Of a stretch of 61,306 bases of DNA, positions 1-61,306 are shown in pieces (position 1 is the first letter of the stretch; the number at the start of each line of letters is the position of its first letter). The DNA is from Aliihoeflea sp. 2WW. GTDB lineage: Bacteria; Pseudomonadota; Alphaproteobacteria; Rhizobiales; Rhizobiaceae. Under the pieces are notes generated by a model. That model saw only the letters and a list, made by a program, of their open reading frames with translations, made no database searches and was not told the DNA's origin. The stretch spans positions 1 through 61,306 of the forward strand of contig NZ_AYOD01000049.1 of assembly GCF_000497755.1 (NCBI RefSeq). Direction: 5' to 3'. Both the position numbers and the translations under genes were made by a program.

Positions 1-256
1 AACGTCCCGGCCCATCCGCTCGCGCCTCAAGACCTCAAAGTCGACGCTCACATAAGAGCGATACTCTGTAATGTCAACCAACTTTCGCGAAACTCAGAAG
101 CGAACTTCTTCGTCGCCAGCAGCGTCGCCGCCGTCGTTGTTGAGCGGGTTATAGGCCCCACATCCCAAAACTGTCAACGACCAATTCAAAGTTTTTGCGA
201 AATCGGCTCATCACCGAAGGGAAACCGAAGCGGAAGCCCCTGCGGCAGCGCCTTTT
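1..256. other. Non-coding stretch at left edge
   Basis: I find no convincing gene here. The stretch is patchy in composition, with A/T-rich runs near 150-215, unlike the flanking coding DNA. It carries stops in the frames I inspected and no homology I can name with confidence. Since dnaE2 ends at 257 on the minus strand, this is its downstream region and possibly the flank of a gene lying outside the window. Confidence 0.4.
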
Positions 257-283
257 TCAGTGAAAATCCCGCGATTTCGGGAT
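257..283 (-). terminator. Possible hairpin terminator at the dnaE2 stop
   Basis: A 6-bp inverted repeat (ATCCCG at 266-271 and CGGGAT at 278-283, 6-nt loop) overlaps the last codons of dnaE2. On the minus strand it is followed by TTTT, then the TGA stop and an A-rich run. The stem is short and lies inside the coding region, so it is a weak candidate for the end of the imu operon. Confidence 0.3.
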
Positions 284-3200
284 CACGCGGACGTTTCGGG
301 GATGATTGTGGGTGCGGTTCGGCTGTGGACGCAGGATCTCGTCGGCACGTGAAAATTCGGGTTTCGCCTCATAGGAAGAGGACAGGCGGTCGAGATCGCC
401 GGTACGGTCGTGGACTGCGGTCGCCATCAGATGGACGACGCCTTCTGCGCTTCGCTGCACCTTCCCCTCGACCAGCGCCAGCCGCGCGGCCATGATCGGA
501 CGGCGGTAGCGCTCGAAGTCGCGCGACCAGATCAGCGCATTGGCAACGCCCGTCTCGTCCTCGAGCGTCATGAAGATCGCATTGCCCTTGCCCGGCCGCT
601 GGCGGACGAGAACGATGCCGGCGACCCGCACCCGCCTGCCATCGCGCGCCGCATTGAGACCGGCCGCGCTCAATACCCCCTCGCCGTCGAACAGGCGTCG
701 CAGGAACTGCATCGGATGCGCCTTCAGAGACAGGCGGATGGTCTGATAGTCGGCCACCACATGTTCGCTGAGCGCCATCGCGGGCAGCCCCACCCTTTCT
801 TCCGCGCCCAGTTCATGGCGATCGGCGGCAGCGAACAGCGGCAGCGGCGCGTCGTCCGGCAGGCGGCGTACGGCCCAAAGCGCGGCGCGCCGGTCGAGCC
901 CGACCGAGCGAAACGCATCGGCATCGGCGAGCAGTCGCAGGGCGCGCGCCGGAAGCCCCGTACGGCGCCACAGGTCTTCGATGCTCTCGAACCCCCCTGC
1001 CCGCGTTGCGGTCAAATGATAGGACCACTCGTCTTTGAAACCGTCGATCTGGCGAAAGCCTATGCGAAGCGCACGGTGCTTATGCCCCACACACGCTTCG
1101 AGCGTGTTGTCGCGAAGGCTATGATTGATATCGACCTCGCGGATTTCGACGCCAGTCTTGCGCGCATCGCCCACGATTTGGGCGGGCGCGTAAAAGCCCA
1201 TCGGCTGGGAATTCAAAAGCGCGCAGGCGAAGACATCCGGATAATGGCATTTCAGCCAGGCCGAGACATAGACAAGCTTGGCGAAGGAGGCGGCGTGGCT
1301 TTCTGGAAAGCCGTATTCGCCGAAACCCTTGATCTGATTGAAACAGCCCTGCGCGAATTCCCGCTCATAGCCTCGAGCTACCATGCGCTCGACCATCATC
1401 GCCTCAAAATCTTTGATTTTTCCATTCGAGCGAAAGGTAGCCATAGCCTTGCGCAACTGGTTGGCTTCGGCATCCGTGAATTTTGCGGCTTCTATGGCAA
1501 TACTCATCGCCTGCTCCTGAAAAAGAGGAACACCCAGCGTACGCGAGAGGACATGCTTCAATTCATCAGGGTCATGCGGTGGGCCGGGAGACGGATAGAC
1601 GATCTCCTCCGGGGGCTTGTGGCGACGGCTCAGATAGGGATGAACCATATTGCCCTGGATCGGCCCAGGGCGAACGATCGCGACCTGAATGACCAGATCG
1701 TAGAACCTCTTGGGCCTGAGGCGCGGCAACATGTTGATCTGAGCCCGGCTTTCGACCTGAAAGACACCGATCGACTCGCCGCGCTGCAGCATGTCGAACG
1801 TTTCAGGATCGTCCGGTTTTAGCTCATTCATGGCAAGCTTCTTGCCGTAATGTGCCTCGACCAGATCGAACGCCTTGCGGATACAGGTCAGCATGCCGAG
1901 CGCGAGCACGTCGACCTTCATCATGCCGAGCGCATCGATGTCGTCCTTGTCCCATTCGATGAAGGTGCGATCCTCCATCGCGGCATTGCCGATCGGCACC
2001 ATTTCGTCGAGGCGATGGCGCGCGAGCACGAAGCCGCCGACATGCTGGGAAAGATGGCGCGGAAAATCGAGCAGCCGCGAGGCGAACTCGACCGCACGCC
2101 GGATCATCGGATTGGCGGGATCGAGCCCCGCCTGCCGGATACGCTCGTCAGGAAGTTCGTCGCGGCTCCAGCTTCCCCAGACTGTTCCGGCGATGCGCGC
2201 CGTGATGTCCTGCGACAGGCCGAGCACCTTGCCGACCTCGCGGATCGCGCTTTTCGGCCGGTAATGAATGACGGTCGCGACGATGCCGGCGCGATGACGG
2301 CCGTATTTTTCATAGAGATACTGGATGATCTCCTCGCGCCGCTCATGCTCGAAATCGACGTCGATGTCCGGCGGCTCGCGGCGTTCGTCGGACAGGAAGC
2401 GGGCGAATAGAAGCGTATTCGTCGCCGGGTCGACGGAGGTGATGCCGAGAACGAAACAGACCGCGGAATTGGCGGCGGACCCCCTGCCCTGGCACAATAT
2501 GCCGAGTTCCTCCGCCTTTTGGACGATGTCGTAGATGGTGAGGAAATATGTGGCGTAGTCGAGCTTGGCGATGAGGGCCAGTTCCTCGACGAGCGTCTTT
2601 CGAACCTTCGGCGGAATCTCCCCCTTGTAGTGGATGGCCGCGCGCCTCCAAGTCATCTCCTCAAGATGGCTTTGAGGCTCAAGACCCGGCGGGACCAGTT
2701 CTTCCGGATATTCGTATTTGAACTGCCGGAGCGAAAAATCCATCCTGGCGAGAAGGATCTGGACCTCCTCGATTGCACCGGGACAATCACGGAAAAGCCG
2801 CCTCATGTCCTCGGCCGGTTTGAGGTGGCGTTCGGCATTGGCAAGCAGCAGCCGCCCCGCCGCCTCGATGGTGGTTGCCTCGCGAATGCAGGTGAGGACA
2901 TCCTGAAGGTCGCGCTCGTCGGGTGAGTGATAGAGAGCGTCGTTGATGGCGATCAACGGCACGCGATGCGCTACGGACAACGCATTCAAGCGCGTCAGTC
3001 GCCGCCGGTCGCTCCCCTGATAGAGCATCGAGGCGCCAATCCATAGGCCGCCGGCCATGTCGCGCAGACGCGAAAGAACAGGCGGCAGGGCGTCCAATCT
3101 GCCATCAGGCATCACCACCAGCAGGAGATCACTGCACCGAACAAGCAGATCATCGAGATAAAGAATGCAGTCCGCTTTCTTCGCCCGCCGGTTCCCGATC

Positions 3201-3610
3201 GTCAAAAGCCGGCAGAGCGCACCCCATCCATCCCGGTTTTCAGGATAGGCGATGATGTCCGGAGTGCCGTCGGCAAAGACGAGCCGGGCCCCGACCGCGA
3301 GCTTGAAGTTGCGTGAGCGTGCCTGAAGCTCTTCAAAGCTGATCGGCATGTCTTCGAGCAAGCCGGGCATGACGAGCACATACTCGCCCGGCCCGGAGCC
3401 CTCGCGCATGCGGCGCGCCGGCCTTTCGCCGGCAAGGATGTCCTTGATAGTCGCATAGGCGCGCACCACGCCGGCGACCGAATTGCGATCCGCAATGCCG
3501 ATGCCGTTGTGGTTCAAGATGAGTGCGGCCAGCACCATGTCCTGCGGGCTGGAAGCCCCGCGCAAGAACGAGAAATTGGTGGTCGTGGCAAGTTCGGCAT
3601 AATCCGTCAT
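257..3610 (-). CDS. dnaE2: Error-prone DNA polymerase DnaE2 (ImuC)
   Basis: C-family DNA polymerase alpha subunit of the DnaE2/ImuC type, the catalytic polymerase of the SOS mutasome; it is thought to extend DNA past lesions together with ImuB and ImuA. The 1117 residues match the usual DnaE2 length (about 1080-1100). The N-terminus is a PHP domain (opening YAELATTTNFSFLRGAS). The polymerase catalytic motif PDIDVDF is at residues 414-420. A C-terminal OB fold (around VRVAGIVLVRQRPGKGNAIF) precedes the typical ending HPRNVRVIPKSRDFH. The start overlaps the imuB stop by 4 nt, so the two are translationally coupled, and expression should come from the LexA-controlled imuA promoter. Assignment to DnaE2 rather than DnaE1 rests on the cassette context, the length and the C-terminus. 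Confidence 0.97.
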   Translation of the reverse strand: MTDYAELATTTNFSFLRGASSPQDMVLAALILNHNGIGIADRNSVAGVVRAYATIKDILAGERPARRMREGSGPGEYVLVMPGLLEDMPISFEELQARSRNFKLAVGARLVFADGTPDIIAYPENRDGWGALCRLLTIGNRRAKKADCILYLDDLLVRCSDLLLVVMPDGRLDALPPVLSRLRDMAGGLWIGASMLYQGSDRRRLTRLNALSVAHRVPLIAINDALYHSPDERDLQDVLTCIREATTIEAAGRLLLANAERHLKPAEDMRRLFRDCPGAIEEVQILLARMDFSLRQFKYEYPEELVPPGLEPQSHLEEMTWRRAAIHYKGEIPPKVRKTLVEELALIAKLDYATYFLTIYDIVQKAEELGILCQGRGSAANSAVCFVLGITSVDPATNTLLFARFLSDERREPPDIDVDFEHERREEIIQYLYEKYGRHRAGIVATVIHYRPKSAIREVGKVLGLSQDITARIAGTVWGSWSRDELPDERIRQAGLDPANPMIRRAVEFASRLLDFPRHLSQHVGGFVLARHRLDEMVPIGNAAMEDRTFIEWDKDDIDALGMMKVDVLALGMLTCIRKAFDLVEAHYGKKLAMNELKPDDPETFDMLQRGESIGVFQVESRAQINMLPRLRPKRFYDLVIQVAIVRPGPIQGNMVHPYLSRRHKPPEEIVYPSPGPPHDPDELKHVLSRTLGVPLFQEQAMSIAIEAAKFTDAEANQLRKAMATFRSNGKIKDFEAMMVERMVARGYEREFAQGCFNQIKGFGEYGFPESHAASFAKLVYVSAWLKCHYPDVFACALLNSQPMGFYAPAQIVGDARKTGVEIREVDINHSLRDNTLEACVGHKHRALRIGFRQIDGFKDEWSYHLTATRAGGFESIEDLWRRTGLPARALRLLADADAFRSVGLDRRAALWAVRRLPDDAPLPLFAAADRHELGAEERVGLPAMALSEHVVADYQTIRLSLKAHPMQFLRRLFDGEGVLSAAGLNAARDGRRVRVAGIVLVRQRPGKGNAIFMTLEDETGVANALIWSRDFERYRRPIMAARLALVEGKVQRSAEGVVHLMATAVHDRTGDLDRLSSSYEAKPEFSRADEILRPQPNRTHNHPRNVRVIPKSRDFH

Positions 3611-5169
3611 GGAAAGAGCCCCTGGATGAACCAGCGCACCTCGCCCGCCTCGCGCGCATAAAGGCCTTCACGGTAAAGCCAGTAGCGGTGGCCCTGCCGG
3701 TCCTCGACGCGGTAGTAGTCGCGGGTCTTCGGCTCCTTGGCCGTGCGCCACCATTCGGGCGAAATGCGCTCTGGGCCCTCCACGCGCACCATGTCGTGCC
3801 AGATGCGCCGCCAGCGGAACCGGTAGGGAGGACCTTCGGGCACCTCGGCGATCGTCTCAACGGGTTGCGGCGGCGTGAAGATCAGGATCGGGCGCAAGGG
3901 CGGCTCGCCGGCGGGGCTCGGGCTCCACTCGATTTCGGCCTCGCCGTCGCCGATCGCCGGTACGCGCCGTGCGGCACGTTCGGGTACGTGGCTGTCGATC
4001 GGCAGGAAACGTTCGACAGCGCCCGGGCCGAACCGCGCGCTCAGGCGGTCGACGAGGTCGGCCACCGCCGCCTCGTCCACCCGGTCGCGCTCGAAGCGCA
4101 TCTGCGCGCCGTCGGCCGGGTCGCCCGCCAGCACGGCGAGCCGGATCATGTCGAAACCGAAGCCGGGATCGACCGGATCGGCAAGCGCATCGAGCCGGGT
4201 CATGAAAAGCTTCTTCAGTGCTGCGGGATCGCGCAGAGGCCGCCCGACCAGCGCCTCGATGCGCCGCGTCGCGCCGTCGGCGCGAAAGAAGGTCGCCTCG
4301 AAGGCGCGCCCGCCCTGCCCGTGCCGCTCCAGCATCGCGCAAAGGCTGCGCGTCAGCGCCTCGAAGGCGATCGCGATATCGGCCTCGAGCCCGATCGGAT
4401 CGGCAAAGCGCTCTTCCGCGGTGAACAAGGGCAGCGGCCGGCGCGGCGACAAAGGCGGGTCGATTTCGCCGAAAATTGCCTGCAGCCGGCGCACGAAATC
4501 CGAACCGAACCGTGCGGCGAGCGGTTTTTGCGGGCGCGCGGCAAGATCACCGAGCGACATCAGGCCAGCGCGGCGGAGCGCGACGATGCTCTCGGGCTCC
4601 ACTTCGAGGGCTGCGACCGGCAGCGGCGCCACGGCCTCGCGCTCCGCCCCGGACGCAACGATGCCGCCCTCCCCGAAGCGGGCGAGAGCGCGCGCCGCAG
4701 CTCCGGTTCCGGCAATGGCTGAGCGCGCCGTCAGGCCGAAGCTTGACAGCCGCCGTTCGAGGTCGGCCTTCAGCCGCTTTTCCCCGCCGAACAGATGCGC
4801 CGAACCGGCAATCTCGAGGATCAGCGTGTCGGGCGCCTCTTCCGCAACGACGGGGGTATAGCGGTCGCACCAGTCGGCGACATGGCAAAGAAGCGCAAGA
4901 TCGGCCTCCGGCTCGTGCTCGTGCACCTCGATCGCCGGCACGCGGGCGCGCGCATCGGCAAGGCCGAGGCCCGGATTGAGCCCGAGCGACAGCGCCTTGC
5001 GATCGGCCGCGACGAGGCGCATCGCATTGGCCTCGAGCGCCGCGACCACCATCGGCCGGTCATCCCGCCTGCCGCCAGCCCTGCGCGCCAGACGCTCCAG
5101 CCGGTCGGTCGGAAGAAAGGGGAGCCACAGCGCGAGATATCGCCTGTTCCTCGAAGCGTTGCTCGTCAC
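3607..5169 (-). CDS. imuB: ImuB, Y-family polymerase-like mutasome subunit
   Basis: ImuB resembles Y-family polymerases but in this family is catalytically dead and acts as the hub linking DnaE2 to the beta clamp. The start is taken as GTG at 5169, giving 520 residues and placing the conserved opening RRYLALWLPFLPTDRL near the N-terminus. An in-frame ATG at 5280 would add 37 low-complexity residues lying wholly within imuA and is unlikely. The Y-family palm is recognisable (ADWCDRYTPVV, then EIAGSAHLFGGE), but the acidic DxD and SxDE motifs of active enzymes are not seen at the expected sites, as usual for ImuB. It overlaps the end of imuA by about 110 bp and the start of dnaE2 by 4 nt. Confidence 0.93.
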   Translation of the reverse strand: MTSNASRNRRYLALWLPFLPTDRLERLARRAGGRRDDRPMVVAALEANAMRLVAADRKALSLGLNPGLGLADARARVPAIEVHEHEPEADLALLCHVADWCDRYTPVVAEEAPDTLILEIAGSAHLFGGEKRLKADLERRLSSFGLTARSAIAGTGAAARALARFGEGGIVASGAEREAVAPLPVAALEVEPESIVALRRAGLMSLGDLAARPQKPLAARFGSDFVRRLQAIFGEIDPPLSPRRPLPLFTAEERFADPIGLEADIAIAFEALTRSLCAMLERHGQGGRAFEATFFRADGATRRIEALVGRPLRDPAALKKLFMTRLDALADPVDPGFGFDMIRLAVLAGDPADGAQMRFERDRVDEAAVADLVDRLSARFGPGAVERFLPIDSHVPERAARRVPAIGDGEAEIEWSPSPAGEPPLRPILIFTPPQPVETIAEVPEGPPYRFRWRRIWHDMVRVEGPERISPEWWRTAKEPKTRDYYRVEDRQGHRYWLYREGLYAREAGEVRWFIQGLFP

Positions 5170-5890
5170 GGTTCCACTCCATCTGCCAGTTGAGGCCGGC
5201 AGTGCCTGCGCGCTGGCGCAAAAGGGTGATGTCGAAGGCCGGCATGCCCGGCGCATTGGCTTCGAGCGGGCGCGAAGCAAGCGCGCCCACCTGCCAGCGC
5301 GTCGTCGCCGCGCTCGGCTCGGCGCGGGCGCAAAGGCGCAAGAGAAAGATCGGCACGCCGCTCTCTTCCGCCGCCAGCGTCAACCGACGCGTGGCGGTCA
5401 GGTCGAGCACCTTGGGATTGCCCCAGGGCTCGATGACGACCGCGCCGAGTGCCTCGCATCGCGCGCCCTCGATACCGGCGCGCAGGACGGCCGCGGCATC
5501 CTTCAGCCGAACCTGGATCAGCGTTTGAGGCAGAAGCCCGATGTCGAGCAGGCCCTGCGGATAGAGCTTGCCGGTCTCGACCTCGCCGGCGACCTGGCGC
5601 ACCCAAAGCGTCTTGCGCAGGCGCATCGCACCACCCTCGGCGCGCAGATCCTCGTCGATCCGCAAGCCCGCCCGCAGGCTCAAGCCCGCGACGAAGCCAG
5701 CCGCGGAAGCCGCATCCGCCCCTGCCGCACCCAGCACCTCATGCAATGCGCCGCGCATCAGCCCGCCGCCCAACGCCCTGTCCGGCCCGTCCGCACCAAG
5801 CGAAAACCGGCTTTCCGGCCCGATCAGTCCGACGGGCTCCAGGGCGGCGAGGCTTTGCCGCAGCGCATGGATATCGCGTCGACCATCCAT
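5060..5890 (-). CDS. imuA: ImuA, SOS mutasome accessory protein
   Basis: First gene of the imuA-imuB-dnaE2 operon. ImuA is a RecA/SulA-like protein needed for damage-induced mutagenesis together with ImuB and DnaE2. The 276 residues begin MDGRRDIHALRQSLAALEP and carry the family's conserved core (LGGGLMRGALHEVLG, then AAGFVAGLSLRAG). Later segments GAVVIEPWG and LTATRRLTLAAEESGVPIFLLR fit a RecA-like fold. The ATG at 5890 lies 7 nt downstream of a perfect LexA box, which supports this start. The C-terminal 37 codons overlap the imuB reading frame. Confidence 0.92.
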   Translation of the reverse strand: MDGRRDIHALRQSLAALEPVGLIGPESRFSLGADGPDRALGGGLMRGALHEVLGAAGADAASAAGFVAGLSLRAGLRIDEDLRAEGGAMRLRKTLWVRQVAGEVETGKLYPQGLLDIGLLPQTLIQVRLKDAAAVLRAGIEGARCEALGAVVIEPWGNPKVLDLTATRRLTLAAEESGVPIFLLRLCARAEPSAATTRWQVGALASRPLEANAPGMPAFDITLLRQRAGTAGLNWQMEWNRDEQRFEEQAISRAVAPLSSDRPAGASGAQGWRQAG

Positions 5891-5897
5891 GCCCTAT

Positions 5898-5912
5898 GTT
5901 CCTATTTTGTTC
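5898..5912 (-). promoter_or_regulatory. LexA (SOS) box of the imu operon
   Basis: The sequence is GTTC-CTATTTT-GTTC on the plus strand, equal to GAAC-N7-GAAC on the minus strand. This is exactly the direct-repeat LexA box known from alphaproteobacteria. It lies between the predicted -10 element and the imuA ATG, so bound LexA would cover the transcription start. Confidence 0.92.
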
Positions 5913-5942
5913 TATTAAGAACCCAACCGGAACGGGAGTCAA
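5913..5942 (-). promoter_or_regulatory. Predicted imuA promoter
   Basis: On the minus strand, TTGACT (5937-5942) is followed after 18 nt by TTAATA (5913-5918). This is a good -35/-10 pair, with the LexA box immediately downstream. The expected 5' UTR is only about 15 nt. Predicted from sequence only. Confidence 0.6.
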
Positions 5943-6040
5943 TTCGGCTTTGGAAAATGTGATCTTCCCATGCGTCGGCGCCTGATGGGGCGAAGGTCCG
6001 GTCGAACCTTCAGCCCCGCCGAGCTCCGATCAGGCCAGCT

Positions 6041-8407
6041 TTAAGCAGACTGGCCGGAAAGAATTTCGCGCTTGCCCACATGATTGGGCGCACCGACCAG
6101 CCCCTCCTTCTCCATCCGTTCGACGAGGGAGGCGGCACGGTTGTAGCCGATGCCCAGGCGACGCTGGATATAAGAGGTCGAGCACTTCTTGTCGCGCGTG
6201 ACGACCTTCACCGCCTCGGCGTAGAGCGTGTCGCCATCGTCGCCGTCCACGGCGGCGTCGACGTCGCCTTCGTCCTCATCGGCGAGCGGCGCGTCGCCAT
6301 CGGCGGTCACCGTGTCGAGATATTCCGGCGTCGCCTGCGCCTTGAGGTGCGCGACGACCTTCTCGACTTCGGCATCTGAGACGAACGGTCCATGGACGCG
6401 CGCCAGGCGCCCGCCGCCGGCCATATGAAGCATGTCGCCCTGGCCGAGGAGCTGTTCGGCGCCCTGTTCGCCCAAAATGGTGCGACTGTCGATCTTCGAG
6501 GTGACCTGGAAGGAAATCCGGGTCGGGAAATTCGCCTTGATCGTGCCGGTGATGACGTCGACCGAGGGACGCTGCGTCGCCATGATCAGATGGATGCCGG
6601 CTGCCCGCGCCATCTGTGCCAAACGCTGGATCGCGCCTTCGATCTCCTTGCCCGCCACCATCATCAGGTCGGCCATTTCGTCGACGATGATGACGATGAA
6701 CGGCATCGGCGACAGGTCGATCTCGCGTTCCTCGAAGGTCGGCTCGCCCGTTCCCTTGGCAAAACCGGTCTGGACCTGCATGAAGATCTGTTCGCCGCTC
6801 TGGCGTGCGGCGGCAGCCCGGCTGTTATAGCCGTCGATGTTGCGCACGCCGAGGCGCGCCATCTTGCGATAGCGGTCCTCCATCTCGCGCACCGCCCATT
6901 TCAGGGCGGTCACGGCCTTTTGCGGGTCGGTGACGACCGGCGTCAGAAGATGCGGGATGCCGTCATAGACGGACAGCTCGAGCATCTTCGGATCGACCAT
7001 GATCAGCCGGCACTCTTCCGGGTTCAACCGGTAGAGAAGCGAGAGGATCATCGTGTTGATGGCGACCGACTTGCCCGAGCCCGTGGTGCCGGCGACCAGA
7101 AGATGGGGCATGCGCGCCAGATCGGCGACGACCGGCTGACCGCCGATGTCCTTGCCAAGCGCGAGCGCAAGCTTGGCATTCGACCGGCCGAAAGCGTCGC
7201 TCTCGATCAGTTCGCGGAAATAGACCGTCTCGCGCTCGTCGTTCGGCAGTTCGATGCCGATGGCATTGCGGCCCGGCACCACGGCGACGCGTGCCGATAC
7301 GGCCGACATCGAGCGCGCGATGTCGTCGGCCAAATTGATCACGCGGCTCGATTTGACGCCGGGTGCCGGCTCGAATTCGTAGAGCGTGACGACAGGGCCG
7401 GCGCGCACGTGAATGATTTCGCCCTTGACCCCGAAATCTTCCAGAACGCTTTCGAGGAGGTCCGCACCTTGCTCAAGACGCTCCTGCGTCAGGTAGACGC
7501 CGGTTCCCATCGGAGGGTCCTGCAGGAGGTCGATCGGGGGAAACGAATAGCCCTCCCCGAAAGCTTCGGCCTCGATCCGCATGGGCTCGGGCAAGACTGG
7601 TGGCCGCACTGACGCCGGCGGAGCGGCTGGCACGATGGCCCGCACCGTGGTCTGCCCAGCAGGACGCTGCGCGAGACGGCCAGATGCGGCGTCCTCAGAA
7701 GACGTGCGAGCCTTGCCACCCGTTCCAACCGAACAATCGATGACACGGTAAAGAGAAGCCGGATCGGATTCGCTGGGTCGCGGCCGTGCTGTAACGGCCG
7801 GGCCGTCTGTCCGCGGCGCCACGGAAACCACCCGGCCAGCGACAGGTTTGCGCGCGGGCACGATTTCGCCCTTCGGCGACAGCGGCGGCGCGAGCTCGAA
7901 GAATGCGTGGTCCGAAAGGAGCGCCCACACGTCCCCGCTCGTCGGCGAGGCCGACTCGGTCTTGGCCGCCACGGCCGGGGCAGCAAGTTCATCGATCGCC
8001 TCGGCCGGCCGGTCGTCCGCGTCATGGACGAGTTCCAGAACATGGTCGCGAACGACGACCGGCACCGTCGGCGCCTCGTCGGGCGACGAACCGGCGGTCG
8101 GTTCAGCGGCCGCCTTGCTCTGCTTCTTCGTCACCGCATTGTCCGGCGTGCGCGTGAACCGGACGTTCGGTGCCATGAAGAAGTGCTTTTCCCACTCGGG
8201 CTTGGCCTCCTGCGAAACCGGATTGACCGACGGTTCGCGCGGGCCATCACGCTCGGCGCGTGCAGCTTCCGCCTGCGTTTCGGAGCCCTCGGGGGCCGTC
8301 TGCGCGCGGGAAGCGTAAAGGGAAATCGGGATGATGTTTGCCCTGGTGATCGGCGAGGATGACATGCGTATGCTCAACGGTTGGACACCGTTGAGGGATA
8401 GGATCAC
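6041..8407 (-). CDS. FtsK/SpoIIIE-type DNA translocase lacking membrane segments
   Basis: DNA-pumping hexameric ATPase of the FtsK family. From a GTG at 8407 it has 788 residues. Residues 1-270 are a low-complexity Pro/Ala/Ser/Glu-rich linker without any hydrophobic membrane span. The alpha/beta motor follows, with Walker A GTTGSGKS at 440-447, a Walker B region [13 protein letters not shown] and the conserved [19 protein letters not shown]-terminal winged-helix gamma domain (about 715-788, [22 protein letters not shown]) would read KOPS-like sequences. Canonical FtsK starts with four membrane helices, so this is either a soluble paralogue or an N-terminally reduced form. GTG 8407 has a GGAAGG ribosome site 11-13 nt upstream; ATG 8365 is an alternative start. 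Confidence 0.93.
8373..8395 (-). promoter_or_regulatory. Perfect 9-bp inverted repeat at the ftsK-like start
   Basis: CTCAACGGT (8373-8381) and ACCGTTGAG (8387-8395) form a perfect dyad with a 5-nt spacer. It lies within codons 5-12 if translation starts at GTG 8407, or immediately before the alternative ATG at 8365. It could be an operator or an mRNA hairpin affecting initiation; no T-run follows, so it is not a terminator. Confidence 0.5.
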
Positions 8408-8528
8408 ACGGTTAACAGTTCCTTCCCGACCACGCTGCCGGCGCGTCAGAAAACGCGGTCGTGCACGATCAAAATCGCGCGCCGATGATGGCGGGCGAAA
8501 AATTGGGACGGACGGAATGGAAAGAAAA

Positions 8529-8604
<76 letters not shown>

Positions 8605-8713
8605 GGCCACCGGGTCGCCAGGGCGTCCCGAAGAAGCCGCGTCTATAGCCACTCGCTTTCGCGCTGTCCAGCGCCTGGGCAAAAGTTTTTCGCGAGCGCG
8701 CGATACCGCATGG

Positions 8714-9658
8714 TCAGGCGAAAAGCGTGCCCTCGGCGACCTTGACTGCGTGTCCGCCGATCCGCGCGGCGGTGATGGCGCCGCCTTCGACGTCGATCTC
8801 GAGCCGGATGCGCGAAGGGCGGCCCATTTCGATGCCCTGCTCGATCCAGTGCCGGTGGGAGCCGGCGCCCGGCTGGTCGAAATGGTGGATGGCGCCGGCG
8901 AAGGCGGCGGCGGCCGAGCCGGTCGCGGGGTCCTCCGGGATGCCCATGTAAGGCGCGAACATGCGCGCGTGGAAGGCGCAATCATGGCCGACCGTCTCGC
9001 GGCAATAGACATAGGCGTCGGCGATGATGCCATCGACCTGCGGCGCGATCTCGGCCCACAGCGCGCCATCGCATCTGGCGCGGGCGGCGGCGTCGAGCCC
9101 GGCGACCGGGACGGTGACGTACGGCACGCCGGCCGTCCAAAGCTGCGGCACATGGTTCTCGAAGCCGATCTCGTGCGCCCCGAGCCCCAGCGCGGCGGCG
9201 AAGGAGGCCTTGTCGACCTCGCAGTCGAGGCGCTCGGGCAGACGCGGCAGGTCGAACTCGGCAAAGGCGGCGTCGCCCTCACGCGAGACCGCGCAGCGCA
9301 CGAGGCCGATCTTCTGTTCGAGGACGAGGATGGAAAGGTCCGTCGGCTGCCCGCCATCCGAAAGCGCGACGGCGGTGCCGACGGTGGGATGGCCGGCGAA
9401 GGGGAGTTCCCGACCGGGCGTGAAGATGCGCATGGCGGCCGCGTGGCCGGCCCCTTCGGCCGGCAGCAGGAAGACGGTTTCCGAGAGGTTGAATTCCTTC
9501 GCGATCTTCTGCATCGCGCCGTCATCGAGCCCATCGGCGTCGAAGACGATGGCGAGCGGATTGCCCGCCAGCACCTGGTCGGCGAAGACGTCGTAGACGG
9601 CGTAGCGGCGGGCGGACGTCACGGATCGGGCTCTCCTCAAGCGGGCCGACATGGCCAA
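8714..9658 (-). CDS. PhzF family epimerase/isomerase-like protein
   Basis: Member of the PhzF/diaminopimelate-epimerase-fold family (314 residues). It opens with YAVYDVFADQVLAGNPLAIVFD after a short basic extension. The family glutamate lies in FNLSETVFLLPAEG, followed by LPFAGHPTVGTAVAL and DPATGSAAAAFAGAI, the glycine-rich signatures of the two mirrored domains. No phenazine genes are nearby, so a role in phenazine synthesis is not implied; PhzF homologues act on varied small substrates. It is transcribed divergently from the macA-like gene, sharing a roughly 75-bp intergenic region. Confidence 0.88.
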   Translation of the reverse strand: MAMSARLRRARSVTSARRYAVYDVFADQVLAGNPLAIVFDADGLDDGAMQKIAKEFNLSETVFLLPAEGAGHAAAMRIFTPGRELPFAGHPTVGTAVALSDGGQPTDLSILVLEQKIGLVRCAVSREGDAAFAEFDLPRLPERLDCEVDKASFAAALGLGAHEIGFENHVPQLWTAGVPYVTVPVAGLDAAARARCDGALWAEIAPQVDGIIADAYVYCRETVGHDCAFHARMFAPYMGIPEDPATGSAAAAFAGAIHHFDQPGAGSHRHWIEQGIEMGRPSRIRLEIDVEGGAITAARIGGHAVKVAEGTLFA

Positions 9659-9733
9659 ACTTTAATTTGTAATCGGGGCGCTTTGGGGCGATCTGTCAAG
9701 CATAGGGACATATCGAGCGCCAGGCTTCGTCAG

Positions 9734-11047
9734 ATGGATCAGATCGCCGGCCGGCCGCAAGGGCCCTCCGCGCACAGCGCAACTCCGAATATTTCCGATG
9801 CGCTCGGCCTCGGCACGGCGAAACGCAAAAAGCGTCGCTGGCCGCTCGTCGCGGGGCTGCTCCTGCTCGGCGCAGCCGGCGGCGCCTACTACGCTTTCGC
9901 CCCCTCCTCCGCGCCGCAGGTCAGCTACCGCACCGTGCCGGCCGAGCGCGGTGCGCTGAGGGTCGAGGTGTCGGCGACGGGCACGCTGGCGCCGCTGACG
10001 CAGGTCGACGTGTCGACGGAACTGTCGGGCGTGGTGCGCTCCGTCTCGGTAGACGAGAACCAGCGGGTTTCGGCAGGCGACGTCCTTGCAGTGCTCGACA
10101 CGGGCCGGATCGAGGCGCAGATCGAACGCGCCGAGGCGAATGTCGCCGCCGCCGCCGCCCGCGTCCTCGACGCCGAGGTGACGCTGACGGAAACCCGCCA
10201 GGCGCTCGCTCGCGCCGAGCAATTGTCAAGCCGCGGCATGGTCGCCGACCAGGCGCTGGAGACATCCAAGGCCGCCTTCGATCGTGCCGACAGCGCCGTC
10301 GCCATCGCGCGCGCAAACCAGGACATTGCCGAGGCGGAACTGAAATTGCAGCAGGCCGATCTCAACAAGAGCACGATCTACGCGCCGATCGACGGCATCG
10401 TCCTAACGCGCTCGCTCAACCCCGGGCAGACGGTTTCGGCCTCGACGCAGGCGCCGATCCTGTTCGTCATCGCCGAGAATCTGGAACGCATGGAACTGAA
10501 GGCGGCGATCGACGAGGCCGATATCGGCCAGGTCGCCGAGGGCCAGACTGCGCGCTTCACGGTCGACGCCTTCCCGACGCGCCGTTTCGACGCCGAGATC
10601 AGCGACATCGCTTATGCCTCGGTCGTCACCGAAGGCGTCGTGACCTACGAGGCGCGGCTGGCGGTGACCAATGACGAGCTTTTGCTGCGCCCCGGCATGA
10701 CCGCGACGGTGGATATCGTCACCCGCGAGGCCGAGGATGCGCTTCTGGTGCCGGCCTCGGCGTTCCGGTTCAGCCCGGCCGTCGCGGAAGAGCGCTCCTC
10801 CGGCTTCGGCCTGCAGGCCTTGTTCTCGCCGCCGCGCATGGGCATGGGCCGCGGCGGGCGTGGCGGCGGCAATCGCGGCGAAGCGCGACAGGCGGCCGAT
10901 CCCTCGCAGCGCACGCTCTACGTCATGGAAAACGGCGAACCGCAGGCGACCCGCGTGACCACCGGCTCCAGTGACGGCGACCGGATCGAGATCGTCGACG
11001 GTTTGCAGGAAGGCGCCGAGATCGTCGTTGGCACGCGGGAGCGGTGA
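9734..11047 (+). CDS. MacA-like periplasmic adaptor (HlyD/RND-MFP family)
   Basis: Membrane-fusion subunit of a tripartite MacAB-type ABC exporter. From ATG 9734 it has 437 residues: a short cytoplasmic part ending in basic residues (KRKKRRW), one membrane anchor (PLVAGLLLLGAAGGAYYAFAP), a split lipoyl domain (VEVSATGTLAPLTQVDVSTELSGVV and YAPIDGIVLTRSLNPGQTV) around an alpha-helical hairpin, then beta-barrel and membrane-proximal domains. A Gly/Arg-rich insert (GMGRGGRGGGNRGEARQ) near the C-terminus is unusual. The stop overlaps the next gene's ATG, consistent with an operon with the macB-like genes. No outer-membrane TolC partner is encoded here. Confidence 0.92.
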   Translation: MDQIAGRPQGPSAHSATPNISDALGLGTAKRKKRRWPLVAGLLLLGAAGGAYYAFAPSSAPQVSYRTVPAERGALRVEVSATGTLAPLTQVDVSTELSGVVRSVSVDENQRVSAGDVLAVLDTGRIEAQIERAEANVAAAAARVLDAEVTLTETRQALARAEQLSSRGMVADQALETSKAAFDRADSAVAIARANQDIAEAELKLQQADLNKSTIYAPIDGIVLTRSLNPGQTVSASTQAPILFVIAENLERMELKAAIDEADIGQVAEGQTARFTVDAFPTRRFDAEISDIAYASVVTEGVVTYEARLAVTNDELLLRPGMTATVDIVTREAEDALLVPASAFRFSPAVAEERSSGFGLQALFSPPRMGMGRGGRGGGNRGEARQAADPSQRTLYVMENGEPQATRVTTGSSDGDRIEIVDGLQEGAEIVVGTRER

Positions 11048-11758
11048 TGAACGTCCACACTGAGCCGCCGCTTCTCGCCTTCGCCAAGGTCTGGAAGACT
11101 TATGGCGCTGGCGAAGCGCGCGTCGATGCGCTGGCCGGTGTCGATATGGCGATCCGGCGCGGCGAGTTCGTCGCGATCATGGGGCCGTCGGGCTCCGGCA
11201 AATCGACGGCGATGAACATCATCGGCTGCCTCGATACGCCGAGCGAGGGGCGCTACGATTTTCTCGGCGTCGATGCCGGCATGCTCGATCGCGGCCGCCG
11301 CGCGATCCTGCGCAATCTCTATATCGGCTTCGTCTTCCAGGGCTACAATCTCCTCGCCCGCACCACGGCGGCGGAGAATGTCGAACTGCCACTGATCTAT
11401 CGTGGCGTGCCCGCGAAAGAGCGGCGCGGCATGGCGATGGAAGCACTGGCGAAGGTCGGGCTTCAGGGGCGCGAAGACCACACGCCGGGCGAACTTTCCG
11501 GCGGCCAGCAGCAGCGCGTCGCGATCGCCCGCGCCATCGTCGCCAATCCGACCTTGCTCGTCGCCGACGAGCCGACCGGCAATCTCGACACGGCGCGCAG
11601 CCACGAGATCATGGAACTCCTGACCGGCCTCAACCGCGATCAGGGCCTGACCATCGTCATGGTCACGCATGAATCCGACATCGCCGCCTTCGCGGACCGG
11701 ACCGTCGGCTTTCTCGACGGCAACATCGCCTATGATCGCGTGAACACGGAGGCGGCCC

Positions 11759-11769
<11 letters not shown>
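11047..11769 (+). CDS. ABC transporter ATP-binding protein, MacB/LolD type
   Basis: ATPase subunit of the MacAB-like exporter (240 residues from ATG 11047; a GTG one codon earlier is also possible). Walker [11 protein letters not shown]-loop [13 protein letters not shown], signature [14 protein letters not shown], Walker [13 protein letters not shown] and the switch histidine in MVTHESD are all present. It is fused to the adaptor gene by a TGATG overlap and overlaps the permease start by 11 nt. In classical MacB the ATPase and permease are one polypeptide; here they are two. Substrate unknown. Confidence 0.95.
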
Positions 11770-12967
<1,198 letters not shown>

Positions 12968-12970
12968 CCG

Positions 12971-14083
12971 CTATAGGACGTCCAGTTCCATCACTACCGG
13001 GCAGTGGTCCGACGCCTTCGGCCTGTCCCAGCCGATGCGCGGCCAGCGCTCGGGCGACTGGCCGGGCGGAAAGGGTGTGCGCCAGGGCTGGCCCTTGGTG
13101 ATGATCTGCGGCAGGCGCGTCGCGTTCTTCTGCGCCCATCCGCCCGAGACGAGCACGTAGTCGAGCTGGCACAGATGCCGCTCCTGCGGCCCGCGCGTGT
13201 GATAGAGCGTCCAGCGCTCGAGCGGCGGCAGGCGCTCGGCGACGTTCTCGCAAAAGCCGCCCTCGGTGAGGACGTCGAGGCTTGTGCGGATGTCTTCCGT
13301 CACCGGCGTGAACGTCCAATCCCCCTCGATCCCGCCCTCGACGACGATCCGTTCGCGATAGTCGTTCAAATCCCCGCAGATCGCCCAGCGCTTCTGCGCC
13401 GCCTTCGGCCCGAACCGCGCCTCGATGATCGCGCGTACCGCCGCAGCTTCAGCCATGCGCACCGGCATCGTCGATTCGCGCCCCGGCAGCCCGTTGCGCC
13501 CCCCGCCCATCGATTTGAAATGAACGAGATAGATCGTCACCGGCCGGCCCGCGACCTTGAGGTCGACCTCGACGCAGTCACGGCGAAACACCAGGTCGTT
13601 CGGCTTTTCGCCGACCCCGGCGAGCGCGTCGTTGTAGAGCCCCAGTTCCTCGAAGGTGACATGGGCGTGGCTCTGCATCGAGACGAACTCGATCGGCTCG
13701 CCATAGGCGGTCTCGGTGCGGAACATGATCGCGACCTCGATGCCGCGCATGTCGTTGCCCTTGGCGAGATATTTCTCGCGATAGCCATGGCCGACCATCT
13801 TGAACAGATAGCCATATTCGAAGGCCCGCAGCGCCTCGATGTTTTCCACCTCCTGCAGGCAGATGATGTCGGCCCGCGCCGCCGCGATAGCGAGCGCGCT
13901 GAGCTGGCGCGCATCGTCCGTGTGCGAGATCATCCGCGCGCGCTCCAGATGCCGGTAGTCGGCCTCGTTCTCGATCTGGAAGAGCGACAGCGCCCGGTCC
14001 TGCAGGAGCTGGTTGCGAAAGCCGGAAAAATCGAACCTGTTCATCAGGTTCTCGACATTGAACGTGGCGATGCGCAGCGACAT
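12971..14083 (-). CDS. Endonuclease/exonuclease/phosphatase family protein
   Basis: EEP-fold metal-dependent phosphodiesterase/nuclease (370 residues from ATG 14083). I chose this start because the fold begins directly with LRIATFNVENL; an upstream start would add about 26 residues. Catalytic motifs are visible: N in TFNVEN, E in IICLQEVENIEAL, the GDLNDYRERIV loop and the terminal SDHCPVVMELDVL histidine. Substrate cannot be told from sequence; this family includes DNases, phosphoinositide phosphatases and sphingomyelinases. No signal peptide is seen. It ends 3 nt from the convergent permease gene. Confidence 0.9.
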   Translation of the reverse strand: MSLRIATFNVENLMNRFDFSGFRNQLLQDRALSLFQIENEADYRHLERARMISHTDDARQLSALAIAAARADIICLQEVENIEALRAFEYGYLFKMVGHGYREKYLAKGNDMRGIEVAIMFRTETAYGEPIEFVSMQSHAHVTFEELGLYNDALAGVGEKPNDLVFRRDCVEVDLKVAGRPVTIYLVHFKSMGGGRNGLPGRESTMPVRMAEAAAVRAIIEARFGPKAAQKRWAICGDLNDYRERIVVEGGIEGDWTFTPVTEDIRTSLDVLTEGGFCENVAERLPPLERWTLYHTRGPQERHLCQLDYVLVSGGWAQKNATRLPQIITKGQPWRTPFPPGQSPERWPRIGWDRPKASDHCPVVMELDVL

Positions 14084-14166
14084 GGCCGCACCGTCGCAAA
14101 GGGCGCATGCAAACACAAGCTTCGCTAAAGCCGTGACGGATAGTGTGCCGGGCACCTGCAAGGAGA

Positions 14167-14601
14167 ATGCCCGTGTCGAGAGCCCTTTTCGCCATCACTG
14201 CCCTGCTCGCCCTCGCCGCACCGGCCCTTGGCGCCGACATGCACAAGGGGCCGATCCATCCCGGCTGGGGCGTCCAGGCGCCGGTCGCGGTCGCGCCTCC
14301 GGCATCTGCAATCATCGTCGAGGAACTCGGCAGCCCGCCCCTTCCCTATCGCGGCTTCAAATATCCGCTCGACGATGCGAGCTGGTTCTACCCGCCCCAC
14401 CCGGCCGCCGAAAGCTACGGCTCGGCCTATGGCTATGCCGGCCGGCGCGTCATCGCCGCGCCGCCCGCCGCGGGCGCATCGGCCATGCCCTTCGCCCATG
14501 TCGATTGGTGCAACGCGCGCTATGCGTCGTACCGTCCGTCCGACAACACGTTTTTGCCCCCACGAGGCGGACGGCGCACCTGCGTTTCGCCCTATCTGTG
14601 A
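14167..14601 (+). CDS. Secreted BA14K-like protein
   Basis: 144 residues with a clear Sec signal peptide ([23 protein letters not shown]). A Pro/Tyr-rich mature region follows, then a C-terminal motif [29 protein letters not shown]. The WC-RY-SY pattern with a paired cysteine resembles the C-terminal repeat of BA14K, an immunoreactive protein of Brucella found widely in Hyphomicrobiales. The start at ATG 14167 has AGGAG immediately upstream. Function unknown; probably periplasmic or cell-surface. Confidence 0.7.
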
Positions 14602-14672
14602 TATCGTTAACCCTATCTTCGCCCCAGCGCTGATAAGGGTCGGTGCCATCATTTGGCATTGGGTAAGGCAGT

Positions 14673-14960
14673 TTGGTGACTGACGAGAATCTCCGCCGCG
14701 AACATCGCCAGCGCGTCCTCAAGGGCGCGTCGATCATCGGCGACGTCAACACGTCGGAGATTTCCTGCACCGTGCGCAACATGCATTCGAAGGGTGCCGA
14801 GCTGCGCGTGCCGGCCGATGTCGTCGTTCCGGACGACTTCCTTCTCTACATCCCGACCGACGCCAAGGGCTTTCGCTCGGTCGTGCGCTGGCGCACGAAG
14901 GATCGCGTGGGCGTCGAGTTCCTTGCCGAGGAACCCAAGCCGCACTGGCATTACGGCTAG
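14673..14960 (+). CDS. PilZ domain protein (candidate c-di-GMP receptor)
   Basis: A 95-residue stand-alone PilZ domain starting at GTG 14673. The arginine motif (RREHRQRVLKGA, residues 8-19) and the second motif NMHSKGAEL (form NxSxxG) are the elements that bind cyclic di-GMP in this family. Its stop codon interlocks with that of the convergent PilZ gene on the other strand. Ligand binding is inferred, not shown. Confidence 0.88.
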   Translation: MVTDENLRREHRQRVLKGASIIGDVNTSEISCTVRNMHSKGAELRVPADVVVPDDFLLYIPTDAKGFRSVVRWRTKDRVGVEFLAEEPKPHWHYG

Positions 14961-15250
14961 ACGAGCCGCACGCCGACCTCGCCACCCCGCCGCCAGCGCA
15001 TTTCGACAGGCCTGAACGCCGCCTCGTCGGAAAGGCGCATGTCGAAGCGTGGCGGAATATCGAGCGCATCCCCGAAGGACAGCCGCGCGCCGTGGTCGGA
15101 GAGGCTGCGAACGACGCATTCGCGGCTGGCATAGCCACCGTCGAACCGCAGCACGGCACCCTTGAAGACCCGCCGGCGCTGCTCGCTGCGCCGATCCGGA
15201 AAGACTTCGCCGCCCATGGCGATCGAGCGCTGGGTAATCTGTGTCATCAT
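14957..15250 (-). CDS. PilZ domain protein (second copy)
   Basis: 97 residues from ATG 15250 (ATGATG start). The arginine motif RRSEQRRRVFKGA is followed by SLSDHGARL (SxSxxG), the two PilZ signature elements. Sequence identity to the neighbouring PilZ protein is low outside these motifs, so this is not a recent duplication. The tail-to-tail arrangement shares the CTAG stop region at 14957-14960. It lies downstream of ilvC on the same strand but is separated from it by a hairpin. Confidence 0.85.
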   Translation of the reverse strand: MMTQITQRSIAMGGEVFPDRRSEQRRRVFKGAVLRFDGGYASRECVVRSLSDHGARLSFGDALDIPPRFDMRLSDEAAFRPVEMRWRRGGEVGVRLV

Positions 15251-15304
15251 GGCACAACCTCCATCCACCTGACGCGAGCGCAGCAAGGACGATGCCAAAA
15301 TGAA

Positions 15305-15330
15305 AACGGGCCGCGCGATGGCGGCCCGTT
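15305..15330 (-). terminator. Rho-independent terminator after ilvC
   Basis: AACGGGCCGC (15305-15314) and GCGGCCCGTT (15321-15330) form a perfect 10-bp stem with a 6-nt loop. On the minus strand it is followed by TTTCATTTT. It lies about 160 nt downstream of ilvC and before the PilZ gene on the same strand, so it should insulate that gene from ilvC transcription. Confidence 0.8.
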
Positions 15331-15490
15331 CGATCTCATACCGTGCACGGGATCGGATGCCGGTTCGGCCTGCCGAGTCGGATGGAGCGGCGCTTCGAGA
15401 ACCGGAGCAGAGCGGACTTGAGGTCCGTGAGCACCGGAAGCGCAGAACGTCGCTTCAGCCGGCCGGCAGGGCGAGCCGGGGCCGATCCGG

Positions 15491-17175
<1,685 letters not shown>

Positions 17176-17189
17176 GCTCCGAAATTTGT

Positions 17190-17203
17190 GTACCGTACGG
17201 TAC
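17190..17203 (-). promoter_or_regulatory. Palindromic operator before tetR-ilvC
   Basis: GTACCGTACGGTAC is a perfect 14-bp palindrome with centre TACCGTACGGTA, 15 nt upstream of the tetR ATG. An outer imperfect dyad (CCGAA near 17179 and TTCGG near 17205) surrounds it. This size and position fit a TetR-family operator overlapping the promoter. Confidence 0.75.
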
Positions 17204-17311
17204 GGTTCGGAGTTCTAGCGAAGCGCCGAGAGGCGCGCAAGTCCCTCGGCTAAGGATTTGCAGGGTGTGTCGAGATTTCGGGCTGGGCGTGCCGAAACCT
17301 CGACCCGCATC

Positions 17312-19213
17312 CTAGATGACGACTTGCGTCCCGATCTCCACGACCCGGCCGCTCGGGATCTGGAAATAGGCCGTCGCGTCCGATGCGTTGCGCGCCAGCG
17401 TGATGTAGAGCCTGTCCTGCCAGTGCGGCATCGCCGATTGGCTGGAGCCCTTCAGCGTGCGTCGCGACAGGAAGAACGACGTCGTCATGATGTCGAACTT
17501 CCAGCCCGCCTTGCGGCAAAGCGCCAGGCCCTTGGGCACGTTCGGCCGTTCCATGTAGCCGAAATGCAGCGTCACCTTGGAGAACAGGTCGTTGATGCGC
17601 TCGATCTCGACCCGGTCCGCGTCGCCGACATGCGGCTGCTCGACCGTGACGATGGTCAGGATGACGTTGTGCTCGTGCAGCACCTTGTAGTGCTTGAGGC
17701 TGTGCATCAGCGCGGTCGGGGCGCTTTCGGGATCGCTGGTCAGGAAAACCGCCGTTCCCGGAACGAGCGTCGGCGGCTTGGCGGTGAGGTTGTCGGTCAG
17801 GAGCGCCAGCGGCACTTCGGTCTTGCGCGTCTTGTGGAAGAGCAGCCGGCTGCCCTTGCGCCACGTCATCATGACGACCATCGCCGCCGCAGCCACCGCG
17901 ACCGACACCCAGCCGCCGTCGAAGAATTTCAGCGAATTGGCGGCGAGGAAGGTCATGTCGAGAACGAGGAACGGAATGATGACGACGAGCGCGCCGACGA
18001 CCGGCCACTTCCAGACATTGCGCATAACGACGAGCAGCAGCAGCGCCGTCACCACCATTTCGCCGGTGACGGATATGCCGTAGGCGCCGGCAAGCGCGCT
18101 CGACGAGCCGAATTCGAGCACCAGGATCACGACACCGATCAACAGCAGCGCGTTGATCTGCGGCATGAAGATCTGGCCGGATTGCGTATCGGATGTATGG
18201 AACACCGCGAAGCGCGGCAGGAGCCCAAGCTGGATCGCCTGGCTGGCGAGTGAGAACGTGCCGGTAATGACGGCCTGGCTGGCAATGACGGTCGCGACCG
18301 TCGCCAGGATGACGAGCGGGAACACCGCCCAGGACGGCACCATCTGGAATAGCGGCTGCCCGGTCGCGCCCTCATGGCTGAGGATGAATGCGCCCTGGCC
18401 GAAATAGTTGAGGAGCAGCGCCGGAAAGACCAGTCCGAACCAGGCGAGCACGATCGGTTTGCGGCCGAAATGGCCAAGGTCCGCATAGATCGCCTCGGCG
18501 CCCGTGACGGCGAGGAACGCCGCGCCGATGACGGCAAAGGCGACATGCGAATGGCTGAACAGGAACCCGACCGCATAGGCCGGATTGAGTGCGGCCAGCA
18601 CCTGCGGCGCGTCGATGATGTGCCATATACCGAGGCCGCCGAGCACGATGAACCAGATCGCGGTGATCGGCCCGAACACCATCGCAACCGAAGCTGTGCC
18701 CTTCTTCTGGACGGCGAAGAGCGCAATCAGGATGACGACGGTGATCGGAATGACATAGGGCGCGAAGGCGGGCGTCGCGACTTCCAGCCCCTCGACGGCC
18801 GAAAGGACCGAGATCGCCGGCGTAATCAGCGCATCGCCGAGGAAGAGCCCGGCGCCGGCCATGCCGAGCAGCATGACGGCGGGCGACAGACGCCCGGCAT
18901 TTTGCCGCGCGAGGGCCATCAGCGAGAGCGTGCCGCCCTCGCCGCGATTGTCGGCGCGCAGCACGATCAGCGCATATTTGATCGCGACGATGAGCGTCAG
19001 CGACCAGACGATGATCGACAGCACCCCGAGGACTTCGGCATCGGTCGAACGGTCGGGATTTCCGGTGGCGTGAATGGCCTCACGCAAGGCATAGATGGGG
19101 CTGGTGCCGATATCGCCATAGACGACACCGATTGCGGCCAGTGCCAGGGCTCCGGTGCCGTGCCCCGTCGACGACGGAGCATCATGGCGCGAGCCTTCGA
19201 ATGGCATTTCCAT
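17312..19213 (-). CDS. kup: Kup family potassium uptake transporter
   Basis: Inner-membrane low-affinity K+ symporter of the Kup/HAK/KT family, 633 residues as expected. The signature [20 protein letters not shown] starts the first helix, about 12 membrane helices follow, and a cytoplasmic C-terminal domain of about 150 residues ends EIGTQVVI. The start at ATG 19213 has GGAGG 9 nt upstream. It stands alone: a 110-bp gap separates it from pdxJ on the same strand. Confidence 0.96.
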
Positions 19214-19324
19214 TTCATTTGCCCTCCTTTGAAGGACGGGCCGGGCTTCTACGCCTGTTGCAGTGCAATATCAACTGCACTTTTCGCAGGGTCAGCCATG
19301 CAGCACGCGCGGGGGTCTTTCGCT

Positions 19325-20065
19325 CTACCCTTCGCAGGAACGCAGGAAACGGCGCACGGTTTCGGCCATGCCATATTCAAGCGCGTCGGCCGTCAGCCCA
19401 TGACCGATGGACACTTCCGCAAGCTTGGGAACACGCCGCACGAGCGGCGCGAGATTTGCGACCGTCAGATCGTGTCCGGCATTGATGCCGAGCCCGAGCA
19501 CGACGGCGGCATCCGCCGCTTTTCCGAGCTTTTCCAGTTCCTTGGCGGCCTTTTCGGAATCGGAATGGCAGGAACCGTAGGGGCCGGTGTAGAACTCGAC
19601 TCGGTCGGCTCCCGTCGCGCGCGCAGCTTCGAGCCCTTCCGGTTCGGGATCGGCAAAGAGCGAGACGCGCATCCCGCCCTTCTTCAACCGCGCGACGACC
19701 GGCTTCAGGAAATTGCCATGCCGTTCGAACGGCCAGCCATGGTCCGAGGTCGCTTGTGCCGGATCGTCGGGCACGAGCGTCACCTGCTCGGGCTGGTGTT
19801 CCTCGACGAGGTCGAGGAAGTCGTCCGTCGGATAGCCCTCGATGTTGAACTCGGCATGCGGAAACTCGTCGTCGATCAGCGCGCGTATCTCGGGCAGGTC
19901 CGAAAATCGGATGTGCCGCTGGTCCGGGCGCGGGTGAACGGTCAGCCCATGCGCACCGGCGGCCAGCGCGATGCGCCCCAGCCCCGTGACGCTCGGCCAG
20001 GGCAGGTCACGCCGGTTGCGCAGCATCGCGACCGCGTTGAGATTGACCGAAAGTTTCGTCGCCAT
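19325..20065 (-). CDS. pdxJ: Pyridoxine 5'-phosphate synthase
   Basis: TIM-barrel enzyme that condenses 1-deoxyxylulose 5-phosphate with aminoacetone 3-phosphate in the DXP-dependent vitamin B6 pathway. From ATG 20065 it has 246 residues, the normal size. Family segments include [66 protein letters not shown] and ISGH-like [16 protein letters not shown] near the end. The preceding ATG at 20080 would add only five residues. Confidence 0.96.
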
Positions 20066-20176
20066 GGCGTTGTCCCGCATCGCATTTTCGTTTCTTCTAA
20101 CGTTGCGCGACCGGAACGAACAGGCCTCGTTGCGGGTTCAACATGAACAGATTCTTGGTCCAGACATGGAGAGGCA

Positions 20177-20581
20177 ATGCACCCGCTCGACCGTATCCCT
20201 GCCGTTCGCCGCATCGAAACGGATCGCTCCGACGTCTTCGCCATCGAGATCACCGGCTTCGTCACCGGCGCGGACGTCGAAAATCTCTATGGACTGCTCG
20301 AAGGCGCCTACGCGCTCCACGACCGTCTCGACGTTCTGGTGCGCCTGACCGACTATGAGGGCTCTGCCTGGGACGACATATCGACGGCCACCGCCAAGGA
20401 AGGACGCCAGCACGCGCTCGAGCACGTCCAGCGCTGCGCCGCCGTCGGCGAACCTGACTGGACGGATCGTGCGGCCGGTTTCTTCGAGCGGCTGCCGGTC
20501 GAACTCAAGCACTTCGGCAGCGACGAGGAAGCCGAAGCCTGGACCTGGATCGGCGCGCGCGAGATTCCGCAACGCGTCTGA
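20177..20581 (+). CDS. SpoIIAA-like (STAS-like) protein
   Basis: 134 residues resembling the SpoIIAA-like family, a small alpha/beta fold related to STAS domains (AIEITGFVTGADVENLYGLLEGAYALHDRLDVLVRLTD, then DRAAGFFERLPVELKHFGSDEEAEAWTWI). These proteins are often annotated as anti-sigma-factor-like or lipid-binding, but function is generally unknown. The phosphorylatable Ser of true SpoIIAA is not evident. It sits 45 nt upstream of a PP2C-like phosphatase on the same strand and is divergent from pdxJ. Confidence 0.75.
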   Translation: MHPLDRIPAVRRIETDRSDVFAIEITGFVTGADVENLYGLLEGAYALHDRLDVLVRLTDYEGSAWDDISTATAKEGRQHALEHVQRCAAVGEPDWTDRAAGFFERLPVELKHFGSDEEAEAWTWIGAREIPQRV

Positions 20582-20626
20582 TCCGGCTTCACATTCCCAT
20601 CATTTTCCGCATGCACATCCGCCCGC

Positions 20627-21490
20627 ATGGCAACGCTTCGCATCCTGGATACCATCACCGACCGCGGCGACCCCAAGCGTCCCAATGAGGACGCATGCGG
20701 TGGCAATCGGTCCTGTGCCTTCGTCATCGACGGGGCGACGGGCCTTGGCGAAAGCCTCCTGCCCGACGCGCCCTCCGATGCCGCCTGGCTCGCCGCTCTC
20801 GCCAAGGATTGCTTCGAGGAACTCGCCGACGGCAAGCGCCCGATCGCCGAGATCGTCCGCCAGACCAACGCCCGGGCAAAGGCCGTGCTGGATGGCATGC
20901 TCTATGGCGATGACATTCCTGCCTGGCAGTTGCCGATCGCCGGCTTCCAGATGATTTCGGTCGCGAACGGCGCGATCGCCACGCACGGCCTCGGCGATTG
21001 CCGCCTCTTCCTTCTGCCCGCCGACGGCAGCGCGCTCGACCGCACCGCCCTCCCCGGCCGCGCGGAAGAAACGGAAGGCGCGCGCCGCGCGATCGAGGCC
21101 TTCGGCGGATTGACGCAAGCTACGGACATGCTCGCCCAGCCGGAAGTGCGCAGCGCCTTGCGCGCGCGACGGGCAACCTACAACCGCGAAGGCTCCGATG
21201 TCTGGACGCTCGGCACCGAGCCGAGGGCCGCCCGCCATGTTGTCAGCGAGGAACTCGACATTACCCTGCCCGCCCGCGGTCTCCTCTGCACGGACGGCTT
21301 CGCCGCACTCGTCGACACCTATGGCCGCTACGATGCGGCAGCTTTCGTCGAAACCGCATCACGCGATGGCCTGTCGAGGCTCCTCGCAGAACTGCGCGTC
21401 GTCGAGCATCGCGAAGACCCGGACGGCCTCGCCTTCCCGCGCTTCAAGCGCAGCGACGACGCCACCGCGCTCCTGTTCGAGATCGTCTAG
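20627..21490 (+). CDS. PP2C-like protein phosphatase
   Basis: 287-residue PPM-family domain. The metal-binding motifs are recognisable: DRGDPKRPNEDACGG with FVIDGATG (motif 1/2), GLGDCRLFL (motif 8-like) and LLCTDGFAALVD (motif near the last metal Asp). It is a cytoplasmic stand-alone domain without a receiver or sensor. It follows the SpoIIAA-like gene and ends interlocked (CTAG) with the convergent helicase gene. Substrate unknown. Confidence 0.8.
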   Translation: MATLRILDTITDRGDPKRPNEDACGGNRSCAFVIDGATGLGESLLPDAPSDAAWLAALAKDCFEELADGKRPIAEIVRQTNARAKAVLDGMLYGDDIPAWQLPIAGFQMISVANGAIATHGLGDCRLFLLPADGSALDRTALPGRAEETEGARRAIEAFGGLTQATDMLAQPEVRSALRARRATYNREGSDVWTLGTEPRAARHVVSEELDITLPARGLLCTDGFAALVDTYGRYDAAAFVETASRDGLSRLLAELRVVEHREDPDGLAFPRFKRSDDATALLFEIV

Positions 21491-22617
21491 CTGCGAACGA
21501 TCGTCAGGCTCTCGGCGGCGCGCGTGATCGCCGTGTAGAGCCAGCGCTGGCGGGTGTCCTTGAAGGCGAAGCTTTCATCGAACAGCACGACCTTGTCCCA
21601 CTGCGAGCCCTGCGCCTTGTGGACGGTCAGCGCATAGCCATAGTCGAAATCGTCGAAGCGCTTCTTCTGCTGCCAGGGAACGTCTGCGTCGGGATCGTCG
21701 AACGCGGCCTTCAAAAGCTTGATCTTGGCGATGCCGCGATCCGGATCGTCCTCTTCGGGCGAGACGAGCAGGTTGATGCCCGGCTTCACCGTCTCGCGCG
21801 AGGATGTCATCACCTTCCAAAGCGACCCGTTGAGCAGCCCCTTGGCCGGATCGTTGCGCAGGCAAACCAGCTTGTCGCCGGCCTGCGGATAGGCCGCCTC
21901 GAAGCCCTTGAGCTGTCGAAGGCGCTGGTTGTAGCGCTTGCGCGTGCGGTTCGTCCCGACCAGCACCTGATCGGCATCGAGCACGAGGTCCTGGTCGACC
22001 TCGTCGCGCGAAATCACCTTCGCCCGTCCATAATCGCCGATCATGAACTCGCGCCCCTCGCGCACGTCCATGGCAAGCTGGATGATCGGATTGTCGCGTG
22101 CCTGGCGGTGGATTTCGGTCAGGAGATAGTCGGGCTCGTGCTCGGTGAAGAACCCGCCGCCCGAGATCGGCGGCAACTGCGCCGGGTCGCCGAGAACGAG
22201 GATCGGCGTGCCGAACGACATCAGATCGCGCCCGAGCGCCTCGTCCACCATGGAGCACTCGTCGATGACGACGAGCTTGGCCTTGGCGATCGGGCTTTGG
22301 CGATTGAGCGAGAAGGTCGGGTTGATCGACGTCTTGCCGGTCGTCTCGTCCGACACCGCCTCCTCGCCGCGCGGGCGATAGATCAGCGAGTGGATCGTGC
22401 GGGCATTCAGCGCGCCCTTGGAGCGCAGCACCTGCGCCGCCTTGCCGGTGAACGCGCCGAACTGGACCTGTCCGTCGACATCTTCGGCGAAATGCCGCGC
22501 GAGCGTCGTCTTGCCCGTGCCCGCATAGCCGAAAAGCCGGAACACCTGACTGCGCCCGCCCTGAAGCCATCTCGAAACGGCCTTCAGCGCCTCATCCTGC
22601 TGGGGAGAAAATTTCAT
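21487..22617 (-). CDS. RecD/Dda-like superfamily 1B DNA helicase
   Basis: 376-residue helicase of the RecD2/Dda type. Walker A is RLFGYAGTGKTTLARH (about residues 27-42), Walker B LVVIDECSMVDEAL with GDPAQLPPI following. The C-terminal UvrD_C_2 region has ALTVHKAQGSQWDKVVLFDES and LYTAITRAAESLTIV. Such short proteins lack the N-terminal domains of RecD2 and are often annotated as AAA family ATPase or ATP-dependent RecD-like helicase. No recB or recC lies nearby, so it is not part of RecBCD. Confidence 0.88.
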   Translation of the reverse strand: MKFSPQQDEALKAVSRWLQGGRSQVFRLFGYAGTGKTTLARHFAEDVDGQVQFGAFTGKAAQVLRSKGALNARTIHSLIYRPRGEEAVSDETTGKTSINPTFSLNRQSPIAKAKLVVIDECSMVDEALGRDLMSFGTPILVLGDPAQLPPISGGGFFTEHEPDYLLTEIHRQARDNPIIQLAMDVREGREFMIGDYGRAKVISRDEVDQDLVLDADQVLVGTNRTRKRYNQRLRQLKGFEAAYPQAGDKLVCLRNDPAKGLLNGSLWKVMTSSRETVKPGINLLVSPEEDDPDRGIAKIKLLKAAFDDPDADVPWQQKKRFDDFDYGYALTVHKAQGSQWDKVVLFDESFAFKDTRQRWLYTAITRAAESLTIVRS

Positions 22618-22659
22618 GGCGCTGTTTCGCAGGATTCGTCGAACCGGATCAAGCGCATG

Positions 22660-23052
22660 TCAGCGCAGATCCGTCTGCGCGAAGTCGTTTCCCTTGTAGA
22701 GAAGGGGAACCCCTGCTGACTTTGCCACGGCGTACGAAAAGCAGTCGCCCATGTTGAGTTGCGCGCCGTGCCCTGTCCCCTTGCCGAACTGCTGATGTGC
22801 CTTCAGAGCGATCAAATGTGCATCGGCGCGGACTTCAATCACGTCGATCCCTGACTGTTCGAGAAACTCGATGACATTCAAGGTCATTTCATCGGTTGAC
22901 GCACGGAATATCCGGGCGAGAGCAAGCGCGGTCTCGAATATGACAATCGGCGAAGTCACCGGGCGCCGGGACATCTTCAATCGTTCGGCAAATGCCTCTC
23001 CATCGCCCTCGGAAGCGATCATCGCGACGAGCGCGGAACTGTCTACGAACAT
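22660..23052 (-). CDS. vapC: VapC family PIN-domain toxin
   Basis: 130-residue PIN ribonuclease. The acidic metal site is intact: D4 in MFVDSSALVAMI, E near 43 in SPIVIFETALAL, and D in LNMGDCFSYAVAK, followed by PLLYKGNDFAQTDL. It starts directly after the antitoxin stop (TAG-ATG), the usual VapBC order. Members cleave specific tRNAs or rRNA to stop translation; the target here is unknown. Confidence 0.92.
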   Translation of the reverse strand: MFVDSSALVAMIASEGDGEAFAERLKMSRRPVTSPIVIFETALALARIFRASTDEMTLNVIEFLEQSGIDVIEVRADAHLIALKAHQQFGKGTGHGAQLNMGDCFSYAVAKSAGVPLLYKGNDFAQTDLR

Positions 23053-23298
23053 CTAGTCGTCGCCCTGACCGGACAGCGAGTCGTAGAAGGCCTTGTCCGC
23101 CACCGCGCCCGTGCGCGGATAGGATGCGACGCGCGCGCGGATATCCGCTGTCCTCTGCCACAACGATGCCTTCCGCTCGTCTGCCGCAAGCGACTCGGAA
23201 ACGGCCTCCCGAATTGCATCTGTCAAGCCGATCTGCCGGGTCTGCGCGAGCTTCCGAACGAGCGCGTCAGTCTCTCTGTCCCTGATGTTCAATGTCAT
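23053..23298 (-). CDS. vapB: VapB family antitoxin
   Basis: 81 residues from ATG 23298 (MTLNIRDRETDALVRKLAQ), a form typical of rhizobial VapB antitoxins of the Rv0623 type. An N-terminal ribbon-helix-helix-like segment is followed by a C-terminal toxin-binding tail (RVASYPRTGAVADKAFYDSLSGQGDD). An in-frame start at 23349 would extend into the predicted operator and is unlikely. It is adjacent to vapC and expected to neutralise it and autorepress. Confidence 0.88.
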   Translation of the reverse strand: MTLNIRDRETDALVRKLAQTRQIGLTDAIREAVSESLAADERKASLWQRTADIRARVASYPRTGAVADKAFYDSLSGQGDD

Positions 23299-23324
23299 TG
23301 CAGGTCTCTCTGCGCTCGTCTCAT

Positions 23325-23342
23325 TACGAATACAATATCGTA
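23325..23342 (-). promoter_or_regulatory. Candidate VapBC operator
   Basis: Inverted repeat TACGA (23325-23329) and TCGTA (23338-23342) with an 8-nt A/T-rich spacer, 27 bp upstream of the vapB ATG in an otherwise GC-rich genome. The position fits autorepression by a VapBC complex. Confidence 0.5.
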
Positions 23343-23371
23343 TAGACAATCGGAACGCAACAGGAACATCT

Positions 23372-23968
23372 CTACCGCAACATCGGCACCACCGACGCCG
23401 CGAGCAGCACGCCCATCACGATGTTGAACCATTTCAACCGCACCGGATCGGCCAGAAATCCGCGCAGGGCAGTGCCGAAGCCGGCCCAGGTCGACACACT
23501 CGGGAAATTGACCAGCGCGAAGGCGGTGGCGACGAGGAGGACGGAGAGATAGGGCGCGCTCGGGCTGGTGTAGATGGCCATCGCGGTCACAGCCATGATC
23601 CATGCCTTGGGGTTCACCCACTGAAAGGCGGCCGCCTCGAGGAAGGTCATCGGCCGGTCGCGTCCCGTTCCACCCGATGACATCGACCGCGAGCGCGCGA
23701 TCTTGAAGGCAAGCCAGAGAAGATAGGCGCCGCCGGCGAATTTCAGGGTCGTGTGAAGTTGCGGATAGGCTTCGAGCAGCGCGCCAAGGCCGAGCCCGAC
23801 ACCCATCAGCAGGCTGAAAAACCCAACGCCGATGCCGACCATGTGCGGGATCGTGCGGCGGAAGCCGAAATTCACGCCCGAGGCTAGCAGCATGAAGTTG
23901 TTCGGTCCCGGCGTGATCGACGAAACGAAGGCGAACGCAACCAGTGCGACAAAAGTCTCCGCGCTCAT
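23372..23968 (-). CDS. LysE family amino acid exporter
   Basis: 198-residue RhtB/LysE translocator with about six hydrophobic helices. The family motif FVSSITPGPNNFMLLASGVNFGFRRTIPH is in the first 50 residues, and WVNPKAWIMAVTAM lies mid-protein. It exports amino acids or related metabolites across the inner membrane. It lies downstream of ilvH on the same strand with a 60-bp gap, so read-through from the ilv operon is possible but not demonstrated. Substrate cannot be assigned. Confidence 0.9.
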   Translation of the reverse strand: MSAETFVALVAFAFVSSITPGPNNFMLLASGVNFGFRRTIPHMVGIGVGFFSLLMGVGLGLGALLEAYPQLHTTLKFAGGAYLLWLAFKIARSRSMSSGGTGRDRPMTFLEAAAFQWVNPKAWIMAVTAMAIYTSPSAPYLSVLLVATAFALVNFPSVSTWAGFGTALRGFLADPVRLKWFNIVMGVLLAASVVPMLR

Positions 23969-24030
23969 GGCTCGGTCTTTCCGGCCGGCATCGCCGACCT
24001 GTCAATCAAGGGATCTCGGCGGCGCCGAAA

Positions 24031-24603
24031 CTACATGCCCTGCGGGCCGCGGTTCATCGCGGCGACGCCGGTGCGGCAGACTTCGATCAGCCCCAGCGGC
24101 TTCATGATCGCGATGAACTGCTCGATCTTCGACACGCGTCCGGTGATCTCGAAGATGAAATGCTCGGTATTCGCGTCGATGACGCTGGCGCGGAAGGCGT
24201 CGGCCAGCCGCAGCGCCTCGACGCGGTCTTCGCCGGTGCCGGCAACCTTCACCAGTGCGAGTTCACGCTCGAGCGGCCGGTCGTGGCCAAGCTCCGCCGC
24301 ACGGACCGTCAGGTCGTTGACGCGGTGGACGGGGACGATCCGCTCAAGCTGATGCTTGATCTGCTGCAGGACGTGCGGCGTGCCGCGCGTAACGATGGTG
24401 ATGCGCGACAGGTGCTTCTCGTGCTCGGTCTCGGAGACCGTGAGGCTGTCGATGTTGTACCCACGGCCGGAGAACAGGCCGATGACGCGCGCGAGAACGC
24501 CCGGCTCGTTGTCGACCAGCACGGAAAGCGTGTGGGCTTCCGGCTTCTCGGTCTCCTTGGCGATGAAATAGGCCGAACCGGTGGGCTGAAGATGTGCGTT
24601 CAT
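24031..24603 (-). CDS. ilvH: Acetolactate synthase small (regulatory) subunit
   Basis: 190 residues from ATG 24603. The N-terminal ACT domain is clear (HTLSVLVDNEPGVLARVIGLFSGRGYNIDSLTV), with the feedback-valine region, followed by a second ferredoxin-like C-terminal domain (FEITGRVSKIEQFIAIMKPLG). It binds IlvI and makes the enzyme valine-sensitive. It lies 54 bp downstream of ilvI in the same operon. Confidence 0.96.
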   Translation of the reverse strand: MNAHLQPTGSAYFIAKETEKPEAHTLSVLVDNEPGVLARVIGLFSGRGYNIDSLTVSETEHEKHLSRITIVTRGTPHVLQQIKHQLERIVPVHRVNDLTVRAAELGHDRPLERELALVKVAGTGEDRVEALRLADAFRASVIDANTEHFIFEITGRVSKIEQFIAIMKPLGLIEVCRTGVAAMNRGPQGM

Positions 24604-24657
24604 CAGGTGATTCTCTTTTCGAATATCTGTCTTCAAGTCGCTGTTCTGGCTGAATGA

Positions 24658-26445
24658 TCAGACCAGCGCCCTGCCCTTGGCATCGATCGCGTTGGCCACC
24701 GCCTCGTCCGTCGCTTCGTCGGGCAGCAACATCTCGTTATGCGCCTTGCCCGAGGGGATCATCGGGAAGCAGTTGGCGAGATTGGCGACGCGGCAATCGA
24801 AGATGACCGGCTTCCTGACGTCGATCATTTCCTGGATCGCGTCGTCGAGATCGCCCGGCTTTTCGCAACGGATGCCGTGCCCGCCATAGGCTTCCGCCAG
24901 CTTGACGAAATCGGGCATCGCCTCGGTGTAGGAATGCGACAGGCGATTGCCGTGCAGAAGCTGCTGCCACTGGCGCACCATGCCCATATACTGGTTGTTC
25001 AGGATGAAAATCTTGATCGGCGCTTCATACTGCACCGCGCAGCTCATCTCCTGGATCGTCATCTGAACCGAGGCGTCGCCGGCAATGTCGATGACGAGCG
25101 CGTCCGGGTGGGCGATCTGCACGCCGAGCGCAGCCGGCAGGCCGTAGCCCATCGTTCCCAGCCCGCCCGAGGTCATCCAGTGGTTCGGCTTCTCGAAACC
25201 GTAATGCTGGGCGGCCCACATCTGGTGCTGGCCGACTTCGGTGGTGATGTAAGTGTCGCGATGCTTGGTCAGTTCGTAGAGCCGCTGGATCGCATATTGC
25301 GGCATGATGATTTCGTCATTCGGCCGATAGGCGAGCGAATCGCGGGCGCGCCATTTCTCGATCTGCTCCCACCATGGCGCGAGCCGCGCCTTGTCGGTCC
25401 GCGCGGTTGCCCTCCAAAGCCGCACCATGTCCTCCATGACGCGTCCGACATCGCCGATGATCGGCACGTCGGCCGGCACGTTCTTGTTGATCGAGGACGG
25501 GTCGATATCGATGTGGATCTTCTTGGAATTGGGCGAAAACGCATTGAGGCGGCCGGTGATGCGGTCGTCGAAGCGCGCGCCGATGCACAGCATGACGTCG
25601 CAATCGTGCATCGTCATGTTGGCCTCGTAGGTGCCGTGCATGCCCAGCATGCCGAGCCAGGCCGGCCCCGAGGCGGGATAGGCGCCGAGGCCCATCAGCG
25701 TGGAGGTGATCGGGAAGCCGGTCAAGTCCACCAGCTCGCGCAGCAGGTGACTGGCTTCCGCGCCCGAATTGATGACGCCGCCGCCCGAATAGATGACCGG
25801 GCGCTTCGCGTTCGCCATCAGCTCGACGGCCGCCTTGATCGACTCCATGTCGCCCTGGATCTTCGGATGGTAGCTGGTGCGCGGCGCGGTCTGCGGCGGC
25901 GTGTAGATGCCCTTGGCGAACTGAACGTCCTTCGGGATGTCGACGACGACCGGGCCGGGCCGGCCCGTTGTCGCGACATGAAAGGCCTCGTGCAGGATGG
26001 CAGCGAGCTCGTTGACGTCCTTCACCAGCCAGTTGTGCTTGGTGCAGGGCCGCGTGATGCCGACCGTGTCGCATTCCTGGAAAGCGTCGGAGCCGATCAG
26101 CGAGGTCGGCACCTGGCCGGTGATGCACACGAGCGGGATCGAATCCATCAGCGCGTCCTGCAGCGGCGTCACCGCATTCGTCGCGCCGGGGCCGGAGGTG
26201 ACCAGCATGACGCCCGCCTTGCCGGTGGAGCGCGCATAGCCCTCCGCCGCGTGGCCCGCGCCCTGCTCGTGGCGCACGAGAATGTGCTGGACGTCCTCCT
26301 GCTGGAAGAGCTCGTCATAGATCGGAAGGACCGCGCCACCCGGATAGCCGAAAATGTGCGCGACGCCGTTGTCGCGGAGGGCCTGGACGACCATCTCCGC
26401 TCCGGTCATTTCGCGTCGTCCGCTGTCGTGTGTGGCGCTGTTCAT
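24658..26445 (-). CDS. ilvI: Acetolactate synthase large (catalytic) subunit
   Basis: 595-residue ThDP-dependent enzyme making acetolactate from pyruvate, or acetohydroxybutyrate with 2-ketobutyrate. The ThDP-activating glutamate lies in LVRHEQGAGHAAEGYARSTG near residue 60. The FAD/central domain follows, and the C-terminal ThDP motif is GDASVQMTIQEMSCAV with FILNNQYMGMVRQWQ. It is preceded by a peptide-coding attenuator (26497-26610) and followed by ilvH. Whether the local name is ilvB or ilvI cannot be decided; the enzyme class is certain. Confidence 0.97.
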   Translation of the reverse strand: MNSATHDSGRREMTGAEMVVQALRDNGVAHIFGYPGGAVLPIYDELFQQEDVQHILVRHEQGAGHAAEGYARSTGKAGVMLVTSGPGATNAVTPLQDALMDSIPLVCITGQVPTSLIGSDAFQECDTVGITRPCTKHNWLVKDVNELAAILHEAFHVATTGRPGPVVVDIPKDVQFAKGIYTPPQTAPRTSYHPKIQGDMESIKAAVELMANAKRPVIYSGGGVINSGAEASHLLRELVDLTGFPITSTLMGLGAYPASGPAWLGMLGMHGTYEANMTMHDCDVMLCIGARFDDRITGRLNAFSPNSKKIHIDIDPSSINKNVPADVPIIGDVGRVMEDMVRLWRATARTDKARLAPWWEQIEKWRARDSLAYRPNDEIIMPQYAIQRLYELTKHRDTYITTEVGQHQMWAAQHYGFEKPNHWMTSGGLGTMGYGLPAALGVQIAHPDALVIDIAGDASVQMTIQEMSCAVQYEAPIKIFILNNQYMGMVRQWQQLLHGNRLSHSYTEAMPDFVKLAEAYGGHGIRCEKPGDLDDAIQEMIDVRKPVIFDCRVANLANCFPMIPSGKAHNEMLLPDEATDEAVANAIDAKGRALV

Positions 26446-26496
26446 GGGGCTGGTCCGTCGTCTTTGTCTGTGGTCGGGGGCTTGGGTTCGGGAAAC

Positions 26497-26520
26497 AAAA
26501 AAGGCTCCCGTGGGGAGCCT
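26497..26520 (-). terminator. Attenuator terminator of the ilvIH leader
   Basis: On the minus strand AGGCTCCC-CAC-GGGAGCCT is a perfect 8-bp stem with a 3-nt loop, directly followed by six T (plus-strand A 26497-26502). It sits between the leader peptide and ilvI, 50 nt before the structural gene start, exactly where an attenuator should be. A 6-nt segment in the leader (CGTGGG, plus 26567-26572) can pair with CCCACG in the terminator arm and loop, giving a possible antiterminator. Confidence 0.88.
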
Positions 26521-26548
26521 GCGTGTTGCGCATGGGGTGCTTTCGCCC

Positions 26549-26563
26549 GGCGGTTACACCGCC
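26549..26563 (-). promoter_or_regulatory. Leader hairpin over the stop codon of the ilv leader peptide
   Basis: GGCGGT and ACCGCC form a perfect 6-bp stem with a 3-nt loop; the TAA stop of the leader peptide (26554-26556) lies within it. A ribosome that reaches the stop would melt it, while one stalled at the Leu/Ile/Val codons would not. This is the behaviour expected of a pause or anti-antiterminator hairpin. Confidence 0.6.
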
Positions 26564-26610
26564 TTGCCCACGCGCCTTCCTACTACGAGAATGAGTGCCG
26601 TCTTCAACAT
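26554..26610 (-). CDS. ilvIH leader peptide (attenuation)
   Basis: An 18-residue reading frame MLKTALILVVGRRVGKAV ends 108 nt upstream of ilvI. Residues 6-10 are Leu-Ile-Leu-Val-Val, the three branched-chain products of the pathway, with further Val at 14 and 18. It is followed by the stop-codon hairpin and the terminator. Stalling at these codons during branched-chain aminoacyl-tRNA shortage is expected to prevent the terminator from forming. No Shine-Dalgarno sequence precedes the ATG and the predicted transcription start nearly coincides with it, so translation may be leaderless. Confidence 0.88.
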   Translation of the reverse strand: MLKTALILVVGRRVGKAV

Positions 26611-26617
26611 GGGCGTG

Positions 26618-26647
26618 AGATTAGGCAGAGCACATATCAACTGTCAA
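26618..26647 (-). promoter_or_regulatory. Predicted ilvIH promoter
   Basis: On the minus strand TTGACA (26642-26647) is separated by 18 nt from TAATCT (26618-26623). Transcription should start near 26611, right at the leader-peptide ATG (26608-26610). Confidence 0.65.
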
Positions 26648-26771
26648 TGGCGCCGGTGACGCAATTTCCTTGCGCACCCTGCCGCGACTTAACCCGGCGT
26701 GAACCATCCGCCCGAACGCGACCTTAACCCCACCCGCTTAGCTTGGTTCGGTAATCGGGGATCTGCGCGCG

Positions 26772-28586
26772 ATGTATGTTGAGCGAACGGGACATGAGGG
26801 CGATGCCGTCAGCCAGGAACGGCGCGACACGCTTCAACCGGAATCGCGCGTCCTTGGCCGTGTCATCCAGTGCGACGGCGCGCGCGCGACCGTCGCCGCC
26901 GTAGCGGACGGCATGCAGACTGCCAGCGACGGCTTGTGGTCCGTCGGCCGCATGATCTCGATCAATCTCGGCGCCGCCCGCACCGTCGGTCTCGTCTATG
27001 CGATCGAGACGCCGCATGCGGAGTGGAACGACAATGCCGACAACACGCTGATCGTGCGCATCGAACTCGTCGGCGAGGTTCGCGACATCGCCGGCAAGCC
27101 GCATTTCGACCGCGGCATCACGCTTTATCCGCATGTCGGCGCCATCGCCCACCGCATCCGCTCGCGCGATCTCGAGGCGGTCTACGATCTGGGCGGCCGG
27201 CAGGCCGTGTCGATCGGCAGCCTCAGCCAGGATCAGCAGATCCTCGCCCGCATTTCGATGGACACGACGCTCAGCCGGCATTTCGCGGTCCTGGGCACGA
27301 CCGGCGTCGGCAAGTCGAGCGCGGTGGCGCTCCTGCTGCGCAAGGCGGTCGACGCCAATCCCGAATTGCGCGTGCTGATCCTCGATCCGCACAACGAGTT
27401 TCACGCCGCCTTCCCCGATCGTTCGGTCCGCATCGACACCAATTCGCTCGACATGCCGTTCTGGCTGTTCCGGCTGGAGGAACTGACCGAGGTGCTTTTT
27501 CGCGGCCGCGAGGCGGTTGCGGAGGAAGTCGACCTCCTGCGCGACCTCATCCCGGCCGCCAAGAGCCGCTATCACCGCCCCTCTTCGTCCGCGACGCTCC
27601 TGCGGCGCGGCGCCGATACGATGTCGCTGACCGCCGACACGCCGGTTCCCTACCGCATGGTCGATCTCATCAAGCTGATCGACGAGCGCATGGGCATGCT
27701 CGAATCCAAGATCGAGCGGCCGCATTGCCGCGCCTTGCGGGCACGGATCGAATCCGCCCTGGCCGACCCTCGCTACCGCTTCATGTTCGCCTCGCGCCTC
27801 ATCGAGGACAATCTGCACGAGGCGATCGGAAAGATCTTCCGCGTGCCCCATCACGGCAGGACGATCACCTGTTTCGAACTGGCGGGCCTGCCCTCCGAAG
27901 TCGTCAATTCGGTCTGTTCGGTCCTGTCGCGCCTCGCCTTCGACCTCGCTTCCGGCTCGAAGGGCCGGCTGAAGCTTCTCGTCCTGTGCGAGGAAGCACA
28001 TCGCTACATGCCGGCCGACCCGCGGCTCGGCTTTGCCCCGACGCGCCATGCCCTCTCGCGCATCGCCAAGGAAGGCCGCAAATATGGCTGCTATCTCGGT
28101 GTCGTGACCCAGCGCCCCGGCGAACTCGACCCCACGGTCCTGTCGCAGTGCTCGACCATCTTCGCCATGCGCCTCGCCAACGAGCGCGACCAGGAGATCA
28201 TCCGCTCGGCGATCGCCGATTCGTCGGCCTCCACCCTCGCCTTCCTGTCCTCGATGGGCCAGCGCGAGGCAATCGCCTTCGGCGAGGGCGTCGCGACCAC
28301 GATGCGCATGAAGTTCGAGACGCTGAAGCCGAGCGAATTGCCCGGCCGGCCGCAGGAAGTGGCCGACGCGGCCGCCCATCCGGGCGAAATCGACCTCCAT
28401 GCGCTGATCCAGGGTTTGCGCGGCGAAGCTCCGGCCTTCGTTCCCGACGATTTCGGTCCGATGATCGGCGACGATCCGTTCGAGCGCCTTGCCGCGGCGC
28501 TCGATTCCCCGCCGCCGCGCGCATCGCTCGCCAGCCTGCGCCGCCACGGCGACGACGAGGCCCTGCGCCGGCTTTATGAAGACTGA
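26772..28586 (+). CDS. HerA-like DUF87 ATPase
   Basis: 604-residue HerA/FtsK-superfamily ATPase. An N-terminal HAS-barrel-like region (about 25-140) precedes the motor domain with Walker A GTTGVGKS at 175-182, a Walker B region LRVLILDPHNEFHAAF and LLVLCEEAHRYMPAD, and the sensor/arginine region ECSTIFAMRLANERDQEI. HerA works with the NurA nuclease in archaea and some bacteria; no NurA, Sir2 or other defence partner is adjacent, so this is a solitary form common in alphaproteobacteria. Divergent from ilvIH. Exact role unknown. Confidence 0.85.
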   Translation: MYVERTGHEGDAVSQERRDTLQPESRVLGRVIQCDGARATVAAVADGMQTASDGLWSVGRMISINLGAARTVGLVYAIETPHAEWNDNADNTLIVRIELVGEVRDIAGKPHFDRGITLYPHVGAIAHRIRSRDLEAVYDLGGRQAVSIGSLSQDQQILARISMDTTLSRHFAVLGTTGVGKSSAVALLLRKAVDANPELRVLILDPHNEFHAAFPDRSVRIDTNSLDMPFWLFRLEELTEVLFRGREAVAEEVDLLRDLIPAAKSRYHRPSSSATLLRRGADTMSLTADTPVPYRMVDLIKLIDERMGMLESKIERPHCRALRARIESALADPRYRFMFASRLIEDNLHEAIGKIFRVPHHGRTITCFELAGLPSEVVNSVCSVLSRLAFDLASGSKGRLKLLVLCEEAHRYMPADPRLGFAPTRHALSRIAKEGRKYGCYLGVVTQRPGELDPTVLSQCSTIFAMRLANERDQEIIRSAIADSSASTLAFLSSMGQREAIAFGEGVATTMRMKFETLKPSELPGRPQEVADAAAHPGEIDLHALIQGLRGEAPAFVPDDFGPMIGDDPFERLAAALDSPPPRASLASLRRHGDDEALRRLYED

Positions 28587-28610
28587 CTAGGGGCGAGGAG
28601 AGTTTCGGCT

Positions 28611-29390
28611 TTAGGCGCAGACGCGGTTCCGGCCGAGCCCCTTGGCCTGATAGAGCCGCTGGTCGGCGCGCCGGTAGAGCTCTTCCGCGTTTTCCTTGCC
28701 GTTCCACACCGCCAGGCCGACGCTCGCGGTGACCTTCAACCGGATGTTGCCGTTGACGACGACGAGCGCGGACACCGCCTTGCGGATGCGCTCGGCGAAG
28801 GCGATCAGCCCAGCATCGTCCAGATTGGCCGCGACGATCGCGAACTCCTCGCCGCCCAGCCGCGCGACGACGTCATGGTAGCGGGTCAGTTCGCGCAAGG
28901 ATGACGCGACTTCCTTCAGCACCTTGTCGCCGATGTCGTGACCATGCGTGTCGTTGATCGCCTTGAAGTGATCGAGATCGATGATCATCAGCCCGATCGG
29001 CCGGTCGATCCGGCCGAATGCGTCGAGATATTCGCGCAGCGCTTCATCGAAAAACCGCCGGTTCTGCATGCCCGTCAGGCTGTCGGTCAGCGCCGCCTGT
29101 TCCAGCGTCACCGAACGCGCGCTCAGCGTTTCCGTCATGGCGCGCAGCTTGCCCTGCTCCTGCACCTGATGGCGGATCAGCGGATAGATGAAGAAGGCGC
29201 CGAAGAAGATGGCGGTCGCGAGCAGCACCCCGATCGCAAAGAGCAGGCGCGCCAGATAGGCGATGTCTTCGCCGACCGGCTCGGCGGCCAGCGCCTGCAG
29301 CACGCCATAGGCGTGCAGCGTCGTCACGCCGGCGGCAAGGACGACCGCAATGAAGACAAAGAAAGCCGATTCGGCCTGGTGAAACCGCAT
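28611..29390 (-). CDS. Membrane-bound diguanylate cyclase (GGDEF)
   Basis: 259 residues. Two N-terminal membrane helices (about 9-30 and 45-70) are followed by a short coiled segment and a GGDEF domain. The active-site motif is GGEEF at 179-183, and an intact inhibitory site RxxD (RYHD, 170-173) lies exactly five residues before it. This predicts an active enzyme making cyclic di-GMP from two GTP, with product inhibition. No PAS or EAL domain. It could supply the two PilZ proteins encoded at 14.7-15.3 kb, though that link is only inference. Confidence 0.93.
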   Translation of the reverse strand: MRFHQAESAFFVFIAVVLAAGVTTLHAYGVLQALAAEPVGEDIAYLARLLFAIGVLLATAIFFGAFFIYPLIRHQVQEQGKLRAMTETLSARSVTLEQAALTDSLTGMQNRRFFDEALREYLDAFGRIDRPIGLMIIDLDHFKAINDTHGHDIGDKVLKEVASSLRELTRYHDVVARLGGEEFAIVAANLDDAGLIAFAERIRKAVSALVVVNGNIRLKVTASVGLAVWNGKENAEELYRRADQRLYQAKGLGRNRVCA

Positions 29391-29472
29391 ACCGTTCCCG
29401 ATACTGACGCCAAGGCTTCACTTTCCGCCAGCGCTCCCTTATCGCAGGTTAACGCGCCTTAGTATTTTCGAG

Positions 29473-30360
29473 CTAGTCCACACGGGGATGCACCCGTTCC
29501 CACTCCGGGCCGAGCTGGTTGCGAAACCACGTGTCCTGCCGTTTCGCATATTGCCGCGTCGCGGCCTTGGCGCGCGTGATCGCTTCGTCCAGCGTCACCT
29601 TGCCGCGCAGATGCTCGGCAAGTTCCGGCACGCCGATCGCCTTCATGGCGGGCAGGGTCGGCGCGAGGTCGAGGGCGAGGATCGCACGCACCTCGTCGAG
29701 CGCCCCGGCGTCGACCATCTCGTCGAAGCGCCGATCGATGTTGGCGCGCACGAATTCGCGTTCGGGGGCAAGAACGATCATGGCCGCGGACGCCGCATCG
29801 ACGAACGGCGCCGACCGGTCGCCCTGCCAGTCGAGGATCGAGCGCCCGGACGCCTCGACGACTTCCAGCGCGCGCACGATGCGCTGCCCGTCATTCGGGC
29901 GAAGCCGCTCTGCTGCGGCTGCATCCCGCTCGCCGAGTTGGCGGTGCAGCGCCTCGGCCCCCTCCTCGATCAGCGCTTGGCGCCATCTGGCGCGAATGCC
30001 GGCGGGAATGTCGGGCATGTCCGAGAGCCCCTGCGTCAGCGCGCGGAAATAGAGCCCGGTGCCGCCGACGAAGACGAGCTTCTTTCCCGCCACATCCGGT
30101 GATTTGAGCAGCGCGTCCACATCTGCCAGCCATTGCGCCACCGAATAGGCGACTGCGGGGTCGACATGGCCGAAAAGGCGATGCGGCACGCGTGCCTCGT
30201 CCTCCACGGTAGGCCGCGCGGTGATCAGGCGCAGGACGTCGTAGACCTGCATCGAATCGGCATTGACGACGATCCCGCCCGTCTCGCCGGCGATCTCCAT
30301 CGCCCGCCGCGACTTGCCGCTCGCGGTCGGCCCCGCTATCAGGACCGCATTCTTCAGCAC
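29473..30360 (-). CDS. miaA: tRNA dimethylallyltransferase
   Basis: Adds the isopentenyl group to A37 of tRNAs reading U-starting codons. I chose GTG 30360 (295 residues) because the P-loop GPTASGKS then sits at residues 8-15, as in the family; an ATG at 30417 would run into serB and add 19 unrelated residues. Other family segments are NADSMQVYDVLRLITARP, LVFVGGTGLYFRALTQGLS and RQYAKRQDTWFRNQL. Divergent from serB with a 27-bp gap. Confidence 0.95.
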   Translation of the reverse strand: MLKNAVLIAGPTASGKSRRAMEIAGETGGIVVNADSMQVYDVLRLITARPTVEDEARVPHRLFGHVDPAVAYSVAQWLADVDALLKSPDVAGKKLVFVGGTGLYFRALTQGLSDMPDIPAGIRARWRQALIEEGAEALHRQLGERDAAAAERLRPNDGQRIVRALEVVEASGRSILDWQGDRSAPFVDAASAAMIVLAPEREFVRANIDRRFDEMVDAGALDEVRAILALDLAPTLPAMKAIGVPELAEHLRGKVTLDEAITRAKAATRQYAKRQDTWFRNQLGPEWERVHPRVD

Positions 30361-30387
30361 GCCCTGCCCCGTTTCAGAAAGTCCGCC

Positions 30388-31278
30388 ATGTCGCTCATCG
30401 CCGTCCTGATCTCGCATCCGGCCGAAAAGGCCGTGACCGTCGATCTAGCGAATAGGGCGGCAAAGGCCCTCGGTGCAAGCGCGACCGTCACCTGGCTCGA
30501 CGACGGCATCGCATGCGAGTTCGCGGTTCGTGCCGGGCTGGAGGCACGGGAGGCGCTCGCGCTCCTGCGCGAAACGGTCGCGGGAACCCCGGTCGATGTC
30601 GCGGTCCTCGAGGCTGAAAACCGTCGCAAGCGCATCCTGATCGCCGACATGGATTCCACCATGATCGACCAGGAATGTATCGACGAACTCGCCGACATGG
30701 TCGGCATCAAGGACTATGTCGCCGCCATCACGGCGCGAGCGATGAATGGCGAGATCGCCTTCGAGCCCGCCCTTCGCGAGCGGGTCGCCCTGCTGCGCGA
30801 CCTCGATGTCGCCGTGATCGATCAGGTGATCGCCGAGCGCATCACCCTCGCCTCGGGCGGCAAGGCGCTGGTCGCGACAATGAACGCCAATGGCGCGACG
30901 ACCGCGCTCGTCTCGGGCGGCTTCGAAAGCTTCACGGAAAAGGTCGCGGCCAAGCTGGGCTTCGCCGAACACCGCGCCAACAGGCTGCTGGTGGAAAATG
31001 GCAGGCTCACCGGCAAGGTCGCCGAACCGATCCTCGGCAAGGAAGCGAAGGCCGCCTCGCTTCTCGATCTTGCGGCCCGCGCCGGCGTCACGCCGCAGGA
31101 CGTGCTCGCGGTCGGCGACGGTGCGAACGATCTCGACATGATCCGCATCGCCGGCATGGGCGTCGCGCTGCATGCCAAGCCTGCCGTCGCGGCAGAAGCC
31201 GGCATCCGCATCGACCATGGCGACCTGACGGCCCTTCTCTATCTCCAGGGCTATCGCGGGTCGGACTTCGTCGCCTGA
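30388..31278 (+). CDS. serB: Phosphoserine phosphatase
   Basis: HAD-superfamily enzyme for the last step of serine synthesis. From ATG 30388 it has 296 residues. An N-terminal region of about 80 residues precedes the nucleophile motif DMDSTMIDQECIDELA (Asp 87 and 89). Later motifs are TTALVSGGFESFTEKVA (motif II Ser) and VLAVGDGANDLDMIRIAGMGVALHAKPAV (motif III/IV). It faces degP, with a strong bidirectional terminator between. Confidence 0.96.
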   Translation: MSLIAVLISHPAEKAVTVDLANRAAKALGASATVTWLDDGIACEFAVRAGLEAREALALLRETVAGTPVDVAVLEAENRRKRILIADMDSTMIDQECIDELADMVGIKDYVAAITARAMNGEIAFEPALRERVALLRDLDVAVIDQVIAERITLASGGKALVATMNANGATTALVSGGFESFTEKVAAKLGFAEHRANRLLVENGRLTGKVAEPILGKEAKAASLLDLAARAGVTPQDVLAVGDGANDLDMIRIAGMGVALHAKPAVAAEAGIRIDHGDLTALLYLQGYRGSDFVA

Positions 31279-31320
31279 CGAAACGAAAAAGGGGCGGCCG
31301 AAGCCGCCCCGATCGTTTCG
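31279..31320. terminator. Bidirectional terminator between serB and degP
   Basis: A long two-part stem: CGAAACGA (31279-31286) with TCGTTTCG (31313-31320), enclosing GGGGCGGC (31291-31298) and GCCGCCCC (31303-31310) around a CGAA tetraloop. The bases flanking the core are AAAA on one side and GA on the other. It lies between the convergent serB and degP stops. Confidence 0.88.
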
Positions 31321-31333
31321 TATTCGCCAGACC

Positions 31334-32884
31334 CTATTCCATCCGCAGCGTGACGAACCGCAGCTCGCCCGTCGGCGAGGCGAGCATCAGGAGGGCGTTG
31401 CGCCGTCCTTGACCTTCAAGCGCGGCGATACGCTCCTGAACGTCGGCCGGCGTGGCAACGGCTTCCTGAGCGATCTCCGTGATCACCTCGCCGGCGACGA
31501 TGTTGCGCTCAGCGGCCTGCGACCCTTCCGCGACCTCCATGACGACGACACCGGTAATGTCCTCGCCGATGCTGAAGGATGCGCGGGTTTCCTCATCCAG
31601 TGCGGCAAGCGTCATGCCGAGAATTTCGGCCGTCTCGACATCCGCATCCGGCGTCGCCTCGTCCTCGTCCATCTCGACGCCGGCCTCCGCCTGGCGCTCG
31701 CTGTCTTCCAGCCGCCCGAGCGTCACACGCACGGTCTGCTCTTCGCCGCGGCGCACGATCAGCACGTCGACCTCCTTGCCGACCGGGCTTTCGGCGACGA
31801 CGCGCGGCAGGTCGCGCATGGTGCGGACCGGCTTGCCGTCGAAGGAGAGGATGACGTCGCCGGGCAGGATCGAGCCATCATCGACCGGCCCGCCCTCGAT
31901 CACGCCGGCAACGAGCGCGCCGGTCGCGCGGTCCATGCCGAGGCTTTCGGCGATGTCGTCGGTGACCGGCTGGATGCGCACGCCGAGCCAGCCGCGACGC
32001 GTCTCGCCGAATTCGCGCAACTGGTCGATGACGTTGACGGCAAGCTGGGAAGGAATGGCGAATCCGATGCCGATCGACCCGCCGGAGGGCGAGATGATGG
32101 CCGTATTGATGCCGATGACCTTGCCGTACATGTCGAACAGCGGCCCACCCGAATTGCCGCGATTGATCGCGGCGTCCGTCTGGATGAAATCGTCATAGCG
32201 CCCGGCATTGATGTCGCGGCCGCGCGCCGAGACGATGCCCAGCGTCACCGAGCCACCGAGCCCGAACGGATTGCCGATCGCCATCACCCAGTCGCCGATC
32301 CGCGCTTCCTGCGAATCGCCGAACTCGACCGCAGTCAATTCGCGCCGCGTCGGGTCGACCTTGAGCACGGCGAGATCGGTTTCGGGATCGGCGCCGATCA
32401 GTTCGGCCGGCAGCGTGCCGCCGTCGGAGAAGTTGACCTCGATCTCGTCGGCATCGGCGATGACGTGGTTGTTGGTGATGACGATGCCTTCCTCGGCATC
32501 GATGACGAAGCCGGACCCCAGCGATTGCATCGGCCGCGCGGACGGTCCGCCCGGCTGCTGCTGGTTGAAGAACTCGTCGAAGAATTCCTGGAAGGGCGAG
32601 CCTTCGGGAAGCTGCGGCACGGGCACGTTGCGCTGCGCCGGGTTGTTGCGCGCGGCATTCTGCGACGTGGCGATGTTGACGACCGCGCCCAGCAGGCCTT
32701 CAGCCAGGTCGGCGACGGAGGCCGGTCCCTGCTGGCGGGGTTGCGCACTGCCGGGAGCGGGCTGGGCGTCCGTCTGGGCCTGCGCGAAAGCCTGCATGGC
32801 GGGCGCCGAAAGGCCCGTCAAGCCAAGCGCGGCGATCGAAAGGCCGACGGTGAGTTTCCGGCGGATCGAAATTCGGGTCTTCAT
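31334..32884 (-). CDS. degP: Periplasmic Do-type serine protease (DegP/HtrA)
   Basis: 516-residue HtrA protease/chaperone. A signal peptide (MKTRISIRRKLTVGLSIAALG onward, cleavage after AFAQA) is followed by the trypsin-like domain with catalytic triad His140 (NNHVI), Asp170 (TDLAVLKVD) and Ser245 (GNSGGP). Two PDZ domains follow (about 285-375 and 410-510). It degrades misfolded envelope proteins. It is downstream of hflKC on the same strand, but a terminator at 33073-33103 separates them, so degP probably has its own promoter in the 190-bp interval. Confidence 0.95.
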   Translation of the reverse strand: MKTRISIRRKLTVGLSIAALGLTGLSAPAMQAFAQAQTDAQPAPGSAQPRQQGPASVADLAEGLLGAVVNIATSQNAARNNPAQRNVPVPQLPEGSPFQEFFDEFFNQQQPGGPSARPMQSLGSGFVIDAEEGIVITNNHVIADADEIEVNFSDGGTLPAELIGADPETDLAVLKVDPTRRELTAVEFGDSQEARIGDWVMAIGNPFGLGGSVTLGIVSARGRDINAGRYDDFIQTDAAINRGNSGGPLFDMYGKVIGINTAIISPSGGSIGIGFAIPSQLAVNVIDQLREFGETRRGWLGVRIQPVTDDIAESLGMDRATGALVAGVIEGGPVDDGSILPGDVILSFDGKPVRTMRDLPRVVAESPVGKEVDVLIVRRGEEQTVRVTLGRLEDSERQAEAGVEMDEDEATPDADVETAEILGMTLAALDEETRASFSIGEDITGVVVMEVAEGSQAAERNIVAGEVITEIAQEAVATPADVQERIAALEGQGRRNALLMLASPTGELRFVTLRME

Positions 32885-33072
32885 CAGGCACTTTCTCCCA
32901 AGGGGCGCGTTCTGCGGCGCATTGATCCGCTCGAATGCGGCGTGTTTGCGGCCCGGACCGACTTTGCAAAGCGTGCGGGCGACGTCGCGGACACAATCGC
33001 AACGGCGTGCGCGGGACGCAAGCTGCTCGCACGGCTGTCCGGTATTTGTGAAAGCATGGCGGACAAAAGAAA

Positions 33073-33103
33073 AGCCCCCGGACCGTCTCGCGACCCGGGG
33101 GCT
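33073..33103 (-). terminator. Terminator after hflKC
   Basis: AGCCCCCGG (33073-33081) and CCGGGGGCT (33095-33103) form a perfect 9-bp stem. On the minus strand a TTTTCTTTTG tract follows. It ends the hflK-hflC unit before degP. Confidence 0.85.
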
Positions 33104-33127
33104 TCGTTCATGTGGACCGGCGCTGCG

Positions 33128-34090
33128 TCAGGGCTGCGTCGAACCGGTGGTGAGGTCTGCGCCGGCAGCCGGCGGCGTCTGCGCCGGGGCGGCCGGCTGT
33201 TCAGCCTGCGTCCGCCCCATCGGGTTGCCGAAGAAGCGGAAAAACTGCGAATCGGGCGACAGGACCATCGTCGTCGCATCGCCGTTCAGCGCCGCCGTAT
33301 AGGCAGCCATCGAGCGATAGAACTCGAAGAATTCCGGATCGCGCGTGAAGGCGTCGGCGAAGATGCCGTTCCGTTCGGCCTCGCCCTCGCCTCGCAGGAT
33401 CTCCGATTCGCGGCGCGCATCGGCGACGATCTCGACGACCTCGCGGTCGGCGCGGGCGCGAATGCGCTGGGCCGCTTCACGGCCGCGGGCGCGAAGGCGC
33501 TCGGCTTCTGCAAGACGCTCGGCCTTCATGCGCTCGTAGGTCTGCTGGGAAACCTCGGCGGTGAGGTCGGTCCGGCGGATACGCACGTCGGTGATCTCGA
33601 GACCGAGCGAGGTCGCGTCGGGACGAAGCTGGTCGCGAACTTCGCGCATCATCGAGGACCGCTCTTCGGAAAGCGCGGCTTCGAAGCCGCGCAGACCGTA
33701 GACCCGGCGCAGCGAGGCGTCGAGACGGGTGCGAAGGCGCTGTTCGGCCAGCGGAACGCTGCCCGACACGGCCTGACGGAACCGCCGCGGATCGGCGATG
33801 CGATAGGCGATGAAGGCATCGACCTCGTAGAAGCGGCCGCCCGAGACCTGGACGCGGATATCGTCCAGATCGAAGCGCATCACGCGATCCTCGATCATCT
33901 GGACGCTGTCCGCCTCGGCAAAGCCGAAGGGCAGCTTGAAGTAGAGGCCCGGCTCGGTCTTCACATCGACGATCTCGCCGAAGCGCAGCACGATCGCCTG
34001 CTGGCGTTCGTTGACCACGAAGAAGGAGGAGTAGGCCAGGATCAGGAGCGCCAGGAGGACGATGGCGATGACGGGAAGACGGTTGGCCAT
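33128..34090 (-). CDS. hflC: HflC, modulator of FtsH protease
   Basis: 320-residue membrane-anchored SPFH/prohibitin protein. One N-terminal helix (LPVIAIVLLALLILAYSSFFVV) is followed by the SPFH domain (NERQQAIVLRFGEIV) and a long coiled coil rich in Ala/Glu/Arg (about 190-265). With HflK it forms a cage around FtsH in the inner membrane and modulates degradation of membrane proteins. The start overlaps the hflK stop (TGATG). Confidence 0.96.
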   Translation of the reverse strand: MANRLPVIAIVLLALLILAYSSFFVVNERQQAIVLRFGEIVDVKTEPGLYFKLPFGFAEADSVQMIEDRVMRFDLDDIRVQVSGGRFYEVDAFIAYRIADPRRFRQAVSGSVPLAEQRLRTRLDASLRRVYGLRGFEAALSEERSSMMREVRDQLRPDATSLGLEITDVRIRRTDLTAEVSQQTYERMKAERLAEAERLRARGREAAQRIRARADREVVEIVADARRESEILRGEGEAERNGIFADAFTRDPEFFEFYRSMAAYTAALNGDATTMVLSPDSQFFRFFGNPMGRTQAEQPAAPAQTPPAAGADLTTGSTQP

Positions 34091-35220
34091 CAGTTGGTCC
34101 CTCCCTGGGTCGAGGCGGTGTTCGATGCGTTGCGGCGCGCGTCGAGTTCGGGCAGCGGCAGATAGGGAACGACGCCCTGCCCGCCATTGGTGCCCTGCTC
34201 CACGATCACCTTGTTGGACGAGCGCAGAACGCCTTCCATCGTCTCGAGGAACAGGCGCTGGCGCGTCACGTCGGGCGCCTTGGCGTATTCGTCATAGACC
34301 GAAACGAAACGCTGCGCCTCGCCTCGTGCTTCCTGCACGACGCGGTTGCGGTAGGCGGCCGCTTCTTCGCGAACCTGCGCGGCCTCGCCTCGTGCGGCAC
34401 CGAGCTGCTGGTTCGAATACTGGTTGGATTCCTCGACGAAGCGATCCTCGTCCTGCTCGGCGCGCTGAACTTCCTCGAACGCGTCGGCGACTTCGCGCGG
34501 CGGTGCGGCATCCTCGATCGAAATCGCGTTGATGGCGATCCCGGCGCCGTAATCCGTGACCGAATTGTCCATGATCTCGCGGACTTCCTCGGCGATGCCC
34601 TGGCGGTTGTCGCGGAAGATGTCCTGCGCGGGACGCCGGCCAACGACTTCGCGCATCGCGCTCTCGGCGACCTGGCGCAGCATGTCGTCGGGCGAAGCGA
34701 CGTTGAACATGTAGGCGCGCGGATCGGAGACCTGGTAGGCGACGGAGAATTTGACGTCGACGATGTTCTGGTCGCCAGACAGCATCAGGCCCGTCGAGGT
34801 GCCGCTGCGCGGCTCACCGATCTGGATCAGCTTTTCTGCGACGTTGGCGGTTTCGACGGTCTCGACCGGCCACCAGTGGAAATGCAGCCCCGGCTCGGAA
34901 ATCTCGTCCTTGGGCTTGCCGAAGCGCAGTTCGACCGCGAGTTCGTCCGGCTGGACCGTGTAGATGGACTGGAAGAGCCAGAACGCCGCGAGCGCCAGCG
35001 CACCGAAGCCGAACAGCGCCGCATTCGAGCCGCCACCGCCCGGCAGCGCCTGCTTCAGGCGATCCTGTCCGCGACGGATGATGTCTTCGAGATCGGGCGG
35101 CGAGCCCTGCGGTCCGCTCGGGCCGCGCGGCCCCTGCCCCCAGGGGCCGTTGCCGCCGCCATTGCCGCCGCCGCCTCCCCATGGGCCGCCGCTGCCGCCA
35201 CTTTGATTGTTCCAGGGCAT
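34090..35220 (-). CDS. hflK: HflK, modulator of FtsH protease
   Basis: 376-residue partner of HflC. The N-terminal 45 residues are Gly/Pro/Asn-rich (GGSGGPWGGGGGNGGGNGPWG), typical of HflK, followed by a membrane helix (FGFGALALAAFWLFQSIYTV), an SPFH domain with AVELRFGKPKDEISEPGLHFHWWP, and a C-terminal coiled coil. First gene of the hflK-hflC operon. Confidence 0.96.
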   Translation of the reverse strand: MPWNNQSGGSGGPWGGGGGNGGGNGPWGQGPRGPSGPQGSPPDLEDIIRRGQDRLKQALPGGGGSNAALFGFGALALAAFWLFQSIYTVQPDELAVELRFGKPKDEISEPGLHFHWWPVETVETANVAEKLIQIGEPRSGTSTGLMLSGDQNIVDVKFSVAYQVSDPRAYMFNVASPDDMLRQVAESAMREVVGRRPAQDIFRDNRQGIAEEVREIMDNSVTDYGAGIAINAISIEDAAPPREVADAFEEVQRAEQDEDRFVEESNQYSNQQLGAARGEAAQVREEAAAYRNRVVQEARGEAQRFVSVYDEYAKAPDVTRQRLFLETMEGVLRSSNKVIVEQGTNGGQGVVPYLPLPELDARRNASNTASTQGGTN

Positions 35221-35342
35221 GAACTTCCTCTTGGTCCGGAATTGTCAACGTTGCGGCGGAACCTCCGACGCTAATCAACGTTACAAAACGTTATAGGGGT
35301 GCAATGTGGCCGTTTCAACGCAAACCGGCCGCCGATCGTCCG

Positions 35343-35873
35343 TCAGCGGCCGTTGGTCGCGCTATTTCGTGAATAGATGACGTATTCGCTCGCATGGCTG
35401 TCACGCTCTCCGGCCGGCACGCGCTCCGTCGTGCCCCGCGTCCACGCAGCCTCGTCGATCCGCGGAAAGAACGTATCGCCGTCGATCGCCGCCAGAATAT
35501 GCGTGACGTGCAGCGTGTCGGCCCGCGCCATCGCCTCGCCGAATATCTGTCCGCCGCCGATCACGCAGATTTCATCGGGCGCCTCGCTTGCGGCGATCGC
35601 CAGCGCCTCGTCGAGCGACCGCGCGACGACCGCGCCTTCGTCGGCAAAATCCTCCTGCCGCGTGATGACGATGTTCGTCCGCCCCGGCAGCGGGCGCCTC
35701 GGAAAGCTCTCCCAGGTCTTGCGGCCCATGACGATCGGCTTGCCGAGCGTCAGCGCCTTGAAGCGCTTCAAGTCGGTCGACAGCCGCCACGGCAGGTCAC
35801 CGTCGCGCCCGATCACGCCGTTCTCGGCAATGGCGACGACGAGGCTGACCGGGATGCGTGCAGGCTCCGTCAT
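35343..35873 (-). CDS. folA: Dihydrofolate reductase
   Basis: 176 residues from ATG 35873, which overlaps the thyA stop as TGATG; a TTG one codon earlier is less likely. DHFR motifs are clear: SLVVAIAENGVIGRDGDLPWRL (folate site, with Asp in the DLPW loop region), IVMGRKTWESFPRRPLPGRTNIVITR (NADPH site) and ICVIGGGQIFGEAM. It regenerates tetrahydrofolate after the ThyA reaction, hence the coupled gene pair. Confidence 0.96.
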   Translation of the reverse strand: MTEPARIPVSLVVAIAENGVIGRDGDLPWRLSTDLKRFKALTLGKPIVMGRKTWESFPRRPLPGRTNIVITRQEDFADEGAVVARSLDEALAIAASEAPDEICVIGGGQIFGEAMARADTLHVTHILAAIDGDTFFPRIDEAAWTRGTTERVPAGERDSHASEYVIYSRNSATNGR

Positions 35874-36667
35874 CAAACCGCGATCGGCGCCTTGATGGAC
35901 GGCTCGGCGACATAGCCTTCGAGCGCGAAATCCTCGAAGCGGAAATCATAGAGGCTGCGCACCGCCGGATTGAGCTTCATCGCCGGCAGGGCGTGCGGCT
36001 GGCGCTGAAGCTGCGCGCGCGCCTGCTCGAAATGGTTCGAGTAAAGATGCGCGTCGCCGAGCGTATGCACGAAATCCCCCGCCTTCAGCCCCGTCACCTG
36101 CGCGATCATCATCGTCAAGAGCGCATAGGAAGCGATGTTGAACGGCACGCCGAGGAAGATGTCTGCCGAGCGCTGGTAGAGCTGACACGACAGCCGGCCA
36201 TTGGCGACGTGAAACTGGAACAGGCAATGGCACGGCGGCAGCGCCATCTGGTCGACCTCGGCCGGGTTCCACGCCGAGACGATCAGCCGGCGCGAATTCG
36301 GATTGGTCCTGATCTCGGAAATGAGGTTTTCGATCTGGTCGATCGACCCGCCATCCGGCTTCGGCCACGAGCGCCACTGCTTGCCGTAGACAGGGCCGAG
36401 TTCGCCGTTCTCGTCCGCCCACTCGTCCCAGATCGTCACGCCGTTTTCGTTCAGATAGCGCACGTTCGTATCGCCGGCGACGAACCAGAGCAGTTCGTGG
36501 ATGATCGATTTCAGGTGCAGCTTCTTGGTCGTGAGGACCGGAAAGCCCTCTTCGAGATTGAACCGCATCTGGTAGCCGAAAACGCCGCGCGTGCCGGTGC
36601 CCGTGCGGTCGCCCCGGTCGACGCCGTGGTCGAGGACGTGCTGGAGAAGATCGAGATATTGCCGCAT
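35873..36667 (-). CDS. thyA: Thymidylate synthase
   Basis: 264 residues, the standard ThyA length. Methylates dUMP to dTMP using methylene-tetrahydrofolate. The catalytic cysteine is in [14 protein letters not shown], and [27 protein letters not shown] and GDAHLYSNH are invariant segments. Translationally coupled to folA. Confidence 0.98.
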
Positions 36668-36736
36668 GCATCACCGCCTTGAACGGCTTACTTTATCGCA
36701 CGCGATGAGTCGCGCCCACCACCGATCGTCTCTTGT

Positions 36737-37048
36737 TCACAGCGCATCGAGCCGTCCGAGCTGCTTCGCCACCAGATAGTAGAACGTCACCCGCTTGCGC
36801 TCGTTGTCCGCGCCCATCGCGAGGTCGGCCATTTCGATGGCGAGGTCGGCGCGCTCGCGGTCGGTGCAGCCGAGCTTCCTGCCGCACCATTTCTCGCGCA
36901 GCCTGGCCGCGTGCTTGGCATCGAGCGCCTTGATGTGCAGCGATTGCGGGTTCCTGAGCGCCACGCCCAGATGCTTGACGATCCGCTCGATCGCCTCCGC
37001 GTCGGCCGTCGGATCGTAGCGGCGGACGTCGGCAAGATGGTCGTCCAT
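36737..37048 (-). CDS. DUF2853 family protein
   Basis: 103 residues from ATG 37048 (MDDHLADVRRYDPTADAEAIERI); an ATG at 37111 would add 21 low-complexity residues. The core IERIVKHLGVALRNPQSLHIKALDAKHAARLREKWCGRKLG and ending KRVTFYYLVAKQLGRLDAL match the small helical DUF2853 family. Function unknown. It precedes thyA on the same strand with a 70-bp gap and is divergent from crcB. Confidence 0.75.
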   Translation of the reverse strand: MDDHLADVRRYDPTADAEAIERIVKHLGVALRNPQSLHIKALDAKHAARLREKWCGRKLGCTDRERADLAIEMADLAMGADNERKRVTFYYLVAKQLGRLDAL

Positions 37049-37146
37049 CGACCCGTCTCCCTGACCATCGCCCCCCGCTGCTTGGTTGGCTTCACAAAGC
37101 GCGGCTGTCAAGATAACCCAAAGGGAGGTGGGGCAAGGATCGAAAC

Positions 37147-37518
37147 ATGGTCGATGCGATGAGTCTGGCGCTCGTGGCCGCGGGCGGAGCGGCCGGAGGC
37201 CTCGCGCGCGTCACCGTCGCGGGCATCGTCGCGCGGCGGTACGGCCCCGATTTTCCCTGGGGCACGCTCGTGGTCAACGCCACCGGCGCCTTCCTGATCG
37301 GGGTCGCGGCCGGACACTTTGCCCCGTCGCCCGACCTGCGAATCTGGCAGCTCGCCATCATCGGTTTCCTTGGCAGCTACACCACCGTCTCGTCCTTTTC
37401 CCTTCAAACCCTGTCGCTCGTCCACGCTGGAAAGCCTGGCCGCGCGGCCGCCAATGTCGCGCTGTCGCTCCTCATCGGCATAGCCGCCGCCGCGCTCGGC
37501 TTCTGGCTCGCCGCATGA
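37147..37518 (+). CDS. crcB: CrcB/Fluc fluoride channel subunit 1
   Basis: 123-residue four-helix membrane protein exporting fluoride. Family motifs: GGAAGGLARVTVAGIV at the N-terminus, WGTLVVNATGAFLIG with the conserved Asn, and the break helix GFLGSYTTVSSFSLQT. It overlaps the second crcB gene by 4 nt (ATGA). Paired crcB genes are expected to encode the two antiparallel subunits of a heterodimeric channel. No fluoride riboswitch is evident upstream. Confidence 0.92.
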   Translation: MVDAMSLALVAAGGAAGGLARVTVAGIVARRYGPDFPWGTLVVNATGAFLIGVAAGHFAPSPDLRIWQLAIIGFLGSYTTVSSFSLQTLSLVHAGKPGRAAANVALSLLIGIAAAALGFWLAA

Positions 37519-37898
37519 ACGCACGTCTGCTCTTTGCCGTCGCCAGCGGCGCCGCGCTCGGCTCGCTCGCGCGCTATCTCGTCTCGGTCGCAGCCTTGGC
37601 CATGCTCGGCGCGCACTTCCCGGCCGGAACGCTGGTTGCAAACGTCGCCGGCTCCTTCCTCATCGCGCTGTTGGCGCGGCGCGAGGCGGCCGGCGCGCTC
37701 GGCGCGACCGCGAGCGCCTTCTGGCTCGCCGGCTTTTGCGGCGGCTTCACCACCTTTTCGATATTCAGTCTGGAGACGCTGATTTTCATCCAGGACGACC
37801 GGCACGCGATGGCCGCGTTCTACGTCGCCGCCTCGCTCGTCCTGTGGCTCGGCGGCGCCGCGCTGGGCTGGCGAATGGGCGCGCCGCGCAAGCCATGA
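37515..37898 (+). CDS. crcB: CrcB/Fluc fluoride channel subunit 2
   Basis: 127 residues from ATG 37515. Motifs are GAALGSLARYLVSVAAL, PAGTLVANVAGSFLIALLARR and GFCGGFTTFSIFSLETL, the last being the canonical fluoride pore segment with its phenylalanines. It differs clearly from the first subunit, which is consistent with a heterodimer rather than a recent copy. The C-terminus GWRMGAPRKP is basic. The ssrA promoter begins 6 nt after its stop. Confidence 0.92.
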   Translation: MNARLLFAVASGAALGSLARYLVSVAALAMLGAHFPAGTLVANVAGSFLIALLARREAAGALGATASAFWLAGFCGGFTTFSIFSLETLIFIQDDRHAMAAFYVAASLVLWLGGAALGWRMGAPRKP

Positions 37899-37903
37899 TC
37901 CGT

Positions 37904-37932
37904 CTTGCAAACCGGGTCGCAAGCGCCTATCT
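37904..37932 (+). promoter_or_regulatory. Predicted ssrA promoter
   Basis: CTTGCA (37904-37909), 17-nt spacer, CTATCT (37927-37932). This closely fits the alphaproteobacterial housekeeping consensus (CTTGAC-N17-CTATAT). Transcription would start near 37938-37940, at the predicted 5' end of the acceptor piece. Confidence 0.75.
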
Positions 37933-37937
37933 CTGAA

Positions 37938-38275
37938 GTGCCGTCGCAAGGCGGCTATGGTGCTAAACCGACTGTGCAATAGATGGACCGGACGCGGTTT
38001 CGAAACCGCCACCTCCACCAGGAACCCGCCCGCGCGACAATTTTGTTGGACGGGCTGCTGATGGGGGTGAAATGGGATCGACGGACGTTGAAAGACAGCA
38101 CGCTGTACCCGGCATTGTACCACCGTCATCGGGCTACAATAGTAGTTGCAAACGACAACTATGCGGAAGCACGTCTCGCCGCTTAATGCGGTGCGATAGC
38201 TTCAAATCAAGCCCTATGGGTTCGCACCTTTAGGCGGGGTTCGGAGGTACCTGGCAACAGAAACCTCCACTTCTC
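37938..38275 (+). ncRNA. ssrA: Circularly permuted two-piece tmRNA (SsrA)
   Basis: The gene order is permuted. The acceptor piece comes first: T-arm GCGGTTTCGAAACCGC then CACCTCCACCA, with CCA ending at 38020. An intervening segment (about 38021-38062) is removed. The coding piece follows, starting GGGGGTGAAATGGG at about 38063; its GGGGGTG pairs over 7 bp with CACCTCC of the acceptor piece. The tag frame GCA...TAA at 38148-38186 encodes ANDNYAEARLAA. A late hairpin GGAGGT/AACCTCC (near 38244-38269) marks the 3' region. Ends are estimates. tmRNA rescues ribosomes stalled on broken mRNAs and tags the product for ClpXP. Confidence 0.95.
38148..38186 (+). other. tmRNA proteolysis-tag reading frame
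   Basis: Resume codon GCA at 38148, stop TAA at 38184-38186. The tag is ANDNYAEARLAA, ending in LAA, the ClpX recognition signal, with AANDNY forming the SspB-binding side once the tRNA-borne alanine is added. This matches rhizobial-type tags. Confidence 0.95.
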
Positions 38276-38345
38276 TCCCCTCTCCTGTCCCTTTGTCGCT
38301 GCGCGCCCCGCGCAAATGATTCTCTTTGCCATGAAGCGAGGACAG

Positions 38346-38903
38346 ATGACTGAAACGGATCGCTTTTTTGCCTTCACGGGAGGACCGGGAACCGGCAAGT
38401 CGACGCTGATCTCCGCCCTCGCCGGCGAAGGTCTTGCCGCGATGCCCGAAGCCGGGCGCTCCATCATCAGGGCGCGGCAGGCCGTCGGCGCATCACCGCG
38501 CGGCGATGATCCGCTTTTCTTCGCCGAATTGATGCTCGCCTTCGACATGCGCAATCACGAGGAAGCCCGGCGCCATGCCGGTCCCGTCCTGTTCGATCGC
38601 GGCATTCCCGACCTCATCGGCTATCTGCGCCTGATGAACCGGCCGGTGCCCGCACATTTCGTCACCGCCGCGCGGCGCCTGCGCTACAACCCGGTCGTCT
38701 TCGTCGCGCCGCACTGGCCGCAAATCTACCGCAACGACGGCGAACGCGACCAGAGCCCGCAAGAAGCCGCCGCCACGAGCGACGCCGTCGAGCGCGCCTA
38801 TCGCGAATTCGGCTACGAAATCGTGCGCCTGCCGCTCGGCACGGTCACCGAGCGTGTGGCCTTCGTCCGCGAGGTGATCGGCGCTGCCGCGCCGGAATCC
38901 TGA
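38346..38903 (+). CDS. AAA_28-type P-loop ATPase/kinase
   Basis: 185 residues from ATG 38346 (GAGGAC ribosome site just before). The P-loop TGGPGTGKSTL is in the first 20 residues, followed by MPEAGRSIIRARQ, a DRGIPD motif and NPVVFVAPHWPQIYRNDGERDQ. This pattern is that of the AAA_28/predicted nucleotide-kinase group. Function unknown. It lies between ssrA and sspB on the same strand; that placement suggests, but does not prove, a link to trans-translation. Confidence 0.75.
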   Translation: MTETDRFFAFTGGPGTGKSTLISALAGEGLAAMPEAGRSIIRARQAVGASPRGDDPLFFAELMLAFDMRNHEEARRHAGPVLFDRGIPDLIGYLRLMNRPVPAHFVTAARRLRYNPVVFVAPHWPQIYRNDGERDQSPQEAAATSDAVERAYREFGYEIVRLPLGTVTERVAFVREVIGAAAPES

Positions 38904-38972
38904 ATCCGGTTTACCTCGGCCTGAAGCTTGACTACACCAAGGACGAAACGATTCAGGATGCGCAGGCAAACA

Positions 38973-39521
38973 ATGGCCGAAGATTTGATCCGCTACGACA
39001 TCCTCGCGCAGGAGGCGCTTCGCGGCGTCATGCGCAAGGTTCTGTCGGAAGTGGCGAAGACCGGCCTGCCCGGCAATCACCACTTCTTCATCACCTTCCT
39101 GACGCGTGCGCCGGGCGTGCGGATATCGAGCCGCCTGCGCGAGCGCTATCCCGACCAGATGACGATCGTCGTCCAGTTCCAGTACTGGGACCTGAAGGTG
39201 ACCGACACCGGTTTCGAGGTCGGCCTTTCCTTCGCCGACGTTCCGGAAAAGCTTGAAATCCCGTTCTCCGCCGTGCGCGGCTTCTACGATCCGTCGGTCA
39301 ATTTCGAGCTCGAATTCGACGTGCGCGCGGAAGATGCGCCGGAGATCGAGCCGGAGCCGGTCGCGGAGATCAAGCCCGTCGCGGCTGCGCCGAAGAAGCC
39401 TGCCGCCGTCAAGAAGGCCGAGAAGCTCGAACTGGCCGCGAAGGACGACGAAGCGGGCGAAAAGACCGGCGACAAGGCGAGCGCCCAGGTCGTCTCCCTC
39501 GATTCATTCCGCAAGAAGTAG
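38973..39521 (+). CDS. sspB: SspB-alpha, ClpXP adaptor for ssrA-tagged proteins
   Basis: 182 residues from ATG 38973 (MAEDLIRYDILAQEALRGV); an ATG at 38958 is also possible. The substrate-binding domain has GNHHFFITFLTRAPGVRISSRLRERYPDQMTIVVQFQYWDLKV, characteristic of alphaproteobacterial SspB. A flexible acidic Ala/Lys-rich linker follows, ending VVSLDSFRKK, the ClpX-docking tail. SspB hands tmRNA-tagged proteins to ClpXP. It lies about 700 bp downstream of ssrA. Confidence 0.94.
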   Translation: MAEDLIRYDILAQEALRGVMRKVLSEVAKTGLPGNHHFFITFLTRAPGVRISSRLRERYPDQMTIVVQFQYWDLKVTDTGFEVGLSFADVPEKLEIPFSAVRGFYDPSVNFELEFDVRAEDAPEIEPEPVAEIKPVAAAPKKPAAVKKAEKLELAAKDDEAGEKTGDKASAQVVSLDSFRKK

Positions 39522-39523
39522 CG

Positions 39524-39712
39524 ATGGGCGAAATCGTCAATCTCCGGCAGGCGCGAAAGCGCCGCAAGCGGGACGACGACGCCGCCACCGCAGAGGCGAA
39601 CCGCCTCAAACACGGCCGCACCCTTGCCGAACGCAAGGTTCAGCAGGCCGAGGAAACCGCGCGAGATGCCCATCTCGACGCGCATCGCCTGACATCCGAA
39701 GCGGACGAATGA
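39524..39712 (+). CDS. DUF4169 family protein
   Basis: 62 residues, highly basic and charged (EIVNLRQARKRRKRDDDA), the pattern of the small DUF4169 proteins found beside sspB in this order. It starts 2 nt after the sspB stop and overlaps the next gene by 4 nt, indicating one operon. Function unknown. Confidence 0.75.
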   Translation: MGEIVNLRQARKRRKRDDDAATAEANRLKHGRTLAERKVQQAEETARDAHLDAHRLTSEADE

Positions 39713-39939
39713 GCGGCATCGTCAAGCGCTCGATGTCGATCCGCGGCCACCGCACCAGCATTTCCCTGGAAGACGCCTTCTTCGAAGAACTGAACCGGCT
39801 GGCGGACGAAAAATCCATGTCGCTCGCCGCGCTCGTGGCGCAGGTGGATGCGACCCGCGATCGTCGCACCAACCTCTCCTCGGCCCTGCGCCTTTTCGTG
39901 CTCGACGAACTGAAGCGGCGCGGGATCGCCGGTCAGTAG
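39709..39939 (+). CDS. Ribbon-helix-helix domain protein
   Basis: 76 residues from ATG 39709, overlapping DUF4169 (ATGA). RHH fold: RSMSIRGHRTSISLEDAFFEELNRLADEKSMSLAALVAQVD, with a short C-terminal helix LRLFVLDELKRRG. Possibly a DNA-binding regulator of the sspB cluster; target unknown. Its end overlaps the convergent asmA gene by 7 nt. Confidence 0.8.
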   Translation: MSGIVKRSMSIRGHRTSISLEDAFFEELNRLADEKSMSLAALVAQVDATRDRRTNLSSALRLFVLDELKRRGIAGQ

Positions 39940-42900
39940 AGCCCGTCGCGGCCGAGCAGCCCGTCGATCGTCAGGTTTTCGGGACGAAAGATGTCCGCGC
40001 CTGCAGGCGCAGGAGGTGCCGGGGCGGGCGTCGGCGCAGGCGGCGCGGTGTCGAAAGCCCCGTCCTGTTGCAGGAAGCGCTCGACATCGAGCCGGAACGC
40101 ATCCGTCTCGTTCGACTGCTGCTCCTGCCGCCGCGCGGCTTCCTCGGCCTCTTCGGCAGCGCGCCGGACGCGCTCCGCCTCTTCAGCGCGGCGCTCGGCC
40201 TCTTCCTGCGCCAGTCGCTCGGCTTCCTCTGCCGCCCGCGCGGCTTCGGCCGCCCGTCGCTCGTCCTCCTCGGCCGCCTCGCGCGCAACGCGCGCCGCCT
40301 CTTCCCGCAGGAACGTCTCGGCGTCCTCGCGACGGCGCTCTTCGATCCGTTGCAGGCGCTCCTGCTCAAGGGCGGCGAAATAACGGTTCTCGCGGCGCAG
40401 GCGCTGCGCTTCGAGAAGGCTCGCCTGCATCGCCTCGACGCGCGCCTGCTCGATCTCGAGCGCGCGCTGCGTCAGGAATTGGGCGAGCGGCTGGGTGTCG
40501 AAGCGAATGTCCGGAGCGCTTGGCGGACCTTCGATAAAGATGCGCACCGCAGGCTCTGACCCAACCAGTTCCTCGTCGCCGGCCTCGTAGGAAACGAGAG
40601 CATCGACCGAGACGCTACCGCGCGTCAGGTCGGCGCGCACATCCGCGCTCACATCCGCCCCCGCACCTTCGAGGCGGATCGGCGGGGCGCGCAACTGTCC
40701 GCCGGCCATCGACAGGGCGATCTCGCCGGTCCGCGCCTCGAACACACCCTTGCCGATGATGCCCGGTGCGAAAGCCTGCGTCGCATCCTCGTCGATGTCA
40801 CGGCCGATCCGGTCCGCCTCGGCAATGAGGTCCGCAAAGGCACCGCCATCGAGGCCGCGAATGGCGAATTGCGGCAGGTCGAGACTGACGGTCCCCGACA
40901 GCGCGCTCATCATCGTATCGAGCGTGCGCCCATTCGAACTTGCGACCGCCGAAAGGTCGAAATCGCCGGCAAGCGCCGGCTGGTTGAGCGCGTCCGACAG
41001 GGACCCGCCGGTCAGCGCCAGTTGCGCCTGGAACAGTGCCGTTCCCGAATTGTTGGCGAGTTCGGCAAAGCCGCGCAACCCGCCACCGGCGATCGTGCCG
41101 CTCAGCCCGTTCAGCCGCAAACCCTCGGGGCCGAACCGCAATTCGCCCGACATGTCCGTCAGCGATTCCGCTCCGATCTCGGCGCGGCCGGCCGTCAGGT
41201 CGAGATTGGCGGTGAAGAGGCTGGTCGGCGCCGCTTCGAAAGGCACCGCCCCGTCCGCAAGCGCCGCCTCGCCGACCACCAGCGAGGCCAGCCAGCCAAG
41301 GTCGATCTGCGGCATGTCGAGCGCACCGGCCAGATGGGGGCGTCCCTCGCGCATGTCGATGTTGAGATCGCCGCTCAAGACCTGATCGAGGGCCGTTCCG
41401 CTGATGCCGGACAGGACGACGAGCCCGTCCTCGACGTCGATGCCGGTGCGAATGTCGAACGGGAGACCGGCCGTCATGCCGGGAAGCGAGACACCAGCCG
41501 TCGCCAGCCAGCCCGAAAGATCGTCGGCATCGAGCGCCAGCGAACCCTGGACCGCCACATCCGAGGCGTCGAGTTGCAAGGAACCGTCGAAGGCGGCGTC
41601 GAGCCCTTCGCCGCGCAGTCCGACCGAAGCTTCAGCACCGCGGGAAAGCTCTCCGATCACCCGCCCGGTGACCTCCGCCGGCCCGACGAAACCGAGCGGC
41701 AGGCCCGGAATGCCAGCCAGCGCGTAGATCGCGGCCGGTTCGTCGTTGCGCAGGGTGAAATTGAGATTGATCGGCAGGTCGGCGATCGGCAGATCGGTTC
41801 GCGCACTCGTCAGCGTCATCTGCAGCGCAGTGCCGCCAACGCTGCCATTGGCGCCGACCGCGCCGCCTTCGCCCTCGACGGCGCTGGCGACGAGATCGAG
41901 CTCGGCATCTTCGAGAAGACCCGGATAGGCACCGGCGCGGGCCGATAGCCCGGCCAGCGCGCGATTGTCCGGAAAACGCGCTGCGAGCGCGTCGACCAGC
42001 GGCGCGAGATCGACCGCGATGACCGAGGCGTCGACATGGCCGGTCGGCGTCTCGCCAAGGCCGTGCAGCGAGGCGGTCGCGCTGACATTGGCGCCCGCAA
42101 GATCGCCGATCGCCAGCCGGTCCACCTCGATCTGGCCCTGCCGCAACCGGATCGCCGTATCGAGCGTCCCCGCTTCCAGCCCGTCGAACGTCACCGGCCC
42201 GGCCTTCAGGTCGATGTCGACGTCGCGCTCCTCGAGCCGGGCTGTACCCGTTTCGCTGACGAAGAGCGAGGCAAAGGCGCGCATGGCGGGAAGATCGAGC
42301 CGGTCGCCGTCGAGCGCGACCCGCAGCGACGGGCGCATGTCGGCGGGCGTCGCACTGTCGATCTCGCCGCGGAAAATGGCGCCGCCCAAAGCCAGTTCGA
42401 GATCGCGGAAGGACTGGCGCTCGCGCGACAGCGCGACCTGCGCGTTGAAGCCGCCGGGCGGCAGGCGCCGGATCGCGTCGTCGACGTCGCGTGCAAGCCA
42501 GGTCGCGAAGCCGGAGGGCTGGTTGACCGCGACGAGCAGTTCGCCATCGAACTGCAACCCGTCCGTCGCCACCAGATCGCCGCTCGCCTCGATGGTCGAA
42601 CGGCCCGGAAGAAGCGCGCGCAAATTGTTGATTTTCCAGCCGGTTTGCGATGGCTCGGCATTCAACGTCAGATCGCGGATCGTCGTATCGCCGGCAACGA
42701 GCGCCGGCAGATTGACCTCGATCGTCCCGGCAACCGCAGGCTTCGGCAAGGCGGCAAGCAGGCGCTCGACCCCGGCAAGCCGCGTTTCGAGGCTGGCCGT
42801 CCCCGGTTCGCTCCCCTCGTCGAGCCGAATCTGCGCGCCGTCCGCGGCGATGAAGAAGCGCGGGTCGACGCCGAAATCGAGCCCGCCGCGGCCGCTGGCG

Positions 42901-43730
42901 ATATAGGGATTGTCCGCCGGACCGGTCTGGTAGGTGAACTCCGGAATGTCGAGCGCGTCATGGTCGATTTCGAAATTTCCGGTCACGCGATGGGCTGAAA
43001 CCGGTGCGGAGGCCTGATTTTCGGGCCGATTCTCGACCATTTCGGCGCGAAACTGGCCCGAATAGACAGCTTTTCCGTCCAAAATCCGGGCACTTCCGTC
43101 GGTTTCGACCAGGAATGGCGAGCCAAAAGGCGATGCGCGCAGGCGAACACGGATCGCGTCGTTCTCGAACGTACCGGTCGAAAGGCCGATCGATGTCGGC
43201 ACGCCGTCGACGGCACCGGTCCCGTCGAGCCGCCAGGGCCCGGCAAGCGTCTGCGCGGAAATCCGGGCATCGAGGTTAGACACGCGATGCAGCCGCTCGC
43301 TCTTGCGATGGAAGAGACGCAGCTCGCCATCCTCGACGGAAATGTTCTCGAACGTGACCTGCCGGACGGCATCGCCGCCGGGGCGCTCGATCCAGTCGAG
43401 ACCGCCCTCCTCGTCGAGTTCGACGGTCATGATCGGCCGTACGAGCCGCATGTCGAAGATCAGGATTTCCCCGCGCAGGAAGGGTGCGAGTTCGGCGTCC
43501 ATCGAGAAGGTTTCGACCTGCATCGCCGGCTCGCCGCCCGGACCGCCCGCGACCGACACGTCGGCGAAGGTGACCGATGGGAACGGCAACAACCGCGCAC
43601 TGGCCTCGCCCTTGACCGTGACCTCACGCCCGAGGATACGGCTCGCCTCACGCTCGAAATCGGCGCGATAGGAGGTCCAGTTGACGAAGAACGGCCCGAC
43701 CAGCGCCACCGACAGCGCCAGCACGATCAA
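39933..43730 (-). CDS. Giant AsmA family protein with coiled-coil tail
   Basis: 1265 residues from TTG 43730. The N-terminal membrane anchor (ALSVALVGPFFVNWTSYRADFE, then ASRILGREVTVKGEASARLLPFPSVTFADV) is the AsmA signature, followed by a long beta-strand-rich periplasmic region and an AsmA_2-type C-terminal domain (to about 1100). Such proteins are thought to move phospholipids between membranes. Residues about 1110-1225 are an unusual Glu/Arg/Ala-rich coiled coil, then a Pro-rich linker. Codons upstream of 43730 continue the hydrophobic anchor (LARLFVIIGGL), so the true start is probably a non-ATG codon such as CTG at 43776-43778, preceded by GAGGA. Confidence 0.9.
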   Translation of the reverse strand: MIVLALSVALVGPFFVNWTSYRADFEREASRILGREVTVKGEASARLLPFPSVTFADVSVAGGPGGEPAMQVETFSMDAELAPFLRGEILIFDMRLVRPIMTVELDEEGGLDWIERPGGDAVRQVTFENISVEDGELRLFHRKSERLHRVSNLDARISAQTLAGPWRLDGTGAVDGVPTSIGLSTGTFENDAIRVRLRASPFGSPFLVETDGSARILDGKAVYSGQFRAEMVENRPENQASAPVSAHRVTGNFEIDHDALDIPEFTYQTGPADNPYIASGRGGLDFGVDPRFFIAADGAQIRLDEGSEPGTASLETRLAGVERLLAALPKPAVAGTIEVNLPALVAGDTTIRDLTLNAEPSQTGWKINNLRALLPGRSTIEASGDLVATDGLQFDGELLVAVNQPSGFATWLARDVDDAIRRLPPGGFNAQVALSRERQSFRDLELALGGAIFRGEIDSATPADMRPSLRVALDGDRLDLPAMRAFASLFVSETGTARLEERDVDIDLKAGPVTFDGLEAGTLDTAIRLRQGQIEVDRLAIGDLAGANVSATASLHGLGETPTGHVDASVIAVDLAPLVDALAARFPDNRALAGLSARAGAYPGLLEDAELDLVASAVEGEGGAVGANGSVGGTALQMTLTSARTDLPIADLPINLNFTLRNDEPAAIYALAGIPGLPLGFVGPAEVTGRVIGELSRGAEASVGLRGEGLDAAFDGSLQLDASDVAVQGSLALDADDLSGWLATAGVSLPGMTAGLPFDIRTGIDVEDGLVVLSGISGTALDQVLSGDLNIDMREGRPHLAGALDMPQIDLGWLASLVVGEAALADGAVPFEAAPTSLFTANLDLTAGRAEIGAESLTDMSGELRFGPEGLRLNGLSGTIAGGGLRGFAELANNSGTALFQAQLALTGGSLSDALNQPALAGDFDLSAVASSNGRTLDTMMSALSGTVSLDLPQFAIRGLDGGAFADLIAEADRIGRDIDEDATQAFAPGIIGKGVFEARTGEIALSMAGGQLRAPPIRLEGAGADVSADVRADLTRGSVSVDALVSYEAGDEELVGSEPAVRIFIEGPPSAPDIRFDTQPLAQFLTQRALEIEQARVEAMQASLLEAQRLRRENRYFAALEQERLQRIEERRREDAETFLREEAARVAREAAEEDERRAAEAARAAEEAERLAQEEAERRAEEAERVRRAAEEAEEAARRQEQQSNETDAFRLDVERFLQQDGAFDTAPPAPTPAPAPPAPAGADIFRPENLTIDGLLGRDGLY

Positions 43731-43845
43731 ACCGCCGATAATGACAAAGAGGCGCGCCAGCGATCCGCTCCCGCTCAGATATCCTCGTGGAACCGACTTT
43801 AACGGCTTGTCCGCGTCGATACAGTGGCAAACCCGAATTGGCCGC

Positions 43846-45264
43846 TCATAATTGCGCGCGCGGCAGGATTTTCCCCGGATTCATGATGTTGTCGGGGTCG
43901 AGCGCGGTCTTGATCGCGCGCATGATGTCGAGGCCCGGCCCCAGTTCGTGGACGAGGTAGCCCGCCTTGCCCTGCCCCACGCCATGTTCGCCGGTGCAGG
44001 TGCCGTCCATGGCGATGGCGCGCATGTTGAGGCGGCCGACAAAGGCTTCCGCCGCAGCAATCTCATCCTGGTTCTCGCCGTCGACCAGCACGAGAACGTG
44101 GAAATTCCCGTCACCGACATGGCCCACGATCGGCGCGACGAGGCCGTGCTCGGCGATGTCGGCCTCGGTCTCGCCGATGCACTCGGCAAGCCGCGAGATC
44201 GGCACGCAGACATCCGTCGTCAGCGCCTTGCAGCCGGGTCGAAGCGCGAGGCCCGCCCAATAGGCGTCGTGCCGCGCCTTCCACAATTTCGTGCGCTCCT
44301 CGGCGACCTTGGTCCACTGGAACGGCCCGCCGCCGAACTCGTCCGCGATCTGCCCGAAGAGCTCCGCCTGCTCGGCGACCCCCGATTCGGAACCGTGGAA
44401 TTCGAGGAAGAGACAGGGGCTCTCGGCATAGGAAAGCTTGGAATACTGGTTGAGCGAGCGCATGCCGAGCGCATTGATGAGTTCGATGCGGGCGACGGGA
44501 ATGCCCATCTGGATCGTCGCGATGACCGCTTGGCAGGCCGCATCGACGGAGGGAAACTGGCAGACGCCCCCGGAAATCGCCTGCGGGATGCCGTAGAGCT
44601 TCAGCGTCAGCGAGGTGATGATGCCGAGCGTGCCTTCGGCACCGATGAGGAGACGCGTCAGGTCGTAGCCGGCCGACGATTTGCGTGCCCGCCGCCCGGT
44701 CTGGACGATGCGCCCGTCCGGCATGACGGCGCGAAGGGAAATGACGTTGTCGCGCATCGTGCCGTAGCGCACGGCATTGGTGCCCGAGGCGCGGGTCGAT
44801 GCCATGCCGCCGAGGCTGGCATTGGCGCCGGGATCGATCGGGAAGAACAGGCCGGTATCGCGCAGATGCGTGTTGAGGTCCTCGCGCGTGACGCCGGGCT
44901 CGACGGTGCAGTCGAGATCCTCGGCATTGACCGTGGTCACGCGGTTCATGCGCGACAGGTCGAGCGATATGCCGCCGCCCGGCGCATTGACGTGACCTTC
45001 GAGCGAGGTTCCGGTTCCGAATGCGATGACGGGAACGCGATTGGCGGCGCAAAGTCGCACGACTGCCTGCACATCGGCCTCGCTCTCGGCGAAAACCACG
45101 CCGTCGGGAAGCTGGGCGGGAATGTAGCTCGTCGAATGGGCATGCTGTTCGCGAATGGCCCGGCCGGTCTGCAACCGGTCGCCGAACTGGTCGGCCAGCG
45201 CGTCGAGCACCGCCGCGATGCCGGTTTCGTTGCGTTCGATGTCGACGAGTTCTGCCAGTGCCAT
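43846..45264 (-). CDS. FAD-binding GlcD/Dld-type oxidase
   Basis: 472-residue flavoprotein of the VAO/FAD-linked oxidase family acting on 2-hydroxy acids (glycolate or D-lactate type). The PCMH FAD domain is clear: VPVIAFGTGTSLEGHVNAPGGGISLDLSRM, then LFFPIDPGANASLGGMASTRASGTNAVRYG. The C-terminal FAD-oxidase domain has the metal/substrate histidines VGHVGDGNFHVLVL and GTCTGEHGVGQGKAGYL. Most similar in pattern to D-lactate dehydrogenase (cytochrome) of rhizobia; the exact substrate is uncertain. It is followed by asmA with a 68-115 bp gap. Confidence 0.92.
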   Translation of the reverse strand: MALAELVDIERNETGIAAVLDALADQFGDRLQTGRAIREQHAHSTSYIPAQLPDGVVFAESEADVQAVVRLCAANRVPVIAFGTGTSLEGHVNAPGGGISLDLSRMNRVTTVNAEDLDCTVEPGVTREDLNTHLRDTGLFFPIDPGANASLGGMASTRASGTNAVRYGTMRDNVISLRAVMPDGRIVQTGRRARKSSAGYDLTRLLIGAEGTLGIITSLTLKLYGIPQAISGGVCQFPSVDAACQAVIATIQMGIPVARIELINALGMRSLNQYSKLSYAESPCLFLEFHGSESGVAEQAELFGQIADEFGGGPFQWTKVAEERTKLWKARHDAYWAGLALRPGCKALTTDVCVPISRLAECIGETEADIAEHGLVAPIVGHVGDGNFHVLVLVDGENQDEIAAAEAFVGRLNMRAIAMDGTCTGEHGVGQGKAGYLVHELGPGLDIMRAIKTALDPDNIMNPGKILPRAQL

Positions 45265-45393
45265 GTCCGCTCCTCCAGTCGCCGGCGCCGCATCTGTGGA
45301 CCACCGGTTCCCTGTTCTGTATCGCTATCCGCCGGACGTGCAAATCGGTTTCGGTTTGACGCAGCCCGAACGGCAAAAGGAGGAGCTCCCAGA

Positions 45394-45876
45394 ATGTCGA
45401 CAGCAGCGCCCGTAATCTCCCGCGTGATGGAGGTCGAGAGGGATTGGATCGATTATAACGGCCACCTGAACATGGCGTATTACAACGTCCTGTTCGACCG
45501 CTGTTCCGACGAAGCCTTCGCGATGCTCGGCATGGGGCCGGACTACGCCAAGGAGCGACGGCTGACGACATACACGGCGGAAATCCATGTCTGCTACGTT
45601 CGCGAACTCCATCTTGGCAACAAGGTGACCTGCTCGTTCCAGCTTCTCGATTTCGACGAGAAGCGCTTTCACGCCTATCAGGAATTGCGCCATGTCGATG
45701 GCTGGCTCGCCGCGACCTGCGAGGTGCTGACGCTGCATGTCGACATGAACGGTCCCAAGGTCGCGCATTTCCCCGACGACATCCTCGCCAACATGAAGGC
45801 GATGCACGCCGCACATCAGAGCCTGCCGAAGCCCGAGCGAGCCGGCCGTTCCGTGGGAATCAAACGCAAGTCTTGA
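45394..45876 (+). CDS. Hotdog-fold acyl-CoA thioesterase family protein
   Basis: 160 residues from ATG 45394. The hotdog motif [29 protein letters not shown] carries the catalytic Asp and helix. [34 protein letters not shown] forms the rest of the sheet. Similar in pattern to the thioesterases associated with carnitine/betainyl-CoA metabolism and 4-hydroxybenzoyl-CoA thioesterases; no such pathway genes lie nearby. AAAGGAGGAG precedes the start. Divergent from the FAD oxidase. Confidence 0.88.
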
Positions 45877-45949
45877 ACGGTCCAGTTTTTCATTAACCTG
45901 TGGCGTCGATGCAACAAAGCACGCGCGCCCTCGTTATCCGCCTGCATCA

Positions 45950-47113
45950 ATGGATCAATTCCAAGGTTGGCGGGACATGGACTGGAAATCGAGGGGCGAA
46001 AGCTCCGAAGCATGGCACATGACGGACGATCTCCATGCCGAGCAGGGCAAGGGCGATCCGTTTGCGGCTGCCATACGCGCAACGCGTATGGCCATGCTGA
46101 TCACCGACCCGCGCCTGCCCGACAATCCGATCGTCTTCGTCAATGAAGCCTTCCTGCGCCTGACAGGTTACGGCCGCGACGAGGTCATGGGACAAAATTG
46201 CCGCTTTTTGCAGGGTGACGATACCGATCCGCTGGCGGTCGCCGAACTTCGCTCGGCAATCGCGGAGAAGCGCGCGATCAATGTCGATATCCTGAACTAT
46301 CGCAAGGATGGGAGTGCGTTCTGGAACGCGCTCTATCTGAGCCCTGTCAGCAACGAGCAGGGCGAACTTCAGTTCTTCTTCGCTTCACAGCTCGACGTCA
46401 CGGAACGCAAGTGGGGCGAGGAACATGCAATCCGCGAGAAGGAGCGTTTCGAGCGGGCGGTCGCCGAGCGCACCGCCGAACTCGAAGTGGCGCTTGAGGC
46501 GCAGACAGCGCTGCTCCATGAGGTGGATCACCGGGTCAAGAACAACCTGCAAATGGTGTCGTCCCTCATCGTCATGCAGGCCCGCACCATAGCCGACGAG
46601 ACCGCGCGCCAGTCGCTCCAGGACATGCTGGCGCGGGTCGAGGCGCTGTCGACGGTCCACCGCCGGCTTTATCAATCGCAGGACGTCGGCCGTTTCGACG
46701 TCAGCGATTTTCTGAAGGACCTCGTGAGGGACGTCGTCGCGGCATCGAGATTTGCCGACATGGAAACCCGGTTCGAACTCGACAGCGTGGAGATCGCGGC
46801 CAATCGCGCCACGCCCCTGGCTCTGATCGTCAACGAACTCGTCACGAATGCGCTCAAGCACGCTTTCGATGCCGAGGCTCGTCCGGTCCTGACCACGCGC
46901 ATCGCACGCTCGGGCGACCGGTTCCGGATCGAGGTCGAGGACAATGGCTCTGGAATGAATGGCGCCGACGGCGCGGATTCCTTCGGCACCAAGCTCATTC
47001 GCTCGCTCAGCCGTCAGTTGAAGGCAGACATTTCCTGGGAGGACATGCAACCGGGCACACGCGCAACCATCGAACTGCCACAGGACGACGCGCCCAAGCA
47101 GCCGTCGCCATAG
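45950..47113 (+). CDS. LOV-domain (blue light) histidine kinase
   Basis: 387 residues. The LOV domain (about 40-155) has GQNCRFLQ with adduct-forming Cys84, plus FMN-contact segments [23 protein letters not shown] and [14 protein letters not shown] short helix leads to a HisKA_2/HWE-type kinase: phospho-acceptor His194 in [16 protein letters not shown], and the ATPase N-box [17 protein letters not shown] (Asn295). G1 is [10 protein letters not shown]. The design is that of Brucella LOV-HK and Caulobacter LovK, which act on the general stress response. A single-domain receiver follows 9 nt downstream. Confidence 0.95.
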
Positions 47114-47122
47114 GAGAATGCC

Positions 47123-47584
47123 ATGGAGCCGCTTCAATTGGAGCCGCTGAAGATCATCATCGTCGAGGACGAAGCGCTGCTCGCCCTCGAACTGGAAGGA
47201 CTCATCGAGGACAGCGGCAATTCCGTCGTCGGTTGGGCGACCAACTTCGCCGAGGCGAAGGCACTGGTAGACGGGAACGAAGCCGACATCGCGTTCGTCG
47301 ACCTGAACCTGGCGGATGGACCGACAGGGGTTCGCATTGCCGAATATATTCGCGACAGCGGGCGTTCGCTGGCAGTCTTCATGACCGCAAATCCGCGCAG
47401 CCTGCCCGAGAATTTCGCCGGCGCTGTCGGCGTCATCGCCAAGCCCTATACGATGAACGGGCTCACCGCGGCGCTGACCTATTTGAAGGAAGGCGTTCGC
47501 GAACCGCCGCCGGCAAGTTCCCTGCCGGTCGGATTCGTGCTTTCGCCGGACTATGCGGCGAACTGGGCCGCATCGACGGGTTAG
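47123..47584 (+). CDS. Single-domain response regulator, LovR-like
   Basis: 153 residues with a receiver domain only: acidic pocket VEDEALL (Glu15, Asp16), phospho-acceptor Asp60 (IAFVDLNLADG), Thr near FMTANP and Lys in VIAKPYT. A 30-residue Pro-rich tail follows. No output domain. Directly downstream of the LOV kinase, it may act as a phosphate sink or feedback regulator, as LovR does for LovK; this is an inference. It ends 1 nt from the convergent PBP1A stop. Confidence 0.9.
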   Translation: MEPLQLEPLKIIIVEDEALLALELEGLIEDSGNSVVGWATNFAEAKALVDGNEADIAFVDLNLADGPTGVRIAEYIRDSGRSLAVFMTANPRSLPENFAGAVGVIAKPYTMNGLTAALTYLKEGVREPPPASSLPVGFVLSPDYAANWAASTG

Positions 47585-47585
47585 G

Positions 47586-49721
47586 TCAGCGCTCGCAAAG
47601 ACGGCGAGAGCCGCGATAGGGCTGATAGCTGCAGTCCGACGAGCGGAACGATCGATAGGCGCGCGCACATGCCTGGACATTGCAGGATTGCGCGGCCACC
47701 TCGCCTGAGCCCGCCCTGCCTTCGTCGACCGAGCCGCCGGCTTCGGACTGCGCGGCAAGGGCCTCGACCGACGTGCCGTCGATGAAGGACTTGAAGATGG
47801 ACGCCGGCAATGCGCCTCCCGTCACGCCCTTCATGGGCGTGTCGTCGTCATTTCCCACCCAGACACCGACGACGAGATTTTCGGTGAATCCGACGAACCA
47901 CGCGTCGCGATAGTTCTGGCTGGTTCCGGTCTTGCCAGCGGAAAATCCGTCGACCCGCGCCGCCTGTCCCGTTCCCTGTTCGACGACCATGCTCAGGAGC
48001 CGGATCAAGTCGTCGCGAAAGGGCGAGATGTCGATGTCCGGGCGACGGCTCGGCCCGACGCGGAAGCCGTCGCGGGTTTCGTCGGTGCGGAACGAGACGA
48101 TGCCCCACGGCTCGACCGGTGCCACGCCGGCGAGGATCGAGGCATAGGCACCGGTGAGGTCGATCAGCGTGACTTCCGAGGCGCCGAGCGCGAGGGCGGG
48201 CGTTTCGGTCAGTTCCGCATCGATGCCGAGATCGCGCGCCGCCGCGGCGACATGCCCGATGCCGACCTCCTGCGCCAGGACGACCATCGCCGCATTGAGC
48301 GAACGCACGAAAGCCTCATAGATCGGCACGAGGCCATAGTAGCGGCCGCCGAAGTTTTCCGGCGTCCAGCCGTCGATCGTGATCGGCTCGTCGGGAACGA
48401 GCGCGCGCGGGTCGATGCCGGCCTGAAGGGCGGAGAGAAGCACGAACGTCTTGAACGTCGAGCCGGGCTGGCGGCGTGCATCGACGGCGCGGTTGAAAGT
48501 GCTTTCCTGATAGTTCCGCCCGCCGACCATGGCGAGCACCGCACCGTCCGGCCCCATCGCGACGAGCGCGCCCTGCCCCGGGCCGTCCGCGCCGGCGCCA
48601 TCCAGCGCCTCGCGCAGGACGCGCTCGGCGACGGCCTGCAATTGCGGCTCGAGCGTCGTTGCGACGCTGATCGTGCCGCGATAGTCGGCCGCGATCTCGC
48701 GCGCGTCGCGCATCGCCCAGTCGGCGAACCAGCTTCCCGAGCGGCTCGCGGGCCGCGTCGGCCTCAACTCGGCATAGGCGGCCTTCGCCGCTGCCGCTTC
48801 ATCGGCCGAAATCTTGCCGTTGGCGACCATCGCGTCGAGCACCACGCGCGCCCGCTCCTCGGCGCGATCGGCATTGGCGATCGGGTTGAGGACGGAAGGC
48901 GCGATGATCAGGCCCGCGATCATGGCGGATTCGCCGAGGTCGAGTTCGCCCGGCTCCTTGTCGAAATAGATGCGCGCGGCAGCCGGAACGCCAGTCGCGC
49001 CGGCGCCGAGATAGATGTTGTTCAAATAGCGCGTCAGGATTTCGTCCTTGCCGAGCCGGCGTTCCAGCCAGAAGGCGATGACGAGTTCCTGGATCTTGCG
49101 CCGGTAGGTGCGGTCGCGCTCCAGATAGGAGATCTTGATGAGCTGCTGGGTGATCGTCGAGCCGCCCTGGACCACCTCGCCGGCGTCGAGATTGCGCATG
49201 AAGGCGCGCGCGATGCCGCGAAGGTCGACGCCCCAATGATCGTAGAAGCGACGATCCTCGATGCTGAGCACGGCGTCGACGAGATGCTGGGGGAAGGCAT
49301 CGACGCGCGTATAGGCGCCCTGATAGGGCCCCTCCTGCACCAGCGGCGTGCCATCGGCGCTTTCGAGCACCACGACCGGCGCGATCGATCCGTCCGCGAT
49401 CTCTTCCCACGGAACGTCCCGAAGCGCCCACAAGAGAATCCCGGCAACGACGAGGATACCCGCGAGCGCGACGCCGGAAAGCGCAACGAGAATGCGGTTG
49501 CGGCGCGTTCGCGTGACGCCGGACGCGCGTTTCGGCGTCGCGACATCCGGTCGCGCCCGGTATCGGCGCCACCGCGACGATGCGGCACGCAGCGCTGCGC
49601 CAAGTTCCGTCCGCAAGGCCGCGCCGAGCGCCGAGGCGGCACGCGTGCTGCGGCGAAAGCCGTGGCCCGCCTGTGTTCCCGGCCCCTGATCGGCATTGCC
49701 GGGTCTTTCGCTGTCGTCCAT
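47586..49721 (-). CDS. Class A penicillin-binding protein (PBP1A type)
   Basis: Bifunctional peptidoglycan synthase. I chose ATG 49721 (711 residues; MDDSERPGNADQG), because an upstream ATG at 49886 would overlap the divergent gene. A basic Ala/Arg-rich cytoplasmic stretch precedes one membrane helix (LVALSGVALAGILVVAGILLW). The GT51 domain has LSIEDRRFYDHWGVD (catalytic Glu), GGSTITQQLIK and RRKIQE. The transpeptidase has STFK (QPGSTFKTF), SLN (VRSLNAAM) and KTG (GKTGTSQNYRDAWFVGFT). Length and layout match rhizobial PBP1A/MrcA-like proteins. Confidence 0.93.
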   Translation of the reverse strand: MDDSERPGNADQGPGTQAGHGFRRSTRAASALGAALRTELGAALRAASSRWRRYRARPDVATPKRASGVTRTRRNRILVALSGVALAGILVVAGILLWALRDVPWEEIADGSIAPVVVLESADGTPLVQEGPYQGAYTRVDAFPQHLVDAVLSIEDRRFYDHWGVDLRGIARAFMRNLDAGEVVQGGSTITQQLIKISYLERDRTYRRKIQELVIAFWLERRLGKDEILTRYLNNIYLGAGATGVPAAARIYFDKEPGELDLGESAMIAGLIIAPSVLNPIANADRAEERARVVLDAMVANGKISADEAAAAKAAYAELRPTRPASRSGSWFADWAMRDAREIAADYRGTISVATTLEPQLQAVAERVLREALDGAGADGPGQGALVAMGPDGAVLAMVGGRNYQESTFNRAVDARRQPGSTFKTFVLLSALQAGIDPRALVPDEPITIDGWTPENFGGRYYGLVPIYEAFVRSLNAAMVVLAQEVGIGHVAAAARDLGIDAELTETPALALGASEVTLIDLTGAYASILAGVAPVEPWGIVSFRTDETRDGFRVGPSRRPDIDISPFRDDLIRLLSMVVEQGTGQAARVDGFSAGKTGTSQNYRDAWFVGFTENLVVGVWVGNDDDTPMKGVTGGALPASIFKSFIDGTSVEALAAQSEAGGSVDEGRAGSGEVAAQSCNVQACARAYRSFRSSDCSYQPYRGSRRLCER

Positions 49722-49884
49722 CTCAACTCTCGGTTCGCCCGTCCCCGGACCTCGATTATGCCAGAAAAGCGGCGAAAGCCACCGCCTTTGCCGATCCGCG
49801 CGGAAGCGATCGGATTGACGTGCGCGCGCCGTTCCAACATAACTTTCAGTTGAAAGCTTTCCTTTATCCCTTTTCGGCCGTTCC

Positions 49885-50877
49885 ATGATTTTCGACTATG
49901 CCTCGAGGCTGCGCGGCAGACCTTTTTTCGGCTGGATTTTCGCATGCGCAAGCTTTGCCGCCGCGCTGGTTCTGCGCTTTGCGGTCGACGCCTATCTGCC
50001 GAGCGGCTTCCCGTTTCTGACCTTCTTTCCGGCCGTGATGCTGACGGCATTCCTGGGCGGGACGCGCGAAGGAATCGTGTGCGCCATCCTGTCGACGCTC
50101 GCCGCCTGGTACTGGTTCATCCCGCCCTTCATGAGCTTCGACCTCGGCTATCAGGCGATCGTGGCGCTGGCGTTCTTCGTGCTGGTGATGGCGGTCGACA
50201 TCACGATCATCCACCTGATGAACGAGGCGGTGGAACGCGCGAAACGGCAGGAAGCCGAGGCGTCGATGCTGGCCGAGGAGCGGCGCACGCTGTTCCAGGA
50301 ACTGCAGCACCGCATCGCCAACAACCTCGCCTTCGTTTCCAGCCTGCTCGGCATCCACAAACGGCGCCTGAGCGGCAATGCCGAGGCGGCCGGCGCGCTG
50401 GAAGATGCGCGGCTGCGGCTCGAAACGCTCTCGCGCGTCCATCGCCGGCTGTACGATCCGGACACCAAGACGCAGAAACTGTCGCAATCGCTGGGCGCGA
50501 TCTGTCAGGACCTGATCGACGCGTCGGGACGCCGGCACGTAACCTGCAATGTCGTGGCCGACGACATCGTCCTGCCAGTCGAGCGCGTGATGACGCTGTC
50601 GCTGGTGCTGATCGAGGCGGTCAGCAACTCGCTGAAGCACGCATTCGACGGCCGCGAGAGCGGGCGCATCGACGTGCGGCTGGTCGACATGGGCGGCGAA
50701 AAGCTGGCGCTGATCGTGTCCGACGACGGACCGGGACTTCCCGAAGGCTTCGATCCGGCCACGAGCGACCGTCTCGGTCACCGCATCATGGCCGGTTTCG
50801 CGCGGACGCTGCGCGGCGACATCGCCTATGAGAACGACAAAGGCTCGGTGACGCGGCTCGTCTTCCCGCGCGCCTGA
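49885..50877 (+). CDS. DUF4118 sensor histidine kinase (HisKA_2/HWE type)
   Basis: 330 residues. Four N-terminal helices (about 13-113) form a DUF4118 membrane sensor as in the KdpD/DUF4118 group. The HisKA_2 motif is ELQHRIANNLAFVSSLLGIHKRR (His142), and the ATPase domain has LVLIEAVSNSLKHAFDG (N-box) and VSDDGPGLPEGF (G1). There is no adjacent response regulator, so it is an orphan kinase of the type that may feed the PhyR general stress pathway. Divergent from the PBP gene. Confidence 0.92.
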   Translation: MIFDYASRLRGRPFFGWIFACASFAAALVLRFAVDAYLPSGFPFLTFFPAVMLTAFLGGTREGIVCAILSTLAAWYWFIPPFMSFDLGYQAIVALAFFVLVMAVDITIIHLMNEAVERAKRQEAEASMLAEERRTLFQELQHRIANNLAFVSSLLGIHKRRLSGNAEAAGALEDARLRLETLSRVHRRLYDPDTKTQKLSQSLGAICQDLIDASGRRHVTCNVVADDIVLPVERVMTLSLVLIEAVSNSLKHAFDGRESGRIDVRLVDMGGEKLALIVSDDGPGLPEGFDPATSDRLGHRIMAGFARTLRGDIAYENDKGSVTRLVFPRA

Positions 50878-50934
50878 CCGGAGCGATCCGTTCGCGTTCT
50901 GGTCTTTCGGTCCCGAATCACTACATTGCAGGAC

Positions 50935-53463
50935 ATGTCCGGATTTCCCGACGATATTCCCTTCTTCGACGAGGACGACCGTCCCCGACGCCCTTCTCCC
51001 GCGCCGCAGCCGCAAGGCGGCGGGCTGGCCGCGCGCGCCATGGCCGCGCGACGCCCCAATGCGCCCGACTATCTGACCGGGCTCAACCCCGAACAGCGCC
51101 TGGCGGTCGAGACGACGGAGGGCCCGGTGCTCGTGCTCGCCGGCGCCGGCACGGGCAAGACGCGCGTCCTGACGACGCGCATCGCGCACATCCTGCAGAC
51201 CGGCCGCGCCTATCCAAGCCAGATCCTCGCCGTGACCTTCACCAACAAGGCCGCGCGCGAGATGAAGACGCGCATCGGCGTGCTCGTCGGCGAGGCGGTG
51301 GAGGGCATGCCGTGGCTCGGCACGTTCCACTCCATCGGCGTCAAGATCTTGCGCCGCCATGCCGAGCTGGCGGGGCTGAAAAGCGGCTTCACCATTCTCG
51401 ACACCGACGACGTCGTGCGGCTGATCAAGCAGTTGATCCAGGCCGAAGGGCTCGACGACAAGCGCTGGCCCGCACGCCAGTTCGCGCAGATGATCGACGG
51501 CTGGAAGAACAAGGGTCTCGGCCCTGCCGACATTCCCGAAGGCGACGCGCGCGCTTTTGCCAATGGCAAGGGCCGCGAACTCTACAAGGCCTATCAGGAC
51601 CGCCTGCAGACGCTCAACGCCTGCGACTTCGGCGACCTTTTGTGCCACCCGATCCGCATCTTCCGCGCCTATCCGGACGTGCTGCGCGAATATAATGAGA
51701 AATTCCGCTACATCCTCGTCGACGAATATCAGGACACCAACACCGCGCAATATATGTGGCTGCGGCTTCTGGCGCAGCGTCCCGCCGCGCGGGACGGATC
51801 GCGCGTTTCGCCCAACATCTGCTGCGTCGGTGACGACGACCAGTCGATCTATGGCTGGCGCGGGGCCGAGGTCGACAACATCCTGCGCTTCGACAAGGAC
51901 TTTCCCGGCGCGACCGTCATCCGGCTCGAGCGCAACTACCGCTCGACCTCGCACATTCTCGGCGCGGCGTCGCACCTGATCGCGCACAATGAAGGGCGCT
52001 TCGGCAAGACGCTCTTCACGGAAAAATCCGATCCGGACGACCCGCGCGTCATGGTCCACGCCGCCTGGGATTCGGAAGAGGAAGCGCGCGCGCTCGGCGA
52101 CGAGATCGAGGCGTTGCAGCGCAAGGGCAACAATCTGAACGACATGGCGATTCTGGTGCGCGCGTCGTTCCAGATGCGTGAGTTCGAGGATCGCTTCGTC
52201 ACGCTCGGCCTAAACTACCGCGTCATCGGCGGCCCGCGCTTCTACGAGCGGGCGGAAATCCGTGATGCCATGGCCTATTTCCGCGTCGTCGCGCAGCCGG
52301 CCGACGACCTCGCCTTCGAGCGCATCGTCAACGTGCCGAAGCGCGGCCTCGGCGAGGCGACGATCCGGCAGATCCACGACACGGCGCGCGCGCTGCGCAT
52401 TCCGATGCTGGAAGCGGCGGCGAAGCTGGCCGAAAGCGACGAGTTGAAGCCGAAGCCGCGCGCCAGCCTGCGCGAGGTTTCCGCCAATTTCGCGCGCTGG
52501 CAAAGTGCGCTGGAAACCATGTCCCACACCGAACTCGCCGAGACCATTCTCGAGGAGAGCGGCTATACCGAGATGTGGAAGAACGACCGCTCGGCCGAGG
52601 CGCCGGGCCGACTCGACAATCTGAAGGAACTGATCCGTTCCATGGAGGACTACGAGTCGCTGCGCTCGTTCCTCGAACATGTCGCGCTGGTCATGGATGC
52701 CGAGCAGCAGGAGGAGATGGATGCCGTCTCGATCATGACGCTGCATTCGGCCAAGGGGCTGGAATTCGACACCGTGTTTCTGCCGGGCTGGGAGGAAGGG
52801 CTTTTCCCGCACCAACGCGCGCTCGACGAGGGTGGGCGTTCCGGCCTCGAAGAGGAACGCCGCCTCGCCTATGTCGGCCTGACGCGCGCGAAGAAGAACC
52901 TCCATCTGTGGTTCACCTCGAACCGGCGCATCCATGGGCTGTGGCAATCGACGATCCCATCGCGCTTCCTCGACGAACTGCCCGAAGCGCATGTCGAGGT
53001 CGCCGAGAGCGGCAACAGCAATTATGGCGGGTACGGCGTGAGCCATGGCGGCGGGTTTGCCGGGCGGCGCAATCCATACGGCGCGTCACGCTTCGACGAT
53101 CAGGGATCGTTCTCGAACACTTACGCGACGCCCGGCTGGCAACGCGCGCAAAAGAACAAGACCGAGGCGACCGATCGCAACTGGGGCTCGCGCTCAGGCC
53201 ATCAGATCGAGCGGATCGGCTATGGCGAGCCGGATTCGGGCTTCGGTGCGGGGCGCGGCTCCATCAAGGGTCGCACCATCGAGGGTGAACTGGTCGCCAA
53301 ATCCGTTGCCGAGACGCCCTCGGCGTTCACGGTCGGCGACCGGGTGTTCCACCAGAAATTCGGCAATGGCAACATCGCCGCGATCGAAGGCAACAAGCTG
53401 ACCATCGACTTCGACAAGGCGGGCCAGAAGCGCGTGCTGGACGGGTTCGTCACGGCAGCGTGA
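50935..53463 (+). CDS. uvrD: ATP-dependent DNA helicase UvrD/PcrA
   Basis: 842 residues from ATG 50935 (a TTG three codons earlier is less likely). 3'-5' helicase of nucleotide excision and mismatch repair. Walker A is LAGAGTGKT (about 68-76), Walker B ILVDEYQDTN, motif III GDDDQSIYGWRGA, then RLERNYRST, VSIMTLHSAKGLEFDTVFLPG and LAYVGLTRAKKNL. After a Gly/Tyr-rich linker the C-terminal Tudor-like domain FTVGDRVFHQKFGNGNIAAIEG contacts RNA polymerase in PcrA/UvrD. Not preceded by a matching LexA box. Confidence 0.96.
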   Translation: MSGFPDDIPFFDEDDRPRRPSPAPQPQGGGLAARAMAARRPNAPDYLTGLNPEQRLAVETTEGPVLVLAGAGTGKTRVLTTRIAHILQTGRAYPSQILAVTFTNKAAREMKTRIGVLVGEAVEGMPWLGTFHSIGVKILRRHAELAGLKSGFTILDTDDVVRLIKQLIQAEGLDDKRWPARQFAQMIDGWKNKGLGPADIPEGDARAFANGKGRELYKAYQDRLQTLNACDFGDLLCHPIRIFRAYPDVLREYNEKFRYILVDEYQDTNTAQYMWLRLLAQRPAARDGSRVSPNICCVGDDDQSIYGWRGAEVDNILRFDKDFPGATVIRLERNYRSTSHILGAASHLIAHNEGRFGKTLFTEKSDPDDPRVMVHAAWDSEEEARALGDEIEALQRKGNNLNDMAILVRASFQMREFEDRFVTLGLNYRVIGGPRFYERAEIRDAMAYFRVVAQPADDLAFERIVNVPKRGLGEATIRQIHDTARALRIPMLEAAAKLAESDELKPKPRASLREVSANFARWQSALETMSHTELAETILEESGYTEMWKNDRSAEAPGRLDNLKELIRSMEDYESLRSFLEHVALVMDAEQQEEMDAVSIMTLHSAKGLEFDTVFLPGWEEGLFPHQRALDEGGRSGLEEERRLAYVGLTRAKKNLHLWFTSNRRIHGLWQSTIPSRFLDELPEAHVEVAESGNSNYGGYGVSHGGGFAGRRNPYGASRFDDQGSFSNTYATPGWQRAQKNKTEATDRNWGSRSGHQIERIGYGEPDSGFGAGRGSIKGRTIEGELVAKSVAETPSAFTVGDRVFHQKFGNGNIAAIEGNKLTIDFDKAGQKRVLDGFVTAA

Positions 53464-53650
53464 TTGCGCCTTTCGGTTGCATTTGATAATTTTAATACAG
53501 TTTTAAGTTGCAGATGCGATCGTTCACCTGCACGGCAATCACGCCTTGCACATTCCGCTTCCGGGCGGTTCGACTCCGGGACCCCTTCCGTCTCACCACC
53601 CCCGCGGCGGAAGGGGTTTCGGGTCTCCCGGACAGATCGTCCGAGGTCCC

Positions 53651-54808
53651 ATGCGTCTTGCCGTCCTGTCTCCGCTGCTGCTCCTGCCCGGCATCGCAAT
53701 GGCTTCCGAAGCGGACGCGCCCTCGCCCGTTAGCGCCGAGATTTCTATCTCGCGGCACTACACCGACAACGTGCTTGACGAGCCTCTGGCGGTCTCCGAC
53801 TGGTACACGCTGATGCGCGGGTCGGTCGCTGGCGACATCGACCATGGGCTCGGAGAGACGCGGATCACGCTCGGTGGCGAACTGCGCCGGCACGACCTCT
53901 TCACCATCGAGAACGATGCCGCCGGCGGTATCGAGACGCAGACGACGCTGCGCCCGTCGGAAGACCTCGAACTGCGCGGCACGCTTTTTCTGCGACACAT
54001 CCGCGAAGGCGACGCGCTGGTCATCGAGGACCTGGCGATCGGGACGCAGACGGCGAAGACGATCGGCGGCGCCGGCGCAGTGGTGGGCCTTCGCCTGACG
54101 CCGGCACTGGTCTCGACGACGGAGGTGAAGGGATTTCGCGAACGCGCGCGCGATACGTTCTTCGAAGACGATGTCCTGCCGGCCTTGCGACTGGAGCCGG
54201 ATCGCGACCGCATCTTTGCCAGCCAGGCGCTGACGCATACCGACGGCCCGGTCCAAAGAGCAGTCCGGACGACCGCGGAGCGGACGACTTTCTCCGGGAG
54301 TTTCGCGGAGGCGATAAACCTCGACCGGTTGCAGCTTCGCGGCGAGATCGGCTGGCGAAGCGAGAATGGATATGCGTTCGCGCTTGCCGCGGGCGGCGAA
54401 TGGCTGCGCGCCTCCTTCGACCTGATCGACATCGTGCGCCCGTCGATCGAGGCGACCGCGATTGCGCCTATCGCCGGGCTGGAACTGCGCGGCACGTTGC
54501 GAACGGGTTTCGAAAGCGACGACACGGACGACCTTCTGGCGTCCTGGGTGCGGCGCGCCGAAGCGCAGCTTGCCTGGCCGCTTGCCGAACATTTCGCTCT
54601 ATCGACTGGCATATTCGTCGAGGCGCGCGACAATCTCGTTCTCGGTTACAGCGAGAACCGCCGCGGCATCTATGGCGAATTGGGCTGGCAGGCGTCCGAA
54701 AAAGTGACGCTGGTCCTGCGCCTCGACTATGGCGAGACGCGCGCGCCGGACATCGACTTCGCCAAGGACCGGCTCGACGCGTCCCTGGCGGTGCGAACCC
54801 GCCTCTAA
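53651..54808 (+). CDS. Predicted outer-membrane beta-barrel protein
   Basis: 385 residues with a signal peptide (MRLAVLSPLLLLPGIAMA, cleavage before SEADAP). The mature part alternates hydrophobic and polar residues in 15-20-residue strands ending in a final strand ASLAVRTRL, terminal Leu, typical of barrels. Segments such as NVLDEPLAVSDWYTLMRGSVAG and RGIYGELGWQASEKVTLVLRLDYGET recall the OMP_b-brl and DUF560/OmpW-like outer-membrane groups, but I cannot name a family. Function unknown. The start ATG 53651 is preferred over one at 53546 because the signal peptide begins there. Confidence 0.7.
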   Translation: MRLAVLSPLLLLPGIAMASEADAPSPVSAEISISRHYTDNVLDEPLAVSDWYTLMRGSVAGDIDHGLGETRITLGGELRRHDLFTIENDAAGGIETQTTLRPSEDLELRGTLFLRHIREGDALVIEDLAIGTQTAKTIGGAGAVVGLRLTPALVSTTEVKGFRERARDTFFEDDVLPALRLEPDRDRIFASQALTHTDGPVQRAVRTTAERTTFSGSFAEAINLDRLQLRGEIGWRSENGYAFALAAGGEWLRASFDLIDIVRPSIEATAIAPIAGLELRGTLRTGFESDDTDDLLASWVRRAEAQLAWPLAEHFALSTGIFVEARDNLVLGYSENRRGIYGELGWQASEKVTLVLRLDYGETRAPDIDFAKDRLDASLAVRTRL

Positions 54809-54828
54809 GGTGTGTCTAGCACATGCGA

Positions 54829-54854
54829 AAACGGGCGACCGGAGCCGCCCGTTT
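54829..54854. terminator. Terminator between convergent genes
   Basis: AAACGGGCG (54829-54837) and CGCCCGTTT (54846-54854) form a 9-bp stem with an 8-nt loop. It is followed by T-rich sequence in the plus direction (TTTCC) and preceded by A-rich sequence, so it can serve both convergent genes. Confidence 0.75.
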
Positions 54855-54872
54855 CCTCAAGCGATGTTCGCC

Positions 54873-55211
54873 TTAGCGGCGGCCCTTGCGGACGGAATAC
54901 TTGCTGGAATTTCCGCCGAGGATGCCGAGCGTGCCGCCCAGGATGCCGTTGCCATTGCCGATGCCGTTGCCGGTCTGGTTGCCGCTCAGGATGCCCGAGA
55001 GGACATTGCCCGAAGCGATCGGCGAGTTGTTGAGCACCGACGTGCCGTTGAGCAGGTTGACGTTGCCGGTGCGCACCGACGGCGAGACGTTGATGAGCCC
55101 GCTCGAATAATTGTGCGAGTTCTTGCTGCCGCCCCAGCCGCCGGCCTGGGCCGACATACCGGAAAGAGCAAGGGCTGCTGCTGCGGTCGTGACGATGATG
55201 AAGGTCTTCAT
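54873..55211 (-). CDS. Gly/Asn-rich secreted protein of unknown function
   Basis: 112 residues from ATG 55211 (MKTFIIVTTAAAALALSGMSAQAG), with a good signal peptide. The mature protein is built of short Asn/Ser/Gly/Ile/Leu units, for example NVLSGILSGNQTGNGIGNGN and ILGGTLGILGG, and ends in a basic patch (KYSVRKGRR). This is not coiled-coil or enzyme-like; it resembles low-complexity adhesive or amyloid-like surface proteins. A start at 55271 would lengthen it by 20 residues and spoil the signal peptide. Confidence 0.6.
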   Translation of the reverse strand: MKTFIIVTTAAAALALSGMSAQAGGWGGSKNSHNYSSGLINVSPSVRTGNVNLLNGTSVLNNSPIASGNVLSGILSGNQTGNGIGNGNGILGGTLGILGGNSSKYSVRKGRR

Positions 55212-55285
55212 GTGGTCTTCTCCTCTCTTGATCGCGCCGGTTCGGTTCGTTTCCGGAGATGAGGAGGCCACAGCACTGCAGGATA

Positions 55286-55302
55286 TGCAATCTGGAATTG
55301 CA
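55286..55302 (-). promoter_or_regulatory. Inverted repeat upstream of the secreted Gly/Asn-rich gene
   Basis: TGCAAT (55286-55291) and ATTGCA (55297-55302), 5-nt spacer, in an A/T-rich stretch about 75 bp upstream of the start. Candidate operator only. Confidence 0.3.
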
Positions 55303-55372
55303 ATATTTCATTAACACAACCAATAAACGGCCGGTTAACCTTTCGCCTTGACCTTAACAGGCAGCATTTGAA

Positions 55373-56005
55373 TCAAGCTTTATCGGTTCGATACTTGGCC
55401 ACGAACTGTTCGATCGAAAGCTGCTGCATGTCCGGCAACGCTTCGGCCAGTTTTTCATGCGGCCAGTCCCACCAGGCCATCTCGACCAGCGCCGCGGCGA
55501 CATCCGCCGGAAAGCGCTGGCGCAAGACGCGCGCGGGCGAACCGGCGACGATCGCATAGGCCGGCACGTCGCGGGTGACGACGGCATTGGCACCGACGAC
55601 CGCGCCGTCGCCGATGGAAACGCCGGGCATGATGACTGCGCCATGGCCGATCCACACATCGTTGCCGATGGTGACGCGCGCGGCTTGCCGGTGCGACCGG
55701 TAGCCGGCATCGACGCCGTGGAAGCGGAAATATTCGTTCGGCCGGTAGGTGATCTTGTGCGTGGTGACGCGCTCCATCGGATGTTCGAGCGCGTTGATGC
55801 GGACATTCGCCGCAATCGAGCAGAACTTGCCGATGGTCGTGTAGATCGCCTCGCCATGGCGCTCGAAATAGGAGAAGTCGCCGACCTCCACGTCGCGCAA
55901 CAGGACGCGCGGGCCGACCGAGACGAAGCGCCCGAGACGGCAGCCCTTGAGCTCGGCCGTCGTATGGATCTTCGGTTCGGAATCGTGCGGCAGGAAGGCG
56001 GTCAT
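55373..56005 (-). CDS. Hexapeptide-repeat acyltransferase, phosphonate-type
   Basis: 210 residues from ATG 56005. Left-handed beta-helix repeats run through most of the protein ([52 protein letters not shown]). The catalytic region [58 protein letters not shown] is typical of xenobiotic acyltransferases. The ending [29 protein letters not shown] matches the hexapeptide transferase family linked to phosphonate metabolism (TIGR03308-like), but no phn genes are present here. Acetyl donor and acceptor unknown. Confidence 0.85.
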
Positions 56006-56086
56006 CGCAAAAGCGTGTACGTGGCCCGCCGGACGGCGGCAAGATGACATCTTTCGGCGCCCCCGCCGCGGCGCTATATCTGGTTC

Positions 56087-56239
56087 ATGACCCTGAACCG
56101 GATCACGACACCGCTTCTGCTTGCCGCCGGCGCACTCGCACTCTCGGCAGCGACCGGGCTCGCCTTCGCCGGCTGGCTCGACAGCGGCGCGCGCATCTTC
56201 ATGGCGATGGCCGAAACCGGCCTCGCCTGGTGCTTCTGA
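56087..56239 (+). CDS. Small single-helix membrane protein upstream of Sco
   Basis: 50 residues: [20 protein letters not shown], a hydrophobic helix to about residue 30, then [22 protein letters not shown]. It ends 36 nt before the Sco gene on the same strand. The coding bias and conserved-looking terminal Trp-Cys-Phe suggest a real gene. Possibly an accessory of cytochrome oxidase assembly; function unknown. Confidence 0.65.
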
Positions 56240-56275
56240 TCCTGCAAACCCTGACCTGACCGGACGACAGCCGAC

Positions 56276-56848
56276 ATGCGGACCCTTCTCGTTGCAAGCG
56301 TAATCATCGTGGCTGCGGCCGTCGGCTGGATCAGCTTCGACTGGTATGCGAACCGCACCGTCGCGCGCTCCTTCGGCGAGCCGTTCACGCTCGTGGACCA
56401 GCGCGGCGAGGAGATCACCGAGCAGGCCTTCCGTGGCCAGCCTTCGGCGGTGTTCTTCGGTTTCACCCACTGCCCCGAAATCTGCCCGACGACGCTCTAC
56501 GAGATGGATGGCTGGCTCGACCAGCTCGGCACGGAAGGCGAGGACATCCGCGCCTATTTCGTCTCCGTCGACCCCGAGCGCGACACGCCGGAAATCCTCG
56601 ATACCTATGTCGGCAACGTCTCCGACCGCATCACCGGCATCACCGGCGAGCCGGCGAAGATCGAGGCGATGGCGAAGTCGTTCGGCATCTTCATGCGCAA
56701 GGTGGAACTTGAAGGCGGCGACTACACGATGGACCACACCGCATCGATCCTGCTGCTCGACAGTTCAGGTGACTTCATGGGCACCATCGCCTATGGGGAG
56801 AATCCCGAAAACGCCGTCGCCAAGCTGAAGCGCCTGGCCGCGAGCTGA
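56276..56848 (+). CDS. Sco1/SenC family copper protein
   Basis: 190 residues: an N-terminal membrane anchor ([18 protein letters not shown]) and a thioredoxin-like periplasmic domain. The copper ligands Cys66 and Cys70 are in [16 protein letters not shown], and the His ligand lies in [13 protein letters not shown]. It delivers copper to the CuA site of cytochrome c oxidase. Followed by prmA with a 20-nt gap. Confidence 0.94.
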
Positions 56849-56868
56849 CACCACCAGAGGACGACGCG

Positions 56869-57741
56869 GTGCCCCAGACACGCCTTTACTTCAGCGCCGC
56901 GAAAAAGGACGCCGAGGCCGTTTATCGACAGCTCGAAACGATGCTCGAAGATGACGGCTTCCCGATCTCGATCTTCGATCTCGACGAGGATGCCGGCATC
57001 GACGAAGTGTCGGTCTATATCGAGGACGAGCCGGAGGGGCTGGAAGCGCGCATCGCGGACGTCCTGAAAGCCCACGCGCCCGGCGCGACGCTCGAACGCG
57101 AGAACCTCGACGATATCGACTGGGTGACGAAGTCGCTCGAAGGTCTGAAGCCCGTTCGGGTCGGACGGTTCCTTGTCCACGGGGCGCATGACCGCGACCA
57201 GCGCCGGATCGGCGACCTCGCCATCGAGATCGAGGCGGGCCTCGCCTTCGGCACCGGCCATCACGGCACCACGGCCGGGTGCCTCGAACTCATCATGGAC
57301 GTGACCCGCCGCGAGCGCCCGCGCACGGCGCTCGACCTTGGAACGGGAAGCGCGGTGCTTGCAATCGCGCTGGCGAAGCTGTGCCGCATTCCGGTGCTGG
57401 CGACGGATATCGACCCGGTCGCCGTCGACGTCGCGCGGCAGAACGTGCGGCTCAACCACGCCCATGCCTATGTCGACACGGTGACGGCGGCCGGCTTCCA
57501 TCACCACGTCTTCGCGAAATGGCGGCCTTTCGACCTGATCGTCGCAAACATCCTCGCGCGGCCGCTGATGACGCTCGCGCCGGAGATGGCGCGCAACGTT
57601 TCGCCGGATGGTTCGCTGATCCTGTCGGGCATTCTGGAGCGCCAGCGCGAGGCGGTGATCGCAGCCTATGTCGGCCAGTCCTTCCGCCATGTCCGCACCA
57701 TCCGCCGCGAAGGCTGGGTGGCGCTGCATCTGAAGCGCTGA
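56869..57741 (+). CDS. prmA: Ribosomal protein L11 methyltransferase
   Basis: 290 residues from GTG 56869. SAM-binding motif I is [18 protein letters not shown], preceded by the family-specific [14 protein letters not shown]. Later, [17 protein letters not shown] (motif II) and [15 protein letters not shown] (motif IV, NI-P-like). It methylates L11 of the ribosome. A hairpin terminator follows. Confidence 0.93.
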
Positions 57742-57749
57742 CATAAGAA

Positions 57750-57777
57750 AAGGGCGGCCCGCCCCCGGACCGCCCTT
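57750..57777 (+). terminator. Terminator after prmA
   Basis: AAGGGCGG (57750-57757) and CCGCCCTT (57770-57777), a perfect 8-bp stem with a 12-nt loop between the convergent prmA and DUF1127 genes. No long T-run follows, so efficiency is uncertain. Confidence 0.65.
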
Positions 57778-57813
57778 CCCCCGATGTCTCCCCTGGGGCG
57801 AAAATCTTCGCGC

Positions 57814-57999
57814 TTAGTAGAGGTAGGAACCGCCTGCGCTCTTCTTCAGTTCGTCACGGGTGTAGCCGTGCGAACGCAGCGTCTCGTCGTCGAGCATGAG
57901 GAGCGCGCTGTTCACATAACGGGTCGCCTGCTTCGAACGCGCTTCGACGAGGGCGTCCATTGCGCCGCGGAAGAAACCGCGCTTTGCTGCATTTGCCAT
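57814..57999 (-). CDS. DUF1127 domain protein
   Basis: 61 residues from ATG 57999 (MANAAKRGFFRGAMDALVEARSKQATRYVNSALLMLDDETLRSHGYTRDELKK). The segment LMLDDETLRSHGYTRDEL is the short YjiS/DUF1127 signature. Members in Rhizobiales affect RNA turnover and phosphate or stress responses; role here unknown. An upstream start at 58047 lacks support. Confidence 0.8.
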   Translation of the reverse strand: MANAAKRGFFRGAMDALVEARSKQATRYVNSALLMLDDETLRSHGYTRDELKKSAGGSYLY

Positions 58000-58116
58000 T
58001 TCGTCTTCTCCTTGATCTGATTGGAAGAATGTGTCCTCCACGATCAAGAAGGTAAGGAGTGCTGACCTTTTTCACCAGTGCCGATGCTGCATGGCTTCCA
58101 TGTCGTTTTGCATATG

Positions 58117-58147
58117 CGAATTGCTAATGTTGCATTGCATCAATTCG
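58117..58147. promoter_or_regulatory. Inverted repeat in the DUF1127/aminopeptidase intergenic region
   Basis: CGAATTG (58117-58123) and CAATTCG (58141-58147), separated by 17 nt, in an A/T-rich island between two divergent genes. Candidate operator for DUF1127 or the aminopeptidase P gene; unproven. Confidence 0.35.
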
Positions 58148-58222
58148 GGATGTCTTCGATCAGGGTTTCGCGGCTCCGTAGGGCGCGCTATGGATCGCCG
58201 ACACCAGAGATGCGAGTAGCCC

Positions 58223-60055
58223 ATGTTCCAGACATTCGAAAGCCATGCCGATCCCGCCCACGGCAAGGAGCGCGTGCCGCTCTTGCGCGCCGAACTGGCG
58301 CGACGCGGCGTCGACGGCTTTCTCGTGCCGCGCGCGGACGAACATCAGGGCGAGTATGTCGCCGCCCGCTCCGACCGGCTGAAATGGCTGACAGGGTTCA
58401 CAGGGTCGGCCGGCGCGGCGATCGTCTTGAGCGAGAGCGCAGCGATCTTCGTCGATGGCCGCTACACGCTGCAGGTGCGCGACCAGACCGACGCCGGCAT
58501 CTTTAGCTATGAAAGCCTCGTCGAGACGCCGCCGGCGAAATGGATCGAGACCAATCTGACGGCAGGAACGCGGCTCGGGTTCGACCCGTGGCTTCACACG
58601 GTCGCCGAAACGAAAGCACTGCGCAACGCCTGCGAAAAGGCGGGCGGCGAGCTCGTTGCGCTGGACGGCAACCCCATCGATGCGATCTGGGCCGACCAGG
58701 CGGGCGCGCCCGTCGGCGAGGTCGCGATCCAACCGGTCGGATTTGCGGGCGAACTGACGAAGGACAAGATCGTGCGCATCGGCGACGCGATCCGCGCGGG
58801 CGGCGCGACGCATACGGTGCTGACCGACCCGTCCTCGATCGCCTGGCTGTTCAACATCCGCGGCGCCGATGTCGAACACACGCCGCTGGCGCTCGCCTTC
58901 GCCATTGTGCCGGCGGAAGGCCGCCCGTCGCTCTTCATCGACCCGGCAAAGCTCGGCATCGAGGCGAAGGCCTATCTGACGCAGCTTGCCGAACTGCACG
59001 CCCCGGCAGCGCTGGAGCCGGAGCTGCGCACGCTGGCGAAAGACGGCGCAACGGTCGGCCTCGACCCGCAGCTTGCGGCCGAATGGCTGCGCGTGACGAT
59101 CGAGGATGCGGGCGGCAAGACGAGCGACCTGCCGGACCCGGCCCGCTTGCCCCGCGCCTGCAAGAACGAGGCGGAACTGAACGGCTCGCGCGCCGCCCAC
59201 AAGCGCGACGGCGTGGCAATGGCCCGGTTCCTCACCTGGCTCGACGCGCAGCAGCCGGGCACGGTGGACGAGATCGCAGTCGCAAGCCGCCTGGAATCCG
59301 CCCGCGCGAAAGCGGGCGAGGACGTGCAGATGCCGCTGCGCGATATCTCCTTCGACACGATTTCCGGCGCCGGCCCCAACGGCGCGATCATCCATTACCG
59401 CGTGACGACGAATACCAACCGCAAGCTCGCCGCCGGCGAACTCTATCTCGTCGATTCCGGCGGCCAGTATCAGGACGGCACGACCGACATCACGCGAACC
59501 GTCGCCATCGGCAAGCCGACCGAGGCGATGCGCCGGCACTATACGCTGGTGCTGAAAGGGCTCATTGCCGTCTCGACGCTGCGCTTTCCGGCCGGCACGC
59601 GCGGGCAGGACGTCGATCCCTTCGCGCGCCGCGCGCTGTGGCAGGCCGGGCTCGATTTCGCGCATGGAACCGGCCACGGCGTCGGCTCGTTCCTCGCCGT
59701 CCACGAAGGCCCGCAGCGCATCGCGCGGACAGGCACGCAGGCGCTGTTGCCAGGCATGATTTTGTCGAACGAACCGGGCTATTATCGGCTGGGCGAATAC
59801 GGCGTCCGGCTGGAAAACCTGATCGTGGTGGAGGATGCGGCGCAGATCGCGGGCGGCGAGATTGCCATGCACGGCTTCGAGACGCTGACGTTGGCCCCGT
59901 TCGACCGGCGGCTGATCGACGTCACGCTTATGGAAAAGGCCGAGATCGACTGGCTCGACGCCTACCATGCGCGGGTGGCGAGCGAGCTTTCCGACCAGTT
60001 GGAAGACGACGTCAAAACCTGGCTGGCAGCCGCGACCGCGCCGCTGTCACAATAG
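58223..60055 (+). CDS. Aminopeptidase P family protein (Xaa-Pro aminopeptidase)
   Basis: 610 residues. Two creatinase-like N-terminal domains (LVPRADEHQGEYVAARSDRLKWLTGFTGSAGAAIVL near 30-70, and about 140-300) precede the M24 metalloprotease domain. Metal ligands are in VDSGGQYQDGTTDITRT (Asp pair), GTGHGVGSFLAVHEGP (His), LSNEPGYYRLGEYGVRLENL (Glu) and the following region. The C-terminal M24 extension ends LAAATAPLSQ. This three-domain form matches eukaryote-like aminopeptidase P of alphaproteobacteria. It overlaps the convergent azlD end by 9 nt. Confidence 0.94.
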   Translation: MFQTFESHADPAHGKERVPLLRAELARRGVDGFLVPRADEHQGEYVAARSDRLKWLTGFTGSAGAAIVLSESAAIFVDGRYTLQVRDQTDAGIFSYESLVETPPAKWIETNLTAGTRLGFDPWLHTVAETKALRNACEKAGGELVALDGNPIDAIWADQAGAPVGEVAIQPVGFAGELTKDKIVRIGDAIRAGGATHTVLTDPSSIAWLFNIRGADVEHTPLALAFAIVPAEGRPSLFIDPAKLGIEAKAYLTQLAELHAPAALEPELRTLAKDGATVGLDPQLAAEWLRVTIEDAGGKTSDLPDPARLPRACKNEAELNGSRAAHKRDGVAMARFLTWLDAQQPGTVDEIAVASRLESARAKAGEDVQMPLRDISFDTISGAGPNGAIIHYRVTTNTNRKLAAGELYLVDSGGQYQDGTTDITRTVAIGKPTEAMRRHYTLVLKGLIAVSTLRFPAGTRGQDVDPFARRALWQAGLDFAHGTGHGVGSFLAVHEGPQRIARTGTQALLPGMILSNEPGYYRLGEYGVRLENLIVVEDAAQIAGGEIAMHGFETLTLAPFDRRLIDVTLMEKAEIDWLDAYHARVASELSDQLEDDVKTWLAAATAPLSQ

Positions 60056-60340
60056 GTTGCGGCCGGCGATGAGGACGGCGGCGCCGACGACGAACATCGT
60101 CATCAACCCGCTGCGCCAGCCGACGATGGCGGCGACGATCATGGCCGCGATCTCCGCCGGCCCGCCATGATAGGCGGCGGGCGCGACGAGCGTCGTCAGG
60201 ACTGCGGCGGGCACGGCGTTGAGGCTGGCCTCGACGCGCGGATGGATGCGGTCGAACCGCGACAGGACGAGATGTCCGCCGATGCGCGACAGATAGGTCA
60301 GCACCGCGCTTGCGAGGATGATCCAGACGGTAGTCGTCAT
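60047..60340 (-). CDS. azlD: AzlD family branched-chain amino acid transport protein
   Basis: 97 residues with three or four hydrophobic helices; AzlD signature RFDRIHPRVEASLNAVPAAVLTTLVAPAA. It partners AzlC in exporting branched-chain amino acids. Its start overlaps the azlC stop by 4 nt. Confidence 0.9.
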   Translation of the reverse strand: MTTTVWIILASAVLTYLSRIGGHLVLSRFDRIHPRVEASLNAVPAAVLTTLVAPAAYHGGPAEIAAMIVAAIVGWRSGLMTMFVVGAAVLIAGRNLL

Positions 60341-61044
60341 GCCGCATCCTCGCCATTGCCGTTTCCATTGACCGGCATGAAGGCGGCGAGCGCCATGCCG
60401 GCGATCGCGCCGACCGTGACGTGCCAGGGCGAGCCGATCGTCTCATAGGCGACGATGGAGGCGACCGCGCTGGTCAACACGATCGGCAGCCAGAGCGGGC
60501 GCAGCCGGAACGACATCACGAGGCCGAGGAAGTAGATCGGCAAGAGGAAGTCGAGCCCGAGCGCATAGGTGTTCGGGATCAGGCTGCCGAAGCTCGCCCC
60601 GATCCAGGCCTCGGCGACCCAGAAGAGATAGATCGGCGTCGCCATGCCCATGAACCAGGCGAAGGTGACGTGCTCGCCATTCTCCGCCTTGCGTTCGGCC
60701 TCGGCATATTGCGGATCGACGAGGAAGAAGAAGCCGAAGGCGCGCTGCGCCGGCGCCCAGTGGGGCACGCGCCGGCCGACCGCTGCCGAATAGAGCACGT
60801 GGCGGAAATTGACGGCGAAGATCGACAGCGCGATCAGCCACGGCGCGACCTTCTGGCCGAAAAGGTCCAGCCCCACCATCTGGCTCGCCCCGGCATAGAC
60901 GGCAGCGCTCATCAGCACCGCCTCGCCGACAGTAAAGCCGTTGTCGACGGCGAGCGCGCCGAACAGCAGCCCGAAGGGTGCCGACGACAGGACGACAGGC
61001 GGACTCTTGCGCATGCCGCGCGCGAATTCTTGGGAGAAGGACAT
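60337..61044 (-). CDS. azlC: AzlC family branched-chain amino acid permease
   Basis: 235 residues, about 8 hydrophobic segments. Typical AzlC sequence: PFGLLFGALAVDNGFTVGEAVLMSAAVYAGASQMVGLDLFG near the start, and ALSIFAVNFRHVLYSAAVGRRV and SFRLRPLWLPIVLTSAVASIVAYE later. With AzlD it exports leucine, isoleucine and valine analogues. Related in function to the ilv genes elsewhere in the window but not linked to them. Confidence 0.92.
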   Translation of the reverse strand: MSFSQEFARGMRKSPPVVLSSAPFGLLFGALAVDNGFTVGEAVLMSAAVYAGASQMVGLDLFGQKVAPWLIALSIFAVNFRHVLYSAAVGRRVPHWAPAQRAFGFFFLVDPQYAEAERKAENGEHVTFAWFMGMATPIYLFWVAEAWIGASFGSLIPNTYALGLDFLLPIYFLGLVMSFRLRPLWLPIVLTSAVASIVAYETIGSPWHVTVGAIAGMALAAFMPVNGNGNGEDAA

Positions 61045-61170
61045 GGCGTCGTCTTAGGTCAGCATTGTTGCCCTGTCACATGAAAAGGCTTGAACCATGG
61101 GGGTTGGGTCGTAGGGCCATGGGGGACGGCAGTTTACTACGGAGTTGCTTCGCAACGATTCCTGGGTGGA

Positions 61171-61209
61171 ACCCCCACCCCTTACCCCTCCCCACAAGGA
61201 GGAGGGGGA
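61171..61209. repeat. Short palindromic intergenic repeat, copy 1
   Basis: Begins ACCCCCACCCCTTACCCCTC and continues with a stem CCCCTCC/GGAGGGG around a loop with ACAAG. Copy 2 lies 98 bp to the right. Such dispersed palindromes are common between genes in Hyphomicrobiales genomes. Confidence 0.7.
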
Positions 61210-61268
61210 CGTCAGCGCGGTGAACATCTTTGATTCACCACCCGGCTTTCGTGGTTTGGACGAAGGCG

Positions 61269-61305
61269 ACCCCCACCCTTTATCCCTCCCCACAAGGGGG
61301 AGGGA
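61269..61305. repeat. Short palindromic intergenic repeat, copy 2
   Basis: Begins ACCCCCACCCTTTATCCCTC; the stem TCCCTCCCC and GGGGAGGGA is a perfect 9-bp repeat with a 5-nt ACAAG loop. It matches copy 1 with a few differences, some in the arms. It ends at the right edge of the window. Confidence 0.7.
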
Positions 61306-61306
61306 G

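Follow-up and report, generated by a model that had tools for sequence, protein, structure and literature searches.

The window analyzed, the whole 61,306-nt stretch of Aliihoeflea sp. 2WW DNA, carries on its minus strand, in this order, TTGACA-N18-TAATCT, an 18-codon leader, a stop-codon hairpin, a terminator, ilvI and ilvH (Table 1). The leader region is placed between ilvI and a divergent plus-strand ORF (26772–28586). All the parts that the earlier note had listed, namely a promoter, an 18-residue peptide, a stop-codon hairpin and an 8-bp terminator with six T, were found here on the minus strand. Its coordinates were right to about one base, with the A of the ATG at 26610 rather than 26611. 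For ilvH, translation probably starts at an ATG that lies within the listed ORF.

Table 1. Coordinates of the leader and of the ilvIH genes in the window.
Feature	Position	Strand	Basis or remark
−35 element TTGACA	26647–26642	−	Sequence; TTGAC 34–39 nt 5′ of leader ATG in 114/202 leaders
−10-like element, TAATCT or CTAATC	26623–26618 or 26624–26619	−	Sequence; ends 7 or 8 nt 5′ of ATG
Leader peptide ORF, 18 codons + stop, MLKTALILVVGRRVGKAV*	26610–26554	−	Sequence; leader ORF present in 202/204 matches
Putative transcription start	26610 (A of leader ATG)	−	
Putative regulatory codons CTC ATT CTC GTA GTA (Leu-Ile-Leu-Val-Val)	26595–26581	−	Sequence, codon comparison
Segment 1, within peptide ORF, GCGCGTGGG	26575–26567	−	Partner is segment 2
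Stop-codon hairpin GGCGGTGTAACCGCC, UAA in loop	26563–26549	−	Sequence, family alignment
Segment 2, CCCATGCGC	26536–26528	−	Partner is segment 1
Terminator AGGCTCCC-CAC-GGGAGCCT, 8-bp stem	26520–26502	−	Terminator scan
Six T of terminator	26502–26497	−	First T belongs to stem
RF02502 Atu_C8 match	26608–26487	−	Rfam scan
ilvI, acetolactate synthase large subunit, predicted regulated gene	26445–24658	−	ORF; NCBIfam NF006581, 1218 vs. 974 bits
ilvH (ilvN), acetolactate synthase small subunit	24636–24031	−	ORF; NCBIfam NF008864, 222 vs. 119 bits

The single parts are weak when taken alone. A strict sigma-70 scan detected no promoter at the leader, the terminator scan found one terminator where shuffled sequences gave 0.4 ± 0.8, and folding of the leader, which the earlier note had proposed as a check, returned a z-score of −1.57, weak by itself. 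The whole element, however, is far beyond chance: it is matched by an Rfam family at an E-value of 1.2e-21, and that family recurs in 290 of 297 sampled genomes of the bacterial family, as described below.

Two other parts of the window were annotated in passing. The divergent ORF resembles HerA-type helicase/ATPase models, all of them far under their cut-offs (best 190.7 vs. 850 bits), and an ordinary alphaproteobacterial permuted tmRNA gene (RF01849/RF04321) lies at 37901–38271 of the plus strand.

Conservation of the element and its codons

An Rfam scan identified the leader as RF02502 (Atu_C8, 'Rhizobiales sRNA'), with 103.7 bits against a gathering threshold of 50. The match covers the full length of the model (1–122), begins on the G of the leader AUG and is the single one in the whole Aliihoeflea sp. 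2WW genome. Atu_C8 was reportedly detected first in Agrobacterium tumefaciens, as an RNA. In the literature, the accession RF02502 appears among the test families of the GLASSgo paper. A rice paper that was retrieved by a full-text search for Atu_C8/RF02502 looks like a false match, and alpha-r45/SmrC45 was ruled out as the identity of the leader, SmrC45 being the speF element.

In the family sample, RF02502 was matched at E ≤ 1e-3 in 290 of the 297 genomes, and 283 of them were over the curated cut-off. In the order sample, 161 of 297 genomes had a match at E ≤ 1e-3, and just 49 of these exceeded the Rfam cut-off. None of 14 control genomes had a match. The 7 sampled family genomes without RF02502 have sizes of 1.2–2.0 Mb, and 5 of these have no intact ilvI: two gave no ilvI match, two have stop-bearing fragments and one has a 28% paralogue. 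Two reduced genomes (G458 and G516, 1.6 Mb) keep ilvI at 69–71% and gave no RF02502 match.

From 188 genomes, 204 RF02502 matches were fetched, 112 via the order search and 92 via the family searches. Most were taken from the top of ranked lists, so that strong matches are over-represented, and nine weak family members and nine two-match genomes were added deliberately, which also inflates the shares of second copies and of MFS genes. In this weighted sample, ilvI was the next gene at 193 of the 204 matches (108/112 in the order set and 85/92 in the family set, the latter comprising 82 found by tblastn and L119, L122 and L123 by eye). The ilvI tblastn match starts 24–342 nt past the Rfam match, and an ilvH match accompanies 71 of the 82 longer-flank matches of the order set.

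Three genomes (G440, with L137/L155; G357, with L140/L154; and G023, with L004/L031) carry two ilvI genes on different contigs, each with a leader. In G260 (L036) and G223 (L037) a tandem ilvI pair was observed in which each gene has its own RF02502-type leader, the leaders being ∼2.7 kb apart; all four RF02502 matches of these two genomes are under the Rfam cut-off.

A gene on the same strand lies downstream in 203 of the 204 matches: ilvI in 193, an MFS gene in 9 and an ABC gene in 1, with the second-copy and MFS shares raised by the sampling. The sole exception without a convincing gene (L162, E 9.5e-4) looks like chance. A leader that is fixed before one gene looks like a cis regulator, and with 193 of 204 matches preceding ilvI, an attenuator acting in cis is the best reading of the RF02502 'sRNA'.

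Codon choice in the I/L/V runs of the ilvI leaders (98 of the family and 94 of other families) was set against that in the ilvI genes found at these loci (98 and 95, respectively). In the window, GTA makes up 1 of the 234 Val codons in the eight ORFs taken as genes, and both of the leader's adjacent Val codons are GTA. Within the family, GTA accounts for 82/241 Val codons in the runs (34%) vs. 96/3099 in ilvI (3.1%), and GTC for 2/241 (0.8%) vs. 1653/3099 (53%). CTG makes up 2/116 of CTG+CTC+CTT (1.7%) in the runs vs. 1471/2506 (59%) in ilvI, and ATT makes up 96/128 of ATT+ATC vs. 486/2623. The same held in other families, with GTA at 124/183 (68%) vs. 78/4168 (1.9%) and GTC at 17/183 vs. 2061/4168. 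Fisher tests gave p ≤ 3e-26, with related sequences taken as independent and RNA-level constraints mixed in.

Val-Val is present in 89 of the 98 family ilvI leaders. A run of at least three I/L/V residues occurs in 98/98 family ilvI leaders and in 94/94 of the others, a count that is partly circular because such residues belonged to the ORF-finding pattern. Shunning GTC and CTG would mean shunning the tRNA isoacceptors that read GTC and CTG, and the codon choice points in this way to particular isoacceptors. Attenuator codons are reportedly chosen for their sensitivity to charging, as Elf et al. are said to have proposed in 2003.

The downstream genes and the codons bear on the reading of the element as a trans-acting sRNA that merely lies before ilvI, or as an attenuator with an added trans function similar to that of rnTrpL/peTrpL. 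Rfam types Atu_C8 as 'Gene; sRNA', and rnTrpL, a leaderless attenuator RNA in Sinorhizobium meliloti, has been called a dual-function sRNA (PMC10117765). However, all matches but one precede a same-strand gene and no convincing orphan copy was found among the 204, L162 being chance-like. In addition, a codon choice opposite to that of ilvI points to a reading frame that acts in cis. We consider the trans reading unlikely, and the earlier note's suggestion that the leader RNA and the peptide might act in trans found no support at these loci.

Where the leader transcript starts

The earlier note had proposed that the leader peptide is leaderless, the transcript starting at or beside its AUG with no ribosome site before it. 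The distance from TTGAC to the leader start falls in two classes, a short class of 34–39 nt (114 leaders) and a long class of 53–70 nt (59 leaders), where the TTGAC nearest to 37 nt was used when several lay upstream and the 3 of 202 leaders with both classes were counted as short. One leader lies between the classes, at 42 nt. Neither class accommodates 31 of the 204 matches: 2 have no leader ORF (L053 and L162) and 29 have no TTGAC at 34–39 or 53–70 nt. These counts treat related sequences as independent, as the codon counts do.

In the short class, the start is ATG in 114/114 leaders, with starts chosen so that ATG was preferred over GTG or TTG and an I/L/V-type motif was required. The base at −1 is C or T in 110/114, and in the promoters the T/A content peaks at −14 to −12 relative to the ATG. 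A Shine-Dalgarno (SD)-like motif was seen in 2/114 vs. 7% expected from shuffles, a count that may be lowered because the −10 region reaches into the SD window. In the long class, an SD-like motif precedes the start in 39/59 leaders vs. 10% expected, and the starts, chosen with the same preference for ATG, are 48 ATG and 11 GTG. The short class comprises 94 of the 106 family leaders and 20 of the 96 leaders of other families. Parsimony on a FastTree of 190 ilvI fragments, 161 of them labelled, gave at least 6 changes of leader class, with branch support disregarded.

The Aliihoeflea leader belongs to the short class: its TTGACA lies 37 nt upstream of the A of the ATG, and it has no SD. The absence of a ribosome site before the peptide ATG is thereby borne out, and the conserved promoter distance, the invariant ATG and the −1 pyrimidine fit a transcript starting at or beside the AUG. 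Leaderless transcripts of S. meliloti are described as all beginning with AUG (PMC3616915). We consider that there is strong indirect evidence, drawn from comparison of sequences, for transcription that would start on the leader AUG and for a leaderless peptide.

The same attenuator might instead have a normal 5′ UTR, transcribed from another upstream start, so that its peptide would not be leaderless. The SD-led form does occur in relatives, as the 59 leaders of the long class show, and the strict promoter scan found nothing at the Aliihoeflea leader. The position of TTGACA, the lack of an SD and the uniform ATG and pyrimidine of the class to which this leader belongs argue against a normal 5′ UTR, which we regard as improbable.

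Leader RNA structure and proposed attenuation

In the RNA predicted to start on the AUG, a 9-bp helix (helix 1:2) joins nt 36–44 (segment 1) with nt 75–83 (segment 2). A helix 1:2 of at least 8 bp can form in 101/106 leaders of the family and in 90/93 others (191/199, 3 of the 202 leaders having been dropped) vs. 17% of 408 shuffled sequences, for which every fourth leader was taken, and the 191 leaders have 95 distinct 5′ sides. In the alignment of 86 distinct family sequences, helix 1:2 is whole in 84. All six pairs of the stop hairpin are kept in 86/86, with double (compensatory) changes at 4 of the 6 pairs. The exact 8-bp register of the Aliihoeflea terminator is whole in 11/86, with 87% of the pair cells standard. 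A hairpin before a T run was found in 202/202 leaders by a permissive search run without a shuffle control. In 181 of 199 leaders, the last codon of the branched-chain run starts 5–8 nt upstream of segment 1.

Another reading takes the element for a constitutive terminator or structured UTR and its peptide for an accident. In its favour, the terminator by itself does not exceed shuffles and masked-ribosome folding shows no switch in silico, but a leader ORF in 202/204 matches, Val-Val in most family ilvI leaders and a codon choice opposite to that of ilvI make this explanation very unlikely indeed.

No conserved antiterminator was found across relatives by masked folding, shuffle-controlled pairing or the 86-sequence alignment. 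The earlier note had paired CGTGGG of the peptide region with the terminator arm, and this part of its reading did not hold: the pairing is whole in 1 of the 86 family sequences, the Aliihoeflea one itself, and pairing of at least 6 bp between the CGTGGG region and the terminator arm is available in 16/202 leaders. The hairpin that segment 2 might form with the arm of the terminator (CC-UGCG:CGCAGG in the Aliihoeflea leader) was also rejected. It is whole in 3/86 family sequences, and such local pairing was on average weaker than in shuffles (mean z +0.8 and +0.9). GGGC:GCTC (nt 42–45/93–96) pairs in 81/86 sequences, both of its sides being constrained by other helices.

When a stalled ribosome was masked in the family leaders, the 5′ arm of the terminator was more sequestered than with no ribosome in 45/106 and less in 40/106; relative to a ribosome at the stop codon, it was more sequestered in 37 and less in 43 of the 106. 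In other families the change was modest, 55 of 96 being more and 33 less sequestered, with 52 more and 32 less when the stalled ribosome was compared with one at the stop codon. From its position at the stop codon, a ribosome would not evidently shield segment 2.

The leader carries Leu-Ile-Leu-Val-Val in 18 codons, and an intrinsic terminator is placed between the leader ORF and ilvI. We regard the element as very probably a cis-acting, ribosome-dependent transcription attenuator of ilvIH, with transcription predicted from the sequence to start on the leader AUG. The earlier reading of a branched-chain, ribosome-type ilvIH attenuator with a leaderless peptide is retained, without its CGTGGG pairing.

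By the comparative geometry, RNA polymerase would begin the transcript with the A of the leader's AUG, and the ribosome would load straight on the 5′ end. In translating the Leu-Ile-Leu-Val-Val stretch, the ribosome would then meet codons that the neighbouring genes disfavour, and it might sense the charging of the corresponding tRNAs. Two outcomes are predicted: (i) when charged Val-tRNA (and Leu/Ile-tRNA) is ample, the ribosome would reach the stop codon and the terminator would end transcription, leaving an RNA of ∼114 nt that probably corresponds to Atu_C8; and (ii) when charged tRNA is scarce, the ribosome would pause on the branched-chain codons and read-through would rise. Because the pause codon begins 5–8 nt before segment 1, the paused ribosome would partly cover this segment and weaken helix 1:2. 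The freed RNA may then block the terminator, a last step that is drawn by analogy since an antiterminator was not found across relatives.

Enterobacterial branched-chain attenuators are SD-led and have a clear antiterminator. Those of ilvBN, ilvGMEDA and leu share with the present element branched-chain-rich leader peptides and attenuation, but their leaders are longer, at 28–32 aa (PMC6123439). Among alphaproteobacteria, an ilvB leader peptide is mentioned in PMC1273637, and Table 3 of PMC2573895 lists an element named 'ilvIH cis regulatory' upstream of SMc01431 in S. meliloti, both citing Vitreschak et al. (2004). The leader peptides predicted there before ilvB/ilvIH have attenuation at this position in common with ours, and as cited in these sources attenuation before ilvB/ilvIH in alphaproteobacteria dates at least to that work. 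In another alphaproteobacterium, Caulobacter crescentus, a leader CDS (ilvL) precedes ilvIH and transcription attenuation through it is stated in a figure legend (PMC4117421, Fig. 6C), as proposed here. Since ilvIH/ilvBN attenuation in alphaproteobacteria is already in print, the core of the finding is not new.

S. meliloti rnTrpL/peTrpL, described as a leaderless attenuator sRNA (PMC10117765), has a leaderless peptide starting on AUG, as is predicted for the present element; it differs in acting on Trp and trpE and in the trans functions reported for rnTrpL/peTrpL. RF02502 itself is the same element by its full-length, over-threshold match, but Rfam types it as an sRNA gene, whereas in our reading it attenuates in cis and its leader encodes a peptide. 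A probable function is in this way given to an Rfam family that is labelled merely sRNA. For the two-mode leader and the transporter copies, no earlier account was found in the literature searched. The two modes offer a natural comparison, one attenuator built leaderless or SD-led, in which the fitness of leaderless initiation for attenuation becomes testable.

Copies before MFS transporter genes

Nine of the 204 matches, from a sample in which the MFS share is over-represented, precede MFS genes (L013, L014, L032, L033, L156 and L158–L161), and Val-Val is kept in 8 of these 9 leaders. The transporters of L013 and L033 are both MFS_1 in Pfam; that of L013 passes NCBIfam TIGR00710 (Bcr/CflA efflux; 217 vs. 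201 bits) and that of L033 is below this cut-off (173 bits). The MFS relative in the Aliihoeflea genome itself (43%) has no such leader by eye and no Rfam match.

When named genomes were scanned for the protein of L013, 31 loci were obtained, among them loci of Devosia, Pelagibacterium, Roseibium and Nisaea. Among the first 20 of these, RF02502 is over its cut-off right before the gene in 15 (L203–L209, L212–L218 and L221) and was absent at this cut-off from L210, L211 (short flank), L219, L220 and L222. When these five and five more loci were searched at a permissive threshold, one weak match was obtained (L225, 27.7 bits, E 0.21). A terminator together with a short leader bearing Val-Val or an I/L/V run was found at 21 of 29 MFS loci (L232 and L233 left out) and was not found at L210, L211, L216, L219, L227, L229, L230 and L231, although L216 passes Rfam. 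The distant relatives L222–L226 and L228 carry a similar short Val leader and terminator under the Rfam cut-off.

No leader of this kind on an MFS gene was found described in the open-access literature searched. We hold it an evenly balanced proposition that the module was copied from ilvI onto a Bcr/CflA-type MFS gene, where Val-tRNA charging, or drugs that cause stalling at Val-Val, would control transcription, and that the leader start switched between leaderless and SD-led several times. The sister copies hint at branched-chain-linked substrates or signals for pumps that are named just for drug efflux.

A second RF02502 copy (L157, in G558:C10) was observed at 99.8 bits before an ORF that resembles an ABC transporter by eye.
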